Shown here one piece after another: positions 1 to 64,000 of a stretch of 64,000 bases of DNA; the stretch's first letter is position 1, and the number at the start of each line of letters is the position of its first letter. The DNA is taken from contig CAJAIA010000001.1 of NCBI GenBank assembly GCA_903939735.1, forward strand, positions 165,169-229,168, read 5' to 3'. The translations under genes were made by a program, and so were the position numbers. The notes under the pieces were generated by a model that was not told the origin of the DNA, searched no databases, and saw nothing but the letters and a program-made list of their open reading frames with translations. Source of the stretch: an uncultured Ignavibacteria bacterium (GTDB taxonomy: Bacteria; Bacteroidota; Ignavibacteria; Kapaibacteriales; Kapaibacteriaceae).

Positions 1-68
1 AGTGGGATACACTCCTCGAGGCGTACATCGACTGGGAGGAACGCCAAGCTCGACGTGGCGGTGCGTAA
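1..68 (+). CDS. C-terminal end of an unidentified protein (5' truncated)
   Basis: An open frame (codons starting at base 3) runs from the window edge to a TAA at 66-68 and ends ...YIDWEERQARRGGA. The charged, helical composition looks like real protein. The stop lies 3 bases before the convergent stop of the gene at 72, which is the arrangement expected of two real genes meeting tail to tail. Only 21 codons are visible, so no family can be named. Confidence 0.45.
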   Translation, partial: WDTLLEAYIDWEERQARRGGA

Positions 69-71
69 CCT

Positions 72-719
72 CTACACGAGCGTATAGAAGTCACCACCGG
101 CATCACTGTTGATGTGCACGACGCCTGCGCGTACGAGCTTGACAAGTATCTGTGCCGCGCGACGTTTTGAGATGTTGACCAGTCGTGCAAAGTCCGTCAC
201 GCTCGCCCGCCCATGGCGTTCCAGATAGGTGAAGAGTCGCCGCTCGCGGTCGCCAATACTCAGCGTCATGGGCGGTGACGTAGGGTTTTGACTCGCCAGT
301 ATGCGGGTCATCTCACGGCTTGCCGTTACAGATTTCTCCCCTTGACGAATGAACGCCTTGCGCTCGTGCGGACGTTCATTCGGATCATCAGACACGAGTC
401 GATGGGGCTTTTGTTGGCTATTTGGAACGTAGACGACCACCACATCGCGCTGGTCAATCCCGATTACCTCGGTGGTGAGGGTTAGCTCTGGAGTAATCAC
501 GAGTTGGCATGCCTCAATCTGGGCGATCTGCTCCTTCTCTGATTCGACGCCAACGATTGTTCCGTTGTCATCAACGCCAAGGAGGAGCATCCCACCTGTT
601 GTATTGGCAAACGCAATCACCTCACGAGCGATCTTATCGATCGTTGTGAACTTCCGCTTGAATTCTACTGTCGAGGACTCACCCACTCGGATGATCTCTC
701 GAAGCTCGTGTCGCTTCAT
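72..719 (-). CDS. AlbA_2/Schlafen-type DNA-binding regulator with C-terminal winged helix
   Basis: A 215-residue protein. The N-terminal half has the AlbA_2 (Schlafen-like) pattern: an ESSTVEFKRKF segment around residue 14, then FANTTGGMLLLGVDDNG around 37-53. The last 65 residues read as a winged helix-turn-helix (LFTYLERHGRASVTDFARL followed by a recognition-helix-like segment). The family includes ATP-binding transcriptional regulators; the target is unknown. The start at 719 is chosen because an AAGGAG ribosome site precedes it and because a longer version would run into the upstream gene. It follows the peptide-binding lipoprotein by 53 bases and may be the last gene of that transcript. 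Confidence in the fold is good; the function is inferred only at family level. Confidence 0.8.
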   Translation of the reverse strand: MKRHELREIIRVGESSTVEFKRKFTTIDKIAREVIAFANTTGGMLLLGVDDNGTIVGVESEKEQIAQIEACQLVITPELTLTTEVIGIDQRDVVVVYVPNSQQKPHRLVSDDPNERPHERKAFIRQGEKSVTASREMTRILASQNPTSPPMTLSIGDRERRLFTYLERHGRASVTDFARLVNISKRRAAQILVKLVRAGVVHINSDAGGDFYTLV

Positions 720-772
720 GACTGCTATCGCTCCTTGCGACCGATCTGACCGTGAAGCAATTGCTGCGCGGA

Positions 773-2533
773 TTACTGCGCCTGAACGTACTTCCATTGT
801 CCAGCTGGCACCCACCATTGCGGCGGGTTATACCCAGGGCGAACAGCAGAGAACGTAACGTTCTGCAGGCGACGGTTGTACACCGCAGGATAGAGTGGAC
901 TCCACAGGAAGACGTATGGCTGCTCACGAGCGATGATTTGCTGGAACTCCTTCATGTAGGCGACGCGCTTCTGCTCATCAAACTCTACACGATTAAGCTC
1001 GAGAAGTTGATCAACACGTGGGTTCATGAAGCTCACGTAGTTGCTGCCACGATTCTTCGCCTGCGATGAGTGCCAGATTTGGTACGGATCACTCGGGATT
1101 GGATCGTTAATCCATCCACCGATGTAGAGATCAAACTGTCGTGCCTTCTGATTCTCCTGAAACACACTCCACTCAAGCTTGCGAATCTCCATCTTGATGC
1201 CAACCTTTCGGAGCTCCTCTGAGAGATTCACGGCAAGGGCTTCGCGCAATTCATTCCCTGCATTGATCAGCATGGTGAGCGTCAGTGGTGTGGACTTACC
1301 ATTGACAGCCTTATCCAACACACCATCGCCGTTGGCGTCGGACCAACCGGCTTGAGCCAGAAGCGACTTCGCGATAGCAGGATCGTACGCAATGTTCGGC
1401 AACGACTTATCATACTCCGGACGGTCCTGATAGATCGGCGAGTTCACGGTGGTGGCCAAACCACGAACGAGCTGCTTGATGAGCGCATCGCGATCAACGC
1501 AGTGCGCAATTGCCTTACGGACGTTCACATCGGCCAGGATCGGCCGTGCCATATTGAAGCCGATGTAGGAGTAGGCCTGCGTTTGGAATGCAAACTTGCG
1601 GAGGTGCGGCGTTGCCACCGTATCGATTTCTTCCGTGTACTTCGTTGGAGGAACGTACTCCATGAAATCGATCTCTGCGTTCTTCAGAGCGACAACCGCG
1701 CTGTTACGATCATTGATGACTTTGTAAATGAGCTTGTCAGCATAGGCAGGATTCCATGCATCCTTCCCCTTTGCCCAGAATGCATCATTACGGCGCAGCG
1801 TGACGGACTCACCGGTCTTCCACTCTTCATACATGTACGGACCCGACCCAATGTTCAGCGCTGGGTCGCGACGCACATTCTCAGAACCATACCAGTCAGC
1901 AAATTCCTTGATCGCAGGATTTGCTTGTGCAGCCTCCATCGATGCCGTCTCGGCAAACGTATACTTATCGGTAAGCCCCTTTGGATCCAACACATGCTTT
2001 GGCATGATCCACAACGACCCAAGGAAGTACTCGGCAAGGAAGTATGGCTGCGACATCGTAATGACGATGGTCGTTGGTGATGCTGCTACGACGTCCTTGA
2101 CGGACTCATAGTAGTTACGCAACGCAGCCGCATCGGCAATCAACGGATTCGCAATTGCCTTAAAGCTGAACACAACATCCTGCGCGGTAAGGGGCTTTCC
2201 ATCAGAGAACGTGATCCCCTTCTTCAGCGTGAACGTATACGTGAGGTGATCGTCGCTCACCAGTGGTCGTGCTTCAGCCAGCACTGGATACGGCTCCGTT
2301 GTCAGGAAGTCCTGACCGAGCAACTTCTGAAACACTCGATCAGCCATTGCCGACGCACCAGCATCCGATGTAACGTACGGATTGATGCCGTGCGGATCAG
2401 AGAGCTGATGGATGACGATCCAATCGCCGGCAACTGGATCACCAGCTGCATCAGTTTCAGATGTTGCCCCACCGCCACATGCAGTAAGGAAGAGTGCAAG
2501 CGCTGCACCAGCGAGGAGAAGGAACTTATTCAT
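773..2533 (-). CDS. Peptide ABC transporter substrate-binding lipoprotein (SBP family 5)
   Basis: A 586-residue OppA/DppA-like extracellular solute-binding protein (SBP_bac_5). The N-terminus MNKFLLLAGAALALFLTAC is a lipoprotein signal with lipobox LTAC and acylated Cys19, followed by a low-complexity GGGATS linker. Characteristic family segments include ITFSDGKPLTAQDVVFSFKA and SGPYMYEEWK. It should bind oligopeptides or a similar ligand at the membrane and feed an ABC permease, but no permease or ATPase gene lies in the window, so it is an orphan here. The start (ATG 2533, or 2536) overlaps the end of hprK by 8-11 bases; a frame extending further upstream to 2647 would begin with a stretch that does not look like a signal peptide. 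Family confident, ligand unknown. Confidence 0.9.
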   Translation of the reverse strand: MNKFLLLAGAALALFLTACGGGATSETDAAGDPVAGDWIVIHQLSDPHGINPYVTSDAGASAMADRVFQKLLGQDFLTTEPYPVLAEARPLVSDDHLTYTFTLKKGITFSDGKPLTAQDVVFSFKAIANPLIADAAALRNYYESVKDVVAASPTTIVITMSQPYFLAEYFLGSLWIMPKHVLDPKGLTDKYTFAETASMEAAQANPAIKEFADWYGSENVRRDPALNIGSGPYMYEEWKTGESVTLRRNDAFWAKGKDAWNPAYADKLIYKVINDRNSAVVALKNAEIDFMEYVPPTKYTEEIDTVATPHLRKFAFQTQAYSYIGFNMARPILADVNVRKAIAHCVDRDALIKQLVRGLATTVNSPIYQDRPEYDKSLPNIAYDPAIAKSLLAQAGWSDANGDGVLDKAVNGKSTPLTLTMLINAGNELREALAVNLSEELRKVGIKMEIRKLEWSVFQENQKARQFDLYIGGWINDPIPSDPYQIWHSSQAKNRGSNYVSFMNPRVDQLLELNRVEFDEQKRVAYMKEFQQIIAREQPYVFLWSPLYPAVYNRRLQNVTFSAVRPGYNPPQWWVPAGQWKYVQAQ

Positions 2534-3539
2534 CATCAGATTGGAAGTACGTGACATTGCGTTGGTCAAGAGATGACGGGGATTGTTTACGTCGTTGAAT
2601 TTCTTCCTGAAGCCGATCTGCGAGCGCCTTTGAGGCGTCATATCCATAGGTGCGCAGAAGGTAGTTGAGTGCGATCGTCTCGGAGATAACCGTGACGTTC
2701 TTCCCGGGAAAGATGGGCAGCTTCACTGTTGGGAGCTGAACACCCATGACCTCTGTCGTCGACTCATCGAGGCCTGTGCGATTGTATTCCGTTTCACGAT
2801 CATAGACTTCGAGCTCTACAAGAATCTCGCAGCGCTTCTGGAAACGTATCGAGCGGATGCCAAACATTTGTCGCACATCGATAACGCCAAGACCACGAAT
2901 CTCCATGCAGTGCTTGATCAGAGATGTTCCGGTGCCCATCAGAATGCTCTCGCGCTTCTTTGTGAGCACGACAATATCATCAGCAACGAGACGGTGTCCG
3001 CGCTCAACAAGATCTAACGCGATTTCGCTCTTGCCGATACCACTCTTGCCGGTAAAGAGCATCCCTACACCGTAGACATCGACAAAGGATGCATGGACGC
3101 TGAGTTGTTCTGCAAACTGATCATCGAGATACTCGCTGAGCAGGTAGATAGTCTTGGTCGTATCAAACGGTGTTACAAGAACGGCGATACCGTGTTCCTG
3201 TGCAACGTCGAGGAGCTCTTGGCTGAGAGCATGATCGTTGGCACACACAATAACGGGTACCTTGAACGCACAGATTCCCGCAAATGCTGCACGGCGTTGT
3301 TCAGCTGTGAGCGAGGTGAGATAGTAAAACTCGGTGTTACCAAACAACTGAACACGTGAATACGTAAAGAGCTCGGTATAGCCTGCGAGGGCAAGCTGCG
3401 GCCGGTGTAGGCTCTTGTCCGTAATCCTGTTATCGAGTCCAATGTCACCTGTGAGCGGACGCAGCGCTACGGGTCCGTTGAGAAGCTCACGTACCGTAAC
3501 GAACTCTTTGACCGTCGGTTGTAATGTTCGAAGCGCCAT
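2526..3539 (-). CDS. hprK: HPr kinase/phosphorylase
   Basis: A 337-residue protein of normal family length. HprK phosphorylates and dephosphorylates Ser46 of HPr (or an HPr-like protein) in response to metabolic state. The P-loop GKSGIGKS is at residues 164-171 inside the family signature YGVGMLFTGKSGIGKSE, ADD follows at 186-188, and the HprK-specific MEIRGLGVIDV motif comes later. It lies 18 bases downstream of hpf and overlaps the peptide-binding lipoprotein gene. No HPr or PTS gene is visible here; in lineages without a sugar PTS the enzyme is usually regulatory. A TATTTTTC sequence (one mismatch to TAnnTTTG) sits 5 bases before the ATG, so an internal promoter is possible. Confidence 0.95.
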   Translation of the reverse strand: MALRTLQPTVKEFVTVRELLNGPVALRPLTGDIGLDNRITDKSLHRPQLALAGYTELFTYSRVQLFGNTEFYYLTSLTAEQRRAAFAGICAFKVPVIVCANDHALSQELLDVAQEHGIAVLVTPFDTTKTIYLLSEYLDDQFAEQLSVHASFVDVYGVGMLFTGKSGIGKSEIALDLVERGHRLVADDIVVLTKKRESILMGTGTSLIKHCMEIRGLGVIDVRQMFGIRSIRFQKRCEILVELEVYDRETEYNRTGLDESTTEVMGVQLPTVKLPIFPGKNVTVISETIALNYLLRTYGYDASKALADRLQEEIQRRKQSPSSLDQRNVTYFQSDDE

Positions 3540-3557
3540 GGCGGGAAAAATACGGGA

Positions 3558-3845
3558 TTAGTGCTTCGCAGCCTTCTCATGAATCTTTGACAGCTGACGG
3601 TGCACCTTGAGAGCAGCGTCGTGGATAGCCTTGGTTGTTTCATCATGAGCGACCTTCGCCACCACGATGTGTCCATTGAGCTTCACGGTAAACTCACATG
3701 AAGCGCCAAGGGGCTCCGCTTGGACAACCACATCGACACGCGTGATCTTGTTCGAGAACTTCTCAAACCCCGCTGCGCTGTCGGAGGCAAGTTGATACTC
3801 CAGTTCCTTCAGGTCGTAGTGCCGCGTCGAGATATGGATATCCAT
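3558..3845 (-). CDS. hpf: Ribosome hibernation-promoting factor (short form)
   Basis: A 95-residue HPF/RaiA protein, begun at MDIHISTRHYDL after a strong GGGAGAGG ribosome site. Such factors bind the 30S decoding region and inactivate or dimerise ribosomes in stationary phase. The pattern of the family is visible: an N-terminal beta strand, a helix with SAAGFEKFSNKI, the VDVVVQ strand, and a C-terminal helix with AIHDAALKVHRQLSKIHEK. It has no long-form C-terminal dimerisation domain. It is the first gene of a run with hprK, a pairing common across bacteria (compare hpf near ptsN/hprK). Confidence 0.9.
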   Translation of the reverse strand: MDIHISTRHYDLKELEYQLASDSAAGFEKFSNKITRVDVVVQAEPLGASCEFTVKLNGHIVVAKVAHDETTKAIHDAALKVHRQLSKIHEKAAKH

Positions 3846-3889
3846 GCCAACCTCTCCCTTCCAATGCTGGTGAAGAATGACGACGACGA

Positions 3890-4711
3890 TTACATCGTCT
3901 TGGCGGGTGGACGAACAAAGAGTAAAAATCCTACACGGAGTTGAAATCCGCCTGTCTGAACGCGATAATCAGATCGTAACCGTTCTGGCACTGCGGCAAC
4001 GAACGAGGAGGCTGCCTCGCGCATCATTGGTGCGGAAAGGGGCATATAGAGGTAACCGCCCTCGAGCGTCACCGCGGCCCGTACGTTCTTCCCCACCTCA
4101 CCGTCAAGTCCGAGCGATACGCCAGTGCGGATCTGCAGCGCCGGTACGATATGCGAGTCGTTGTAGCGCTGGCCTCCGCGGCGCGCTCCAGGTAACGTTG
4201 TGCTCGACAGTTCCTCATCCCATCGAAACGACACGTGGCCAATCCCAAGTCCAGCGCCGACGTATCCGGTAAACTGGCGATACACTGGGAAATAGTCCAC
4301 CGTGATCATAGCTGGGATACACGTGAGCGACATATTCTGGGTGACATTCTGCGTTGGACCAAAGGATGTATCCCGCAGCAGCGGCTGATAGTCGTAGTTC
4401 TCTCGGACGACGGCACGGAAGTACCCCGCCGATACACCGAAGCTGACGTCATCGAGTTGATAGGTGGATAAGGAACCTCCAAACCCCACCGGGACGTCGA
4501 ACCCACTGGCCTTTCCGCCAAACACCGCTTGGTAATCTCGGAACAACTCGTCGGCATCAATCCCAATCGTCCATGCTGCTGTTGCTTCGAAACGGACAGG
4601 ACGTTGGTTGCCACGACGTAGGTCGCGTTCCTTCAGAATCTCAAGATCCTGGGCCGTCACTCCTGATGTGAGTGCGCCGCAGAGCAGCCCCATCAGCAGA
4701 ATGATGCGCAT
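3890..4711 (-). CDS. Outer-membrane beta-barrel-like protein, unknown function
   Basis: A 273-residue exported protein with a clear signal peptide (MRIILLMGLLCGALTSGVTAQ, cleavage near residue 20). The rest has alternating hydrophobic/polar strands with many Tyr, Gly and aromatic girdle residues (VGFGGSLSTYQLDDVSFGVS, YVGAGLGIGHVSF, LRVGFLLF), typical of small outer-membrane barrels. No named family is recognised. Its ATG shares one base with the arginase stop (TGATG), so it is probably translated by re-initiation in an accD-arginase-barrel operon. Confidence 0.75.
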   Translation of the reverse strand: MRIILLMGLLCGALTSGVTAQDLEILKERDLRRGNQRPVRFEATAAWTIGIDADELFRDYQAVFGGKASGFDVPVGFGGSLSTYQLDDVSFGVSAGYFRAVVRENYDYQPLLRDTSFGPTQNVTQNMSLTCIPAMITVDYFPVYRQFTGYVGAGLGIGHVSFRWDEELSSTTLPGARRGGQRYNDSHIVPALQIRTGVSLGLDGEVGKNVRAAVTLEGGYLYMPLSAPMMREAASSFVAAVPERLRSDYRVQTGGFQLRVGFLLFVRPPAKTM

Positions 4712-5628
4712 CAGAGGATACGCTTGCCCATAGACGATGCGATGATCTCTGCTGCGAATTCCGCAGTCTTGTTGCGATCATCGAGAATAGGATTAACCTC
4801 TGCTACTTCGAGTGATGCATAGGCATCAATCTGCGAGATCATCTCCATAAACACATGCGCCTCGCGCATCGTGAGGCCTCCGGCCACAGGCGTACCAACA
4901 CCAGGTGCAACCGATGGATCGACGCCATCAACGTCAAACGAAATATGCAAGTGGTCTACCGAGCGCGACATATCCTCGAGGACACGTGAGGCGATCTCGT
5001 ACATGCCAAGTCGATCAACATCGAACATTGTATAGGCGGCAACACCTAACTCCTTGATGAGCTCGCGCTCACCCAGATCAATACTGCGCAAACCAATCAC
5101 GGCAAGATTTCGTGGATCGAGCTTTGGGAAGGCTCCCCCGAGCGATGTTAGCTGAGGATGACCAATACCCATCGCGACGGCCAATGGCATCCCGTGGATG
5201 TTTCCACTAGGCGTCGTATCAGCTGTATTCATGTCGGCGTGCGCATCGATCCAAATCACTCCCAGCGTCTTGCCATGTTCTTTGCAATGCGCTCCGATGC
5301 CTGCGATGGAACCGACAGACATCGAGTGATCCCCACCGATCAGCAGCGGAAAATCTCCTTCATCGAGAATACTCTTCACCCGTGTGCACAGCACCTGACT
5401 CATGGCGGAGACTTCCGGCAGGTACTTCAGCTTCGGATCTTGCAATTCCTGGACTTCGATGTTCCGAATCGGGATGTCACCCTCATCGATCACAGTGTAT
5501 CCAAGAGACTCGAGCTTTACATCGACGTCTGCGATGCGCAGTGCAGATGGACCCATGTCGACGCCACGGCGGTCGGCACCAAGGTCAATTGGGAAACCCA
5601 ACATGCGCACGCGAGTTGCTTTACGCAC
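4711..5628 (-). CDS. Arginase/agmatinase family ureohydrolase (arginase-like)
   Basis: About 305 residues, the usual arginase length. It hydrolyses arginine to ornithine and urea if a true arginase. Binuclear manganese ligands are all present: GGDHS at 98-102, DAHAD at 128-132 and SFDVDGVDP at 230-238. RRGVDMGPSALR near the N-terminus and APGVGTPVAGG are arginase-type rather than agmatinase-type. The start is uncertain. The GTG at 5628 gives a natural first strand and an 8-base overlap with accD. The ATG at 5604 would cut into that strand and has no ribosome site. No urea-cycle or arginine genes accompany it; it is inserted between accD and a beta-barrel gene. Confidence 0.88.
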   Translation of the reverse strand: MRKATRVRMLGFPIDLGADRRGVDMGPSALRIADVDVKLESLGYTVIDEGDIPIRNIEVQELQDPKLKYLPEVSAMSQVLCTRVKSILDEGDFPLLIGGDHSMSVGSIAGIGAHCKEHGKTLGVIWIDAHADMNTADTTPSGNIHGMPLAVAMGIGHPQLTSLGGAFPKLDPRNLAVIGLRSIDLGERELIKELGVAAYTMFDVDRLGMYEIASRVLEDMSRSVDHLHISFDVDGVDPSVAPGVGTPVAGGLTMREAHVFMEMISQIDAYASLEVAEVNPILDDRNKTAEFAAEIIASSMGKRIL

Positions 5629-6475
5629 GACTGCCACCCATGAGGTGTTGAAGAACCGTGGCAAGCTGTTGCTTGAGTTGCTTACGATGAACGACCATAT
5701 CGACGAATCCGTGCTCAAGCAAGAATTCCGAACGTTGGAAGCCTTCAGGGAGCTTACGACGAATAGTCTGCTCGATAACTCGCGGTCCGGCGAACCCAAT
5801 AAGGGCCTTAGGTTCAGCGATAATCACATCCCCAAGCATCGCGTACGATGCCGACACACCACCCGTTGTTGGGTCGGTTAGTAATGAGATGTATGGCAAC
5901 CCCGCCTCGCCAAGTTCCGAGAGGAAGGCACTCGTCTTTGCCATCTGCATCAGCGACAATGCCGCTTCCTGCATGCGTGCGCCACCCGAGGCCGAGATGA
6001 AGACAAAGGGCATCTTCTGTTCCAGCGCGCGACGTCCAGCACGGACGAACTTCTCACCAACGACAGAACCCATTGAACCGCCGATGAAGCCAAAGTTCAT
6101 GCAGCCGAATGCGATTGGCATGCCATGCACCTTGCCCGTGCCTGTTGTTACAGCATCAGGTAGGTCTGTACGCGAGTACGCTTCTTTCAGACGAGCCTTG
6201 TACGGACGCGTATCGACAAACTCAAGCGGATCTGCTGAGCGCACCGAACGGTCTGTCTCATGCCACGATCCACGGTCGATAAGAACATCAACGTACTTCG
6301 AGCTTCCGATACGGAAGTGATGATCGCAAGAAGGACATGTGAACGCATGCTCTTCGAGCTCCTTGCGGTAAATAATGGATGTACACTCTGGGCACTTTGT
6401 CCAGAGTCCATCGGGCATCTCACGGAGCTGTTGCTCGGTGGTGATGTTTTTATTCTTTCGGAGGAACCAAGCCAT
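5621..6475 (-). CDS. accD: Acetyl-CoA carboxylase carboxyltransferase subunit beta
   Basis: A 284-residue AccD, the beta half of the carboxyltransferase that moves CO2 from carboxybiotin to acetyl-CoA in fatty acid synthesis. The N-terminal zinc ribbon is intact (Cys28-x2-Cys31 and Cys47-x2-Cys50). The crotonase-like core includes FISASGGARMQEAALSLMQM and the TDPTTGGVSASYAMLGD segment. The start is ATG 6475: the TTG six bases further upstream belongs to a TACTTTTG promoter box. The biotin carboxylase gene accC is 18 kb away at 24367; accA and accB are not in the window. Confidence 0.95.
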   Translation of the reverse strand: MAWFLRKNKNITTEQQLREMPDGLWTKCPECTSIIYRKELEEHAFTCPSCDHHFRIGSSKYVDVLIDRGSWHETDRSVRSADPLEFVDTRPYKARLKEAYSRTDLPDAVTTGTGKVHGMPIAFGCMNFGFIGGSMGSVVGEKFVRAGRRALEQKMPFVFISASGGARMQEAALSLMQMAKTSAFLSELGEAGLPYISLLTDPTTGGVSASYAMLGDVIIAEPKALIGFAGPRVIEQTIRRKLPEGFQRSEFLLEHGFVDMVVHRKQLKQQLATVLQHLMGGSRA

Positions 6476-6478
6476 GTA

Positions 6479-6486
6479 CAAAAGTA
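6479..6486 (-). promoter_or_regulatory. TAnnTTTG -7 box of accD
   Basis: The minus strand reads TACTTTTG, a full match to the Bacteroidota -7 consensus TAnnTTTG, only three bases (TAC) before the accD ATG. With the usual spacing the transcript would start at or next to the start codon. No clear -33 TTG was found. Confidence 0.5.
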
Positions 6487-6514
6487 CGCAATAGGATGTG
6501 CTTGGCGAGGGGGC

Positions 6515-8749
6515 TTACCTGCTGATAAGGATCTTTCGAGTGCCGGTCCGCGACCAGCAGATGTAGGCTCCGGCAGGTAGATCGGCGGTAGAATCACCAA
6601 TGTACCGTCCAGTAAGATCGTACACCGTAAACTCCCCGTTCTCGGCAACATCCACCTGCTGTGCCTCTTCGACGCTTGTGGGCACGACAGGAACGTTATG
6701 GAAACTCAGGGCTCCGATGCCTCCGGCTGTCACCAACCAGGGACCCTGATAGATAGAGGTCGCATCATCATAGGCATAGTCGGGCACATAGCTAATGCGC
6801 GTCACAGCACGCGGAAAGACCAACGTTACCGTCGAACCCTGCACATCGACAGAACGAGGATGGAGCGTAGGTACATCATTTGCAAACCAGGCATCAACTG
6901 CACCACGTCGAGCACCGTTGACAATAATGTCGGAGCTCATCATGAGTTGATCGGTATGCCGGAACCGCACGCGAACGACGGAGTCGGGCCCTGACGTGGC
7001 CTGGTCAATTGTTGGCGAAAGATGCACACGTCCGGGCTGCATCGAGAGCTCCGTGCGGCGATAGAGCTCGAAGAGCTGCTGTGCCAGGGTTGTGTAGCCT
7101 ACACCGTAATAGTGGCAGCCATCATGACCTGGAAGTCCGCTCGCTGCATGAACGATCACATCAGGATAGAGATCCTGCAGACGTCGTTGTTCGTCGCGAA
7201 GTTCTGCATGACCTGGACCACCACATCCGGGTCGAATCTGCACAACAACAATGGTTGTAAGGTTTGGCAAATCGTTCTTCCATGCTCGACGCAGTGTGTC
7301 GAACAATGCAACGTAATCGTCGCTCGATGAGTTAGACTCGCCTTGGTACCAAAACAACCAGCGGATCTTCTCACGTGCCCCGCTCTTGATGATGCGGTAG
7401 AGCCAACTGCCGTAAATCGTGCCAAGATTTAATCGGTTTGCAGGATCAGGAAGATGCGCCTCAATCCTGGTGCCGCCAACCCCTCCGCTGATGCAAAGCG
7501 TGGCCTGACGAAACTGCGTCGTGATTGCCTGTTGTAGTTGGAATGGCCACGCACCAACACTGCTTCCACCCCCACTTGTTGTTGGGTTACTGAGTGTTAT
7601 CGCTGTGTCGGACGCACGTTGACTGAAGTTTGCCCCAAACGTTCGTGCCCATGGCGAGGAGAGCAACGTTCCATCACCAAAGATTGAATTCGATTGGCCA
7701 TTCACCGTGAAGACAAATCCCGGCGCAATGTCGAGCACGCGTAACACTGTGTCAACGCTGCTTCGCGCTGATCGAGTCGTGACTGTCACACTCCACGAAG
7801 CCAACTCCCCGTCCACAACAAAACTGTCGCGTACAATACTCCCCTGCCGAAGCCCACGAACGTTATGCGTGTGTACAACGACATCATCACGTCGGACAAT
7901 GAACGAGGCATCAACGATGGTATCAGATTCAACAATGCCCTCTAACCGCAACGTGCTACCTGGTTCGACAACCTCCAATTGACGTGGGGCCTGAAGAAAT
8001 CGAACGGCCGGTGGCACTGGATCAGGTGCACGTTTGATTGCATAGCGAGCGTGAAGGTATGCTTCAACGGAGGCATGCTCTTGGGATGTAAGCGCCTTCT
8101 CGTAGATAAGGATCTCGGCCATCGTGCCGTTGAACGTATTTCCTTGCTGATACGCTCCGATGTAGATCACGGTATCACTGTTTGGTGGTACCACATCGCT
8201 TGATGTTTCTCGATTATTCAGCGCAATTGTTGTTGCGCCCGTCGCGTGCGCGTGTCGAACGCGAAGCACCGTTGGACCAGACATTGCCATTGCACTGATG
8301 CTCATTCGGCTGAAGTCGCCGTTATGAAGCACCGTCGGGGTTCCGGGCGAACTTGTGTAGAGCGCTCTGGATTGTCCTGAAACCATGTTATTGGCTGCGT
8401 TCACACCGTTCCACTCGACAACGACATACACGGTGTAGTCGCGCTGAGCAGGAAAGACCGCTGGTGCTCGCAGGTATGACGTACCATTGAAAAAGATGGC
8501 AGGACGACCATTGATCGTCCGACGAAGGAGTGCAGATCCATCGGCAGCCACACAGATATGGCCTCCAACGATGGACGCCCACGTGCTTACGGCAGATGAG
8601 GTATCCGTTGGCACTGAGTGCGTCACCAGGGTGTCAGCCCGCAACCACAGGCGTAGACCTGTCGTGGGGAGTGGCTGCGCAGTAGCAAAACTCGCAACAG
8701 CAATCATCGACGTAACAAGCGCGAGCACGGATCGTCGGGAAAAGGTCAT
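6515..8749 (-). CDS. Secreted LamG plus SGNH/sialate O-acetylesterase-like protein with T9SS-type tail
   Basis: A 744-residue exported protein. There is a signal peptide at 1-25 (SVLALVTSMIAVASFATAQ). Residues about 27-235 form a LamG/concanavalin-like lectin domain. Residues about 350-600 form an SGNH carbohydrate esterase of the sialate O-acetylesterase type, with the blocks VNGQSNS, GGVGGTRIEAH, WYQGESNSS and the C-terminal DGCHYYG carrying the expected Asp and His. The final 80 residues (GEFTVYDLTGRYIGDSTADL, then PAGAYICW) look like a type IX secretion sorting tail. It probably deacetylates an extracellular polysaccharide; the substrate is unknown. It ends 29 bases before the accD promoter box. 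Confidence 0.8.
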   Translation of the reverse strand: MTFSRRSVLALVTSMIAVASFATAQPLPTTGLRLWLRADTLVTHSVPTDTSSAVSTWASIVGGHICVAADGSALLRRTINGRPAIFFNGTSYLRAPAVFPAQRDYTVYVVVEWNGVNAANNMVSGQSRALYTSSPGTPTVLHNGDFSRMSISAMAMSGPTVLRVRHAHATGATTIALNNRETSSDVVPPNSDTVIYIGAYQQGNTFNGTMAEILIYEKALTSQEHASVEAYLHARYAIKRAPDPVPPAVRFLQAPRQLEVVEPGSTLRLEGIVESDTIVDASFIVRRDDVVVHTHNVRGLRQGSIVRDSFVVDGELASWSVTVTTRSARSSVDTVLRVLDIAPGFVFTVNGQSNSIFGDGTLLSSPWARTFGANFSQRASDTAITLSNPTTSGGGSSVGAWPFQLQQAITTQFRQATLCISGGVGGTRIEAHLPDPANRLNLGTIYGSWLYRIIKSGAREKIRWLFWYQGESNSSSDDYVALFDTLRRAWKNDLPNLTTIVVVQIRPGCGGPGHAELRDEQRRLQDLYPDVIVHAASGLPGHDGCHYYGVGYTTLAQQLFELYRRTELSMQPGRVHLSPTIDQATSGPDSVVRVRFRHTDQLMMSSDIIVNGARRGAVDAWFANDVPTLHPRSVDVQGSTVTLVFPRAVTRISYVPDYAYDDATSIYQGPWLVTAGGIGALSFHNVPVVPTSVEEAQQVDVAENGEFTVYDLTGRYIGDSTADLPAGAYICWSRTGTRKILISR

Positions 8750-8767
8750 CCGACGAATATATCCTAC

Positions 8768-9244
8768 TTACTTCCCGATCGCCAGCACTTCGTACTGAAT
8801 CACTCCAGCAGGGACCTTCGTCTCCACGACATCTCCAACAACACGCCCAAGAAGCGCCTTGCCGAGTGGACTGGTAACGGAAAGCTTGTTGTGCTCAAAA
8901 TCCGCTTCTTCAGCAGATACAAGGAGATAGTCGATCTCTTTGTTCGTCTTGCGATTCATGAGCTTGACACGACTCAGAATATAGACCTTGTCGTCGGGGA
9001 AGTCCTTGGCATCAATTACCTGCGCCTTACCCAACATTGTCTGGATACGTGCAATGCGAATCTCGAGCAGCTCCTGAGCGTGCTTTGCTGCATCGTAGTC
9101 AGCGTTCTCCGACAAATCGCCGTGGCTTCGTGCTTCAGCGATCTTCTGGGCAATATCGCGGCGTCCGCTGCTCTTCAATTCATGGAGCTCCGCCTGGAGC
9201 TCATGAAGCTTTTCTTTGGTGATGTAGACGGCGTCGCCGGACAT
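8768..9244 (-). CDS. greA: Transcription elongation factor GreA
   Basis: 158 residues, the normal GreA length. It rescues backtracked RNA polymerase by stimulating transcript cleavage. The N-terminal coiled coil carries the tip acidic motif in ARSHGDLSENADYDAAK, and the C-terminal FKBP-like domain is present (VTSPLGKALLGRVVGDVVE). The start is MSGDAVYITKEKL at 9244; longer frames upstream run through a transcription terminator. It is followed after 18 bases by the start of the secreted esterase. Confidence 0.95.
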   Translation of the reverse strand: MSGDAVYITKEKLHELQAELHELKSSGRRDIAQKIAEARSHGDLSENADYDAAKHAQELLEIRIARIQTMLGKAQVIDAKDFPDDKVYILSRVKLMNRKTNKEIDYLLVSAEEADFEHNKLSVTSPLGKALLGRVVGDVVETKVPAGVIQYEVLAIGK

Positions 9245-9284
9245 GGCGCTGACTCCAAAAAGGTGAACTTCGATGGTGAGGCCG

Positions 9285-9316
9285 ATAAAAAAAACAAAGC
9301 CGCTCTGCGGCTTTGT
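9285..9316 (-). terminator. Intrinsic terminator downstream of ribBA
   Basis: A perfect 10-bp stem ACAAAGCCGC/GCGGCTTTGT (9294-9303 with 9307-9316) and a 3-base loop. On the minus strand it is followed by a run of eight T (9294-9287). It ends the yajC-ribBA transcript about 50 bases after the ribBA stop and separates it from greA. Confidence 0.9.
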
Positions 9317-9368
9317 CGTCTGCGAATGTACAACAGTCAGGGGGCTGTTCCAACCCGTGCGCCTTGAG

Positions 9369-10568
9369 TTACAAGTGCCGAAGAACATGCCCCATCTTAT
9401 CACGCTTTGTTTCCAAGTAGCCGAGATTTTCCTTTGTAGGAGCGATCTCAAGCCCAACCAATTCAACGACTTCCAGACCGTGAGATTGTAATCCTACACG
9501 CTTCTTTGGGTTATTGGTCATGAGCCGCATTTTGCGAACACCGAGATCATGTAGAATCTGTGCACCGATGCCATAGTCTCGTGGATCTGGTGGGAAACCA
9601 AGGTGCGTATTTGCCTCCACGGTGTCGAGCCCTTGCTCTTGCAGCGCGTACGCCTTGATCTTATTGACGAGACCGATACCGCGGCCCTCTTGGCGCATAT
9701 AAAGAACAACTCCGCTACCCTCGCGCTCAATCAGATCCAATGCCGCATGAAGCTGAGGTCCGCAATCGCAACGACGGGACGCGAAGATGTCACCTGTAAG
9801 GCACTCACTGTGCACACGGACAAGCAGAGGCTTGTCCGGCGAGATTTCGCCCTTGATGACAGCCACATGCTCCTTGCCGTCGATGTTGTTCTGATAGACG
9901 CGAAGCACAAAGTCACCATGATCACTCGGCAGACGTGCCTCAGCAACCATTTCAATCAGGGTCTCCTTGGCACGGCGATACGCGATCAGATCCTGTACTG
10001 AGATCATCTTGAGTTCGTGCGTTCGTGCCATCTCCAAGAGATCTGGCACACGAGCCATCGAACCGTCGACCTTGAGGATTTCACAGAGAACGCCAACAGG
10101 CTTCAGGTTCGCGAGCCGCATTAGGTCGACCACGGCTTCTGTGTGGCCAGCGCGGCGAAGCACGCCCCCTTCAACAGCGATGAGCGGGAAGATGTGGCCC
10201 GGACGTCCGAAGTCGTCTGGACTGGCAGAATCGTCGGACATTGCACGGACGGTCGCCGTGCGGTCACTGACGCTGATGCCGCTCGCCGTACCATGCACGT
10301 AGTCGATACTCACCGTGAAGCGCGTACCATGCAGGGCTGTGTTGGTATTCACCATCAGCGGGAGGTCGAGCTTTTGAGCACGATCTTCCGTGAGACTGAC
10401 ACAGATCAATCCCCTACCTTCGGTTGCCATGAAGTTGATGTTCTGTTCCGAGCATAACTCGGCAGCACAGATAAGGTCGCCCTCGTTTTCGCGATCCTCA
10501 TCATCAACAACAATGATGCACTTCCCTGCTGCCAGATCAGCCAGGGCCGATTCAATCGTGTCGAGCAT
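9369..10568 (-). CDS. ribBA: Bifunctional 3,4-dihydroxy-2-butanone-4-phosphate synthase/GTP cyclohydrolase II
   Basis: A 399-residue fusion covering both entry reactions of riboflavin synthesis. The N-terminal RibB domain (about 1-200) has the acidic metal/substrate motif [12 protein letters not shown]. The C-terminal RibA domain (about 205-399) has the zinc cysteines in [17 protein letters not shown] and the catalytic RQEGRGIGL. The start MLDTIESAL at 10568 lies one base after the yajC stop, so the two are likely translated together; the upstream extension would overlap yajC without merit. No FMN riboswitch was seen upstream. Confidence 0.95.
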
Positions 10569-10569
10569 A

Positions 10570-10881
10570 TTACTTGGTGAGTACGCTTGCGACGGCACTC
10601 TTATCGAACTTCACGTGCGTGTTCGCGGCGATCGTTACTGTGATCGCGGTCTCATCGACTTCGTGCACAGTTCCGTGGATACCACTTGATGTTACAACAG
10701 CGTCACCCTTCTTGATGCCCGAAAGGAGCTTTTGGTGCTCTTTCGCACGCTTCTGTTGCGGACGGATGATCATGAAGTAGAACACGGCGATCACACCACC
10801 GAACATGAGAACGTTCATGATGAGTGGGTCGACGGCGCCTCCGCCTGAGGCTGGGGCTTGGATGAATGCGAGTGCGAGCAT
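10570..10881 (-). CDS. yajC: Preprotein translocase accessory subunit YajC
   Basis: A 103-residue YajC, a single-pass inner-membrane partner of SecDF. The transmembrane helix is at about residues 20-41 ([19 protein letters not shown]) and is followed by the family hallmark [21 protein letters not shown]. The C-terminal part is a small beta domain. The start at 10881 ([10 protein letters not shown]) gives the usual short periplasmic N-terminus. secD and secF are not in the window. It lies between tgt and ribBA, and a tgt-yajC order is common in bacteria. Confidence 0.92.
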
Positions 10882-10912
10882 GTGCGTTTCGGAAAAAGCT
10901 GAAACAAGTATG

Positions 10913-12058
10913 TTATTGACGAGGTGCGTTGAGACGTTCGATTGTCTCTGCTGCCCATTGACGATACGTCCCCTCAAGAATTTTCTCGCGGGCCGTTCGA
11001 ACGAGCCATAAATACAACGCCACGTTTTGGATCGTAGCGAGCATTAACCCGAGGATTTCGCCAGCATGAAACAGGTGACGAAGATACGCCATGCTGTAGT
11101 TCTGACTGCTTTCGGCCCCTACCAGCATGTCAATAGGTTCGTCGGCAGCCTTCCAACGCGCGTTCTTGATGTTCACGCGTCCAGATGTCGTGAACAATGT
11201 GCCATTGCGAGCATTGCGGGTCGGCATCACACAATCGAACATGTCCACGCCAAGGTCGATTGCGCGAAGAATATTCTCTGGCGTACCGACACCCATGAGG
11301 TAGCGAGGTTTGTCCTTGGGCATCACCTCTGTCGAGGCCTGCGTCATGGCATACATATCCTCCGCTGGTTCCCCTACGCTGAGTCCGCCGATGGCGTACC
11401 CTTCAAAGTCCATGTCGACCAGCGCCGACATGCAGGACTGGCGCAGATCGCGATAGACGTTGCCTTGTCCGATACCAAACTGTGCCTGACGATGCCCATA
11501 AAGGAAGGGCGTGGCCAGGTGGTGGACACGTGAGCGCTCTGCCCATCGGAGCGTAAGCTCCATGGATTGCCGCGCCTCGGTGTAGCTGGCAGGGTGCGCG
11601 GTGCATTCATCAAGCACCATCATGATGTCGCTACCAATCGCCCGTTGAATCTCGACGACGCTCTCAGGTGTGAAGATGTGTTTCGACCCATCGATATGCG
11701 AGCGGAACTCGACACCGTCCTCACTCATGGTGCGGAGGTCACGAAGAGAAAACACCTGGAACCCACCGCTGTCAGTCAGGATTGGTCGGTCCCACGTCGA
11801 GAACCGATGGAGACCACCCATCGCGCGGAGCGTCTCGGTACCCGGACGAAGGTAGAGGTGATAGGTGTTACCGAGAATAATCGGTGTATTGAGCTCGCGC
11901 AACGAGCGATGGTCCATGGCCTTTACGGCCCCCTGCGTGCCAACAGGCATAAAGATCGGAGTCGGGATTTCCCCGTGATCCGTCACTAGCCGTCCTGCAC
12001 GAGCGCTTCCATCTGCGTCGGTACATTCGAGGGAAAAGAGCGAAGTTGCGGTACTCAT
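10913..12058 (-). CDS. tgt: tRNA-guanine transglycosylase lacking the zinc ligands
   Basis: 381 residues, normal for bacterial Tgt, which swaps guanine-34 for preQ1 in GUN-anticodon tRNAs. The catalytic core is kept: TDSGGF with Asp96, and the nucleophile region DMFDCVMPTRNARNG with Asp275. In place of the structural zinc site (E. coli C302, C304, C307 and H333), this protein has Val313, Ala315, Ser318 and Gln344. The spacing is identical and the flanking residues (PID and QNYS.AYL, then ATIQN) are conserved, so this is substitution, not a frameshift. queA in the same window shows that the queuosine pathway is used. The start at 12058 is ATG 7 bases after a TACTTTTG box. Confidence 0.93.
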   Translation of the reverse strand: MSTATSLFSLECTDADGSARAGRLVTDHGEIPTPIFMPVGTQGAVKAMDHRSLRELNTPIILGNTYHLYLRPGTETLRAMGGLHRFSTWDRPILTDSGGFQVFSLRDLRTMSEDGVEFRSHIDGSKHIFTPESVVEIQRAIGSDIMMVLDECTAHPASYTEARQSMELTLRWAERSRVHHLATPFLYGHRQAQFGIGQGNVYRDLRQSCMSALVDMDFEGYAIGGLSVGEPAEDMYAMTQASTEVMPKDKPRYLMGVGTPENILRAIDLGVDMFDCVMPTRNARNGTLFTTSGRVNIKNARWKAADEPIDMLVGAESSQNYSMAYLRHLFHAGEILGLMLATIQNVALYLWLVRTAREKILEGTYRQWAAETIERLNAPRQ

Positions 12059-12065
12059 GTGCCAA

Positions 12066-12073
12066 CAAAAGTA
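12066..12073 (-). promoter_or_regulatory. TAnnTTTG -7 box of tgt
   Basis: The minus strand has TACTTTTG, 7 bases before the tgt ATG, in the divergent region shared with the peroxiredoxin gene. The match to the -7 consensus is complete; a TTG upstream is only 12 bases away, closer than the usual 17-20, so the -33 element is not convincing. Confidence 0.45.
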
Positions 12074-12166
12074 CTGAGTTATCGTCAAAGGGCCGGTTGG
12101 CAGGGATGCCTACCTGCTTACACTTCACACGACATATCTTATTCTCATCTCTCAAAGGACAGTATC

Positions 12167-12799
12167 ATGGCCGTCTTGGTTGGAAAGAAAGCTCCCCGAT
12201 TCTCAGCACAAGCTGTTATCAATGGCGAGGAAATCGTCGAGAACTTTTCCCTTGATCAGTATCTCGGTAAGAAGCACGTGATTTTCTTCTTCTACCCGAA
12301 GGACTTCACATTCGTCTGCCCTACGGAGCTTCATGCATTCCAAGAGCGTCTCGCGGACTTCGAAGCAAAGGGTGTTGCCATCGTTGCATGCTCAACGGAT
12401 ACTGAGCAATCTCACTGGGGATGGCTCCAGCTGCCGAAGGCTAACGGAGGCATTCAAGGTGTGACCTATCCGATTGTTGCTGATACGAACAAGACGATTT
12501 CATCGAACTACGACGTGCTCGATGGTGCCTACGAGTACAACGATGACGGCGAGCTCACAGCCACAAGCGAGCTGATCGCCTACCGCGGCCTCTTCCTCAT
12601 CGACAAGAACGGCGTGGTACAACACCAGATTGTCAACAACTTCCCGCTCGGCCGCAACGTCGACGAAGCGATGCGCATGGTTGACGCTCTTCGCTTCTTT
12701 GAAGAAAAGGGCGAAGTATGTCCAGCGAACTGGGAAGCCGGCAAGGACGGACTCAAGGACACGCATGAAGGTGTCGCGAGCTACCTGGCCAAGCACTAA
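12167..12799 (+). CDS. Typical 2-Cys peroxiredoxin (AhpC/Prx1 family)
   Basis: A 210-residue peroxiredoxin that reduces peroxides with a redox-active cysteine pair. The peroxidatic Cys is in FYPKDFTFVCPTELHAF (about residue 50) and the resolving Cys in GEVCPANW (about residue 185), as in AhpC/Prx1 proteins. The start MAVLVGKKAPRF at 12167 follows an AAAGGAC ribosome site. It is monocistronic, with its own terminator. A thioredoxin-like gene that could reduce it lies 2 kb downstream. Confidence 0.93.
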   Translation: MAVLVGKKAPRFSAQAVINGEEIVENFSLDQYLGKKHVIFFFYPKDFTFVCPTELHAFQERLADFEAKGVAIVACSTDTEQSHWGWLQLPKANGGIQGVTYPIVADTNKTISSNYDVLDGAYEYNDDGELTATSELIAYRGLFLIDKNGVVQHQIVNNFPLGRNVDEAMRMVDALRFFEEKGEVCPANWEAGKDGLKDTHEGVASYLAKH

Positions 12800-12830
12800 T
12801 CGCAGACGCTACCAACGAGCATGTACCGCA

Positions 12831-12870
12831 ACGAGCGCAGAAGATCTCTCTTCTGCGCTCGTTCTGTTTT
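12831..12870 (+). terminator. Terminator of the peroxiredoxin gene
   Basis: A 14-bp perfect stem (ACGAGCGCAGAAGA at 12831-12844 with TCTTCTGCGCTCGT at 12849-12862), a TCTC loop, then TCTGTTTT. The T-rich tail is on the plus-strand side, so it serves the peroxiredoxin gene. The convergent mnmA gene ends at 12881. Confidence 0.85.
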
Positions 12871-12880
12871 CGGCATGATG

Positions 12881-13975
12881 TTATTGGATGATCCCGCCGC
12901 CCACGACGTCGTCGCCGTCGTAGAGCACGACGCTCTGACCACGTGCTATGGCACGTCGTGGCTCGTCGAATTCCACATGGAGTATGCCCTCGGCATCGGT
13001 ATAGCACAGGGCCGGTGCCCCATCATCCTTGTAGCGAATCTTCACCATGAATCGCTGAGGATCACGAAGGTCGGCGTACTTGAGGAGGTTTACACTATGT
13101 GCTGTGAGTGACGCTTTGTCAAGTTTCTCTGCTGTTCCGAGTTCGACGATATTCTGATCCGGAAGGACGTTAAGGACGAACAGCGGTTCACTGTGTGCTA
13201 CGCCAAGCCCCTTACGTTGACCAACCGTGTAGAATGGGTATCCCTCGTGCTCGCCGATCACGTTACCATCGAGCATGATCGCCCCTTTACCAACACGCTG
13301 ATCGAGATCAGGAACAGCATCGCGAAGGAACCTACGGTAGTCATTATCCGGAATGAAGCAGATTTCATAGGATTCTGGCTTCTTCTCGATCCCAAGCTGC
13401 AGTCGCTCGGCATGTCCCCGTGATTCAGGCTTCGTGAATCCGGCCAGCGGAAACAGCGTACGGGCGAGATGTTCCTGACGTACACTCCAGAGCATGTAGG
13501 ATTGGTCCTTCGACAGATCGGAGCTTCGCCGAATCCATCGGCGTCCGGTTGCCTCGTCGTGGACAATCCGCGCGTAATGGCCTGTAGCGATGTACTCAGC
13601 ACCTAGCGAGTCTGCCTTACGAAGCATCTCTCCCCATTTGATCTGTCTGTTGCAGCGTACGCAGGGATTGGGTGTATTGCCAGCGAGATAGTCATCGACG
13701 AAATAGTCGATGATGTTCGACTTAAAGCTCTCGGTGAAGTCGACGGTGTAGTGCGGAATACCAAGGCCTAGTGCAACTTTGCGCGCGTCGTTGATACCAT
13801 CGAGCGAACAGCACGAAGAATCGTTGCCGACATTGCCGCCAACATCTTCGTACTTGTACGTCTTGATCGTGATTCCAATAACGTCTAACCCCTGTTCAAC
13901 GAGGAGTCCTGCAGCGACACTTGAATCAATGCCGCCGGACATTCCGACAATCACTCTATGTTGGTTTCGTTCCAC
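12881..13975 (-). CDS. mnmA: tRNA-specific 2-thiouridylase MnmA
   Basis: A 364-residue MnmA that makes 2-thiouridine at wobble position 34 of Lys, Glu and Gln tRNAs. The PP-loop VGMSGGIDSSVAAGLL is near the N-terminus. The first catalytic Cys is in NPCVRCNRQIKW and the second in SYEICFIPDND. A SSCCSLDGINDARKVA stretch marks the subgroup common in Bacteroidota/Chlorobiota. The start is GTG at 13975; the first internal ATG (MSGGIDSS) would remove the first strand of the PP-loop domain. A TAGTTTTG box lies 22 bases upstream. Confidence 0.95.
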   Translation of the reverse strand: MERNQHRVIVGMSGGIDSSVAAGLLVEQGLDVIGITIKTYKYEDVGGNVGNDSSCCSLDGINDARKVALGLGIPHYTVDFTESFKSNIIDYFVDDYLAGNTPNPCVRCNRQIKWGEMLRKADSLGAEYIATGHYARIVHDEATGRRWIRRSSDLSKDQSYMLWSVRQEHLARTLFPLAGFTKPESRGHAERLQLGIEKKPESYEICFIPDNDYRRFLRDAVPDLDQRVGKGAIMLDGNVIGEHEGYPFYTVGQRKGLGVAHSEPLFVLNVLPDQNIVELGTAEKLDKASLTAHSVNLLKYADLRDPQRFMVKIRYKDDGAPALCYTDAEGILHVEFDEPRRAIARGQSVVLYDGDDVVGGGIIQ

Positions 13976-13988
13976 TGTGGTAGCTTTC
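13961..13988 (+). promoter_or_regulatory. Possible -33/-7 promoter of the PlsC-like gene
   Basis: TTG at 13961-13963, 17 bases, then TAGCTTTC at 13981-13988 (one mismatch to TAnnTTTG), 20 bases before the acyltransferase ATG. It overlaps the first codons of the divergent mnmA gene. Confidence 0.35.
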
Positions 13989-13997
13989 AGGTCTTGA

Positions 13998-14005
13998 CAA
14001 AACTA
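13998..14005 (-). promoter_or_regulatory. Possible TAnnTTTG -7 box of mnmA
   Basis: The minus strand reads TAGTTTTG, a full match to the -7 consensus, 22 bases before the GTG start of mnmA. No convincing -33 TTG was found at 17-20 bases. Confidence 0.35.
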
Positions 14006-14008
14006 GCG

Positions 14009-14743
14009 ATGTCCAAACGATTCATACCCGCCAAACCCGATCCCGTGAGTAAAGCTTTCTGGGGTTGGTACTTTCAACGAAGCGTCCGACGCGCATTTTC
14101 TGCGTGTTGGATTGCGGGTGAGGAGCATCTACGCACAACGGATACGTCGGTACCGACGATCCTCGCCTGCACACATGGTTCGTGGTGGGATGCAGCGCTG
14201 ACCATCGTGCTCTCGCTTCGCGAGTATGGTCTCGATGCGGATGGAATGATGGAGTACAAGCAGCTGACGAAGTACCGATTCTTTTCGCGCATTGGGATGT
14301 TCAGCGTCATTCGCGAAGACGCCCGAAGCGCTATGGCGTCGCTCTCCTACGCTGCCGACAGACTCCGCGCAACCAACAGATACCTGTGGATGTTTCCGCA
14401 AGGCACGCTCGTCCATCAAGATCTTCCGGTGGTCGCAGAGCCAGGAATCGGCATCCTGGCTGCGAAGCTCGGCTCGGTTCGCATTGTCCCTGTGGCTATG
14501 CGGTATGAACTTCTCCGCTCACAGCATCCCGTATGCTGGATTCGCGTCGGCGAACCGCTCTACGTTACGCCCGACGGCGCGTCAACGGTTCGTTCAGTCC
14601 TCGATGACGTCTCCAATGCAATGAACACGTGTTCGTCACTACTGCGCGCCGATGCACATGCGGAACAAACATCCGACTATCGGATGTTTCTCTCCGGCAG
14701 GCGCTCGATGGATGCTGCGTTCGACGCAGTAACCCGACAGTAG
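14009..14743 (+). CDS. PlsC-like phospholipid/glycerolipid acyltransferase
   Basis: A 244-residue member of the lysophospholipid acyltransferase family. The catalytic HX4D motif is HGSWWD (about residue 54), and the substrate-binding block FPQGTL (about residue 131) replaces the usual FPEGT; VPVAMRYE follows. It most likely acylates a membrane lipid precursor at the inner membrane, but proteins of this branch also act on carotenoid or ornithine lipids, so the substrate is open. The start MSKRFIPAKPD at 14009 is preferred over an earlier frame that enters mnmA. Confidence 0.82.
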   Translation: MSKRFIPAKPDPVSKAFWGWYFQRSVRRAFSACWIAGEEHLRTTDTSVPTILACTHGSWWDAALTIVLSLREYGLDADGMMEYKQLTKYRFFSRIGMFSVIREDARSAMASLSYAADRLRATNRYLWMFPQGTLVHQDLPVVAEPGIGILAAKLGSVRIVPVAMRYELLRSQHPVCWIRVGEPLYVTPDGASTVRSVLDDVSNAMNTCSSLLRADAHAEQTSDYRMFLSGRRSMDAAFDAVTRQ

Positions 14744-14790
14744 CAGGTTCACCTCGCAACGATTGATTCACGATTACTGAGGATCTACCC

Positions 14791-15111
14791 ATGGACATTC
14801 TCCAACCACAACCAGGTGAATTCGATGCCGTGCTCAAAGGCAACAAAAACGTCATCGTGAAATTCTATGCCGACTGGTGCGGCTCTTGCAAGCTGTTTTC
14901 TCCGAAGTATCGTCGACTAGCAGCTGACCCACGGTTCGAAGGCATTGCCTTTGTTGACGTAAACGCTGAAAACGATCAAGCTGCACGCGCCCTCGCAGGT
15001 GTAGATAATCTGCCCTTCTTCGCTACGTTCAAGAACGGCGTGTTGGTCGAGGGCACAGCCACCGCAAAGGAAGAGTCGGTGGTCGCAATGCTCGAAAGGC
15101 TCACGGCATGA
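14791..15111 (+). CDS. Thioredoxin-family protein
   Basis: A 106-residue single-domain thioredoxin. The active site is WCGSCK (residues about 30-35), with Ser in place of the usual Pro, and the cis-proline loop NLPFFATF is present. The fold is complete from N-terminal helix to C-terminal helix. It has a GAGG ribosome site. Its stop codon overlaps the ATG of the next small gene (ATGA), so the two are translationally coupled. It probably supplies electrons to a thiol protein; the peroxiredoxin at 12167 is an obvious candidate. Confidence 0.9.
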   Translation: MDILQPQPGEFDAVLKGNKNVIVKFYADWCGSCKLFSPKYRRLAADPRFEGIAFVDVNAENDQAARALAGVDNLPFFATFKNGVLVEGTATAKEESVVAMLERLTA

Positions 15112-15350
15112 ACATCGCCATGATCAAGGGGCTTGTAGAGTCAGCTTCTCTGGAACAACTCCACGCAGCTGAAGCCGCGTTGCTCGACGAGCAGCAGCCA
15201 GCTGTTACCATACCAGGCGCAGATGAGGGCGAACAGCTCACACATGTGCTTGCAGCAATCTATGTGCACGAGCGAGTAGCCGCCGATGGTGTTGATACCA
15301 TGACGGCTATTCGTGACTATGCAAAGCGTGTTAGGGCCTCGATTACGTAA
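15108..15350 (+). CDS. Small thioredoxin-coupled protein (DUF6952-like)
   Basis: An 80-residue acidic helical protein beginning MNIAMIKGLVESASLEQLHAAEAALLDEQ in two helices and ending with a helix HVLAAIYVHERVAADGVD and RDYAKRVRASIT. The shape (IKxL near the start; a long middle helix; a terminal xRVxxSI) resembles a small family often encoded directly after thioredoxin in Bacteroidota, recalled as DUF6952. That assignment is from memory, not a search. There are no cysteines, signal peptide or membrane helix. ATGA overlap with the thioredoxin gene suggests the products work together. Function unknown. Confidence 0.7.
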   Translation: MNIAMIKGLVESASLEQLHAAEAALLDEQQPAVTIPGADEGEQLTHVLAAIYVHERVAADGVDTMTAIRDYAKRVRASIT

Positions 15351-15356
15351 TCGAGG
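15337..15356. terminator. Palindrome between convergent genes
   Basis: A perfect 20-base palindrome (CCTCGATTA-CG-TAATCGAGG) holding the stop codon of the 15108 gene and ending directly before the stop of the 15357 gene. It can form a hairpin in either transcript but has no T-run, so it may be a weak bidirectional terminator or a 3' stabiliser. Confidence 0.4.
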
Positions 15357-18356
15357 TTACTCGCGGACGAGGCGCGCCATCCATACCGACGAGCCTGCGC
15401 TCACACGAACCACGTAGGTGCCAGCGACAACGTTGCCAAGCTCAATTGCGTATTCACGACGCTCATCGTCGATCGGGGCGCGGAAAACAACCCGACCCAT
15501 GATATCGATAAGTTCGATCGAACGTGCTTGTGATGCCGGGAGCACAACTGTTGCGCGTTCCTGAGCTGGATTCGGGAACACCGTCAGAGATGATGCGATG
15601 CGGTCGAGTTCACCCTCGACTGACGTTGGATTCAGCGTGAGGACAAAATCAGAGGATGTGTTCCGACACTTGTTGCTGTTCTCTACACGGACAGCATATG
15701 TGCCGCTTGTCTTGGCTACGTATTCGCGTGCCGTAGCACCCGGAATGTCCTTGCCGTCGAGCTGCCACTGAAACACGGTAATACCACCGACTGCGGACGA
15801 GCGAAGTGTGTCCAGTCCACGTTGCGTAATTGTTGGCTTCGTCGGGGACGTGAGGATGGTGATTGCAACGGGAGCCGATACGGCACGGCATCCGTTAGCG
15901 TCTTCAACATTCACCGAGTAGCTTCCCGTCTGTGATACGGCACGCAGGACAAGGCGACGTGTCGTGTCGCCATTCGACCAACGATACGATGCATAACCTG
16001 CATTCGCCTCAAGCACCACGGAATCACCAACGCATCCCGTCGTTGCCGTTACCCGCGTGACAGATGGTGTTGTCGCCGAACATTGCTTGACATCTACCTC
16101 CCACATACCACGTCCGAACGTCGAGATACGAAGGGTATTGGTGGTTGCATTCAAACGCATAGCACTTACAGGTACGGCTGGCAATCCTGTGCCGTACTTC
16201 TGCCAGAATCCTGAACCTTCATCCGAATAAAACACGCCCAAATCAGTTGCTGCGAAAAGTCGATTCGGTGTGCCCCGTTGATATACAAGGGCATTGCATG
16301 GCACGTTGGGCAGGCCTGTACCTGACGCATTTGTCACTGCACCATTGACCACCTGCAATACCTTCTGGCCACCATTGAAACCACCGATCGCAATCCAGAA
16401 CTTCTTTGGATCTGTTGGATGCACCTCGATGCCCATGATCGTGCCTGAGATTCCGGTCTGCTGTGTCCAGGCTGTGCCACCATTGGTGGTGTACCACAGC
16501 GCCGAGTTGTAGGACACGTAGATGTACTTCGGATCTGACGGAGACACGGCGATCCAGCGCATCGGAACTGTCGTAGCGATATTCGAGATCTTCGTCCACG
16601 AGATGCCGCTGTTTGTTGTCTTGTACAGCTGGCCATAGCCGATGTATGCTGTACCGAAAGTCTTTGGGTCCGATGCCACTGGGGCAACCCAGGCGACAAG
16701 ACTTTCGCCACGCTGATTTCGATTCGAGGTAAAGATCCAGTTAGCACCCTGGTTGGTTGTACGATAGAACTGACCATCGTACTGACTCGCGTACATAATC
16801 GACGGATCGACGTTATCAATGGCAGCCATCATGCCGTCGCCATCAAGAGTATGGACGAAGCTTTGTCCGTTATTCTTTGAGAGCGCTGTACCGTTGTCCT
16901 GCGATCCACCGATGATCAGGCTTGGATTGGTGACCGACGTTGCAAGACCGTAATACTGCTGAATCTTGAGTCCGTTACTACAGTCGCGCCATGTCATTCC
17001 GCCGTCGGTTGAGCGAGCTACACCACCATCGTGTGTTGCGAAGAGGCGGTTCAAGGATGGATGATACTTTGCATAGTGATGGTCAGCGTGCACCCACGGG
17101 GCACCAGAACCAGTCCAGTGTGCCGACAAGATCCACTGCTGTCCGGCTGTTGTTGTACGCCACAAGTTGACGCCACCCACAAACATGTGATTGGCATTCG
17201 TTGGCGAGATCTCCATCGAAAGATCATACCAGCCCTGTCCGCCTGATCCCTGTCCGTTGGCATTCCAATGCAGAAGGTTCAACGATGTGTTCACCTCACT
17301 GAAGGACTCAGCAGCGTTCGTTGAACGATAGACGCCTTCAAGGCCATTGGTTGATGCATCTGATGCAACTGCACCCACGACGTTTGGATTCGCCTTTGAC
17401 ACTGCAAGGCGAATGCGATTCGCACGTGGAATCGAGAATGTCTCCTCCCACGTCACGCCGTTGTCAGTTGATCGGTAAATCTTTGCATTGCCGTTGAAAT
17501 TGAATGTCGATGCATAGAGAACGTCGGGATTCGTTGGATTCGCAACGAGGTCACGGAACGAACCATTGATGGACTGACGGAACGTTGCGCCACCATCAGT
17601 CGAACGGAGGATACCGCTGTATGACGCTGCCACGACCACACTTGCATTCCGCGGATCAACAAACAACCGTCCGACGATTGCATTCTGCGAGGCCTCAAAC
17701 GACAGACCCGTTGTCTTCCATGTTGCTCCACCGTCAGTCGTCTTGATGACGCCATAGCTGAACGCATCGTAGCCGGTCACGCTTCCTGGATTCGCACCGT
17801 TGACGTCGCCGGTAGCGACGTAGATGATCTTGTCGTTGTTCGGTGAAACCGCGATATCGCTGATACCGATCACGGGAATGATGTCGATGTTTACATACGA
17901 CCACGTCGCTGCGCCATTGGTCGTCTTCCACACACCACCGGCTGCTGCACCCACCCACATGAGGTTCGGATCTTGGCGGGAGAACTCAATCACATTGACG
18001 CGACCGATTCCATTCCAGGATGAGATTTCGTTTGGCATGTCTGGAGCGATCGGACCAAGATCCTTCCACGCTTTGGCAGCCATCACGGCATCAGTTGGCT
18101 TCTCACGTTCAACGCGCTGGTGCTCACGAGCATACATGGCCGGCGTTGGGAACGATCCGTCGTCGGTAAGACGTCCCTGCCAGTACCACTCCCACCTGCG
18201 AAGTTGCTTGTTTGGCTTTACCGTTCCGTCGGCCTGAGGCTTTTCCAGTTGCTTACGAAGCTCTGTGCGGGCACGTTCAAACGCTGTTTGATCCCCCGCC
18301 TGTGCATGCGCGATGAATGTTCCGAAGAGAGCCAGATAAAGAAGGACGTTTCTCAT
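15357..18356 (-). CDS. Large secreted BNR/VPS10-like beta-propeller protein with T9SS-type tail
   Basis: A 999-residue exported protein. The signal peptide is at 1-20 (LYLALFGTFIAHAQA). From about residue 95 to 760 there are many repeats of the form STDGGATW or TTNGGxxW (BNR/sortilin-like blades), for example KTTDGGATWKTTG and RSTDGGMTWRDCSNG. Residues about 765-910 contain two Ig/PKD-like modules. The last 75 residues (SLTVFPNPAQERATVVLP, later GTYVVRVSAGSSVWMARL) are a classic type IX secretion C-terminal sorting domain. It should be exported through the outer membrane and either anchored or released. Substrate or ligand unknown; such propellers may be glycosidase-like or adhesive. Single gene, divergent from kbl. 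Confidence 0.9.
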   Translation of the reverse strand: MRNVLLYLALFGTFIAHAQAGDQTAFERARTELRKQLEKPQADGTVKPNKQLRRWEWYWQGRLTDDGSFPTPAMYAREHQRVEREKPTDAVMAAKAWKDLGPIAPDMPNEISSWNGIGRVNVIEFSRQDPNLMWVGAAAGGVWKTTNGAATWSYVNIDIIPVIGISDIAVSPNNDKIIYVATGDVNGANPGSVTGYDAFSYGVIKTTDGGATWKTTGLSFEASQNAIVGRLFVDPRNASVVVAASYSGILRSTDGGATFRQSINGSFRDLVANPTNPDVLYASTFNFNGNAKIYRSTDNGVTWEETFSIPRANRIRLAVSKANPNVVGAVASDASTNGLEGVYRSTNAAESFSEVNTSLNLLHWNANGQGSGGQGWYDLSMEISPTNANHMFVGGVNLWRTTTAGQQWILSAHWTGSGAPWVHADHHYAKYHPSLNRLFATHDGGVARSTDGGMTWRDCSNGLKIQQYYGLATSVTNPSLIIGGSQDNGTALSKNNGQSFVHTLDGDGMMAAIDNVDPSIMYASQYDGQFYRTTNQGANWIFTSNRNQRGESLVAWVAPVASDPKTFGTAYIGYGQLYKTTNSGISWTKISNIATTVPMRWIAVSPSDPKYIYVSYNSALWYTTNGGTAWTQQTGISGTIMGIEVHPTDPKKFWIAIGGFNGGQKVLQVVNGAVTNASGTGLPNVPCNALVYQRGTPNRLFAATDLGVFYSDEGSGFWQKYGTGLPAVPVSAMRLNATTNTLRISTFGRGMWEVDVKQCSATTPSVTRVTATTGCVGDSVVLEANAGYASYRWSNGDTTRRLVLRAVSQTGSYSVNVEDANGCRAVSAPVAITILTSPTKPTITQRGLDTLRSSAVGGITVFQWQLDGKDIPGATAREYVAKTSGTYAVRVENSNKCRNTSSDFVLTLNPTSVEGELDRIASSLTVFPNPAQERATVVLPASQARSIELIDIMGRVVFRAPIDDERREYAIELGNVVAGTYVVRVSAGSSVWMARLVRE

Positions 18357-18490
18357 GATGCCATGCTTAAGTGAATCAAGGTCCGTGCGTATGACGCTTT
18401 CGGGTGCGATAGTGTTACCAACTTTCGATCCGAGCGTGACAATTTACGACCGATATTTGCGCAGTCATTATGCTCACAGGAGAAGAATTC

Positions 18491-19690
18491 ATGGATACGG
18501 CATTCCTCAAACGCCTTCAGCAGGAACTTACCGACATTGATCAGGCCGGATTGTACAAGCGGGAGCGCATTATCACCTCTCACCAGGGTCCGGAAATCAC
18601 GGTAGCTGGTCGTGAGGGATCATTCCTCAATTTCTGTGCAAACAACTACCTCGGACTCTCTTCCCACCCCGACGTGATTGCTGCTGCGAAGACCTACCTT
18701 GACACCCGCGGCTTTGGAATGTCGAGCGTTCGCTTTATCTGCGGTACGCAGGACATCCACCGTGAGCTGGAGCAAAAGGTTGCCTCGTTCTGTGGCACAG
18801 ACGACACGATTCTCTATGCGGCTTGCTTTGATGCAAATGGTGGGGTCTTCGAACCACTGCTTGGCGAGGAAGATGCTATCGTCTCCGACTCATTGAATCA
18901 CGCCTCGATCATCGACGGTGTTCGCCTGTGCAAAGCCAAGCGCTATCGCTATGAGTCGTGCAACATGACAGAACTCGAGGCACAACTCAAGCAGGCTCGT
19001 GCCGACGGAGCTCGTTCCATCCTGATCGCTACCGATGCAGTGTTTTCAATGGACGGCACAATTGCGCCGCTTGATGCCATTTGTGATCTCGCAGACAAGT
19101 ACCAGGCTCTTGTGATGGTCGACGAATGCCACTCAATGGGCTTCATGGGTGCACATGGTCGTGGTGTGGTCGAACATTGCGGAGTGACAGGTCGTGTAGA
19201 CATCATCACGGGTACGCTTGGCAAGGCACTTGGTGGCGGAATCGGCGGCTTTACAACGGGTCGCCAGGAAATCATCGATATGCTTCGCCAGCGTTCGCGA
19301 CCATACCTGTTCTCGAATTCGTTGCCACCGTCAATCGTTGGTGCCGGCATTGCAGTGATGGATCTCCTGAGCTCGACAACAGAGCTCCGGGATCGTCTCG
19401 AGCAAAACACGGCATACTTCCGCGAGGGCATGAGCAAGCTTGGCTTCGACATCGTGCCGGGCACACATCCGATCACACCGGTGATGCTCTACGATGCACC
19501 ACTAGCGCAGAAAATGGCTAATCGCCTGCTTGAACTTGGTATCTACGTGATTGGCTTCTTCTATCCAGTTGTTCCAAAGGGCAAGGCACGTATCCGCGTA
19601 CAGGTGTCCGCCGCGCACACACGTGAGCATCTCGACGCGGCTATTGCAGCATTTGCAACTGCTGGTCGCGAACTGGGAGTGATTCAATGA
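18491..19690 (+). CDS. kbl: Glycine C-acetyltransferase (2-amino-3-ketobutyrate CoA ligase)
   Basis: A 399-residue alpha-oxoamine synthase. With CoA it cleaves 2-amino-3-ketobutyrate to glycine and acetyl-CoA in threonine breakdown (or runs in reverse). The PLP lysine is in [15 protein letters not shown], the Asp-containing [12 protein letters not shown] block precedes it, and [13 protein letters not shown] is typical of Kbl. The start at 18491 is set by AGGAG nine bases upstream. tdh, its usual partner, is not in the window. Other members of the family (serine palmitoyltransferase, BioF) are less likely from the [13 protein letters not shown] segment. It overlaps the dehydrogenase gene by 4 bases. 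Confidence 0.92.
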
Positions 19691-20538
19691 TCATCGGTAT
19701 CTGTGGTGCCGGCACCATGGGCCGGGGTATTGCTATCACGTCGCTGATGGCCGGACACACAGTCGTCCTTGTTGACCTCAGTGCCGATGCGTGCACTGCG
19801 GCTGTGGCCGCAATCACCAAGCAACTGTCAACAGCCGTCGAGCGTGGTAAGCTCGCACAAGCTGACTTCGATGCGTGCCTCACACGCTGCTCAACATCGA
19901 CGGATGTTGCTGCTATGGCACCGTGCGACATTGTGATCGAGGCCATCGCAGAGCGCCTCGATATCAAGCACGCATTCTTCCAGTCGGTTGAGAAGGTTTG
20001 CCGACCTGACGCGATTCTGGCCAGTAATACCTCGTCAATCAGTATCGCATCGCTCGCGCGGTGCCTACAGGATCCAACACGGTTTGTCGGACTTCACTTC
20101 TTCAATCCGGCGCACATCATGAAGTTGGTCGAAGTGATTCGTGGTCCGCGCACCTCCGATGCTGTTGTGCAGATATGCGTGGAAACGGCTCGTGGTATGG
20201 GCAAGACACCAGTTGTAGCAAAGGACGCTCCCGGCTTCATTGTCAATCGCATAGCCCGGAATTACTACAACGAGGCGCAACGTGTTGTGATGGAGGGGGC
20301 TGCCACGATTGAACAAACCGATGCACTCATGCAGGGTCTTGGATTCAAGATGGGTCCGTTTGCACTCATGGATCTGATCGGCGTGGACGTCAACCTGGAC
20401 GTCACGAAGTCGCAGTGGCAGCAGTTCTTCTACGAGCCTCGGTTCACTCCATCGTTGCTTCAGCAGCAGTATGTCGATGCCGGACTCCACGGAACAAAGT
20501 CGGGCGGAGGATTCCGTACTACACCGAGCTCCGAATGA
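19687..20538 (+). CDS. 3-hydroxyacyl-CoA dehydrogenase (3-hydroxybutyryl-CoA dehydrogenase type)
   Basis: A 283-residue stand-alone NAD-dependent dehydrogenase. The Rossmann motif [13 protein letters not shown] is at the start, the catalytic His/Glu region is [16 protein letters not shown], and the C-terminal domain has [15 protein letters not shown]. It oxidises 3-hydroxyacyl-CoA, in butyrate/fatty acid or polyhydroxyalkanoate metabolism. No thiolase or crotonase is adjacent. Both ends overlap neighbours by ATGA, so it lies in a kbl-dehydrogenase-permease operon. Confidence 0.9.
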
Positions 20539-21725
20539 TCGGTCGCATCGCTCAGCGGTTTGCACAGTCGTTGCGTGGCGATGGGTTTTCCCGCTTCTCC
20601 ACCATCGTCTCGATCGCGAGTGTTGCCCTTGGCTGTATGGCACTGATCGTTTCCATGAGTATCCTGAAGGGATACGAAGACGCGATCGAACGAACCGCAC
20701 TGCAGTTTACAGCCGACATCGAGATCAAACCTCGGTTCGGCGGTCTGCTCTCATCACCTGAGCTCCTCGCGCGCGAAGTACGTCAAAACCCTGCCGTTAC
20801 TGCTGTCGATCATGTGATTGCTCGCGAAGCGTTGATACGTAGTACCAGTGGCATCGATGGCGTGATGCTAGTTGGGATGTCAACCGACCGATTACACCAA
20901 CTCATGGCACCGTTGATTGTCCATGGGGAGTCAGGCGTGCATCAGAACGAGGTGATGATCGGAAGTGGTCTAGCCACTCGTTTGCATGCAGGCGTTGGTG
21001 ATACTCTCCTCGTCTACTCATCGGATGAGCAACGTGAATCCCCTCGCGTGTTTCGATCGCGAATTGGAGCGATAATCCGTTGTGGTATGACGTCCTACGA
21101 TGAGTCGGTGGTGATCTACCATCGCGCGATGCTCGCACAGCACCTGCGCGTCGACTCGAATGCTGCATCCAGCTTGCTGATCACCAGTCGAGACCGGACG
21201 TCGCTTGCAGCACAGCAGCGCGCGCTGCAACAAGAGCTGGGTCCGGAGGTAATGGTCTTCACCTACAAAGATGCGTTTGCTACCGTTTCAACATGGATTG
21301 AACTGCAACGCGAGCCAATTCCGATTATTCTCGGTTTGATATCGTTAGTCGCCGGACTGACCATGATCTCAACACTGCTCATTGCCGTTGTTGAGAAGGC
21401 ACGATCGATTGCTATTCTGCTCACGTTGGGAATGTCACCAATCCGAGCTGGACTCATCTTCGTGGTCCGCGCAGTGGTCATTAGCACGCTAGGTGCCGCT
21501 ATAGGTCTGATCGTAGCACTGGCGCTCCTCGGAATCCAGCACATCTGGCATCCGATCACGCTTGATGGCGCACTCTATTACGTGAGTGAACTTCCTGTGA
21601 GTTTCCCACTGATGCCGATGATCATCGTGCCGTTGAGCTCGATAGCTCTCGCACTGATCGTTGGTCTTGTACCGATGGTTGTGGCTATGCGCGTCCGCCC
21701 TGCAACGGCTCTGCGGTTCGATTGA
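20535..21725 (+). CDS. LolC/LolE-like lipoprotein-releasing permease
   Basis: A 396-residue FtsX-family protein with the LolC/E layout. There is one N-terminal helix (STIVSIASVALGCMALIVSM), a large periplasmic domain of about 220 residues, then three helices (IILGLISLVAGLTMISTLLI, IFVVRAVVISTLGAAIGLIV, and PMIIVPLSSIALALIVGLV). In the inner membrane such a permease with a LolD-type ATPase extracts lipoproteins for export to the outer membrane. No ATPase is adjacent. The start is ATG 20535, overlapping the dehydrogenase stop. Its 3' end overlaps the convergent doxX coding region by 41 bases. Confidence 0.85.
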   Translation: MIGRIAQRFAQSLRGDGFSRFSTIVSIASVALGCMALIVSMSILKGYEDAIERTALQFTADIEIKPRFGGLLSSPELLAREVRQNPAVTAVDHVIAREALIRSTSGIDGVMLVGMSTDRLHQLMAPLIVHGESGVHQNEVMIGSGLATRLHAGVGDTLLVYSSDEQRESPRVFRSRIGAIIRCGMTSYDESVVIYHRAMLAQHLRVDSNAASSLLITSRDRTSLAAQQRALQQELGPEVMVFTYKDAFATVSTWIELQREPIPIILGLISLVAGLTMISTLLIAVVEKARSIAILLTLGMSPIRAGLIFVVRAVVISTLGAAIGLIVALALLGIQHIWHPITLDGALYYVSELPVSFPLMPMIIVPLSSIALALIVGLVPMVVAMRVRPATALRFD

Positions 21726-22137
21726 TGACGTACTGATCGACGCTCACCTTGCCCGGACCATACAGCACGATGCAGACGCTCAAGACGAGATAGAGCAGCC
21801 CGAGCTCCTTGTCGCCAAAGGGATCACCACCGTGGAACACAAAGGTGATGATGAAGAAGAGTACCGTGAGTGCAGCGGCTACTGGTCGGGTCAGGAATCC
21901 AACCGTCAACAGTGTGCCACCGGCAAACTCAGTGTATGCAGTGAGAACACCCAACAACCACGGCAACGGCCAGCCGCGTGATGCCAGCGCCTCGGAGAGG
22001 CCACTGGTTCCCTCAAACACCTTCGGTGTGCCGTGATAGATCATCATCACGCCAACGAGCACGCGCAGTGCCGTGGGAACGACATGCGCCGCCCACGGTT
22101 GCGTGAAGAGTCGAGGGTAGGACGTGAGCATGCTCAT
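21685..22137 (-). CDS. DoxX-family membrane protein
   Basis: A 150-residue DoxX protein with four predicted helices: [60 protein letters not shown] and [18 protein letters not shown]. The GxPKxFxG pattern in helix 1 and the YTEFAGG in helix 2 are family marks. DoxX proteins are linked to quinone redox reactions or membrane redox stress, with no fixed role. The ATG overlaps the purL stop (ATGA), so it is the last gene of the yqeY-mutS2-accC-purL-doxX run. Its final 41 bases are antisense to the lolC-like gene. Confidence 0.85.
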
Positions 22138-24374
22138 CGCGAGGTCATGATTGTTGTGAGCGACGTGTCGTGAATGGCGGCCAATTCGGCAACGGGAATC
22201 GAAACAAGATCTGCAACTTCCAGACGGTCGCCTGCTGTGATGCCCAACACCGTCGTTGGTACATCTGCCGCCGCACATGCTGCGACGAGTGCCTCGACAT
22301 GCTGTGGTGGAACCGACACAAGGATGCGACTCTGGGCTTCTCCGAAGATGTCCGCTACATGATGGGTAAATGGCACAGTGCAGACAGCACCGATGCCGTT
22401 ACCGAAGGTCATTTCCGCAAGGGCAACCATCAAACCACCCTCGGAACAGTCATGCGCAGCAGTTACCAAGCCCGAGCGAATCGCAGACAACACAACGCGC
22501 TGTAGGCGCACTTCTTGATCGATCTCGAAGGACGGTGCATCACCGACGATTGTTCCGTTGATAACCTTGAGGTACTCCGAACCACCGAGTTCGGCACGAT
22601 GCCAGCCGATCATGATGATCTGCTCACCAGCAGTGCGGAAGCTATTACCGATCACCGCCGAAACGTCATCAATCAATCCAAGCATGCCGATTGTTGGCGT
22701 TGGAAAGACGGCATGCTGTTGCGACTCGTTGTGGAAACTGACATTACCACCGGTCACGGGTGTGTTGAGTGCGCGGCACATGTCGCCCATGCCACGAATG
22801 GCCTCAGCGAACTGATAGTACACTTCTGGGTCGTAGGGATTTCCAAAGTTGAGACAGTTCGTGATTGCCACAGGTTCGGCTCCGACACAGACGCAGTTCC
22901 GTGCTGCTTCAGCCACGGCCATAGCGCCGCCACGATACGGATTGAGATACACATACCGTGAGTTGCAATCCGTTGTAACTGCTACAGCCTTGCCTGGCAA
23001 CTCCTTGATACGAAGGATAGCGGCATCGCCACCACTCCGCATCACCGTGTTGTCGCCCACTTGTGAGTCGTATTGCTCATACACCCACCGCTTGCTAGCG
23101 ATAGTTGGCGATGCGAGCAGGCGCTTGAGAGCGTCGGTGCATTGCTGGGCATCGATGTGTCCACCATCATCGACAGGACGTTGTGTTAGGTCGAGGTAGG
23201 CTGGACGACGTTGCTCGCGTGTATAGACTGGTGCGTCACCGCCCAATACGAGCGAGACGGCTGGAATACGCGCAACCAAACGATCATGACGTGTAAAGCT
23301 CACAAAGCCATCGTCGGTAACATCACCGATATGCACAAACGGCACATCCCACTTTTCACAGATAGCCGCAGCTGCAGCCTCCATGCCCTTCTTCACAACA
23401 ACAAGCATGCGTTCTTGTGATTCCGACAGCATGATCTCATAGGCGCTCATCCCCTGCTCACGCAGTGGCACCTTATCGAGATTGATCGACATCCCAACAC
23501 CGCCCTTGGCGCTCATCTCAGCTGTCGAGCACGAAATGCCCGCAGCTCCCATGTCTTGCATCCCAACAACGACACCGGCATCGATCAACTCAAGCGATGC
23601 TTCAAGGAGCAGCTTCTCTGCAAATGGATCACCAACCTGAACGGTTGGACGCATGTTCTCTGTTTCCGCATCGAACTCACGTGAGGCCAAGAGTGAAGCT
23701 CCGTGAATACCATCACGTCCGGTACTCGAACCCATGATGAAGACTGGATTGCCCGGACCTTCTGCTGTTGCCGACGCCATACGGTCTGCTCGAAGCACAC
23801 CAACAGCCATCGCGTTTACAAGCGGATTGTCTGTGTAACACCGATCGAAGTAGATCTCTCCACCAACCGTTGGCACACCAAAGCAATTACCATAGTGTCC
23901 GATACCATTGACAACGCCCTTGACGAGATACTTCGTACGCTCGGTATCAGGCTCGCCAAATCGGAGTGAGTTTAACGCCGCGATCGGACGTGCACCCATC
24001 GTGAAAATGTCGCGAAGAATACCACCAACACCTGTGGCTGCGCCTTGGAATGGCTCAACTGCACTTGGGTGGTTGTGCGACTCAATCTTGAATGCGACAC
24101 CATATCCTTCACCGATGTCAATGACGCCGGCATTCTCTTCACCAGCTGCCACCAACATCCGTCCGCCCGACCTTGGCAAGGTCTTGAGCTGCAGGATGGA
24201 ATTCTTATACGAGCAGTGCTCGCTCCACATCACAGAATAGATACCGAGCTCGGTGTAGGACGGTGTGCGACCAAGTCGCTCACATACGAGGGCATACTCT
24301 TGCTCGGTGAGACCAAGTTCTTTTGCAGTCTCAACAGTTACGTTGAGCTCACTGTAGGGTAGTTGTTCAGTCAT
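22134..24374 (-). CDS. purL: Phosphoribosylformylglycinamidine synthase subunit PurL
   Basis: A 746-residue small-type PurL. It makes FGAM from FGAR, ATP and ammonia in purine synthesis with PurQ and PurS. Typical segments are [34 protein letters not shown] and [14 protein letters not shown]. The start [12 protein letters not shown] at 24374 overlaps accC by 8 bases; the upstream frame is not convincing. purQ and purS are not in the window. Confidence 0.96.
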
Positions 24375-25809
24375 GGGATGGTAATGGTTGACGTCGTTGA
24401 TCTTCTGCGGCAAAGCCAAATGCTGCCATAGATGCAATTGCGGTTAGGAGTTCGTCTGTCGGCAGTTGAGGCCAGTGTTCCTTCACATAGAACGTGTTAT
24501 AGTTCCCTGTTCGAAACTGCTCGGAATCAATCACAATACGACAGAATGGAATCGTCGTCTTGAGGCCGACAAGTTGGTAGGCATCGAGTGCTGCCAACGT
24601 TCGCTCGATACATGCAGCACGATCCTGCGCGTGCACGATGAGCTTGGCGACCATAGGATCGTAATGCACGCTTACTTCGTAGCCCTCATACACAGCGGTG
24701 TCGTTGCGAATACCATCGCCCGTTGGCAAGGACATGTAGCTCACAATGCCTGTGTCGGGAAGGAAGTCGTTGAAGACATCTTCAGCACAGACACGACATT
24801 CAATCGCAGCGCCACGTGCTACGGCGTAATCTTCTTGACGCAACTGGAGTGGTTCGCCGGCTGCGATACGCAACTGGTGTTCGACGAAGTCGACACCCGT
24901 TACCATTTCGGTCACCGGATGTTCCACCTGCAGCCGTGTGTTGACTTCCATGAAGTAAAACTCACCGCGTGCATCGAGAAGAAACTCGAGCGTTCCAGCA
25001 TTGGTGTACGATGCAGCTTGCACAAGTCGCGCTGCAGCTTCACCCATGGCCTTGCGGATCGCCGGCGTGACCGCCATCGATGGTGATTCTTCGACAACCT
25101 TCTGGTGACGACGCTGCACCGAGCATTCACGTTCAGGGAAATACACCACAGATCCGTGTTGGTCGGCAAGAATCTGGATTTCGATGTGGCGTGGCTCGAC
25201 GATGTAGCGCTCGATGAACACGCGATCATCGTTGAATGATGTGCGTGCTTCATTCTGTGCCGTGAGGAATGCCGATTCAATCTCGGATGCATCTTCCACG
25301 ATGCGCATTCCTTTACCACCGCCACCAGCCGCAGCCTTAATGATTACAGGGAAGCCAATACGCTCAACAACACTGCGTGCGTCGTCGAATGTCGAGACGG
25401 CACCATCAGATCCTGGAGAGATCGGAACGTTCGATGCGATTGCCAGTTCACGAGCTGCAGTTTTATCGCCGAGCATTGCAATTGCTTCGGGTGTTGGACC
25501 GATAAACGTCATACCTGCAGCTGCCACCGCGCGCGCGAACTCAGCATTCTCCGAGAGAAATCCATACCCCGGATGAACAGCATCAGCTCCACTTGTACGG
25601 GCAGCTTCAATAACCTTGTCGATGATCAGGTATGATTCACGTGGAGTGAACCCACCGATGCCAACGGCATGATCCGCCTCGGCAACATGCAGGGCCCGGA
25701 CGTCGGCATCAGAGTAGATGGCAACAGTCTCTATCCCCATGCGTTTGCAAGTGCGTATAACTCGCAATGCGATTTCGCCGCGATTGGCGATCAGAACACG
25801 TGTAAACAT
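24367..25809 (-). CDS. accC: Biotin carboxylase subunit
   Basis: A 480-residue ATP-grasp biotin carboxylase that carboxylates biotin on its carrier protein. Family marks: [32 protein letters not shown], the glycine loop [12 protein letters not shown] and [15 protein letters not shown]. The start is ATG 25809, [11 protein letters not shown]; a TTG six bases upstream is a poor alternative. The carrier accB is not adjacent, so it may serve acetyl-CoA carboxylase (accD at 5621) or another biotin enzyme such as propionyl- or pyruvate carboxylase. The gene lies 38 bases after mutS2. Confidence 0.92.
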
Positions 25810-25847
25810 GCGCAAAGTTACGTCTTTCCTGCGAAGGCATTCAGCCG

Positions 25848-28238
25848 TTACCCAAACTCAACAACACTAATTCCGTCGCCCCCTTCATGAATCGAGCCTA
25901 ACCGGTAGGATTGAATATGAGGGTGCTCCTTGAGATAGTCGTGCACCGCGGCACGCATAGCACCAGTACCCTTGCCATGAATAATGGTGGCAAACGGGAT
26001 CGTGCCGAGTATCGCGGAATTGATGAAGTCCTCAAGCGCTCGCAGGCCCTCATCGACGCGCATACCTCGGAGATCGAGATTTGTGGACGCATCGAGCTTG
26101 AGAAAATCAACTGGCGAGGCTGCCTTGCGGCGCTGGCGATCATCAGCAGCTTTCTTGCCGGAGCCATCGGTGAGCTGATCGATCGGGATCTTGAACTTGA
26201 TACCATTGACATCGACCATGGCGGTTGACGTCTTTTCATCGAGTTCAAGCAGTGTTCCGCTCGATGACGTTCCGATGATCTGAACCGACGATCCAATCTT
26301 CCAGCGAGGCTGCGATGCTGGCTGTGCTGTTTGCTGTGACTGAAGGGGCTGCTGCGTGTCGACGATGGCCTGCTTCCCCAGCTCAAATTCGGACTTAATC
26401 GTGGCAGATGATTTTTGCTGTTCCCGAATCTCACGGATGGTATTCTCGACTAGGGCATTTGCTTTGCGAAGGATCTCCCGCGCCTCTGCCCGCGCATCGT
26501 CGACGGCGGTTCGCTTCTTTTCCTTCGCCACGCCGAGGCGCTCTTCCGCGTCTGCCGTGATACGTCGAGCACGCGCAAGTTCCTCGGCTGCCGCACGAGC
26601 GTCAGCTTCCGCTTCGGCACGGAACGCCTGCATAGCCGAAATGCTCTTTTCAAGTTCGTTGTGACGATCTCCGAGATATCCCTGCGCCCGCTCTAGCACA
26701 ACCTCCGGAAGTCCGACATTGTGTGCGAGAACAAAGGCGTAGGAATTACCCGGAACTCCTGGAAGGAACCGGAACGTCGGCGTCATACGCTGTCCATCAA
26801 ACTCAAGCGATGCATTCGAGATGAACGGTCGGGTAAGCGCGTACTGCTTCAACGACGACTGGTGTGTGGTTACGACAAACGTTGCGCCACGCTCAATGAT
26901 GGAATCGAGAATACCAGCCGCCAGCGCACCACCTTCTGCCGGATCTGTACCAGCGCAGATTTCGTCGACGAACACCATTGCCGTTGCATCACAATGCGAG
27001 AGGATGTCGCGAAGTCGGATGATCTGCGAGGAAAATGTCGAGAGATTGCTCTCGATGCTCTGATGATCACCGATGGCTGTCATAACCCGTCGAGGCGATA
27101 GCGTGCACATTCCCAACGGGAATATGCCTGCATAGGCCATCACCATCGAGATGGCGATAGTCTTCATGGCAACGGTCTTGCCACCGGCATTCGGACCCGA
27201 GATGAGCATTCCGCGTGTTGCAGCGTCGAAGCGCGCACTGAGCGGTATCACCGACGAGCGATTACCCTTGGACTGGATCATGAGCACCGGGTGCGCAACA
27301 TTGGTGAACTCGAGTTCCGGATCACTGACAATTGTCGGAAGGATACCGCCGTAGTCAAGCGCGAAACGTGCCCGGGCAAGGATGGAGTCGAGCTGCGTCA
27401 TCACATCAACCGCCGCATCAATCCCATAGGACACAGCGCCGACCTCTGCAGAGAGGGTCGTGAGGATGCGAATCATCTCGCGCTGCTCACGTCCGTGCAG
27501 AATAGCGAGCTCGTTGTTCATCTCGTAGGTCTCTGCCGGCTCCATAAAGACGGTCTGACCCGACTGCGAGACGCCGTGAATGATGCCCTCAACGGAGCGC
27601 TTGGTTTCCACCCGTAGGGGCAGCACAAATCGTCCGTCGCGCTGCGTAATAAACTCATCTTGAAGGAGTTCTTCGTCACCGAACTTTTTCAAGATGCGCT
27701 GCAGTCGACTTCGAAGTCGCGCACTCACGTCAAGAATGTCACGTCGAATCGTTGCAAGGTCGCGACTAGCCGTGTCGCGGATACCACCCGTATCATCAAT
27801 TGCATCGGTTAGGTGCTTTTCGAGAAGTCGATCATCGATGAGGGGTTCGCACAGTTGCTCGAGTGCGGGGAGTCGATCCCGACGCTCCATAACAAAGGTG
27901 CGAAGTCGTCGCGATGTCTGCAGCGCTTCGAACACATGCAATAGATCGGGGGCAGATAGGAAGTTGCCCTCGATGCGGCACCGTGCTACGAGCGTGCGGA
28001 TGTCAGCCAAGCGTTCGAATGGTACTACCTCGCCCTGTGCCAGGAGTGATCGGCACTCCTCGACATAGGCCAGTTGCATCCGGATCGTGTCTGCATCCAT
28101 CGATGGAGTGAGCGCACGTGTATGCGCTGCACCAGCGTCGGAGACGCAGCTGCGAGCGATAGCGTCAAGCACACGGGGAAACTCAACCTCCGTACACGCA
28201 ATCCGCAGCAGTTCGCGGTCGTCTGTGTGCGTGCTCAA
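25848..28238 (-). CDS. mutS2: MutS2 ATPase/endonuclease with Smr domain
   Basis: A 796-residue MutS2. The N-terminal core and clamp helices come first, then the Walker A GPNAGGKTVAMKT (about residue 350) and Walker B AMVFVDEICAGTDPAEGG. A long charged coiled coil (about 530-650) follows, and the C-terminal Smr nuclease domain has LDLRGMRVDEGLRAL and IIHGKGTGAMR. MutS2 acts on ribosome collisions and on recombination intermediates, not on mismatch repair. It starts with TTG at 28238; the TTGA overlap with the yqeY stop is what sets this start, since the next ATG would delete the N-terminal core. Confidence 0.93.
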   Translation of the reverse strand: MSTHTDDRELLRIACTEVEFPRVLDAIARSCVSDAGAAHTRALTPSMDADTIRMQLAYVEECRSLLAQGEVVPFERLADIRTLVARCRIEGNFLSAPDLLHVFEALQTSRRLRTFVMERRDRLPALEQLCEPLIDDRLLEKHLTDAIDDTGGIRDTASRDLATIRRDILDVSARLRSRLQRILKKFGDEELLQDEFITQRDGRFVLPLRVETKRSVEGIIHGVSQSGQTVFMEPAETYEMNNELAILHGREQREMIRILTTLSAEVGAVSYGIDAAVDVMTQLDSILARARFALDYGGILPTIVSDPELEFTNVAHPVLMIQSKGNRSSVIPLSARFDAATRGMLISGPNAGGKTVAMKTIAISMVMAYAGIFPLGMCTLSPRRVMTAIGDHQSIESNLSTFSSQIIRLRDILSHCDATAMVFVDEICAGTDPAEGGALAAGILDSIIERGATFVVTTHQSSLKQYALTRPFISNASLEFDGQRMTPTFRFLPGVPGNSYAFVLAHNVGLPEVVLERAQGYLGDRHNELEKSISAMQAFRAEAEADARAAAEELARARRITADAEERLGVAKEKKRTAVDDARAEAREILRKANALVENTIREIREQQKSSATIKSEFELGKQAIVDTQQPLQSQQTAQPASQPRWKIGSSVQIIGTSSSGTLLELDEKTSTAMVDVNGIKFKIPIDQLTDGSGKKAADDRQRRKAASPVDFLKLDASTNLDLRGMRVDEGLRALEDFINSAILGTIPFATIIHGKGTGAMRAAVHDYLKEHPHIQSYRLGSIHEGGDGISVVEFG

Positions 28239-28687
28239 GAGCCGCTCAACAATTGCTTGGCAATCGACTGGATCATTGCTCCATCAGCTCGACCCTTCAG
28301 CGACTTCGTAGCGGCACCCATCAGCTTGCCGAAATGCGATGCATCGGTTGCGCCGATCTCGGCAGCGAGAGCTTGCACCGCCGCGCGGACATCTTCTTCG
28401 CTCATCTGCTCGGGGAGGAACTCCTGAATGATGGCGAGTTCTGCGCGCTCGGCAGCAGCGGTATCCATGCGACCTACAGCTTCATACTGCTCAATGGCAT
28501 CCTTGCGCTTCTTCGCAGCAGAGTTCAAGATCTTGAACTCATCGTCAGGCGTCATGTCACGTCCGGTCCCACTCTTTTCAAACTCCAATATTCCCGCGCG
28601 GAGCGAACGAAGTGTTTCAAGACGGACCCTATCTCCGGCCTTCATGGCTGTTTTAATCTGCTCGTTAATCGTTTCTGAGAGTGACAT
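28235..28687 (-). CDS. GatB/YqeY domain protein
   Basis: A 150-residue YqeY protein. This domain is the C-terminal tRNA-binding module of GatB, here stand-alone. Typical segments are MKAGDRVRLETLRSLRAGILE, the central KKRKDAIEQYEAVGR helix and IIQEFLPEQMSEEDVRA. Its cellular role is not settled; it is often near rpsU or rpoD. The start MSLSETINEQ is at 28687. The stop overlaps the TTG of mutS2. Confidence 0.92.
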   Translation of the reverse strand: MSLSETINEQIKTAMKAGDRVRLETLRSLRAGILEFEKSGTGRDMTPDDEFKILNSAAKKRKDAIEQYEAVGRMDTAAAERAELAIIQEFLPEQMSEEDVRAAVQALAAEIGATDASHFGKLMGAATKSLKGRADGAMIQSIAKQLLSGS

Positions 28688-28791
28688 GGGGAACTTGGGC
28701 AATGGAGGAAGTGAAGCACGAAAATACGGACCTGGGGGCCTCCGGAGGGGCATCATTTCCGTCATGATGATGCCCCCTGCTCCCTGCCCCG

Positions 28792-28799
28792 TATCTTTG
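28792..28799 (+). promoter_or_regulatory. TAnnTTTG -7 box of the HAD-def operon
   Basis: TATCTTTG followed by CACC and then ATG. A full match to the -7 consensus 4 bases before the start codon of the HAD hydrolase gene, which leaves almost no 5' untranslated region. No -33 TTG at the usual spacing. Confidence 0.5.
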
Positions 28800-28803
28800 C
28801 ACC

Positions 28804-29475
28804 ATGATACAAGCCGTCGTTTTCGACCTCGATAACACTCTCGTGGACTTCATGGCCATGAAGCGTCAAGCAGTTGATGCAGCCATTGCCGCCATGATGG
28901 ATGCCGGACTGAACCTGACATTTGATCAGGTTAAAAACCATATCGATAGCATCTACAAGGAGCTTGGCATCGAATACCAACAGGTATTCGACCGCCTCCT
29001 CATGGATGTACTCGGTCATGTAGATCCACGGATCATCTCCGCGGGCATCATTGCCTACCGGCGTGCACGCGAGGCCGCGCTCAAGCCCTATCCTCACGTT
29101 ACAGCGACGCTCATGCAGCTCAATCGCCGTGGCATCAAGATGGGCATTCTCAGCGATGCGCCCACGCGTGAAGCATGGCTACGACTCTGCTTCATCAATT
29201 ACCACCACTTCTTTGACGTGGTTGTCACCTTCGATGATACCGGCGAGCGTAAGCCAAGTCCGCTACCGTTCAAGACTGTCCTCTCCCGCCTCGACGTCGA
29301 CCCCAAGAATGCTCTCATGGTGGGCGACTGGGCCGAACGTGATATGGTGGGTGCACGCAACGTTGGTATGAAGACGGCGTTCGCCAAGTACGGCGACTCC
29401 TTTGGGAACCAAGACGTGCGTGATGTGGACTACATCCTCAACGACATCAAGGATCTACTCGAGATCGTCGCATGA
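28804..29475 (+). CDS. HAD-superfamily hydrolase
   Basis: A 223-residue HAD-IA phosphatase. Motif I is FDLDNTLVD at the N-terminus, motif II is ILSDAPT, motif III is the Lys in GERKPSP, and motif IV is MVGDWAERD. The helical cap is between residues 15 and 85. Phosphoglycolate phosphatase- and nucleotidase-like proteins share this architecture, so the substrate is not assigned. ATGA overlap with def suggests a short operon. Confidence 0.9.
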   Translation: MIQAVVFDLDNTLVDFMAMKRQAVDAAIAAMMDAGLNLTFDQVKNHIDSIYKELGIEYQQVFDRLLMDVLGHVDPRIISAGIIAYRRAREAALKPYPHVTATLMQLNRRGIKMGILSDAPTREAWLRLCFINYHHFFDVVVTFDDTGERKPSPLPFKTVLSRLDVDPKNALMVGDWAERDMVGARNVGMKTAFAKYGDSFGNQDVRDVDYILNDIKDLLEIVA

Positions 29476-30023
29476 TTCTACCTGTCTACACCTACAATCA
29501 CGCGGTGCTCAAGCAGAAGACGTCGCAGATCGATGACATGTCGGATGAGCTCAACACGTTAATCGACGACATGTTCGCTACCATGTACAATGCCAACGGC
29601 ATCGGACTGGCGGCAAATCAGATTGGCAAGGGGCTTGCACTCACGGTTATCGATACGCAGGATTCAGATGAGGACGATGCTTCGTCAGTGTCTGAACAAC
29701 TGGTGCTGATCAATCCGATCATTGAGGCATTCTCCGACCACGAGGAGGAATTCGAAGAGGGCTGTCTCAGCCTTCCCGACCTCCGTGATGTCGTCATTCG
29801 TCCGTCGGCTATTCAAGTACGCTACCTCGACCGCGCAATGAAGGAACAAGTGCGGGAGGTCGATGGAATTCTTGCACGCGTAATGCAGCACGAAATCGAC
29901 CATCTCAATGGCATCTACTTCTACGAACGACTGAGTCCGATTCGCCGCACACTCGCTGGCGGAAAGCTCAAGCGTATTGCCCGTGGCGACATTGAACCGG
30001 AGTACGAGATCTTCCGCGGGTGA
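29472..30023 (+). CDS. def: Peptide deformylase
   Basis: A 183-residue peptide deformylase that removes the formyl group from new proteins. The three motifs are intact: GIGLAANQIG (about 45), EGCLSLPD (about 98; Cys is a metal ligand) and QHEIDHLNG (about 140, with both His). Start at ATG 29472, overlapping the upstream stop by 4 bases. Confidence 0.96.
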   Translation: MILPVYTYNHAVLKQKTSQIDDMSDELNTLIDDMFATMYNANGIGLAANQIGKGLALTVIDTQDSDEDDASSVSEQLVLINPIIEAFSDHEEEFEEGCLSLPDLRDVVIRPSAIQVRYLDRAMKEQVREVDGILARVMQHEIDHLNGIYFYERLSPIRRTLAGGKLKRIARGDIEPEYEIFRG

Positions 30024-30071
30024 CCTCCACCAGCCCCCTTCCCAACTGACACATCACTTATCCTTCGACAC

Positions 30072-31544
30072 ATGAAGAACTACATCAACGGTACCTGGTC
30101 CGACTCATCAACGGGTCGCACATTCGCAAATCTGAACCCTGCTGACAGCACCGATGTGATCGGCATGTTCCCACTGTCGAGCGCCGACGATGTTGCAGCG
30201 GCCGTTGGTGCTGCCTCTGCAGCCTTCCGCGCATGGCGTCTGATGCCGGCACCGAAGCGCGGAGACATCTTGCGCAAGGCAGGTGACATCTTCACACGTC
30301 GCAAGGACGAGCTTGCTGCGATCATGACGCGTGAAATGGGCAAGACCTTGCAGGAAACCAAGGGTGATATCCAGGAAGCCATTGATACTGCCTACTACGC
30401 AGCTACAGAGACACGTCGTCTGTTCGGCTACACGGCACCATCGGAGATGGACAACAAGATGAATATGTCCTTCCGCATGCCTATCGGTGTGTGTGGCATC
30501 ATCACTGCATGGAACTTCCCTATTGCCGTTCCATCATGGAAGATCCTTCCTGCGCTTGCAGCAGGCAACACGGTAGTCTTCAAGCCAAGCGATGACTCTC
30601 CGCATAGCGCAAACATCTTCGCCGAGATTTTGGAAGAAGCTGGTTTGCCAACAGGCGTGTTCAATGTCGTGCATGGTCAGGCAGAAGCAGGTTTGGCTCT
30701 CGTCGAGCATCCAGATGTAAAGGTCATCGGCTTTACCGGCTCAACAGCTACGGGCAATGCGATTGCTGCACGGTGTGGCGCCCTCAACAAGAAGGTGTCG
30801 CTCGAGATGGGTGGCAAGAATGCACAGATCGTCATGCCGGATGCCGATATGGACCTCGCGCTCACAGGCGTGCTGTGGGGCGCGTTCGGAACAACCGGAC
30901 AGCGCTGCACGGCCACGAGCCGCTTGATCCTGCACAAGGATATCCACGACACATTCGTGGAGGAACTCAAGCGTCAGGCATCGAACATTGTCCTTGGTAA
31001 CGGACTGACGAATGCAGCAGCACAGGTTGGCCCGGTGATCAATCAACGTCAGCTCGACAAGGTGCTTTCGTACATCGAGATCGGCAAGTCCGAAGCAACA
31101 TGCGTTCTCGGTGGCGAGCGCGATATGACGGGCGATAACGCTAAGGGCAACTTCGTGAAGCCAACAATCTTTATTGATGTTGAGCGCACCGACCGCATCT
31201 TCCAAGAAGAAATCTTTGGCCCAGTGCTAAGCGTTGTTCGTGCCGACTCCTTCGAACACGCACTTGAACTCGCAAACGACTCAGCGTACGGTCTCTCGTC
31301 GAGCATCTATACGCGCGATGTCAACGCAGCATTCACAGCGATCCGTGATATCGAAGCAGGTATCACCTACATCAACGCTCCAACGATCGGTGCAGAAGCC
31401 CACATGCCATTCGGCGGTGTTAAGGGTACAGGCAACGGACACCGTGAAGGGGGCTGGACAGTGTTCGACATCTTCACTGAGTGGAAGACGGTCTACGTTG
31501 ACTTCAGTGGGAAGCTGCAACGCGCGCAGATCGACAACTATTGA
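30072..31544 (+). CDS. NAD(P)-dependent aldehyde dehydrogenase
   Basis: A 490-residue aldehyde dehydrogenase. The cofactor segment is GIITAWNFPIAVPSWKILPA, the general-base Glu is in VSLEMGGKNAQ, the catalytic Cys in TTGQRCTATSR, and EEIFGPVLSVV and MPFGGVKGTGNGHREGG close the fold. The C-terminal NAPTIGAEAHMPFGG fits a subgroup that includes semialdehyde dehydrogenases; the exact aldehyde is not determined. It lies 48 bases after def, probably in the same operon. Confidence 0.92.
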   Translation: MKNYINGTWSDSSTGRTFANLNPADSTDVIGMFPLSSADDVAAAVGAASAAFRAWRLMPAPKRGDILRKAGDIFTRRKDELAAIMTREMGKTLQETKGDIQEAIDTAYYAATETRRLFGYTAPSEMDNKMNMSFRMPIGVCGIITAWNFPIAVPSWKILPALAAGNTVVFKPSDDSPHSANIFAEILEEAGLPTGVFNVVHGQAEAGLALVEHPDVKVIGFTGSTATGNAIAARCGALNKKVSLEMGGKNAQIVMPDADMDLALTGVLWGAFGTTGQRCTATSRLILHKDIHDTFVEELKRQASNIVLGNGLTNAAAQVGPVINQRQLDKVLSYIEIGKSEATCVLGGERDMTGDNAKGNFVKPTIFIDVERTDRIFQEEIFGPVLSVVRADSFEHALELANDSAYGLSSSIYTRDVNAAFTAIRDIEAGITYINAPTIGAEAHMPFGGVKGTGNGHREGGWTVFDIFTEWKTVYVDFSGKLQRAQIDNY

Positions 31545-31549
31545 TCGTT

Positions 31550-31918
31550 TTATGGATGCGATGTACTTCGCATCCCTGTAATCACAGCGACGCCGGCGAC
31601 GATCAGCAGCATACCAATGATGGTGCGCATGCTGATCGTTGCTGTGCCAGTGATCAACGATAGACCAATCGTACATGCGAATGAGCAGGCCGTACTGACT
31701 GGAATGAACGTCGTCCATGGCGCAAACGACAAGATCACCGTTAACACGATGAATGATGCTGCGAGCGCAAGCACACCCGCAAGAGCCGTCCACGAGATAA
31801 ATGCAGCCGCGATAGTACGCGGTTCGAGTGCTACACCATGAAGAGCGTGCGTTAGCAGCGCCATTCCACCCACGGCAAGTGCCGACTGGACAGTCGTCCA
31901 TGCAAGGAGCTGCATCAT
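31550..31918 (-). CDS. Small four-helix membrane protein (EamA/SMR-like)
   Basis: A 122-residue hydrophobic protein with four predicted helices (LAWTTVQSALAVGGMALLTH, AAFISWTALAGVLALAASFI, VSTACSFACTIGLSLITG and TIIGMLLIVAGVAVITGM). Size and the final AGVAVITG pattern suggest a half-size drug/metabolite transporter, like SMR proteins, that would act as a dimer. The lone Cys residues and the lack of a clear Glu14-like residue weaken an EmrE function. Starts at ATG 31918 overlapping the DUF4175 gene by ATGA; it converges with the aldehyde dehydrogenase gene (5 bases between stops). Confidence 0.6.
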   Translation of the reverse strand: MMQLLAWTTVQSALAVGGMALLTHALHGVALEPRTIAAAFISWTALAGVLALAASFIVLTVILSFAPWTTFIPVSTACSFACTIGLSLITGTATISMRTIIGMLLIVAGVAVITGMRSTSHP

Positions 31919-34900
31919 CGAGGATTGCCTTGTCGTTGTTGACGCTGAAGAACTTCGTAGTACTGACGAATCAAATTCTCGTAGTCCTTGGTGTACGACT
32001 GCCGCAGTTGTTCCATGGCAGTTCGCGAGGCCTTCCGCTGAAGATCCTGCAGTTCAAAGGCTCGAGGGCTTTGTCGCTGCACGTCCTGACCAGAGGTTGA
32101 CTCACGGCTCTTTTCATAATCACGGTCGTTCATAGAACGCGACGCATCGAGCAGACGCGAGAGGATTCGCTCTTGACGCATCCGTGTTTCTGGCGTGATG
32201 GAGCTCGACTGCATATCGCTCATCACTTCCTGCATGTCCTTGGCGATCTGCGACAAGTCGCCGAGTTCCTTCTTTGAACCTGACGCCGAGCGTCGCTCCT
32301 GTTCAAGTTCCTGGAGTGCCTTCATCGCCTTGCCTTGTTGTCCGGCAAGCCTACCCATCTCCGCTCGCTGACGCTCGTCCATTTGCTGTCCGCCCTGACC
32401 GACACGTTGCATACCCTCGTTGATGCCTTGCTGATCTTCTGCGAGTTGCTGAAGACGTTGGAACGGACTTTGTCCGCGACCCTGACCCTGACCTGGTTTC
32501 TGTCCTGATCCGCCCTCGCCCTGACCCTCGCCCTGCATCATGGAGTTAAGTGCCTGACTCATTTTCGAAGCAGCGCCATTCATGGAGCTCATTGCACCAG
32601 ATTGTTCAGCCATCGCCTGCTGTCCATTCCGCTCTGATAAGGACTGCATTGCGTCCTTCATCCCCTGCATAGCATCACCCAGCTCCTGCGCCATCTCTGG
32701 CGACACACTTGTCGACTTCTGTCCGAGCTGCATCATGTTGTTGGCGATGTTCTGCATGGACTCCGTGAGCTTCTGCTGCTGCTGTGCCATCTGCGAGAAC
32801 TGCGACGAATTCGGATCCATGTTCTTCATCCGATCGCGCAATGCTTCCTGCTGCTTCGAGAGATCCACCAGATCGTTGATCCCCTTCTGCATTTGACGCA
32901 TCGCTTCCTTCTGACTGTTGCGACGCATTTCACGCTTCATCTGCTTCATCTGCTGCGCAAAGCGTTGAAGATTCTGCGAGGCCTGCTGTTGCTGACGTGA
33001 GGCTTGCTGCTGATCGCCCTTTTCAAGATTCTCACTAGCCTGGTCCATCTGGTTCTTCGTACCCTGTGGATCGAGATCCTTCTGCGCCTGATCCATCTTC
33101 TCTTGCGGCATATCCTGACCGATCTCTTTCATGAGATTCTGCAGGTCCTTGGCTTCCTGCGCAAGCTTGTCGAGATCCTCTTGCAGTCGACGCTGTTCTT
33201 CGGCGAGCTTCTTACGTTCCTCTGCATTCATGGAGTTCGCATTCTCTGTCCGCTGGCGGAGTTCATCCTGCTTCTGTGCAAGCTCTTCGGCACGACGTTG
33301 CAATTCGTCGGTCTTCTGCTCTGCCTGCATTCGCTTGAGGAGATTGAGCTGACGATCCAAGTTCTTCTTGAATTCTTCCTCGTTGAACTTGAAATCCTTC
33401 ATCATCTTTTGCATCTCATCGGGCGATAGCTGCTCCATCGCCTTCTTCATCTGCTCCTGCATACGTTGCAGCTCGGGCGACTTAACCTCGCGCATGAGCT
33501 TTTGGAGCTCCATGTATTTCTGCAGTGTCTCCTGGGAGATAGCCTTGTTCTGTTGCAGTTTCTCAGTCATCTGCTCCATCGTTTCGGCGACCTTATCCAT
33601 GCGCTTCTGCAGTTGCTCCTGACGTTGCATGAGCTCCTCAGCCTTCTTCTTCTCCGACCACGACACATCCTGCTTCTGCTGCGATTGCTGACGTTGGAGT
33701 TCTCGTTGAAGTTGCTCAGCTTCCTTACGTACGTCTTCAGCTTCCTTCGCCAAGTTCTTGAGTTCACGCTGCATCTCCGTCTGCGTTTTATCGGCTTGCG
33801 CAAACACTTCATCGAGCGACGGCATACGCACCGTTACCGAGCGTGTACGCGCCGTCTTGGGTCCACGCACACCATCATTATCGGCCACTTCGAGATACAT
33901 CTCGTATGTGTCCTCAGGAGTCACGTCGATCTTCGACAGATTCCAGATGTACGGCACATCGCGCACCGTTCCGTCGCCGATCAACGGAATATCAATTGAG
34001 CGGAATGCTTTTTCCGGCTGTGCATAGCGGGATGACTGCAAGCGATAATAGAGGCGCAGGTGCGAGAAACCGTAGTCATCAGTGATAGATGTCACCACCG
34101 ATACCGTTGCCTGCTGTGTGAGCTCGACATCCTGTGTTGGCTGCACGAGCGTAATCGTAGGAACAGCATCGCAAAGAGCTACAATCCGATACGATGCTGG
34201 ATCTTGATTACGCGTACCATCGCGATCAACGATCTCGATCGAATACGATCCCTGAGCGCTCACCATGAATCGTCCACGCGCAGCATTGCCTTGGACCTGC
34301 ATCGGCACACGCACCGTATCGGCCGAGGCACTGTCGGTATCGCGCGTCATGACAATTGTTGCTGAAGCGAGATCCTTGTTTGACTGAACCGAGATATCGA
34401 CCGATGATCCCGTAAGTGCTGTCACATCAGCTTCCTGCTCGGTAAGATCCGTCGCCGCCATACGTGTGTATGCCGGAGGTGTAACACGGCCGCTCAACGA
34501 ACGAACGAGCGGACGGTCGAGTACGACGATCCGGGCGGTGTCGGTGCGCACGCCAACTTCGAGCCATGCGCTTTCGGCATAGATATCCACCGATCGTGTG
34601 ATGCCGGCGAGCGTATACACGTATGACATGCCTGTGTCACGACGCAGCGTCCACGGCTGGAATCGCTCCGATCCCTGTTCACGTACGAACACAGTTACCT
34701 CTTCAGGCGGTACACCCGTGGCGTGAACGATAACGCGAACCGATGCTCCACGCATTACGGTATCGCTTTTCGGAGAGATACTGAGTGAGAATGGGGCCGG
34801 TGCTAGGAACGACGTATCATACGAGCACACTCGATGCCATGCCGCTCCGAACGGAACAGGAGCAAGGGTAAGGAGCAATGCAACACTCATCATCGTGAAC

Positions 34901-35394
34901 AGACCTAGCAACAGCATGCGACGAGGTCGCTCACGATCGACAATCACCGTAAAGTCCAACGGTTGCGCAACATCAGCTACGCGCGCAAATGCTGCCGTTG
35001 CGAGTTCCGATTGCTGTGTGTGCTGATCATCCGTCAGTTGCAACACGTTGCAAAGCATATCTCCAAGCTGGGGGTATGCGGCACCAACACGAAGAGCAGT
35101 ATCAGATGCAGCTTCCTGCGGTCCGAGACCAACGCTCCGCAGAACATGCGGAACAATCCAGTACGCTATCGATCCCGCGCAACCCAGTACGATGGCAACC
35201 CACATACCGAAGCGAACCTGCATCGATGCGTGTGCAATAGCCTCGATCGTCACAATCAGAAGGATCAGAGCGGATGACGCCATCAATGCAGATCCAGATC
35301 CACGTAGCACCTTCCACCAGAGTTCAGAACGCTGAACACCGATCAAACGTGACACCAGTTCCTGGCGCGTGGGATGGTTACTGACGGAGTGCAT
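31915..35394 (-). CDS. DUF4175-like membrane protein with very long Gln-rich coiled coil
   Basis: A 1159-residue protein. Two adjacent helices near the N-terminus and a third around residue 150 (RRMLLLGLFTMMSVALLLTL) anchor it in the inner membrane. A beta-rich extracytoplasmic part follows (about 165-525). Residues about 530-1130 are an extreme Gln/Lys/Glu/Met coiled coil (KTQTEMQRELKNLAKEAEDV and QKMMKDFKFNEEEFKKNLDR are typical), interrupted by a Gly/Gln linker near 990 (GEGGSGQKPGQGQGRG). DUF4175-type proteins often sit near DUF4159 and MoxR genes; here DUF4159 is directly upstream, overlapping by 17 bases. Role unknown; a scaffold or stress-sensing membrane protein is an inference. Confidence 0.8.
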   Translation of the reverse strand: MHSVSNHPTRQELVSRLIGVQRSELWWKVLRGSGSALMASSALILLIVTIEAIAHASMQVRFGMWVAIVLGCAGSIAYWIVPHVLRSVGLGPQEAASDTALRVGAAYPQLGDMLCNVLQLTDDQHTQQSELATAAFARVADVAQPLDFTVIVDRERPRRMLLLGLFTMMSVALLLTLAPVPFGAAWHRVCSYDTSFLAPAPFSLSISPKSDTVMRGASVRVIVHATGVPPEEVTVFVREQGSERFQPWTLRRDTGMSYVYTLAGITRSVDIYAESAWLEVGVRTDTARIVVLDRPLVRSLSGRVTPPAYTRMAATDLTEQEADVTALTGSSVDISVQSNKDLASATIVMTRDTDSASADTVRVPMQVQGNAARGRFMVSAQGSYSIEIVDRDGTRNQDPASYRIVALCDAVPTITLVQPTQDVELTQQATVSVVTSITDDYGFSHLRLYYRLQSSRYAQPEKAFRSIDIPLIGDGTVRDVPYIWNLSKIDVTPEDTYEMYLEVADNDGVRGPKTARTRSVTVRMPSLDEVFAQADKTQTEMQRELKNLAKEAEDVRKEAEQLQRELQRQQSQQKQDVSWSEKKKAEELMQRQEQLQKRMDKVAETMEQMTEKLQQNKAISQETLQKYMELQKLMREVKSPELQRMQEQMKKAMEQLSPDEMQKMMKDFKFNEEEFKKNLDRQLNLLKRMQAEQKTDELQRRAEELAQKQDELRQRTENANSMNAEERKKLAEEQRRLQEDLDKLAQEAKDLQNLMKEIGQDMPQEKMDQAQKDLDPQGTKNQMDQASENLEKGDQQQASRQQQQASQNLQRFAQQMKQMKREMRRNSQKEAMRQMQKGINDLVDLSKQQEALRDRMKNMDPNSSQFSQMAQQQQKLTESMQNIANNMMQLGQKSTSVSPEMAQELGDAMQGMKDAMQSLSERNGQQAMAEQSGAMSSMNGAASKMSQALNSMMQGEGQGEGGSGQKPGQGQGRGQSPFQRLQQLAEDQQGINEGMQRVGQGGQQMDERQRAEMGRLAGQQGKAMKALQELEQERRSASGSKKELGDLSQIAKDMQEVMSDMQSSSITPETRMRQERILSRLLDASRSMNDRDYEKSRESTSGQDVQRQSPRAFELQDLQRKASRTAMEQLRQSYTKDYENLIRQYYEVLQRQQRQGNPR

Positions 35395-36103
35395 AGACAA
35401 CAATGTTGGTACCGATTTTCAACGCTGCTTCGCGCTTCTCGGGCGGATCGTGATGTACGTCGGGATCTGCCCAACCATCACTTGGGTTGGTTTCAACGGT
35501 ATAAAAGACGCACAGACGCGTACCGACAAACAACCCAAATCCTTGGGGTGATTTCGCATCATGCTCATGAATCTTTGGCAACCCATTCGGGAAATCGAAG
35601 TGTGCATGATAGAGCGGATGCGAGAACGGCAGTTCGCGGAGTTCCTGGTCGGGAAACACACGCTTGAGTTCCTTGCGGATGGATGCATCCATCCCGTAGT
35701 CATCATCAATGTAGAGGAAGCCGCCATTCTCAAGGTAGGCACGCAGGTTTCGCACCTCTGACTCGGTAAAATTCACCGTGCCATGCCCGGTCATGAACAA
35801 CACCGGATACAAGAACACGTTGTCCGTGGACAGATCCACAAACTCATACACGGGATCGACATTGATCGTTGTATGCGTCCGTATGTAGCGCAGGAGGTTG
35901 ATCTCCGCACTCGGATCATTGTACCAATCTCCCCCACCTGAATACTTCACGCGGGCAAGTTTAATGGCCGATTGTTGCTGCGGTGGTGGGGTGGCTGCTT
36001 GCTGCGGCTTCGGTGGAAAACGCACCTGCGCGTGTGCCGCTGCTGGTAGGAGCAGACACCACGTTGATACGACAGCAAGGATGATTACGACGCGAGGCGA
36101 CAC
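35378..36103 (-). CDS. DUF4159-family exported protein
   Basis: A 241-residue protein with an N-terminal signal (RVVIILAVVSTWCLLLPAAAHA) and a Pro/Gln linker, then a DUF4159 domain from about residue 45 to the end. That domain has a glutamine-amidotransferase-like fold and is usually exported or membrane-linked; the segments LFMTGHGTVNFTESEVRNLR and GGFLYIDDDYGMD are characteristic. The start is GTG 36103, set by AAGAAGG seven bases upstream. The gene overlaps rsmG (19 bases) and DUF4175 (17 bases). No enzymatic function is known for the family. Confidence 0.85.
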   Translation of the reverse strand: MSPRVVIILAVVSTWCLLLPAAAHAQVRFPPKPQQAATPPPQQQSAIKLARVKYSGGGDWYNDPSAEINLLRYIRTHTTINVDPVYEFVDLSTDNVFLYPVLFMTGHGTVNFTESEVRNLRAYLENGGFLYIDDDYGMDASIRKELKRVFPDQELRELPFSHPLYHAHFDFPNGLPKIHEHDAKSPQGFGLFVGTRLCVFYTVETNPSDGWADPDVHHDPPEKREAALKIGTNIVVYALRQ

Positions 36104-36747
36104 ACAACAACCTTCTTTTGATCTTCCTGAAACCACGGAACACCGAAGACATCAAGATCATGTTCTTCGAACACGACATCCGGATGCTGCGCTCGAGCCT
36201 CAGCGATCTCCTCCGACAGGTCGCCCCCTTTCAAAAAGGCGCATACTGTTGACGGTTTCATCAAGGGGCGAACCCACGTGATCAGGAGCGCTGTCTTCGC
36301 AACGGCACGCGAGATAATAACGTCGAAGCCACTCCGATAGTGCTGATCGTTGACAAGATCCTCCACACGAGCACAGATCGCTGAGACGTCCTTGAGGTCC
36401 GTGTGCTGGGCGAACATGCTCGTCATCGAGACCTTCTTCTTGATCGAATCGACCATCAGCAGCTTGATGTCAGGCCGGGCGATTTTCACCGGGATCCCTG
36501 GCAAGCCCCCTCCGGTGCCAACATCAAGTACGCGTGCCTTTTGTGGAATCTTCACGTGTTTGAGGATCATCAGCGAGTGCAGGATATGCCGATCCCAGAT
36601 GTTGTTTTCATCCTTACGTGAAATCATGTTCACGCGCTGATTCCAGTACATCAACTCGTTATGGTACCGTTCGAGGGCATCGATTTGATCTTTATCGAGC
36701 ATGATGCCGTTAGCACCACAGGTGGTCCAGATGTCAATAGGCGTCAT
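36085..36747 (-). CDS. rsmG: 16S rRNA (guanine-527-N7)-methyltransferase RsmG
   Basis: A 220-residue RsmG. The SAM loop VLDVGTGGGLPGIPVKIARP is characteristic, followed by MVDSIKKKV and the VISRAVA block. It methylates G527 of 16S rRNA. Start at ATG 36747 after GGAGG. It heads the rsmG-DUF4159-DUF4175 operon. Confidence 0.95.
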   Translation of the reverse strand: MTPIDIWTTCGANGIMLDKDQIDALERYHNELMYWNQRVNMISRKDENNIWDRHILHSLMILKHVKIPQKARVLDVGTGGGLPGIPVKIARPDIKLLMVDSIKKKVSMTSMFAQHTDLKDVSAICARVEDLVNDQHYRSGFDVIISRAVAKTALLITWVRPLMKPSTVCAFLKGGDLSEEIAEARAQHPDVVFEEHDLDVFGVPWFQEDQKKVVVCRLAS

Positions 36748-36786
36748 TGCAATCCTCCATGCGGAACCCGTGCAATGGGATGTGCG

Positions 36787-36794
36787 TAGATTTG
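36787..36794 (+). promoter_or_regulatory. TAnnTTTG -7 box of the GT2-nth operon
   Basis: TAGATTTG, then GGGCTG and the ATG at 36801. Full match to the -7 consensus six bases before the start codon, in the divergent region with rsmG. No clear -33 TTG; no other ribosome site is needed if the mRNA is leaderless. Confidence 0.45.
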
Positions 36795-36800
36795 GGGCTG

Positions 36801-37433
36801 ATGCAAGTCCCCTTCTTCTCGGTTATCATGTGCACCTATCAACGCGCCGCGTTGATTCCACGCGCCATCGACTCCCTGCTCGCGCAGACGGAGACGGATT
36901 GGGAACTGCTGGTTGTAGATGATGGATCGACGGATGACACAGAACATATCGTGCAAAAGTACGGAGCAATGGATCGCCGTATACGCTACATTCGACAAGA
37001 CCATGGCGGATCGGCACGTGCCCGCAATACGGGAATCGATGTGGCTCAGGGACTCTTTGTGACGTTCCTCGACAGTGATGACGAGTATTCTCTGGACCAT
37101 CTGGCATCGCGCCGCACTATGCTGCTGTCGTATCCGAGCATTCAGTTGCTGCACGGCGGTGTCACCATTATCGGCGACGAGTACGTTATCGACAAAAACG
37201 ACCCCTCTGTGAAGATTCACCTGTCTGAGTGCGTTGTCGGTGGCACGTTCATCGTCCGTCGAAGCGTGTTTCACGACATTGGCGGGTTCGATCTTGTGCC
37301 ATATGCAGAGGATGCCCTCTTTTTTGAGCGTGCATCAACTAAGGGGATCGCTATTGCGCAGACGGATCACCCCACGTACATCTATCACCGCGACTCCCCG
37401 GACGCACTTACAGTAACCTATGGCACGACGTGA
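36801..37433 (+). CDS. Family 2 glycosyltransferase
   Basis: A 210-residue GT2 (GT-A fold) enzyme. The nucleotide-binding VVDDGSTDD, the metal-binding FLDSDDEYS and a later PYAEDALFFERA (catalytic-base region) are present, along with GGTFIVRRSVF. It is shorter than many GT2s because it lacks a C-terminal tail. Sugar and acceptor are unknown. The start MQVPFFSVIMCTYQ is chosen for its promoter context. It overlaps nth by 14 bases. Confidence 0.88.
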   Translation: MQVPFFSVIMCTYQRAALIPRAIDSLLAQTETDWELLVVDDGSTDDTEHIVQKYGAMDRRIRYIRQDHGGSARARNTGIDVAQGLFVTFLDSDDEYSLDHLASRRTMLLSYPSIQLLHGGVTIIGDEYVIDKNDPSVKIHLSECVVGGTFIVRRSVFHDIGGFDLVPYAEDALFFERASTKGIAIAQTDHPTYIYHRDSPDALTVTYGTT

Positions 37434-38067
37434 ATCTCGGGCAGTTCGACGTGAACGCCTAGCAACAATTCTCGATCGACTTGCTGCAGCCTATCCCGAT
37501 GCGCGGGTCGGACTCGACTTCACAACACCGTTTGAACTGCTGATCGCCACGATCCTCTCTGCGCAGTGCACAGACGAACGTGTGAATGTTGTCACAAAGT
37601 CGCTCTTTGCGAAGTACCACAGTCCCGAAGACTACCTGCTTGTTCCACTCGAAGAGCTTGAGCAGGATATTCATTCGACTGGATTCTACCGGAATAAAGC
37701 CAAGAACATCCGAGCCTGTTGTGAACGGCTGATTGCAGAGTATCATTCACAGGTACCAATGACGCTCGACGAGCTCGTCACGCTCGCGGGAGTTGGACGA
37801 AAAACGGCTAACTGCGTGTTATCGAACTGCTTCGACATCCCTGGAATCACTGTCGACACACATGTGACACGCATCATGAATCTCCTGGGGATGGTGACGA
37901 CTACCGATGCTGTGGCTATTGAGTTTGAGCTGATGAAACTTGTCGATAGTGAGCGATGGAATGCCATGAATCACCTCATCATCTCGCATGGTCGCCGCAC
38001 CTGCATCGCCCGGCGTCCGCAATGTCCAATGTGTCCGGTCGCCGATCTCTGTCCGTCGGCACTGTAA
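37420..38067 (+). CDS. nth: Endonuclease III
   Basis: A 215-residue DNA glycosylase/AP lyase for oxidised pyrimidines. The helix-hairpin-helix LAGVGRKTANCVL contains the catalytic Lys, and VDTHVTRI the catalytic Asp. The [4Fe-4S] ligands are all there (C-x6-C-x2-C-x5-C in CIARRPQCPMCPVADLC). Starts at ATG 37420 inside the end of the glycosyltransferase gene. Confidence 0.95.
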   Translation: MARRESRAVRRERLATILDRLAAAYPDARVGLDFTTPFELLIATILSAQCTDERVNVVTKSLFAKYHSPEDYLLVPLEELEQDIHSTGFYRNKAKNIRACCERLIAEYHSQVPMTLDELVTLAGVGRKTANCVLSNCFDIPGITVDTHVTRIMNLLGMVTTTDAVAIEFELMKLVDSERWNAMNHLIISHGRRTCIARRPQCPMCPVADLCPSAL

Positions 38068-38120
38068 CGATGTCACGTTGCGCAGGTTGGTTTCCACTCC
38101 TTGGTGACCTCACATTCTCT

Positions 38121-40124
38121 ATGTTCGCACGTATGATGTTGTTTCCACGACTTGCCGCTCTTGCCCTCGCACTCTTCGCGTCTGTTGCTGTCCATGCACA
38201 AACCACGTCCGAAGCAGGAGTCTTCGCAGGCGGGGCCTTCAACATGCATTCAGCATCGTTCACACGTCTCGGCACCTTCCCATCATGCTGTCCGGAGTTT
38301 ACCGGCGGAACTGGAATCGGTTGGTATGCAGGGGGCTGGTATGGCTGGCAATTGTCGTCATCACTATCACTGCTTGGCCGTGGTGGTCTGTCGTCGGAAG
38401 CGGGACGTCTTTCTGATCAAGAACGGTCCTTCGTTGCGGATCTGCGGGATACAGCGCGTGTCGTCAACGCTCTCTTTCAGCACGACCTCGACGCGTCGCT
38501 TCTCAGTATTGGTATCGAACCACTTCTCGCCTATCGCCTCGGTGGATCGATTGATCTCCTTCTTGGTGCTCGGGCTGGATTGGTACTTACGCGCTCATTT
38601 CATCAAACAGAGACGCTCATCGAGCCGGCCGACTATGGGTCATACCTCGGTGATGATCGTGTATGGGTTGACACACAAGCAGATATTCCCGATGCATCAG
38701 CGCTTCGGCTGACCGCCGTCGCAGGCATGCGCTATGTTCTGCCGGTTGGCCGAGGTCGTAAGAGCTTCCTCGCGCCCGAACTCACCGTTCACGTGCCGCT
38801 CACAGGCGTTGCGTCGGGCGTTTCGTGGAACGTAACCCAGGTTCGCCTTGGCATCGCCCTTGGATGGTCATTCGAATCGACCGTTGATACGATTCCGACT
38901 CCCCCGCGTATTCAGGCACCTCCATCACCGCCTCCGGTGATCGCCTACACGCCGCCCCAACCGTCTATCACGATCGAGGGCATTGATGTCGACGGCACCC
39001 TGATCCCTGCACCAACGGTCCGCGTTGAACAAACACAGGTTACAACGCTTCACCCGATGCTGGGGCATGTCTACTTCGATGCAGGGGCATCGACACTTCC
39101 CGAGCGATATCGTGAAGGCATTCTTCGTGCACGACAGGATACGCTGCGATTACAGCCGAAGGAGGCACTCCACGCAGAGCTTTACGTGATTGCCGAACGT
39201 CTTCTCCGCGTGCCATCAGCGCGCGTTCTGTGTACGGGAACTACCGCCGGTACCGCAGACGATCAGGGATTAGCGCTCGCTCGCGCAAGGGCTGAAGCTA
39301 TCCGCGACGTCCTGGCATCACTCGGTGTGTCGCGCGAGCGGATAGATGTACAGACACGTGCCACGCCCCAACGTATGACAAGTGCGTCCGACACCGCGGA
39401 TCTTCCGATGGCCATCGCTGAGAACCGTCGCGTCGAGATCACTACGTCGACGCCGTCGATCCTAGCGCCACTCTCGCTTGGAACAATCGATGTTACAGTA
39501 ACACCAATGAACTTCCGTGTGACATCCACCATCTCGTCGGCACTGCCCATCACGTCTGCTGTCGTCGAACTCCGTCACGGCAATCGCCTTCTCGCAACGG
39601 CGGATCACCGTCGGCCATCTGATCGCACGCTTGATGTCGGACTCACTGAGGGCGATGTGGCGGCTATGACGGATGCGCCAATCATCGCGACAATCGCGGT
39701 GCAAGACAGCATCGGACAAACCGGTGAAGCACGGACAACGCTCCTGGTCGAAGTCTCGTCGGTGTCAAAGAAGCGCATTGAAAATCTCGGCGACACACAA
39801 ATCGAGCGGTATCAGTTGATCCTGTTTGATTTCAACGACGTTGCCGTTTCTGGTGCAAATGCCAAACTGTTGTCGCTCATTCGATCCCGCATCACCCCTA
39901 CCACGCAGGTACGCATCGTCGGTGTAACCGACGTCCTTGGTTCGAGTGAATACAATGCGGATCTCTCCCTGCGGCGTGCACGTGAGGTGGCTCGCCAGCT
40001 GCAAGTACCTGCCGCGCGTGTAACGGGAAGCGGCGAGATGGAGCCCCGATTTGACAACACCCTACCAGAGGGTCGGGCCTACAATCGGACCGTCATCGTA
40101 GAGCTTATCAACACCGTCAAGTAG
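38121..40124 (+). CDS. Double OmpA-domain envelope protein, paralog 1
   Basis: A 667-residue outer-membrane protein. The signal peptide is at 1-26 (cleavage after SVAVHA). The N-terminal half is barrel-like and opens with MHSASF and CCPEFTGG, followed by TGIGWYAGGWYGW. Two OmpA C-terminal-like domains follow: one with HVYFDAGASTLPERYREG and ENRRVEI, the other at the C-terminus with LILFDFNDVAVSGANAKL and ADLSLRRAREVARQL. Such domains bind peptidoglycan. The paralog at 44530 shares this layout and the CCPEFTGG motif, so the two probably form a family. Start at ATG 38121 (alternatives at 38133 and 38136). It follows nth by 53 bases. Confidence 0.88.
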   Translation: MFARMMLFPRLAALALALFASVAVHAQTTSEAGVFAGGAFNMHSASFTRLGTFPSCCPEFTGGTGIGWYAGGWYGWQLSSSLSLLGRGGLSSEAGRLSDQERSFVADLRDTARVVNALFQHDLDASLLSIGIEPLLAYRLGGSIDLLLGARAGLVLTRSFHQTETLIEPADYGSYLGDDRVWVDTQADIPDASALRLTAVAGMRYVLPVGRGRKSFLAPELTVHVPLTGVASGVSWNVTQVRLGIALGWSFESTVDTIPTPPRIQAPPSPPPVIAYTPPQPSITIEGIDVDGTLIPAPTVRVEQTQVTTLHPMLGHVYFDAGASTLPERYREGILRARQDTLRLQPKEALHAELYVIAERLLRVPSARVLCTGTTAGTADDQGLALARARAEAIRDVLASLGVSRERIDVQTRATPQRMTSASDTADLPMAIAENRRVEITTSTPSILAPLSLGTIDVTVTPMNFRVTSTISSALPITSAVVELRHGNRLLATADHRRPSDRTLDVGLTEGDVAAMTDAPIIATIAVQDSIGQTGEARTTLLVEVSSVSKKRIENLGDTQIERYQLILFDFNDVAVSGANAKLLSLIRSRITPTTQVRIVGVTDVLGSSEYNADLSLRRAREVARQLQVPAARVTGSGEMEPRFDNTLPEGRAYNRTVIVELINTVK

Positions 40125-40207
40125 GGCCCAGCGTTACCGCTGTTTGTGGTATCATTGTGGTCGATCTCGCCGTTCGAGGTCGATCATGTTGATGTATCGG
40201 AGGAATT

Positions 40208-43200
40208 ATGCGTAGTCGACGCACGGTTACCCTGCTCGCCGCCGTAGGCATTCTGCTCACCGGCACAATGGCCTCGCTCGCCCAGACGTTTGTCCCACTG
40301 CGCATGAGTGCACAAAACGCACCCGCACTCTCCGCCCGCGTGATCTATCTGGACGCGACGGGGCAGCCGCAAGCACTTGCCGATGGCGCTCTTCAGGTGG
40401 CAGAAAATGGCACCTCTGTGACGTCAACAATTGCATGCACGCCGGCGTCTCAGGGCCGGAATGTGAGCTTACTCGTCGGCATCGATGCCTCGGCATCAAC
40501 CGCCACCGGAAGTCCGTCGGCCATGGACCTGATGAAGAATGCCGCTCGTAGTATGAGTGCACTGCTTACATCAACTGGCGACGAAATTGGATTGCTGACC
40601 ATCGACGCGCAAGCAAATCTGCTCTACGGTCTGTCGACCGACAAAACGACCTATGGTACTGTCGTCGATAATGTCCGTACCTCCACAGGCATACAGCTTA
40701 CTACGGGTCTGCTCGCACAACCAATGGGCGGATTGATTCACCTGCAGAATGCGCGCAATGCCCGCACCATGGTCTTGCTAACCGATGGTGCACCTTCATT
40801 CGATGTAATCTCTGCACTTGGCACGGCTCGCACGTTTGGTATCCGGGTTTACGTCATTGGTATGCGTTCCGCGCTCACTGAAGATCTCCGACGCCTTGCT
40901 GACTCGACAGGTGGAGCATGGGCCGAGAACGTAACAACCAACGCAGATGCAATTGCATGGTCGCGCGCATTTATCGCCGATGCAAAGGGGCTTCCTGGTT
41001 GCAATGTCTCGTGGTCATCTAGCGAACGCTGTGGTGGCGTGCGTAATGTGACGTTCACGCTTGGTACAACGACACGAACACTCGAGTATTCAGCGCCCGA
41101 TGCGACCATCCCACGTTTGTACACATCCACGCTTGGCGTCGACTTTGGTCAACCGACTGGAGGAAGCAAGGTTACGCGTGTTGTCACGCTATCAGCGCAG
41201 ACGTACGACATCGTTGTGTCGGGTTGGACGTTTTCATCGCCTGCATTCAATGTTGTGAGTGGACCAGCCCTTCCACTGACGATCCCCGCTGGATCAAGCT
41301 CCAACTTCATTGTTGAATACACCGCTGCGTCGACCGACGGAGCTTATGGCACGTGGACACTTCAATCGACCTCGTGCGAACCTACCGTCATCTCGTTGCG
41401 CGGCGGATCTCCCTTGCGTGGCGATGTGCTCACGCTGCTCACACCAAACGGTGGCGAGTCGGTTCTTGCCGGTCGGAACATGTCTATCACATGGACGAAC
41501 GTTCTGCCACAAGATCCAGTTCGTATTGAGTTGAGCACGAACTCGGGTAACTCCTGGCGTCCAATTGCTGAAGCAGCCACGGGCCTTGAGTATGCATGGC
41601 AGGTCGGACCCGAGACCACAACGAAGGCGCGCATCCGTGTGTCGCGGACGATGATCAATGAGAACAACATCACGATTCTTCGTGGTCATGTGCGTCCCGT
41701 TTATGCGTCAGTCTTTACGGCCGACAATGCACATGTGATCACAGGCGGTCATGACGGAACGGTCCGCATGTGGAACTCGAGCACGGGTGCACAAGAACGC
41801 ATTGTGGGAGTTCACTTGAACTGGGTGTGGGGTCTGGCCGTCATGCCAGGCACAACCTACGTTGCATCGGCATCGTTCGATGGTTCTGTACGTGTCTGGG
41901 ACTACATGACGGGTGACCGTGTTGCGACGATCCCTCTGGAAAGCCAAGGATATAGCCTTGCCTTCTCTCCTGACGGTAAGCATCTCTACATCGGAACGGC
42001 TCGCACACTGCAGATGTACTCGACCGCTTCATGGACCTCGGAATTCTCAAAGGTTGTTGATGCGGGACCCGTCTATGCACTGAGCCTCTCGGCCGATGGT
42101 ACAAAGCTGGCCGTTGCGGAAGGAACGCAAACAACCGTTCGCAACGCCGCGAACCTCGAACTCACAGCAACATGTGCATCCCTCGGACGCACTGGCAAGA
42201 TCTATGCCGTGGCTATCTCGCCTGACGGACAGCGCGTAGCAAGTGGAGGCACAGACTTCGTGCTTTCGAGCTTCTCGACTACAGACGGATCATTCATAGC
42301 CTCGGCTGAATCAGTCATTGGATCAATTCTTGCACTGCAGTTCGCTCCGAATGGTTCATCGCTCGTATCTGCCGGCGGAGACGGAACAGCAAAGATTTAC
42401 AACCCGACAACGCTTGCGCTGCAGTCGTCATTGGCTGGCCATCAGGGAATACTCTACGGAGCGCGCTTTAGTTCTGATGGACGTCGCCTTGTTACTGCAT
42501 CGACGGATCAAACAGCGCGCGTATGGCAACTCGAAGGCATTGGAACGGTTGTCGATGTGTCAAACGCCGACTTCCGCATTCTCGGCGGCACTGCTTCGGC
42601 CTCTACAATTGACTTTGGATCGGTTGCGTTTGGCACCGGAGCTGATAAAATAGCAACTGCCATCACCGTGCAGGGCGGAAGCCCACTTGTGATTCTCGGC
42701 GCCTCTGTTGTTGGCGGTGACACTCGTGACTTTGACCTGTGCACAACAGAGCTTCCCGACTCAATCTCGGCTGGACAGCCGCTGCAGCTTGATGTATCCT
42801 TTGTGCCGACACAGATCGGACCTCGCTCGGCCGACCTCGACGTGATCACGGGTACGGGCGTTGTTCGTGTGCGTCTCACCGGCACGGGCAGCGCGCCTTT
42901 GCTCGAAGGTCCAACGGTGATTGATTTCGGACGTCGCATTGCAAACCAAGCTATCGTCGATACCAACATTGTGATTCGCGTGCCATCGGCTATCAGTGGC
43001 AGCGTTGCTGTTAACACAACGACACTCGTCGGTCCACAATCGAATCAGTTCCGCATCATCAGCGGCGGTGGCTCCTTTACGCTACAGCCTGGACAATCAC
43101 GGACGATCACTGTGCGCTTCGAACCAACTGAGTTTGGTCGCTACGCGTGTGAACTTCAGTGTCAAACAACGTCCGGTCAGCCACTGCGTGTGCGACTGTA

Positions 43201-44530
43201 CGGCGAGGGTAGTGGAGATGGACGTATCTCGGTGTCACCGACCGTACTCTTCTCGACAAACCCATGTAACACCTCGGTTCCATCACAGGTAATCAAGGTG
43301 AACAACTACGGCCAAGCTTCGATGCAGATTTTCAGCATTGGCGTTGAAGGCAACGATGCTTCCGAGTTTGCCGTAACTCCCCCTTCTGCACTTCCGATTC
43401 GCGTTGAGCCCGGAGAGACGATTGAGTTGGGTGTTGCCTTCACCCCAACAAAGAACGGCGTCAAGGATGCACGAGTGATCGTGTCGTCCAGCGCAATCAA
43501 TGCGCCAAACGGACGTAGTGTTACGCAAGTCAGTGCTCGACGCGATAGCGTTGGATTTGAGCTTTCACGGACCGTTGTAGACTTTGCAAACATTCGTGAA
43601 GATCAGGAAGTCATCGAACGCATTCTGCTCCTCAACACCGGAACAGTCGCTCTCCGCTGGCCACGTCAGTCGGTAACGATTGGCCGATTCCGCATTGAGT
43701 CTATCACACCAGAAGTCACGCAACCGGGTGAGCGCTCGAACCTCACGGTGCGATTCCTCGGTGGTACAGCCGGCACAACGTACCAAGAGTCATATACCTT
43801 CACCGACTCGGTGTGTGGCACGTCGGAGCAGCTTCTCCTGCGCGCAAGCATCAAGAGCTACATCGGTGCAACGATGCGTGTTGGATCAGTGCAGACTCGG
43901 ATCGGACAGCAAGTTGGCGTACCGGTGTATGTCTCGAACAAGGTCAACTTCGATCGTACGACCGTTACGTCGATCAACGCAATCTTGCGCACGAATGGCA
44001 CAATTCTGACACCAACCGGGTCAACGCCGTCTGGTACGTTTGAAGCCGATGGCACGCGCCTCATTCCAGTCACGATCCCTATCCCACAAACGGACTCACT
44101 CGCGACAACGCTGCAGTTCACAACAAGTTGGGGTAACGATACGGTGGGCATCATTGATATTGATTCGTTGATTCTCACTGACACGCTGGAAATCACAACT
44201 GTTGCTGGCCGTGTATCCCTGACCGACATCTGCTATCAGGGCGGTCCGCGGTTGTTCCGCAACACAGATCTCGCGACGGGGATTCAGATTGCACCAATGC
44301 CTGTGCGATCTGCCACCACAGTGTACGTTTCAACAATTGAGCCAGGCCATACACGCGTCGATGTTCTCGATATAGCAGGTAGAACGATTACGACACTGGT
44401 CGATCGCAAGCTCCCGCCCGGCACGTGGTTTGTCCCTCTCGACGTAAGTATCATTCCAAACGGAACGTACTACGTGGTGCTCACAACACCTTCGCAACGC
44501 ATCGTTGAACGCATGGAGGTAGTACGATAA
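40208..44530 (+). CDS. Giant secreted vWA / WD40 / ASH-type protein with T9SS-type tail
   Basis: A 1440-residue protein in four parts. The signal peptide is at 1-25 (TMASLA|Q). A vWA domain (about 85-275) has an intact metal (MIDAS) site: DASAS at 93-97, a Thr at about 165 and Asp193 in LLTDGAP. From about 485 to 776 come seven WD40-like blades (for example GGHDGTVRMWNS and STDQTARVWQLEG). Two to three ASH/choice-of-anchor-D modules follow at about 795-1115. The last 80 residues are a type IX secretion sorting tail (VDVLDIAGRTITTLVD). It starts at 40208 after GGAGGAATT. Its stop and the ATG of the next OmpA gene share one base (TAATG). It is probably a surface adhesin or scaffold; ligand unknown. 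Confidence 0.88.
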   Translation: MRSRRTVTLLAAVGILLTGTMASLAQTFVPLRMSAQNAPALSARVIYLDATGQPQALADGALQVAENGTSVTSTIACTPASQGRNVSLLVGIDASASTATGSPSAMDLMKNAARSMSALLTSTGDEIGLLTIDAQANLLYGLSTDKTTYGTVVDNVRTSTGIQLTTGLLAQPMGGLIHLQNARNARTMVLLTDGAPSFDVISALGTARTFGIRVYVIGMRSALTEDLRRLADSTGGAWAENVTTNADAIAWSRAFIADAKGLPGCNVSWSSSERCGGVRNVTFTLGTTTRTLEYSAPDATIPRLYTSTLGVDFGQPTGGSKVTRVVTLSAQTYDIVVSGWTFSSPAFNVVSGPALPLTIPAGSSSNFIVEYTAASTDGAYGTWTLQSTSCEPTVISLRGGSPLRGDVLTLLTPNGGESVLAGRNMSITWTNVLPQDPVRIELSTNSGNSWRPIAEAATGLEYAWQVGPETTTKARIRVSRTMINENNITILRGHVRPVYASVFTADNAHVITGGHDGTVRMWNSSTGAQERIVGVHLNWVWGLAVMPGTTYVASASFDGSVRVWDYMTGDRVATIPLESQGYSLAFSPDGKHLYIGTARTLQMYSTASWTSEFSKVVDAGPVYALSLSADGTKLAVAEGTQTTVRNAANLELTATCASLGRTGKIYAVAISPDGQRVASGGTDFVLSSFSTTDGSFIASAESVIGSILALQFAPNGSSLVSAGGDGTAKIYNPTTLALQSSLAGHQGILYGARFSSDGRRLVTASTDQTARVWQLEGIGTVVDVSNADFRILGGTASASTIDFGSVAFGTGADKIATAITVQGGSPLVILGASVVGGDTRDFDLCTTELPDSISAGQPLQLDVSFVPTQIGPRSADLDVITGTGVVRVRLTGTGSAPLLEGPTVIDFGRRIANQAIVDTNIVIRVPSAISGSVAVNTTTLVGPQSNQFRIISGGGSFTLQPGQSRTITVRFEPTEFGRYACELQCQTTSGQPLRVRLYGEGSGDGRISVSPTVLFSTNPCNTSVPSQVIKVNNYGQASMQIFSIGVEGNDASEFAVTPPSALPIRVEPGETIELGVAFTPTKNGVKDARVIVSSSAINAPNGRSVTQVSARRDSVGFELSRTVVDFANIREDQEVIERILLLNTGTVALRWPRQSVTIGRFRIESITPEVTQPGERSNLTVRFLGGTAGTTYQESYTFTDSVCGTSEQLLLRASIKSYIGATMRVGSVQTRIGQQVGVPVYVSNKVNFDRTTVTSINAILRTNGTILTPTGSTPSGTFEADGTRLIPVTIPIPQTDSLATTLQFTTSWGNDTVGIIDIDSLILTDTLEITTVAGRVSLTDICYQGGPRLFRNTDLATGIQIAPMPVRSATTVYVSTIEPGHTRVDVLDIAGRTITTLVDRKLPPGTWFVPLDVSIIPNGTYYVVLTTPSQRIVERMEVVR

Positions 44531-46548
44531 TGAAGCAACTTCTCACCCTTCTCACGCTTGCATGCATTGCACCAATCATGGTGCAGTCGCAGTCATTGCT
44601 TCGCGATCAACAACGTGTTGGTCTCTTCGGGAACTACACCCTCGACATGCACGCAGCATCATTCTCTGCGATTCCTGGTGTACCGAACTGCTGCCCTGAG
44701 TTTACGGGAGGATCTGGCTCAGGTTTCTTTGGTGGTCTCACCTACCTGTCACCGATAGAGACGAATCTCTTCATGGACATTCGTGTGCACTATGGCAGTT
44801 TTTCGGGTACGATGACTGCAAACCAGACACTGCCGATTATCACGTCGACAGGTGCACAGACATCAGCCGTGATTGAGCACCAGCTCACAACATCCTTCAC
44901 ACAGATCAGCGCAGAGCCGCTCGTTGGGTATCGGATTACGCCTGACTTCTCGTTACGCGCTGGTGTGATGGCAGGATATCGTATTGCATCGACGTTTGAA
45001 CAGAAGGAAACGCTTCTTCAACCAAGCAATGCCACATTTGAAACGGGACGCCGCACGCGGAATGAAACAAGCGGTGATCTTCCCTTTGTGAGTGCGCTTG
45101 GACTCGGTATCACCGTTGGTGCGTCGTACGACCTACCATTGAACGCCGATCGCACGATGTTCATCAGTCCGGAAGTGTACTACACCTTCTCGCCATTCAG
45201 CGTGGTAGAAAACCTCTCATGGACAATTAGCCACCTGCGTGCAGGCATTGCTCTATCATTGATTCCACCGTCTGCTGTTGACTCACTCGACGAGTTCCAG
45301 CTGTTCGATGTTGCGCGACGCACGCCGTTGCCAATCCGTGGTCAGATGAACGTTTCATTTATTCCTTCAATTGCGGCAGCAGGCATTGCGGAAGATGGAA
45401 CGCGTACTGGCGAACAGGCCATTCGTATCGAGCAGTTTGCGTCGACGCGAATTCGCCCCCTTCTCCCGTATGTATTTTTTGAAGCCAAGTCGGTATCAAT
45501 CCCAGAGCGCTATACGCCGCTCAACTCGGAACAAGTTGACCGCTACTCGCTCGACAACTTCTACAACCTCGATGCGATGGTGACCTATCACCAGCTCCTG
45601 AACATCGTTGGCAAGCGTATGCAAGACAAGCCTGCTGCAACGCTGACGCTGACTGGATTCGCCGGCGTAGAAGAACTAATGTCGGAGGCAACCCAACGCT
45701 CACAAGGCCAAGCTCGCGCAGAGAATGTTCGTTCCTACCTTGTCTCGACATGGGGCATCGATCCATCACGCATCACGATCGCGCAGCGTGATGCGATGGC
45801 ATCACCATCGTCGACCACCGAACCTGATGGACGCGCCGAGAATCGCCGCGTCGAACTCTCGTCATCGGACGCATCGATTCTTGCTTCTGTTGTGTCGAGC
45901 GATACGATGCGCGTGTTCTCACCGACGGGATTTCGCTTCACTCCATCAATTGAACCACAGGTTCCTCTTGCATCATGGACGGTCTTCATCTCTGAGGACG
46001 AGCGGTTGATCAAGACCTTCCACGGCGATTCAGCAATGCCGACAGCTGTTGATTGGCGCGTCGCCGAACAAGAGATGTACATCCCTGTCGGAGCGCGAAC
46101 ACTCGAGTATATGCTGGTTGCCCGCGATACGAACGGACGTGTCGTGCCGTCGGAGATGAAGGTCCTGCCAATCAACGAGATCACGATTGATCAAAAGAAG
46201 CGCAGTGGAGCACAAGACAAAACGATCGACCGATACTCACTGATTCTGTTCGGCTTCGATAAATCAGACCTTACGCCGGAACATCGATCACTCATCGAGA
46301 ACGTGCGTGGTCGCATCACGCCTGGCTCGCAGGTACGCATCGTAGGCTACACCGACATGGTCGGCAGCGAAGAGTACAACCAGCGCTTGAGTCAACAGCG
46401 TGCTGCCGCGGTCGCACAGGAACTTCGCGTTCCGAATGCCGCTGTTGTGGGCAATGGTGAGCGCTTGCCGCTCTACGACAATCGCATGCCGGAAGGACGT
46501 TTCTACAATCGTACGGTTGAGATCATTGTCGAGGCGCCGCGCAAGTAA
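44530..46548 (+). CDS. Double OmpA-domain envelope protein, paralog 2
   Basis: A 672-residue paralog of the protein at 38121. It has a signal peptide (residues 1-20, MVQS|QS) and the motifs MHAASF and CCPEFTGGSG. A barrel-like part follows, then two OmpA-like domains: VFFEAKSVSIPERYT with ENRRVELSS, and the C-terminal LILFGFDKSDLTPEHRSL with QRLSQQRAAAVAQEL. The ends of both paralogs carry RFYNRTVEI- or RAYNRTVIV-like strands. Its ATG is at the TAATG junction with the vWA gene, and its own stop forms a second TAATG junction with the GT4 gene. It likely anchors the surface system to peptidoglycan (inference). Confidence 0.88.
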   Translation: MKQLLTLLTLACIAPIMVQSQSLLRDQQRVGLFGNYTLDMHAASFSAIPGVPNCCPEFTGGSGSGFFGGLTYLSPIETNLFMDIRVHYGSFSGTMTANQTLPIITSTGAQTSAVIEHQLTTSFTQISAEPLVGYRITPDFSLRAGVMAGYRIASTFEQKETLLQPSNATFETGRRTRNETSGDLPFVSALGLGITVGASYDLPLNADRTMFISPEVYYTFSPFSVVENLSWTISHLRAGIALSLIPPSAVDSLDEFQLFDVARRTPLPIRGQMNVSFIPSIAAAGIAEDGTRTGEQAIRIEQFASTRIRPLLPYVFFEAKSVSIPERYTPLNSEQVDRYSLDNFYNLDAMVTYHQLLNIVGKRMQDKPAATLTLTGFAGVEELMSEATQRSQGQARAENVRSYLVSTWGIDPSRITIAQRDAMASPSSTTEPDGRAENRRVELSSSDASILASVVSSDTMRVFSPTGFRFTPSIEPQVPLASWTVFISEDERLIKTFHGDSAMPTAVDWRVAEQEMYIPVGARTLEYMLVARDTNGRVVPSEMKVLPINEITIDQKKRSGAQDKTIDRYSLILFGFDKSDLTPEHRSLIENVRGRITPGSQVRIVGYTDMVGSEEYNQRLSQQRAAAVAQELRVPNAAVVGNGERLPLYDNRMPEGRFYNRTVEIIVEAPRK

Positions 46549-47666
46549 TGCGGATACTGGTCTTCAATTGGCAAGATCGGCTCCATCCCCTTTCTGGTGG
46601 AGCAGAGACGCATCTCCATGAGATCTTTTCGCGCATGGTTGCGGCTGGTGATCACGTGACGTTGGTGAGTTGTGGGTTTGAGGGGGCTTCCCCTCGCGAA
46701 ACACTTGATGGCATAGACGTGCATCGGATCGGATCGCGATCGACCTACAACTATGCGGCACCTCTGTGGTGGTGGCGTCACGGACGTCACCTTGGATTCG
46801 ATGTTGTCGTTGACGATATCAACAAGTTGCCGATCATGACGCCGCTGTTCGTGCATCGACCGATCGTTGGGATCATTCACCACCTCTTCGGTGAAAGCAT
46901 CGTGCTCGAGGCTGGGAGAGTCGTGGGAGCCTACGTGCAGGCATTCGAGCGTCGTATTCCTCGTGTGTATCGTCGTACACCCATCGCCGTTGTCTCGGAG
47001 AGCACACGTCAGGAGTGTATCGATATTGGCCTCCCCGCCGACAACCTTCATGTGATTTACAATGGAATCGATACCTCCAGCTTCCCTATGTCCGTCGGGA
47101 CAAAGGCGACGGTTCCAACCATTACATCCTTCGGTAGATTGAAACGGTATAAGTCCGTTGACCATATCATCGAAGCAATGCCGATGATCCTGGAACAGAT
47201 CCCCGACGTGCGCCTTGAGATCATTGGCAAGGGCGACGATCAACCGTTTCTTGCGTCGCGGGTTGCGGCCTTAGGCATCGAAGCATCGGTTGAGTTTGTC
47301 GGGTTTGTATCGAACGACGAGAAAGTCCGTCGACTCCAGCGGTCGCATGTGATGGTCAACACGTCGATGAAGGAAGGCTGGGGCATTACCAACCTTGAAG
47401 CCAATGCGTGTGGCGTGCCTGTGGTGAGTGCCGACGCACCTGGGTTGCGCGATTCCGTGCGAACGGGTGTTTCGGGGTTGCTGTATCCGTATGGCGATAC
47501 CGGGGTTCTTGCCTCGACAATCATTCGCGTACTTCATGATCCTGAACTTCGCCAACACTTGTCGGAAGGTGCCATCTCATGGGCAAGCAAATTCACATGG
47601 GATCACAGCGCCGAGCAGATGCGCGCGTTGTGTGCTTCCACGATAACTTCATGGCACGAAACCTAG
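46548..47666 (+). CDS. Family 4 glycosyltransferase
   Basis: A 372-residue GT-B glycosyltransferase. N-terminal FNWQDRLHPLSGGAETHLHE binds the acceptor side. The C-terminal half carries ITSFGRLKRYKSVD and the EX7E-type motif KEGWGITNLEANACG. It may glycosylate a surface polysaccharide or a secreted protein of the same operon; that is inference. The ATG overlaps the OmpA stop by one base, and its end overlaps the next gene by 16 bases. Confidence 0.9.
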   Translation: MRILVFNWQDRLHPLSGGAETHLHEIFSRMVAAGDHVTLVSCGFEGASPRETLDGIDVHRIGSRSTYNYAAPLWWWRHGRHLGFDVVVDDINKLPIMTPLFVHRPIVGIIHHLFGESIVLEAGRVVGAYVQAFERRIPRVYRRTPIAVVSESTRQECIDIGLPADNLHVIYNGIDTSSFPMSVGTKATVPTITSFGRLKRYKSVDHIIEAMPMILEQIPDVRLEIIGKGDDQPFLASRVAALGIEASVEFVGFVSNDEKVRRLQRSHVMVNTSMKEGWGITNLEANACGVPVVSADAPGLRDSVRTGVSGLLYPYGDTGVLASTIIRVLHDPELRQHLSEGAISWASKFTWDHSAEQMRALCASTITSWHET

Positions 47667-49636
47667 TCCTAGTCCTTTGCATACTGTTGAGCAACTTCTC
47701 GACGGCCGTTGCGCAGCAACTTCGGGACACGTACGGGAACGACTTCTGGATTGCCGTACCTCCAAACGATCATTCGTCGATCGGCAATCGTGATCCATCG
47801 ATGCTCTCCGTGTTCGTTGTGTGCAACGAGCCAACGACGCTGCGTTTTGAATCGCAAAAGCGTGATGGCACTGCCTTCAATTCGACCATCAACATTCCTG
47901 GTGCAGCAGTCTGGGAACTGCGCTTTGCAACGAGCGACTATGAATTGCGTGGCGTCACAACCCCGGGTGGACAGTGTGTTGATTGCGAGGAGCCGATTCC
48001 ATCATCGATCCATGTGACCACATCGACGGAAGTCACCGTCTATGCTGTCATTCGAGACGATAACACGAGCGATGCCTGGCTTGTCTTGCCAACGGATGCG
48101 CTTGGCACTGACTATGTGGTTTCAACATATGCGTCATCAGCTGAGGCCGACACCACCTTTTTTAGCCGCACATTTACATCAGCGTTTCCAAGTCAGTTTC
48201 TTGTGATTGCCACGGAAGACAGCACCGTTGTTACCGTGCAGCTACCTGTAAATCGCTCAGCGTCGGCTGATGGTGATTTCCGCAGTGTTGTCTTACAACG
48301 CGGCGACACCTATCTCGTGCAGGCCTACGTATCTGCGCAGCGTCAGAACGACGATCTCACAGGCAGCCGAGTCCGGGCAACGAAACCTATTGCTGTCCTC
48401 GGCGCACATTTCCGCGCACAGGTACCCATTCTCACGGAGCAAGCATCGCGCGACTGCTTGGTGGAGCAGCTTCCAAGCATCGATGTGTGGGGCAAGCGCG
48501 TGGTGGTTCCTCCACTTGTGCCTCCGGCAGATATCCGACGCGTCTCAGCAAGCGACGTGTCACTCGTGCGGATACTTGCTTCGAGTAGTGCATCAACGGG
48601 CCTAACCATCAATGGTAATCCGGTGGCTGTGCTTGGTGCGGGTGCCTATCTCGACGTCCCACTCGTGAACGATCCGCTCGACATCACGGCAACCAATCCA
48701 ATCCTCGTCACGATCATCGATCGTTCTGCGAATCGACAGAATGGAGCCGGACGGTCCGGAGATCCATCGCTGATCGTCGTACCACCTGTTGAGCAGTTTC
48801 TATCCTCCTATCGCGTAACGAGCATTGAACCACGTCAGTCGGGCGTTGCGTTCTACACACAGCATCAAATCACATGCATCGTGCCGTTAACGCATGCAGA
48901 CTCATTGAGATTTGATGGTGTGCTGGGTCCAGCACCTGTGCCGATCCCCGGCACGACACTTGGGTATGTGCACGTTAACGTCGAAAAGGGTCGACATACG
49001 GTTACATGCGACACAACATTCGGCATCATCGTCTATGGCTATGGTCCTGCCGAGTCGTATGGATATACCGGAGGCATGGCCTTCGAACGCTTGTACACAC
49101 CGGTGGTCGTCCTACGGGCGGTAGATCGTCGAGGCCGTCCCGGATCTGCTGATACGCTCTTCTGCGTGGTCGACAGCATCAGCAGCGAGCAGGAGGTCCG
49201 GCTCAGTGGTGCACGTACGGTTCGCGGAACGCTCAGTTTCGACGCAACGATGTTTGTGCCCGTCGATGCGCAAGGTATACGGCGTGATTCATTGCGCAGC
49301 CATGTGCAATGGGAGTATACGTTCGACTCACTTGTTGTCGGCGATACCATCGTTCGTGTGCCTGGTACACACGTGCTTGGTAGCGACACAGCCTCAGTCA
49401 TCGACATCTATGAGAGTGCTTGGTATGCCGGCAATGGCGACTCACTATTCGTACGTTCCGATGAGCGTGATGGCGTTCTCCGAACAGATGGCATCTGTCT
49501 TGATGGAACAACGCCGCGATTGTTCGATCCTACACGCCCACAGGTTCCGCGTCAGCGTCGCTACTACGACATTCGTGGACGCTACATTGGGTCTTCACTC
49601 GAAGGTCAGCCCCCTGGCGTATATTTCGAGCGATGA
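47651..49636 (+). CDS. Secreted IgGFc-binding-like protein
   Basis: A 661-residue exported protein: signal peptide at 1-21 (LVLVLCILLSNFSTAVAQ), then RDTYGNDFWIAVPPN, the start of an IgGFc_binding N-terminal domain (to about 390). These domains are found in surface proteins of bacteria and in Fcgbp; they need not bind IgG. The last 60 residues end RYYDIRGRYIGSSLEGQPPG, similar to a short secretion tail. It starts in the 3' end of the GT4 gene and its stop overlaps the rluE-like gene (ATGA). Confidence 0.72.
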   Translation: MARNLVLVLCILLSNFSTAVAQQLRDTYGNDFWIAVPPNDHSSIGNRDPSMLSVFVVCNEPTTLRFESQKRDGTAFNSTINIPGAAVWELRFATSDYELRGVTTPGGQCVDCEEPIPSSIHVTTSTEVTVYAVIRDDNTSDAWLVLPTDALGTDYVVSTYASSAEADTTFFSRTFTSAFPSQFLVIATEDSTVVTVQLPVNRSASADGDFRSVVLQRGDTYLVQAYVSAQRQNDDLTGSRVRATKPIAVLGAHFRAQVPILTEQASRDCLVEQLPSIDVWGKRVVVPPLVPPADIRRVSASDVSLVRILASSSASTGLTINGNPVAVLGAGAYLDVPLVNDPLDITATNPILVTIIDRSANRQNGAGRSGDPSLIVVPPVEQFLSSYRVTSIEPRQSGVAFYTQHQITCIVPLTHADSLRFDGVLGPAPVPIPGTTLGYVHVNVEKGRHTVTCDTTFGIIVYGYGPAESYGYTGGMAFERLYTPVVVLRAVDRRGRPGSADTLFCVVDSISSEQEVRLSGARTVRGTLSFDATMFVPVDAQGIRRDSLRSHVQWEYTFDSLVVGDTIVRVPGTHVLGSDTASVIDIYESAWYAGNGDSLFVRSDERDGVLRTDGICLDGTTPRLFDPTRPQVPRQRRYYDIRGRYIGSSLEGQPPGVYFER

Positions 49637-50241
49637 TCATCGCATTCTACAAGCCGTACGGCGTACTGTCTCAGTTCACACCGGAACCCGGCAGCTCGTA
49701 TCAACCACTTGCAGCATTTGACCTCCCACCGGAAGTCTATCCGATTGGTCGACTTGACGCCGACAGTGAAGGGCTGTTGCTTCTTACAAATGAACGGCAT
49801 CTGCCAGCCGTGTTTCTCGATCCCGATCACGGCCACGAGCGCACATACCTGATACAAGTCGAGGGAGCAGTCACCGAGTCTGCCCTGTCACAGTTGCGTG
49901 ACGGAGTCGTTATTCGCGGGTATCGCACACAGCCATGCGCAGCTCTGATGGCTGACGAACCGTCCTGGCTCGCAGAACGCGTTCCGCCGATTCGACATCG
50001 TGCAGCAATTCCAACGTCGTGGCTTCAGCTCGGACTCCATGAAGGAAAGAACCGTCAAGTTCGACGTATGACGGCGGCCGTCGTCTTCCCTACGCTGCGC
50101 TTGATTCGTATCGCCATCGGCAAGCTTACGCTTGTTGACCTAGGCTTGGGTGTCGGTGAGTGGCGTGTCTTGCGTGACGACGAGCGCCTTCTGCTTGCGG
50201 ATCTGCCGCGTGTAGCGGACGATCGAGAACGCAAATCCTAG
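49633..50241 (+). CDS. Pseudouridine synthase (RluE/RsuA family)
   Basis: A 202-residue synthase without an S4 domain, as in RluE. The catalytic Asp is in PIGRLDADSEGLLLLTN; KNRQVRRMTAAVVFPTLRL is the second signature. It isomerises a uridine in rRNA; the position is not assigned. The start overlaps the secreted protein gene by ATGA. The last 102 bases overlap the convergent ccmF coding region, so the C-terminus and the ccmF C-terminus share DNA. Confidence 0.88.
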   Translation: MIIAFYKPYGVLSQFTPEPGSSYQPLAAFDLPPEVYPIGRLDADSEGLLLLTNERHLPAVFLDPDHGHERTYLIQVEGAVTESALSQLRDGVVIRGYRTQPCAALMADEPSWLAERVPPIRHRAAIPTSWLQLGLHEGKNRQVRRMTAAVVFPTLRLIRIAIGKLTLVDLGLGVGEWRVLRDDERLLLADLPRVADDRERKS

Positions 50242-52488
50242 CACCATCGTAATCACACCGAACCACACGAGTGATATCCATGGCTTCACAGAGAAGTCAA
50301 CCGTAAACACCTCGCGCGGACGTGGCAGCGGCTTCGACATGTCGCGGAAGACAAGGTCGCCCGTCGACTTGGTTGGATCTTCATTATTGCGGGCAATCTC
50401 AGCAAGACCAACAGCCATGGTTGATCCAGGGAGCTGAACCCATTCAGGATCAAAGACAGGTCCGGATGCGCCAGTGGCAATCTTCGTGCGTGCCTTCAGC
50501 ACCGCACTGCTATCCGCGGTACGAACATTCAACACCGCTGACATCTGCATGCGTCCGTCTGCCGTTTGCTCCTCTTCCATCGGCATCGTGAAACGCTCGA
50601 GCTCAATCACAACAGATGAATCATATGGTGCACGGATCGACGTGCCACGCATGATCGTGGTACGTTGGAACAAATCCTCGCGCTCCGTTGCCTTTGGTGA
50701 TACGTACAAGTCATTGTGTAATCCCCAGCGAATACCGGGCTCGAGGAAGGGCGACTGGCGCTTGTTGAAATCCGACCAATAGAGAACTGCTGCAACAGTT
50801 TCTGTTGAGCCGCCGCGCTCAATCCTGACGAAGTACTTGAACTTCTCGCGGTCGGCATAGTGCTTTTCGACCTGTTCCTTACCAAGGTACGTGAGAGTGT
50901 ACTCACCCACAGGTGTCGGGACACCATGCACAAGAACAGCGTGATGCGATTCCGTGTACGACGACGTCGTGATAACACCGAAGATCAGCAATGCGATACC
51001 CGTGTGCGAGATATATGCTCCCGCCATAGCTGGCGATGCACCAATAATGCCAATGCCAATACGGAGGTTGATAGCGAAGGAGAACCACGCAGTAAACGCC
51101 AGCACAATCTGTCCGACGTCGTTGATACCGATGGCAACCATAACGGCCGTTGCAACCGCTGCTACTGCTGCACCATAGGTCACGAGTGATTGAATCTTCG
51201 CTCGCGGCGTTGAACGCCAGATGAAGATCAGCGAAAGAGCGTTGACGATCAACACAGCCGGCACAAGCACCAGATGCACGCGATTATAGAACTCGATTGC
51301 AACGGCGACCTTCGGTAGTCCGAGTACCTCCATGAACACCGGCCACGATGTTCCGATCGTCACAAAGATTGCAGACGCCATGATAAGCGCTGCACCAATT
51401 GAGAGCATGAACTCACGCGTGGTTGGCGAGAACTCTTCACGATGAATGTTCATGTCGCCCCGGCGGCGCAACACCATTACGATGCCGATCGCACTGAACG
51501 TTACCATGAACAACAACAGGATCCAGAAGGCGAACTTTCCTGGGTCGACGAACGAGTGAACCGATGTATCGCCAAGGATACCGCTGCGCGTAAGGAACGT
51601 CGAGTACAGCACCATCACAAAGCTTGCAACAGCAAGGATCATGTTCGTCTTGACGAGTCCGCGCGTACGCTTCTGCACGAGCATCGTGTGCACCAGTGCA
51701 ACGACAACGAGCCATGGAATGAGCGATGAATTCTCAACAGGATCCCAGCCCCAGAAGCCACCCCATCCAAGCGTTTCGTATGCCCAGAAGCCCCCTAACA
51801 TGATGCCGAAGCCCAGGACTGCCGTCCCGAACAATGTCCACGGCAACGCGATATCGATCCAGCGGTGATACTCACGGCGGATCAAACCCGCCATAGCGAA
51901 CGCAAAGCTGACCGACATGGACGCAAAGCCGATGAAGAGAATCGGCGGGTGGATTGTAATCCACGCATTGTGCAAGAGCGGGTTTAGTCCTTTCCCATTA
52001 TCACGAACGTCGGCGATCGTAAGACCATCAGCGGCGAATGATTCGTGGAAGTAGGCGAACGGGTTCTTTGCCACAAGCAGCAATGTGAGGAAGCTCACGA
52101 TCAGACCGTAGAACACCATCACAGGAGCTTCGTAGGAGTGGCGTCGTGCATAGGGAGTGAGCACAACACCAATCAGTGCAACGAACATCGTCCAGAGGAG
52201 GAAGCTCCCCTCCTGCCCCGAATAGAAACTCGCAATCAGCAGATGGAGCGGAAGTTCACGTGACGAGTAATTCCAGACGTAGGTATAGTCAAAGCGATGC
52301 TGGAGAATCAGGACAACCAGGATCACCGCAGATACGACCAGACCAAGTGCAACACCGCTGAAGATGCGACGTGCAATCATCGAGAACCATGCAGCTCGTT
52401 CGTTATCGGCATACAATGCTGCGGCGTAGAGACCCGTTGCCGACAAGGCCATTCCGAAGAGCACGTGAATCAGGATCTGAGCGATCAT
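50140..52488 (-). CDS. ccmF: Cytochrome c heme lyase subunit CcmF
   Basis: A 782-residue CcmF/CcsA-type membrane protein of the cytochrome c maturation system that attaches heme to apocytochromes. The WWD motif is WGGFWGWDPVENSSLIPW, with many helices through residues about 1-490 and a large periplasmic domain at about 515-740, then a last helix at the C-terminus. Conserved His residues are in the NAWITIHPPILFIG segment. The start overlaps the CcmE-like gene by ATGA. Its 3' end is antisense to rluE. Confidence 0.92.
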   Translation of the reverse strand: MIAQILIHVLFGMALSATGLYAAALYADNERAAWFSMIARRIFSGVALGLVVSAVILVVLILQHRFDYTYVWNYSSRELPLHLLIASFYSGQEGSFLLWTMFVALIGVVLTPYARRHSYEAPVMVFYGLIVSFLTLLLVAKNPFAYFHESFAADGLTIADVRDNGKGLNPLLHNAWITIHPPILFIGFASMSVSFAFAMAGLIRREYHRWIDIALPWTLFGTAVLGFGIMLGGFWAYETLGWGGFWGWDPVENSSLIPWLVVVALVHTMLVQKRTRGLVKTNMILAVASFVMVLYSTFLTRSGILGDTSVHSFVDPGKFAFWILLLFMVTFSAIGIVMVLRRRGDMNIHREEFSPTTREFMLSIGAALIMASAIFVTIGTSWPVFMEVLGLPKVAVAIEFYNRVHLVLVPAVLIVNALSLIFIWRSTPRAKIQSLVTYGAAVAAVATAVMVAIGINDVGQIVLAFTAWFSFAINLRIGIGIIGASPAMAGAYISHTGIALLIFGVITTSSYTESHHAVLVHGVPTPVGEYTLTYLGKEQVEKHYADREKFKYFVRIERGGSTETVAAVLYWSDFNKRQSPFLEPGIRWGLHNDLYVSPKATEREDLFQRTTIMRGTSIRAPYDSSVVIELERFTMPMEEEQTADGRMQMSAVLNVRTADSSAVLKARTKIATGASGPVFDPEWVQLPGSTMAVGLAEIARNNEDPTKSTGDLVFRDMSKPLPRPREVFTVDFSVKPWISLVWFGVITMVLGFAFSIVRYTRQIRKQKALVVTQDTPLTDTQA

Positions 52489-52841
52489 TGTGCGTACACC
52501 TGTGTTGCATGGAAATACGGATCATGCCCGTCGTGGACATGGCCGACGAATCGAACAACCTGTCCGGACGCAAACGGTGCATCTGGAGTATTGCCGGTGT
52601 ATTGCACGCGGAATGCAGCACCCGTATTGTCAGTACACGCAATGCGTTCAGGAGCCTCAACGGCATTGACGATCGTTGAGACGATGATCACCTTTGGTGC
52701 TTGATCACCTTCAACGCCCGATGTGTGATCGCTCGACGCAACGGCGAAGGTCACTTCTGTGAGCTGACCATATGTTGAGGCAATCCAGACACCAAGCGGG
52801 ATGCCGACGATTGCTGTGATGATGATGATACGTTTGAGCAT
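52485..52841 (-). CDS. Second CcmE-like OB-fold protein without heme ligand
   Basis: A 118-residue protein: one membrane anchor (IIIITAIVGIPLGVWIASTY) and a periplasmic OB-fold domain. The segment YTGNTPDAPFASGQVVRFVG (81-100) matches the CcmE pattern of YTG-PD-F-GQ-VV-G, but the protein stops at FHATQVYAQ, at the place where CcmE would continue with the heme-binding His/Cys-x3-Tyr. So it is a shortened CcmE paralog with no ligand. It sits between the ligand-bearing CcmE (14 bases upstream) and ccmF (4-base overlap). It may be a structural partner or chaperone (inference). Confidence 0.75.
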   Translation of the reverse strand: MLKRIIIITAIVGIPLGVWIASTYGQLTEVTFAVASSDHTSGVEGDQAPKVIIVSTIVNAVEAPERIACTDNTGAAFRVQYTGNTPDAPFASGQVVRFVGHVHDGHDPYFHATQVYAQ

Positions 52842-52855
52842 GTCGCTGGTAGTCC

Positions 52856-53254
52856 TTACGAGGCAGGCATTGCGTCCGTCGGCTGTCCTTCGTACTTCGA
52901 CGGACATTTTGTGAGAACGTTCGAGGCCTTCAGGACACCATCATCGATGCGCCCCTTGACCACGACACTGACGGCTGCCTCGAAGTTGTTTGGCTTCGCT
53001 CCAATGAGCTCAACAGGGATCAATGCCCCCTGCTCGTCTCGGAGCGTGAATGCAAACGTATTGGACTGCGCATCGTAGTTCCATCCCTTGGATTTCTCCC
53101 ACGTGCCAATGATCTGCACTGTTTTACCCAGCTTTTCAGCGCGATCAACAGTAGCATACTCGATGGATGAATCTGAGAGCGCTGAAATTCCAACCCAGGC
53201 GAGGGCAAGAATAACAGCACCGGCGATGATGTACTTCCAGGGGAGTTGTTTCAT
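52856..53254 (-). CDS. ccmE: Cytochrome c maturation heme chaperone CcmE, cysteine type
   Basis: A 132-residue CcmE with one N-terminal anchor and a periplasmic OB fold. The heme-binding motif is CPSKY (Cys117-x3-Tyr121) rather than the usual His-x3-Tyr, the variant known from Desulfovibrio and some archaea. The periplasmic strands (VELIGAKPNNFEAAVSVVVKG) align with the normal YTG-PD-F-GQ-VV-G pattern though weakly. The start MKQLPWKYIIAG at 53254 is 8 bases after the CcmD-like stop. Confidence 0.85.
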   Translation of the reverse strand: MKQLPWKYIIAGAVILALAWVGISALSDSSIEYATVDRAEKLGKTVQIIGTWEKSKGWNYDAQSNTFAFTLRDEQGALIPVELIGAKPNNFEAAVSVVVKGRIDDGVLKASNVLTKCPSKYEGQPTDAMPAS

Positions 53255-53262
53255 GGTGATCG

Positions 53263-53397
53263 TTAACGTTCGATGCGTGATTCTAGTTCGCGCAGACGTG
53301 CATCCACACGCTGAAGATAGACGGCGACGCCTACCCAGATAACCAGTGCCGTAATCAGCACGACGTACATCGCGTTCGCAGTGAGAAATGGAATCAT
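53263..53397 (-). CDS. Small CcmD-like membrane protein
   Basis: A 44-residue protein: a transmembrane helix (MYVVLITALVIWVGVAVYL) followed by a charged helix (QRVDARLRELESRIER), the size and topology of CcmD, which links CcmC to CcmE. The start ATG 53397 overlaps the ccmC stop by ATGA, and ccmE follows by 8 bases. The position in the operon supports the call more than the sequence. Confidence 0.75.
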   Translation of the reverse strand: MIPFLTANAMYVVLITALVIWVGVAVYLQRVDARLRELESRIER

Positions 53398-54461
53398 GAT
53401 TGGTGCTCCTGTACAGTCGTCCAACGTGCAACGCGTTCCGAGCGGATTCTCAGATTCGCGAGCCAAAAGAACACAAGCGTAAAGGCAAAGAGTGCAACTG
53501 CGTAAATGGCCTGTTTGGTGCTATTAAGCGAATCCGATGTCAGACTCAAGAGTGGTCCGGCCGTCGAATCATCAGCTGATCCAGGATGTAGACCCGGCAG
53601 CAACCGCGGTAGGACAAAGACTAAGAACGGCACGGTTGCAAAGGCGATGATCGCATAGGCAGAACTCAGACGCGCGCGTCGCGCTGGATCCTCGATTGTT
53701 GAGCGCAACAGGAAGTACGCGCCATAGATCAACAGCAGGATAAAAATCGACGTCTGCCGTGGGTCCCAGTTCCAGAACGATCCCCAGTTGAACTTCGCCC
53801 AAACCGCACCCGTCACGGTTGCAAGGATCGCATACAGCGTACCGACGCTGGCCATAGCAACCGAGATGTCGTCTGCTTCGAGTGAGCGTTTGCGGAGATA
53901 CATAACCCCGTAGATCATGCTCAGGAGGTAGGCGATCGTTGCAATCCACGACATCGGTACGTGGAAGAACAGGATACGCGAACGTTCTTCCAGACCCATG
54001 ATGTACGGCAACGTGATTGCGGGGTCAACCGCAACGAGCTCATCGGCTTGAAACACGACATCCGATTCCCCACGACGGACATGCACAACAATCGGTGTGT
54101 TGGCACCTGCCGATGCAATAGCCTGGCGAACAGGCTCATACGCTCGGAGCATGATGGGTCGATTGGCAACACGGGCGTCCTGTGCAGGAATAAGACTCGT
54201 CCCCTGTTCGTCAGCAACAGCGTGCGCTTCATCGGCGATGATGAGCACAGGCACACTCTTTGTGCTGTCGGCACGATGCTGAATCACGGCATCGATGGTG
54301 CTCCCTGCAAGGGGCGGATAGATAGCCAACACCACAACAACGGCGACGGAGACAATCGCCAGAATACGCCACCACGCGGGACGCGGGAGATGCAACCGTC
54401 GAGGGATGAAGCCGATTGCTAGGCCGAGCAAACTGCCGGCGAGCATAAGCACAAATTTCAT
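53394..54461 (-). CDS. ccmC: Heme exporter protein CcmC with periplasmic insert
   Basis: A 355-residue CcmC, about 110 longer than usual. The core has the ILFFHVPMSWIA segment with His167, and the WWD-type motif WGSFWNWDPRQTSIF (226-240), then three further helices. Between the first helices (ending about residue 50) and the LPYIMGLEERSRILFFHVP segment (151-169), where normal CcmC has about 15 residues, there are about 95 extra (residues 55-150: about half beta-rich with ANTPIVVHVRRGESDVV). It is the first ccm gene, 9 bases after rsbW. ccmA and ccmB are not in the window. Confidence 0.88.
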   Translation of the reverse strand: MKFVLMLAGSLLGLAIGFIPRRLHLPRPAWWRILAIVSVAVVVVLAIYPPLAGSTIDAVIQHRADSTKSVPVLIIADEAHAVADEQGTSLIPAQDARVANRPIMLRAYEPVRQAIASAGANTPIVVHVRRGESDVVFQADELVAVDPAITLPYIMGLEERSRILFFHVPMSWIATIAYLLSMIYGVMYLRKRSLEADDISVAMASVGTLYAILATVTGAVWAKFNWGSFWNWDPRQTSIFILLLIYGAYFLLRSTIEDPARRARLSSAYAIIAFATVPFLVFVLPRLLPGLHPGSADDSTAGPLLSLTSDSLNSTKQAIYAVALFAFTLVFFWLANLRIRSERVARWTTVQEHQS

Positions 54462-54470
54462 GTGCGCAAA

Positions 54471-54917
54471 TTACGACGCGGAACGATGATGCTTACGCAG
54501 GATAAGACGGTTAAATGGGATATCAGCGGATGCCGGGACGTAGTCGATCTGATCCATTACCCTGCGAATCAAGGCAATCCCCAAACCTCCGGGCCGCATT
54601 TCGCGGAAGTAGGCCGCCATATCGGGCTGATCTACGTCCCGCAAATCGAACGCAGCAGATTGGTCGCGTATCTCAATAGCGATGTCATGGTCTGAGACGA
54701 CAATTCGGAGTTCGATCTCAGTTGTCGGACATAGCGCTGCCGCGTGCGTAACAATGTTTGCAACGGCCTCGTCCACGGCAAGGACAATGCCATTGCGTTC
54801 GCCATCTGTGAGGAACGTCGACACGATAGCGCTACCAACGTAGGCGCGAATACGTTCGAGATTCTCCGTACGCGGAAGAATGCGAAGGGGTGCTAGATGG
54901 TTCGAACTAGTGGTCAT
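54471..54917 (-). CDS. Anti-sigma/anti-STAS serine kinase, RsbW-like
   Basis: A 148-residue GHKL ATPase kinase. The N box DEAVANIVTHA (about residue 48) and the G box PGGLGIALIRRVMDQID (about 109) are intact. As in RsbW or SpoIIAB, it would phosphorylate its STAS partner, encoded immediately upstream, and sequester a regulator. No sigma factor gene is adjacent. The ATG overlaps the STAS stop (ATGA), and the stop lies 9 bases before the ccmC start. Confidence 0.9.
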   Translation of the reverse strand: MTTSSNHLAPLRILPRTENLERIRAYVGSAIVSTFLTDGERNGIVLAVDEAVANIVTHAAALCPTTEIELRIVVSDHDIAIEIRDQSAAFDLRDVDQPDMAAYFREMRPGGLGIALIRRVMDQIDYVPASADIPFNRLILRKHHRSAS

Positions 54918-55270
54918 TGACGCGACCGAAACTCCTGCTGTGCTTGGTCTACCGTCGTGGTGATTGTGAAGAGCACCTGGAATCCGAGCAGATCGAATAC
55001 CGAGAAGACATTCTCGCGCATAGAAGCGAGCAGAATATCACCACGATCACGGCGCACATCTTCGATGAAGACCATGAAGACACCGAGACCAGCGCTTGAG
55101 ATATACTCGAGGTCGGAAAAATCCACGATGATGCGCAACGCACCAGCCTGAATGATGGTCCGAAGCTCACGTTCAAACTCGCTCGCCGTATGAGCATCGA
55201 GATAGCCGTGGAGTTCGACGATCACGACGTCATCTTCTCCGTGACGAACAGTGGTGGTAAACGTGCTCAT
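54914..55270 (-). CDS. STAS-domain anti-anti-sigma factor (RsbV-like)
   Basis: A 118-residue single STAS domain. The phosphorylatable serine is in LEYISSAGLGVFMVF (about residue 58-60), preceded by VDFSDLEYI. Its phosphorylation state should be set by the kinase downstream and the phosphatase upstream. It overlaps each neighbour by ATGA. Confidence 0.92.
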   Translation of the reverse strand: MSTFTTTVRHGEDDVVIVELHGYLDAHTASEFERELRTIIQAGALRIIVDFSDLEYISSAGLGVFMVFIEDVRRDRGDILLASMRENVFSVFDLLGFQVLFTITTTVDQAQQEFRSRQ

Positions 55271-57375
55271 GACTGTGTGCCTTTCGTCGTTCGTGGAGTT
55301 GCCGTCGAGCGAATCGCAACGATTGTTACATCGTCATGTGCATCGGCTCCCTGGGCATAGTCCTCAAGGTGGTGTTGAATGGAGGTCACAAGATCCTTTG
55401 CAGAGTCAGCAGTTGTCGACGTCAGCAGGGCGCTGACTGTCGCAACGCCGATCTCTTGCATCGCACCGTTGCGACGTTCTGTGACGCCATCTGTGGTCAG
55501 TAAACAAACATCATCTGGCAGGAGTTCGATATGTCGCTCTTCGAGTTCCGTGCGGAATTGCTCAGGTGAAATCAGTCCGATTGCGACACCCTTTGGACGG
55601 ATGATTTGCACGCCATCGCGGTTCCTGACCATCATCGGTGAATGTCCGGCACGTGCATACACCAATGTTGAGGTCTCCGGGCGAAGCTGAACACAGCTCA
55701 TCGTGATGTACGACCGTTTGTCCATCTGTCCGCTCAAGGTTAAGCTCAGACGATACAACAAATCCGCTGGCCCGGTAGCTTCACGCACTTCTGCGAGCAC
55801 GGCACCCTTGAGCGTTGCCATGTAGAGCGCAGCGGGTATCCCCTTACCTGCGACGTCAGCGATAACCACTCCGATCGAACCATCAGCAAAACGGACGTAG
55901 TCGAAGTAGTCACCGCCAACCTCCGAGGCAGGAACCATCACGCCGAAGAGATCAAAATGCGCGACGTCGGGGTGTGACCGTGGAAGCAATGATGTTTGAA
56001 TTTCTCGGGCAACATCGGCCTCGTTCTGGAGTCGTTCACGCTCGAGAGCTGATTGATGCAACCGGGATTGTTCGATGGCAATCGAGAGGATATCTCCAAA
56101 TGCAGCCAAGACACGATAATCATCAGGATGGAAGCCATACTCGATGGTCATGAAGGCTACGAGTGTTGCACATCGCACACCATCAACAGCAATCGGCACG
56201 ATGATCATGGAGCGAACCGCAAGCGAGCGGATGTCAACACCATAGTCGGCAAGCGTATCAATAACGATAGCACGGTCTGCTGTGTCAATACACTCACGTA
56301 AAAGTGGATTACGTTGAAGCGATTGAACATACTCGGCATGTACTTGCTGTGTCGCAACAACCTTCGCTGCATCGCCGAGGCCGAGTTCAGCCCAAGCTCC
56401 ATGCGCTTGTGTAACGCGCACCGTGAGATCCGCAGTACGAGCTAGGATGTGCTCAATTGATGCAGACTCAGCCATAAGGCGAGCGAGCTGCGCAAGTGAG
56501 TCAATCTCGAGCGACCGACGGTCTACGATGGAACTGTTCGGGAGTGCAATGAGAATGCTCACCATGAGACGCGCGAAAACCACAACTCCCAGAACATGCA
56601 CGACGCCGATAAACATGTTGAGTCCACCCACTAACGTCCGAGCCGACAACGCCAGTACCGTATCCGATTGCAGATACACGACCAGCATCAGAACCGATGC
56701 GAAAACCGCACACCCCGTCAGCCAGAGAAGACGAAGCTTCTTATCAAGTGAGAGCGTCTGCAGCCATGGTAGACGCGGTGCGTTAACAATGGCAAGAATT
56801 GCACTCGTGATCGTCGCCATGATCATGATCGGGATGCCTGCGTCCGATGCAATCGACAAGGATGCTCCGAGCAGCATCGCCCCGAGCATTATCGACTGTG
56901 TCACGAAGTAAGCACGAAGACGCCGTGAAGGTCGCGAGCGCATAACAGCGACGAAGAAGCCGACAACGCCCGATACCAGAATCACCGAGGCCAGCCCGAG
57001 AATCCGCGACACAACGGAGGCGACAACCCCAGAGTGTGCGAGAAGATCGTTCGGAATCAATGCTCCAAGAACGAGCACGACGAGTGCCGTTACAGCGTAC
57101 ACGGTAAGGAACCACGACATCACATCGAACGAGCTCTGCGATCGCCGCGAGCGGACAAGAGCGGCAGTGATTGCAATCACACCCGCGACACACACGAGGC
57201 CGATCGTCGACAGCAGTGCCGCACGAGATGAGAACGATGCACCATCAGACGAATTACCAAACGGTACGACTACTCCGAGTACGGCATGCAACACAATGGA
57301 AACAACAACAAGGAGAATCCAGAATACCATCTGAACTCCCCCATTGACCAGTGTACGTCGTGTTGCTGATTGCAT
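55267..57375 (-). CDS. Membrane-anchored PP2C-type serine phosphatase with GAF domain (RsbU-like)
   Basis: A 702-residue protein: seven or so helices up to residue about 285, a GAF domain (about 300-450), and a SpoIIE/PP2C phosphatase domain (about 470-690) with SEVGGDYFDYVR, VVIADVAGKGIPAALYMAT and the late DAHDDVTIVAIR Asp-Asp pair. It should dephosphorylate the STAS protein in response to a membrane or ligand signal. Starts at ATG 57375 after GGAG. It heads the rsbU-V-W-ccm series. Confidence 0.9.
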   Translation of the reverse strand: MQSATRRTLVNGGVQMVFWILLVVVSIVLHAVLGVVVPFGNSSDGASFSSRAALLSTIGLVCVAGVIAITAALVRSRRSQSSFDVMSWFLTVYAVTALVVLVLGALIPNDLLAHSGVVASVVSRILGLASVILVSGVVGFFVAVMRSRPSRRLRAYFVTQSIMLGAMLLGASLSIASDAGIPIMIMATITSAILAIVNAPRLPWLQTLSLDKKLRLLWLTGCAVFASVLMLVVYLQSDTVLALSARTLVGGLNMFIGVVHVLGVVVFARLMVSILIALPNSSIVDRRSLEIDSLAQLARLMAESASIEHILARTADLTVRVTQAHGAWAELGLGDAAKVVATQQVHAEYVQSLQRNPLLRECIDTADRAIVIDTLADYGVDIRSLAVRSMIIVPIAVDGVRCATLVAFMTIEYGFHPDDYRVLAAFGDILSIAIEQSRLHQSALERERLQNEADVAREIQTSLLPRSHPDVAHFDLFGVMVPASEVGGDYFDYVRFADGSIGVVIADVAGKGIPAALYMATLKGAVLAEVREATGPADLLYRLSLTLSGQMDKRSYITMSCVQLRPETSTLVYARAGHSPMMVRNRDGVQIIRPKGVAIGLISPEQFRTELEERHIELLPDDVCLLTTDGVTERRNGAMQEIGVATVSALLTSTTADSAKDLVTSIQHHLEDYAQGADAHDDVTIVAIRSTATPRTTKGTQS

Positions 57376-57425
57376 TTCGTGATTCTCCAAGCCCCGGGTA
57401 CGCGCACTCACTGCAAAGGTTGCAC

Positions 57426-57812
57426 TCAGTGCCCGTCGATATATCGAATACCACTGGCATGGAGCTCTGGAATCCGAACACCGTTGGTAATTGTCTCGCG
57501 AAGAACACCCTGGGCAAGAACTTCACCATGGAGATCCGTCGGGACGCCCAGCGCTGGGTCGATGAACTTCATCTTGATTTCTGCAGAGCCATCAGAGATC
57601 GTAAGCCAACACCCCTCGTCCTGACAGACATTCCCAACCGTTGCGCGAAGCGCTACGACACGGCCCACATTGCGGTGGTCGATTGCCTCACGTACCGAAA
57701 TCGTCTGAACCGAATCGGAAGGAGGAACTCCGAGATAGTCTGGCTTTCCGCAACCAACAAGGATGAGGCCAGCGAGGTGGAGGGTGATGCTGAAACCACG
57801 CACAAGCTTCAT
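57426..57812 (-). CDS. DUF4920-like lipoprotein
   Basis: A 128-residue lipoprotein with lipobox LVGC (Cys about residue 22) and a small OB-like domain containing ATVGNVCQDEGCWLTISDG and DLHGEVLAQGVLRE. This is the pattern of DUF4920, whose two Cys in CQxxGCW might bind a metal or form a disulfide. The function is unknown. The start ATG 57812 follows the tRNA terminator; the gene is 50 bases before rsbU. Confidence 0.8.
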   Translation of the reverse strand: MKLVRGFSITLHLAGLILVGCGKPDYLGVPPSDSVQTISVREAIDHRNVGRVVALRATVGNVCQDEGCWLTISDGSAEIKMKFIDPALGVPTDLHGEVLAQGVLRETITNGVRIPELHASGIRYIDGH

Positions 57813-57830
57813 ATCCGGGACTTTCTCGTA

Positions 57831-57868
57831 AACGAACAACGCCCACTATGCTGTAGCATAGCGGGCGT
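57831..57868 (-). terminator. Terminator-like hairpin of tRNA-Thr
   Basis: A 14-bp stem at 57839-57868 (minus strand ACGCCCGCTATGCT, AC, AGCATAGTGGGCGT) followed by TGTTCGTTT. The single non-Watson-Crick pair is a G-U in the minus transcript but an A-C in the plus, so it belongs to the minus strand. Confidence 0.7.
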
Positions 57869-57879
57869 GTATACATCAG

Positions 57880-57952
57880 AGCCAATGACCGGACTTGAAC
57901 CGGTGACCTGCTCATTACGAATGAGCTGCTCTACCAGCTGAGCTACATTGGC
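57880..57952 (-). tRNA. tRNA-Thr (CGU anticodon)
   Basis: 73 bases with the full cloverleaf. The acceptor GCCAATG pairs with CATTGGC, the D arm is GCTCAGCTGGTAGAGC, and the anticodon stem-loop is GCTCA-TTCGTAA-TGAGC with anticodon CGT, reading ACG. The T arm is ACCGG-TTCAAGT-CCGGT and the discriminator base is U. CCA is not encoded. It is a single tRNA, preceded by a good promoter match and followed by a terminator. Confidence 0.97.
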
Positions 57953-57969
57953 ATAGCAAAAACGGAGGG

Positions 57970-58000
57970 CAAAGTTAGCGTGATCATTGCACTTCACCAA
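57970..58000 (-). promoter_or_regulatory. Promoter of tRNA-Thr
   Basis: On the minus strand TTG (58000-57998), 20 bases, then TAACTTTG (57977-57970), 17 bases before the tRNA 5' end. This agrees with the Bacteroidota form TTG-N17-20-TAnnTTTG and is the best full promoter match found in the window. Confidence 0.7.
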
Positions 58001-58023
58001 ACTGGCTATGTGGCCGCACGACG

Positions 58024-58767
58024 TCACTTCCCAGCCACCTTGGTGACTGTGCCGTAGACCGGCAGGTTGAAGCTATCATCGTCGCCATTGCCGCGTGCCA
58101 CGAACCGAAGACCACCATAAATCTGACCGGCTGTCTTTGGAGTGATAGAGACCGTTACGGTGCGTGTCGATCTTGGTGTGATTACCTCGTTTGGTGTGAG
58201 ATCAGACGTGACATCCTGGTCGTAGACGAGGTCGGCAATGGTCACCGGTAGATCTGACTCATTCTGGATCGTGATCTCTGATATGGATCTACGTCCAACG
58301 ACGGCATCATTGAATGGGATGAACAGGGACGGTCCGATGGTCAGCGCACGCTGAAGCGTGACTTGGAGCATCATGTTCGATTCCAATGTATCGCCCATGT
58401 GTGCCGTGCGGATACGGACATTCTTCTGGATCATTCCATGTTGCGATGTAGTGACATTGAGTCGAATCTTCACATGTGCCGTATCGCCCGGTAACAGCAC
58501 CGTACGATCTGGGTCGGTCTTGGTACAGCCGCACCCCGGCTTGATCTCGACGATGTTCACAGCGCCGGCCTTTGCCGTGTTGACGATCGGAATCTCAGTG
58601 TCGAGATACAGCGTCGCTGGCAGGCGCATCGTGCCCCAATCATGCAACGTTGGTATCGACACCGACGAGGGGGCTGATTGTTGCGCACGCACAGGATGCG
58701 CAAACAAGACTGCACCTAGTGCGATGATGAGCAATGCAAAGCGGTATGAGAGGAGATGCATACGCAT
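58024..58767 (-). CDS. DUF1573-domain exported protein
   Basis: A 247-residue protein with a signal peptide (residues 1-28, FALLIIALGAVLFAHPVRA) and a DUF1573 domain (about 42-145) holding the typical IKPGCGCTKTD motif, then an ASH-like second module (about 150-245). DUF1573 proteins are very common in Bacteroidota, and no function is established. It lies 21 bases downstream of the glycosylase gene. Confidence 0.88.
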   Translation of the reverse strand: MRMHLLSYRFALLIIALGAVLFAHPVRAQQSAPSSVSIPTLHDWGTMRLPATLYLDTEIPIVNTAKAGAVNIVEIKPGCGCTKTDPDRTVLLPGDTAHVKIRLNVTTSQHGMIQKNVRIRTAHMGDTLESNMMLQVTLQRALTIGPSLFIPFNDAVVGRRSISEITIQNESDLPVTIADLVYDQDVTSDLTPNEVITPRSTRTVTVSITPKTAGQIYGGLRFVARGNGDDDSFNLPVYGTVTKVAGK

Positions 58768-58788
58768 GAAGCTTGGTGTAGGCCGAAA

Positions 58789-59475
58789 CTACGGCGTGAA
58801 AAGCGAGCGAAAGGTGTTGACGTACCGATCAACATAGGCAACGCGTTGCGAACGACGATACTGCATGATAAATCGTGGGTGTTCGAGATAGACAACGTGA
58901 TCCAGGCCAACTGCGGAGCGTATCTCACGTTCAACAACCTGCTTGAGTGCGCCCGAGCCTAGCACCACTGCCACATCTGTGCGGAGTCCAGCCCTGATCT
59001 GCTTCTTCATGCATGCTACTGCATATGGCACAACCGCAGCACGGAGTTCCGGTGTGTCGTAGAAGTTCATATTCACACCGTCGCGAACATAGCCATGCGG
59101 CGAGACTGCACCGAGATAGATATCTCGATAGAACTCTGCTGGTCCACCGTACGCATCAATCACATCCGAGATAAACTCTGCTGAGATTTCACGACGTCCA
59201 GCAACGCTCGTAGTGATACCTAACTGATGGACAACGGCCCATGGATCAGTGAAGGCAAGACCCGTTAGTCCAGCACCGAAACGACCGGGATTGATGCCCC
59301 ATACGCTGAGGCGAGCAGGTGCATCGACGTAGAACTTCGTGACCATACTGCGCACCACACGCCGAATCTCGGGCTCAAGGTATGGATTCAATACCTCGAC
59401 ACCGGCAGGAAGTGCCGGCGGAGCGAGACGCGTGAGAAACGACGCAATCGCTGATGCGAAGGACTTAGAAGCCAT
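58789..59475 (-). CDS. SMUG2-like uracil-DNA glycosylase (DUF4918)
   Basis: A 228-residue protein of the DUF4918/SMUG2 branch of the uracil-DNA glycosylase superfamily. The active-site loop LSVWGINPGRFGAGLTG corresponds to GMNPG of SMUG1, and VYLEHPRFIMQYRR carries the second motif with its His. It would excise uracil or related damaged bases. It starts at ATG 59475, overlapping the carboxypeptidase stop by 11 bases. It is the second repair glycosylase in the window besides nth. Confidence 0.88.
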   Translation of the reverse strand: MASKSFASAIASFLTRLAPPALPAGVEVLNPYLEPEIRRVVRSMVTKFYVDAPARLSVWGINPGRFGAGLTGLAFTDPWAVVHQLGITTSVAGRREISAEFISDVIDAYGGPAEFYRDIYLGAVSPHGYVRDGVNMNFYDTPELRAAVVPYAVACMKKQIRAGLRTDVAVVLGSGALKQVVEREIRSAVGLDHVVYLEHPRFIMQYRRSQRVAYVDRYVNTFRSLFTP

Positions 59476-60961
59476 ACACGTTGCGTGCTTTGGCACCAAC
59501 GTATGCGAGGAAGTCCTGCTCAGTAAGATCGCGGCCGGTGACGCGCTGAATAATCTCACGCGGCAGTTCTGTACGACCTGCAGCATGAATGTTCGACCGC
59601 ATCCATCCGAGAATCGGAGCGAAGTTGCCATTGGCGATATGCGATGATGCGTCCGGAAGATCCTTTTGCATCGCATTCCACTCCATGGCAGCATAGAGCT
59701 TACCAAGGGTGTACGACGGGAAGTATCCAATGCCACCAAACGACCAATGCACGTCCTGCAAACAACCGTCTGCATCGTTTGGTGGTTCAACACCAAGCGC
59801 TTCCTTCATCTTTGCATTCCAGACCGACGGAACGTCTGCAACGGCGAGATCGCCTGTCAACAAATCACGTTCAATCTCGAACCGAAGTATGATGTGCAGG
59901 TTGTAGGTCAGTTCATCACTCTCGACACGATTGAGCGATGGCTGCATCTTGTTAATGGCCTGATAGAAGGATCGTGGCGTCTGATCCTTGAGCTGATCCG
60001 GGAATGCATCACGAAGGATCGGGAACGCCCAGTGCCAGAACTCCTCACTTCGCGCAACAACATTTTCCCAGAAGAGTGACTGCGACTCATGGATCCCCAT
60101 GCTCGCCCCCTGACCTGAAAACGTGCGCGCGATGTCGTCGGGAATCCCCTGCTCGTACATACCGTGGCCAGCCTCGTGGATGAGCCCAAAGAGACACGAT
60201 CGAAGGTCCTGCTCACGAATGCGCGTCGTCAGGCGAACGTCCTTGTTTCCAAAGTTGGTGCAGAATGGATGCGCCGAAAGATCGACACGACCAGTTGTCA
60301 TATCGAAGCCAAGCTTCGTAATGATCGATGTTGCCGTCGCAAGCTGCGTGTCCTTGCCAAAGGAGCGGTAGAGCACCGCATCCGACACTGCATTCTGGCG
60401 TGGCGTGATCTCGCTAAGAAGGTCGACGGTGCCTTCACGCAGCCGCGTAAACAGCGGCGTGAGAACGTCTACAGTCAGCCCTGGCTCAAACATATCGAGC
60501 AAGGCATCATACGGATGTGCTGTTGGACCAAGCAGTTCGGCCTCGCGGCGCTTTAAATCGACCGTCTTCGTGAGAAGCGGCTGAAAGATCGAGAAGTCCG
60601 ATGCCTGCCGCGATCGCTTCCACGCATCCTGTGCCATCGCTGCTGTACGCGCTTGCTCCTCAACCAGTTCTGCTGGTAAGCGTCGCGCACGATCGTGATC
60701 CTTCACAAACGTCGCCACGACACGCTGCTTCCGCACATCGAGCACACTCGACGCTGCTTGTGCCTCAGACGCGAGCGCAACTGCCGAGTCGTCAGTCGTG
60801 AATCCGTGAATGAGTGTCGAGAGGGTCGCGAGCTGATTAGCTCGGGACTCCACGGCACCATCTGGCATGTACGTTTCCTGGTCCCAGCCAAGTGCAGCAC
60901 TCGCCGCACCAAGGTCGGTGATCAGTTGCATACGATGAAGCAGTTGCTCGTAAGCAGACAT
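59465..60961 (-). CDS. M32 family metallocarboxypeptidase (carboxypeptidase Taq)
   Basis: A 498-residue M32 carboxypeptidase. The zinc motif HEAGH is in GLIHEAGHGMYEQGIP (about residue 265), and the third ligand Glu is in GIHESQSLFWEN. The DQETYMP near the N-terminus and YNLHIILRFEIERDL near the end are characteristic. It removes residues from peptide C-termini in the cytoplasm. A GAAGGA ribosome site precedes the start. It ends inside the glycosylase gene. Confidence 0.94.
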   Translation of the reverse strand: MSAYEQLLHRMQLITDLGAASAALGWDQETYMPDGAVESRANQLATLSTLIHGFTTDDSAVALASEAQAASSVLDVRKQRVVATFVKDHDRARRLPAELVEEQARTAAMAQDAWKRSRQASDFSIFQPLLTKTVDLKRREAELLGPTAHPYDALLDMFEPGLTVDVLTPLFTRLREGTVDLLSEITPRQNAVSDAVLYRSFGKDTQLATATSIITKLGFDMTTGRVDLSAHPFCTNFGNKDVRLTTRIREQDLRSCLFGLIHEAGHGMYEQGIPDDIARTFSGQGASMGIHESQSLFWENVVARSEEFWHWAFPILRDAFPDQLKDQTPRSFYQAINKMQPSLNRVESDELTYNLHIILRFEIERDLLTGDLAVADVPSVWNAKMKEALGVEPPNDADGCLQDVHWSFGGIGYFPSYTLGKLYAAMEWNAMQKDLPDASSHIANGNFAPILGWMRSNIHAAGRTELPREIIQRVTGRDLTEQDFLAYVGAKARNVYGF

Positions 60962-61002
60962 TCTACGTTCCTTCTCTGATGTGTCCGTCGATGATGCGTG
61001 TG

Positions 61003-62049
61003 TTAGATGATCATCAGGGCATCACCGTAGCCGAAGACACGATAGTCGCTCTTCAGTGCACGCTTGTATGCCTTGAACATCTGATCCTTCCCACCAGCAT
61101 ATGCTGTTGCAACCAGCAGCGACGGCGAGGCCGGTTGGTGGAAGTTTGTGATGAAGCGATTCGCAATCTTGAACTCATACGGCGGGTGGATGAACTTATC
61201 TGTCCAACCCTTGTTTGGCTTCACAATGCCACTCGTGAGAACACTCGATTCGAGTGCACGCACAACACTGCAACCAACGGCATAGACGTTCTTCTTGGAC
61301 TTGAGCGCCTTGTTGATCACATCTGCAGAGTCCTTCGTGATTTCGAAGTACTCGCTGTACATACGGTGCTTTGTTAGATCCTCAACTTCGATCGTTTCGA
61401 AGATGCCCTGACCAATGTTCAGCTGGACCGTTGCAACCTTGATGCCCTTCTTTTCCGCGGCCTTGAGAAGCTTTTCCGAGAAGTGCAAACCAGCTGTCGG
61501 CGGTGCAATCGAGCCCACCTTACCTGGATTTGCAAAGACGCACTGATACGTCTCCTTGTCGGCATCGGTTGGTTCACGCTTGACGTATTCCGGCAGCGGC
61601 ATTTGACCGATGCGCTCAATCACCTCGTGGAGATCCCCATCGTAGGAGAAACGAACGGTACGACCACGTGATGTGGTGTTGTCGATGATCTCGCAGTAGA
61701 AACGGTTATTGTCGAAGTAAATCTTGTTGCCGATGCGCACCTTACGGGCCGGCTCAACAAGAACATCCCAGATGCGCTCTTGAGCCTTGAGCTCGCGAAG
61801 CAGCATCACTTCGATCTTTGCGTTCGTCTTCTCCTTCTTGCCGAAGAGGCGTGCCGGGAACACCTTGGTGTCGTTAACCACGATCACGTCGCCCTTGTCC
61901 ATGTACTGGAGAATGTCCTTGAAGTGCTTGTCTTCAATCTCCCCCGTTTCACGGTTGAGGACCATCATTTTTGAGGATTCGCGGGGATCTGCTGGATACT
62001 TCGCAACAGCGTTTTTCGGGACGGAGAACTTGAACTCAGAGAGCTTCAT
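61003..62049 (-). CDS. queA: S-adenosylmethionine:tRNA ribosyltransferase-isomerase QueA
   Basis: A 348-residue QueA that converts preQ1 in tRNA to epoxyqueuosine, using SAM as ribosyl donor. It has VVNDTKVFPARLFG, APPTAGLHFSEKLL and ITNFHQPASPSLL. It pairs functionally with tgt at 10913. It is unusually Lys-rich for the region, in the style of Bacteroidota QueA (MKLSEFKF start). The start at 62049 follows a perfect TATCTTTG box 30 bases upstream. Confidence 0.96.
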   Translation of the reverse strand: MKLSEFKFSVPKNAVAKYPADPRESSKMMVLNRETGEIEDKHFKDILQYMDKGDVIVVNDTKVFPARLFGKKEKTNAKIEVMLLRELKAQERIWDVLVEPARKVRIGNKIYFDNNRFYCEIIDNTTSRGRTVRFSYDGDLHEVIERIGQMPLPEYVKREPTDADKETYQCVFANPGKVGSIAPPTAGLHFSEKLLKAAEKKGIKVATVQLNIGQGIFETIEVEDLTKHRMYSEYFEITKDSADVINKALKSKKNVYAVGCSVVRALESSVLTSGIVKPNKGWTDKFIHPPYEFKIANRFITNFHQPASPSLLVATAYAGGKDQMFKAYKRALKSDYRVFGYGDALMII

Positions 62050-62079
62050 GGAGTAGGTAGATCGGTAAAAAGGAAACCA

Positions 62080-62087
62080 CAAAGATA
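62080..62087 (-). promoter_or_regulatory. TAnnTTTG -7 box of queA
   Basis: The minus strand reads TATCTTTG, a full match to the -7 consensus, 30 bases before the queA ATG; a classic untranslated leader is possible here. No clear -33 TTG at 17-20 bases. Confidence 0.45.
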
Positions 62088-62134
62088 CGACGATTTAGAG
62101 GCGAATGCCAGTGATTTCCGCGTAGAAACCAGAT

Positions 62135-63481
62135 TCACTGAAGACGTGCAAGGTGATAGAAATGCTCGACTTGCAGCGATAACACGAGGATAACAACAGT
62201 CCACCACCACCGTGATCGCACGAGTGTACGGAGGTGTTCGCGAGGTGCTTCCCCAAGGCGTGCGATGGCCAGTGCGGCAAGGGGCATGATCAGCGGTATG
62301 GCTGGGAGATGGAACCGCGGGAGCGCGAACGCGACGAGGTATGGGAGCATGCCCGCAACGATGACCAACACGATGAGCCGTCCATGAAGTCCGCCCAGCT
62401 GCACACCGATGAAGAACGCTGACAGCGCTGCGATGATCACGAGAAGATAGGTGCCGGCTTCGAAGGCCAACAGAGGAAGGGCCGCCCGATTCGACATGCC
62501 ATAGGCTTGCTGGATCAGCCGGGTTGCCGAATAGTCCATTCCCCAGTAGCCCCGTGCGCGATTGGTAATGCGATACAGGGTGCGCCATGGATGCTCACCC
62601 ATGTAGGTAAGCGCGGCATTGGTCATGGATCGGCGCTCTTCGAGCGATGCCTGTGCTGGGTTACGGTGCGGTATGCAGGCTGCGAGCCATGCTGCGGCAT
62701 CGGGATCGATCTGATCGAAACCACGCTGTCCGAAATGTCCTGTCTTGTAATCGGGCGTGTAGGGCGTATTACTGAGAAGGAGATTCCACTCGTTGTTCGT
62801 CGAAATGGTCATCCCCTGGCCTGCACGAGCGTTGTGCTGCATCACAGGCATGATAGCTGCCGCGAGCACGAGTGCTGTAATCATGCAGGCACCGAACGCC
62901 TGTGTGCGGGACACGTGGCGTTGCCATGCGTGATAGAGTATCGCTGCCGCGCAGACCGCCACGACGAGTCCGGAAGCTGGGCGAGTGAGTACCGCGATGG
63001 CCATTGCCAATGATGCCAAACCCCATCGCGTCCAGGACCACGTACGAAGACACTGGATCGTCAACCCAACGGCCGCGACAACTGCGATAGCCGTCACGGG
63101 CTGTGAGGAGATCTGCGTGGCGGCGAGGATTGTATGTCCGTAACAGGAAGCAAGAATCGCAACAATCATCGTCGAGCGGGACCAGCCGAGCAGGATCACC
63201 GAGAACCACACGCTCACAATGACGACACCGCTTGTGAGGACGACTCCAATAGCATGATCCACAGCCACCGTGCGACCCATGATCCCGTACACTGGTGCTA
63301 CGACGAACGATGTTCCGGGTGGGAAGTAGTAGTGGGCACCCGAACCAGCGACAACTTCGAGGGCTTGTGTGGCATACGATGGACCATCCTCCCCTTGCGG
63401 CTGATCCGGAAGGAAGGCATATGCTGTAAGCAGACGGAGGAGAATTCCGACGATGACGATGCTAATTATGCGCGTCTTCAT
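62135..63481 (-). CDS. GT39-like integral membrane glycosyltransferase
   Basis: A 448-residue protein with about ten membrane helices. The first extracytoplasmic loop carries [12 protein letters not shown], with the acidic pair where GT-C enzymes bind the lipid-linked sugar, and a later loop has [20 protein letters not shown]. It resembles dolichyl-phosphate mannosyltransferase-like (ArnT/PMT) proteins of bacteria, which glycosylate proteins or lipids across the membrane. Donor and acceptor are unknown. It is divergent from uvrB. Confidence 0.72.
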
Positions 63482-63540
63482 ACTACGAATATCGCATTCT
63501 CGTCGTACGTTCGCAGGTTATTCTCGCTTCACTAGGCACC

Positions 63541-64000
63541 ATGTCCGTCTTCGATCTCCATACCAAGTATCAACCCTCCGGGGACCAGCCACGCGCTATT
63601 GCAGAGCTTGCCGAAGGTCTGCGCGAGGGACGTAAAAGTCAGGTGTTGCTCGGTGTCACAGGCTCCGGCAAAACATTCACGATGTCCAATGTGATTCGTG
63701 AAGTAGAACGTCCGACGTTGGTGATTTCACCCAACAAGACGCTCGCTGCACAGCTGTACGGTGAATTCAAGAGCTTCTTTCCGAACAACGCGGTTGAGTT
63801 CTTCATCTCCTACTACGACTACTATCAGCCGGAAGCATACGTTCCATCGACTGACGTCTTTATCGAGAAGGACTTCTCGATTAACGACGAGATCGACCGA
63901 TTACGTCTGCGTGCAACGAGTGCGCTCGTCGAGGGACGTCGTGATGTGATTGTCGTTGCATCGGTATCGTGCATCTACGGCATTGGTGCTAAGGCAGACT
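63541..64000 (+). CDS. uvrB: Excinuclease ABC subunit B (5' part)
   Basis: The first 153 codons of UvrB, cut by the window end. The Walker A motif is [10 protein letters not shown] (about residue 39), [20 protein letters not shown] and [15 protein letters not shown] (beta-hairpin region) follow, then [11 protein letters not shown]. UvrB loads the damage onto the UvrAB complex for nucleotide excision. The start at 63541 is the natural one. About 500 residues are missing. Confidence 0.97.

Follow-up and report, generated by a model that had tools for sequence, protein, structure and literature searches.

By the account of Chong (1995), relayed in PMC9508795, the tRNA-guanine transglycosylase (TGT, or Tgt in bacteria) of E. 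coli is a zinc metalloprotein; the latter paper gives zinc as required for TGT activity, and another names it as a hallmark of TGTs (PMC6165067). A search of the open literature found no report of a zinc-free Tgt and no biochemistry on any Bacteroidota Tgt, the protein considered here included, in keeping with the first-pass annotation of this DNA, to which no zinc-free bacterial Tgt was known as described. The pattern set out below is visible in any alignment, and specialists may know of it informally. The best outside evidence on function comes from S. meliloti, whose Q-dependent phenotypes require tgt (SMc01206), a neighbour of queA (SMc01207). The phenotype of the inactivated tgt mutant is not rescued by preQ1, while queC and queF mutants are rescued (PMC3568095), so that tgt is required at a step after preQ1. 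The Tgt of S. meliloti Ak57 (L197/L217) has S-C-T-N at the four positions of the zinc ligands, and its gene follows a queA-like ORF with which its start overlaps; the Tgt of S. meliloti 1021 is expected to have the same site. The Tgt of Bartonella henselae, which belongs to the same order as S. meliloti, complements E. coli (PMC10723273); the study does not mention zinc.

The window, that is, the whole stretch of 64,000 nucleotides that was analysed, carries one tgt gene, with the following features:

complement(10913..12058), minus strand: tgt, tRNA-guanine(34) transglycosylase without the zinc site (TIGR00430, PF01702), the sole Tgt in the genome
11771..11773, minus strand: codon 96, the catalytic Asp (Zymomonas D102), retained and invariant in 182 Tgts
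11234..11236, minus strand: codon 275, the nucleophile Asp (Zymomonas D280), retained and invariant in 182 Tgts
11105..11122, minus strand: codons 313-318 (V-G-A-E-S-S), at the place of C-x-C-x-x-C in zinc TGTs by the gap-free Zymomonas alignment, the same in relatives
11027..11029, minus strand: codon 344 (CAA, Gln), at the place of the fourth ligand, His, by the alignment and relatives

The reading frame of 381 codons begins with ATG at 12058 and ends with TAA at 10913; the first-pass annotation had the coordinates right and left out the strand. Its view that the gene is clearly Tgt is well founded, as the protein scores 475.8 bits over residues 12-378 against the equivalog model TIGR00430 (curated cut-off, 306.75 bits) and 501.6 bits against PF01702, the Pfam TGT model. 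A second, zinc-type Tgt elsewhere in the genome, which the annotation had raised as a point against its reading, was sought, and no second Tgt of any type was found in this genome, which is rated 100% complete.

The ligands of the Zymomonas enzyme, C318, C320, C323 and H349, align in phmmer with V313, A315, S318 and Q344 of the window protein, with no gaps through the site, so that the replacement of all four at the 2-3-26 spacing is just as first described, and the CxCxxC...H ligand set is absent. The pattern of the zinc motif was without a match in the whole genome of the window. Sequencing or assembly error is ruled out as the source, because the cysteine set is likewise missing from all relatives of the same genus and of the same family, which were assembled independently; the concern that relatives might have kept their cysteines is thereby answered. 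What requires qualification is the idea that the four residues were lost together. All four are missing here, but not as a single event or step, since the His at 344 is often kept in relatives (80 of 125 zinc-less sequences).

The remainder of the active site is that of an ordinary Tgt. Both catalytic aspartates are intact, with the numbering originally given to them, as is D150 (Zymomonas D156), and the catalytic residues are invariant in 125/125 zinc-less sequences. The pocket is of the preQ1 type, with C152 and V228 (Zymomonas C158 and V233), and Q198, G224, G225 and M255 are also intact; every catalytic, pocket and arginine position checked either matches zinc-type Tgts exactly or falls within their variation. 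At the interface of the predicted homodimer most residues are intact; Y325 and H328 are invariant, and L340 is kept.

Two further genes of the window bear on the setting of tgt:

10570..10977, minus strand: yajC, preprotein translocase subunit, directly downstream of tgt (PF02699, E 2.5e-30)
61003..62049, minus strand: queA, S-adenosylmethionine:tRNA ribosyltransferase-isomerase, the next pathway enzyme (TIGR00113, 340 bits; PF02547, E 9.5e-115)

The start of yajC is uncertain, as its longest ORF overlaps tgt. Operons of the order queA-tgt-yajC-secDF occur in other bacteria; the immediate flanks of tgt in the window hold yajC, ribBA and a peroxiredoxin. QueC, QueF and QueG are encoded elsewhere in the genome, so that the pathway enzymes looked for are all present, in line with the initial suggestion, made from queA, that the pathway is likely used. 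A second QueA-like gene, separate from the queA of the window, lies near queF in two pieces of one frame (C39:10276-11460 and C39:13606-13932) and looks as if it carries an insert. Incorporation of preQ1 at G34 by the window Tgt is predicted, with genetic support from S. meliloti.

Absence of the zinc motif is no local oddity of this genome; across most of the phylum a zinc-less Tgt is the norm. The pattern C-x-C-x2-C-x6-Y-x2-H-x15-H-N was run at the DNA level on 296 Bacteroidota genomes, with the class and order names of genomes known only by code inferred from named relatives. Tgt is present in 291 of these genomes and the zinc motif in 48, leaving 243 of the 291 Tgt-bearing genomes without it, and a reversed control pattern gave no match in the 296. 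By group, the motif was found in none of 24 genomes of the window's order, in 44/49 from the rest of its class, in all four of family f23, and in 0/219 from the remaining phylum. Sequences that were read directly agree with these counts, and the same-genus and same-family Tgts recovered all lack the cysteine set. The residues that stand at the four positions differ by lineage: G-T-D-H in Flavobacteriaceae, G-S-D-H in Bacteroides and relatives, L-G-S-H in Cytophagia-like, F-N-C-H/Q in Chlorobia-like and F-S-C-H in Balneolia sequences. Outside the phylum the motif is kept in E. coli, Magnetococcus, Pusillibacter, Fusobacterium, Paenibacillus, Nocardia, Aeromonas, Paracoccus and Sphingomonas, and is missing from Sinorhizobium, Shinella and Methylobacterium (Hyphomicrobiales; L183, L197, L198 and L199), which have S-C-T/A-N/S.

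Several observations were made in the course of this survey. Tgt matches were absent from five nearly complete Bacteroidota genomes, three of one genus in family f44 (G196, G240 and G244) as well as G097 and G320; the three from one genus suggest loss of the queuosine pathway there. One genome of the window's class (G227) has two Tgt matches and two zinc-motif matches, possibly a second TGT-type gene. On enterobacterial plasmids (H22, H24-H26 and H28), Tgt-like genes adjoin the 16S rRNA methyltransferase genes rmtD2, rmtE2 and rmtG. Phage and viral collections yielded no phage record above 60% identity and one Tgt on a viral contig, which is of zinc type.

Among 182 non-redundant Tgts, 57 have all four ligands, 125 have none, one or two, and none has exactly three; the site is thus either kept whole or given up. 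Zinc is likely the ancestral state, because the outgroups carry the motif. On a tree of 96 rows built without the zinc columns, the zinc label requires 6 changes versus 28.7 for shuffled labels; on a bootstrapped tree of 60 rows it requires 7, and a single origin appears in 0/200 bootstrap trees. Under the AU test a single loss for all zinc-less Bacteroidota Tgts is rejected (p 0.017), whereas one loss for the main groups (the window's order, Bacteroidia, Rhodothermia, Balneolia and Chlorobia) is not (p 0.31). The Hyphomicrobiales loss is independent of that in Bacteroidota, with Paracoccus and Sphingomonas keeping the ligands. Counting it, losses number at least three, with the best trees giving six or seven. 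Isolated zinc-less Tgts also occur amid otherwise zinc-type families of the window's own class (L166, L168 and L169, with FSNH, VSSH and TSSH), and these are probably further independent losses.

The zinc-less sequences are not equally free at the four positions. At 344 hardly anything but His or Gln is seen, and at 318 Ser, Asp and Cys predominate, whereas 313 and 315 are more variable; on the tree 313 changes 26 times and 315 changes 33 times, and H/Q at 344 is exchanged about 12 times. Of 46 cases of Asp318, 44 also have His344, a pairing much of which is explained by shared ancestry; the tree-aware test had two usable pairs only and little power. An AlphaFold2 model of the window protein, computed with 70 zinc-less relatives, has a mean pLDDT of 92.3, rising to 96-98 over residues 301-360, the former zinc subdomain; a zinc-type control modelled from 27 sequences reached 89.9. 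The model shows the TGT TIM-barrel fold with its C-terminal subdomain; VIA-align fits it to Zymomonas TGT (1q2r) with Z 54 and 1.6 A over 375 residues. AlphaFold2 tends toward the family fold irrespective of stability. Of the PDB entries inspected as matches by sequence or by fold, none was recognised as the solved structure of a zinc-less Tgt.

We put at roughly 0.85 the probability that the product of the window gene is a housekeeping Tgt of the ordinary preQ1-inserting kind which needs no structural zinc, the zinc knot having given way to side-chain packing. In other TGTs zinc pins the loop 306-320 to the long helix 335-362; here the loop would be held by side chains in direct contact, which in the window's lineage would mean a hydrophobic residue at 313 and a hydrogen bond between Ser318 and Gln344, with Ser-His or Asp-His in its place elsewhere. 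Since residues that once shared the zinc ion lie within a few angstroms of one another, a direct 318-344 hydrogen bond together with a hydrophobic 313 is the simplest replacement; the 318-344 contact is proposed from geometry and co-occurrence. The former zinc subdomain would still form its part of the homodimer interface, and preQ1 would be exchanged for G34 through the usual covalent mechanism of Asp275. The first-pass suggestion of another stabilising core rather than decay fits the high-confidence model and the constraint on 318 and 344, but the stabilising contacts and the absence of metal, like the activity of the window protein, are what we infer.

Three other accounts were weighed. Zinc, or another metal, might still be bound by different residues in or around the site (for example H328, H331, E316 and D310), only the ligand set having changed, and it is true that Chlorobia- and Balneolia-like Tgts keep C318 with H344 (FNCH, FSCH) and that the D318 and H344 kept in many Bacteroidia might, in principle, give weak metal binding. 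The window protein, however, has four cysteines (12, 152, 209 and 276), none of them near the zinc site and none after 276, with no substitute CxCxxC; its sole histidines beyond residue 285 are H328 and H331, the former the invariant dimer-interface His that zinc TGTs also have; and no new conserved Cys or His that might act as a substitute ligand occurs among the 125 zinc-less sequences. Retention of a metal is therefore judged distinctly unlikely.

Lower still is the likelihood that the zinc subdomain is simply decaying in an enzyme that is inactive, or nearly so, and survives as a relic or in a tRNA-binding role only. Such decay would fit the freedom with which the cysteine positions 313 and 315 vary, and also a same-genus MAG whose tgt reading frame is broken by a stop where residue 125 would be encoded. 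This stop is found in L006 (in G004) and in L032 (in a Kapaibacterium MAG; 80% identity), which look like one sequence, and it is either a MAG error or a mark of a pseudogene. Against decay, tgt is under strong purifying selection, with dN/dS of about 0.03-0.06 within the genus where computable; the catalytic residues are without exception conserved, zinc-less Tgt has been maintained over phylum-scale time, the pathway genes are retained, and the genetics of S. meliloti speak for function (PMC3568095). Just as little credence is given to a change of substrate (queuine salvage, a DpdA-like role on DNA, or another RNA), with zinc loss reflecting the new role. TGT homologues do switch substrate, as the Chlamydia enzyme uses queuine (PMC10723273) and DpdA acts on DNA (PMC12839542), but the pocket of the window Tgt, with Cys152 and the Val228 of GGLSVG, bears the preQ1 signature and not the queuine type, QueF and QueA are encoded, and TIGR00430 is an equivalog model. 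Moreover, yajC directly follows tgt, and no dpd or other DNA-modification defence genes were found in the immediate flanks examined.

An ordinary preQ1-inserting Tgt that works without zinc thus remains the preferred reading for the window. For the family at large, we consider it likely that Tgt can do without its structural zinc and that at least three losses have occurred (in the main lineages of Bacteroidota, in further lineages of the window's class, and in Hyphomicrobiales), a metal-free core serving instead. If this is true, much of the Bacteroidota, the gut Bacteroides included, has zinc-independent queuosine insertion, and if much of the Bacteroidota and the rhizobia make Q without zinc, then links between Q and zinc status, and the annotation of every Tgt as a zinc protein, fail in these groups. 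The repeated choice between keeping the whole site and abandoning it is a natural experiment on the replacement of a buried metal site, and zinc and zinc-free Tgts that share 55-60% identity within one class permit a clean swap. The finding is moderately surprising and readily testable, and it matters chiefly for its breadth.

Set beside described enzymes, the window Tgt has the family fold of human QTRT1/QTRT2, but both human subunits keep the zinc domain (PMC6165067), and the human enzyme is zinc-binding, queuine-specific and heterodimeric. With the Thermotoga maritima TGT (PDB 2ash) it shares the fold at 1.2 A over 360 residues and 46% identity. The Zymomonas mobilis/E. coli TGT (TIGR00430; PDB 1pud/1ozm/10fb) is alike in fold, in the catalytic aspartates, in the preQ1 pocket and in most dimer-interface residues, at 48% identity, and differs in having the four zinc ligands where the window Tgt has V313/A315/S318/Q344. 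A different kind of parallel is provided by zinc economy, in which the Zur-regulated C- ribosomal proteins (RpmE2/RpmJ2) and QueD2 are zinc-independent substitutes. There, too, a ligand-free version stands in for a zinc protein, but these are usually second copies induced by zinc limitation, whereas the zinc-free Tgt is the only copy.
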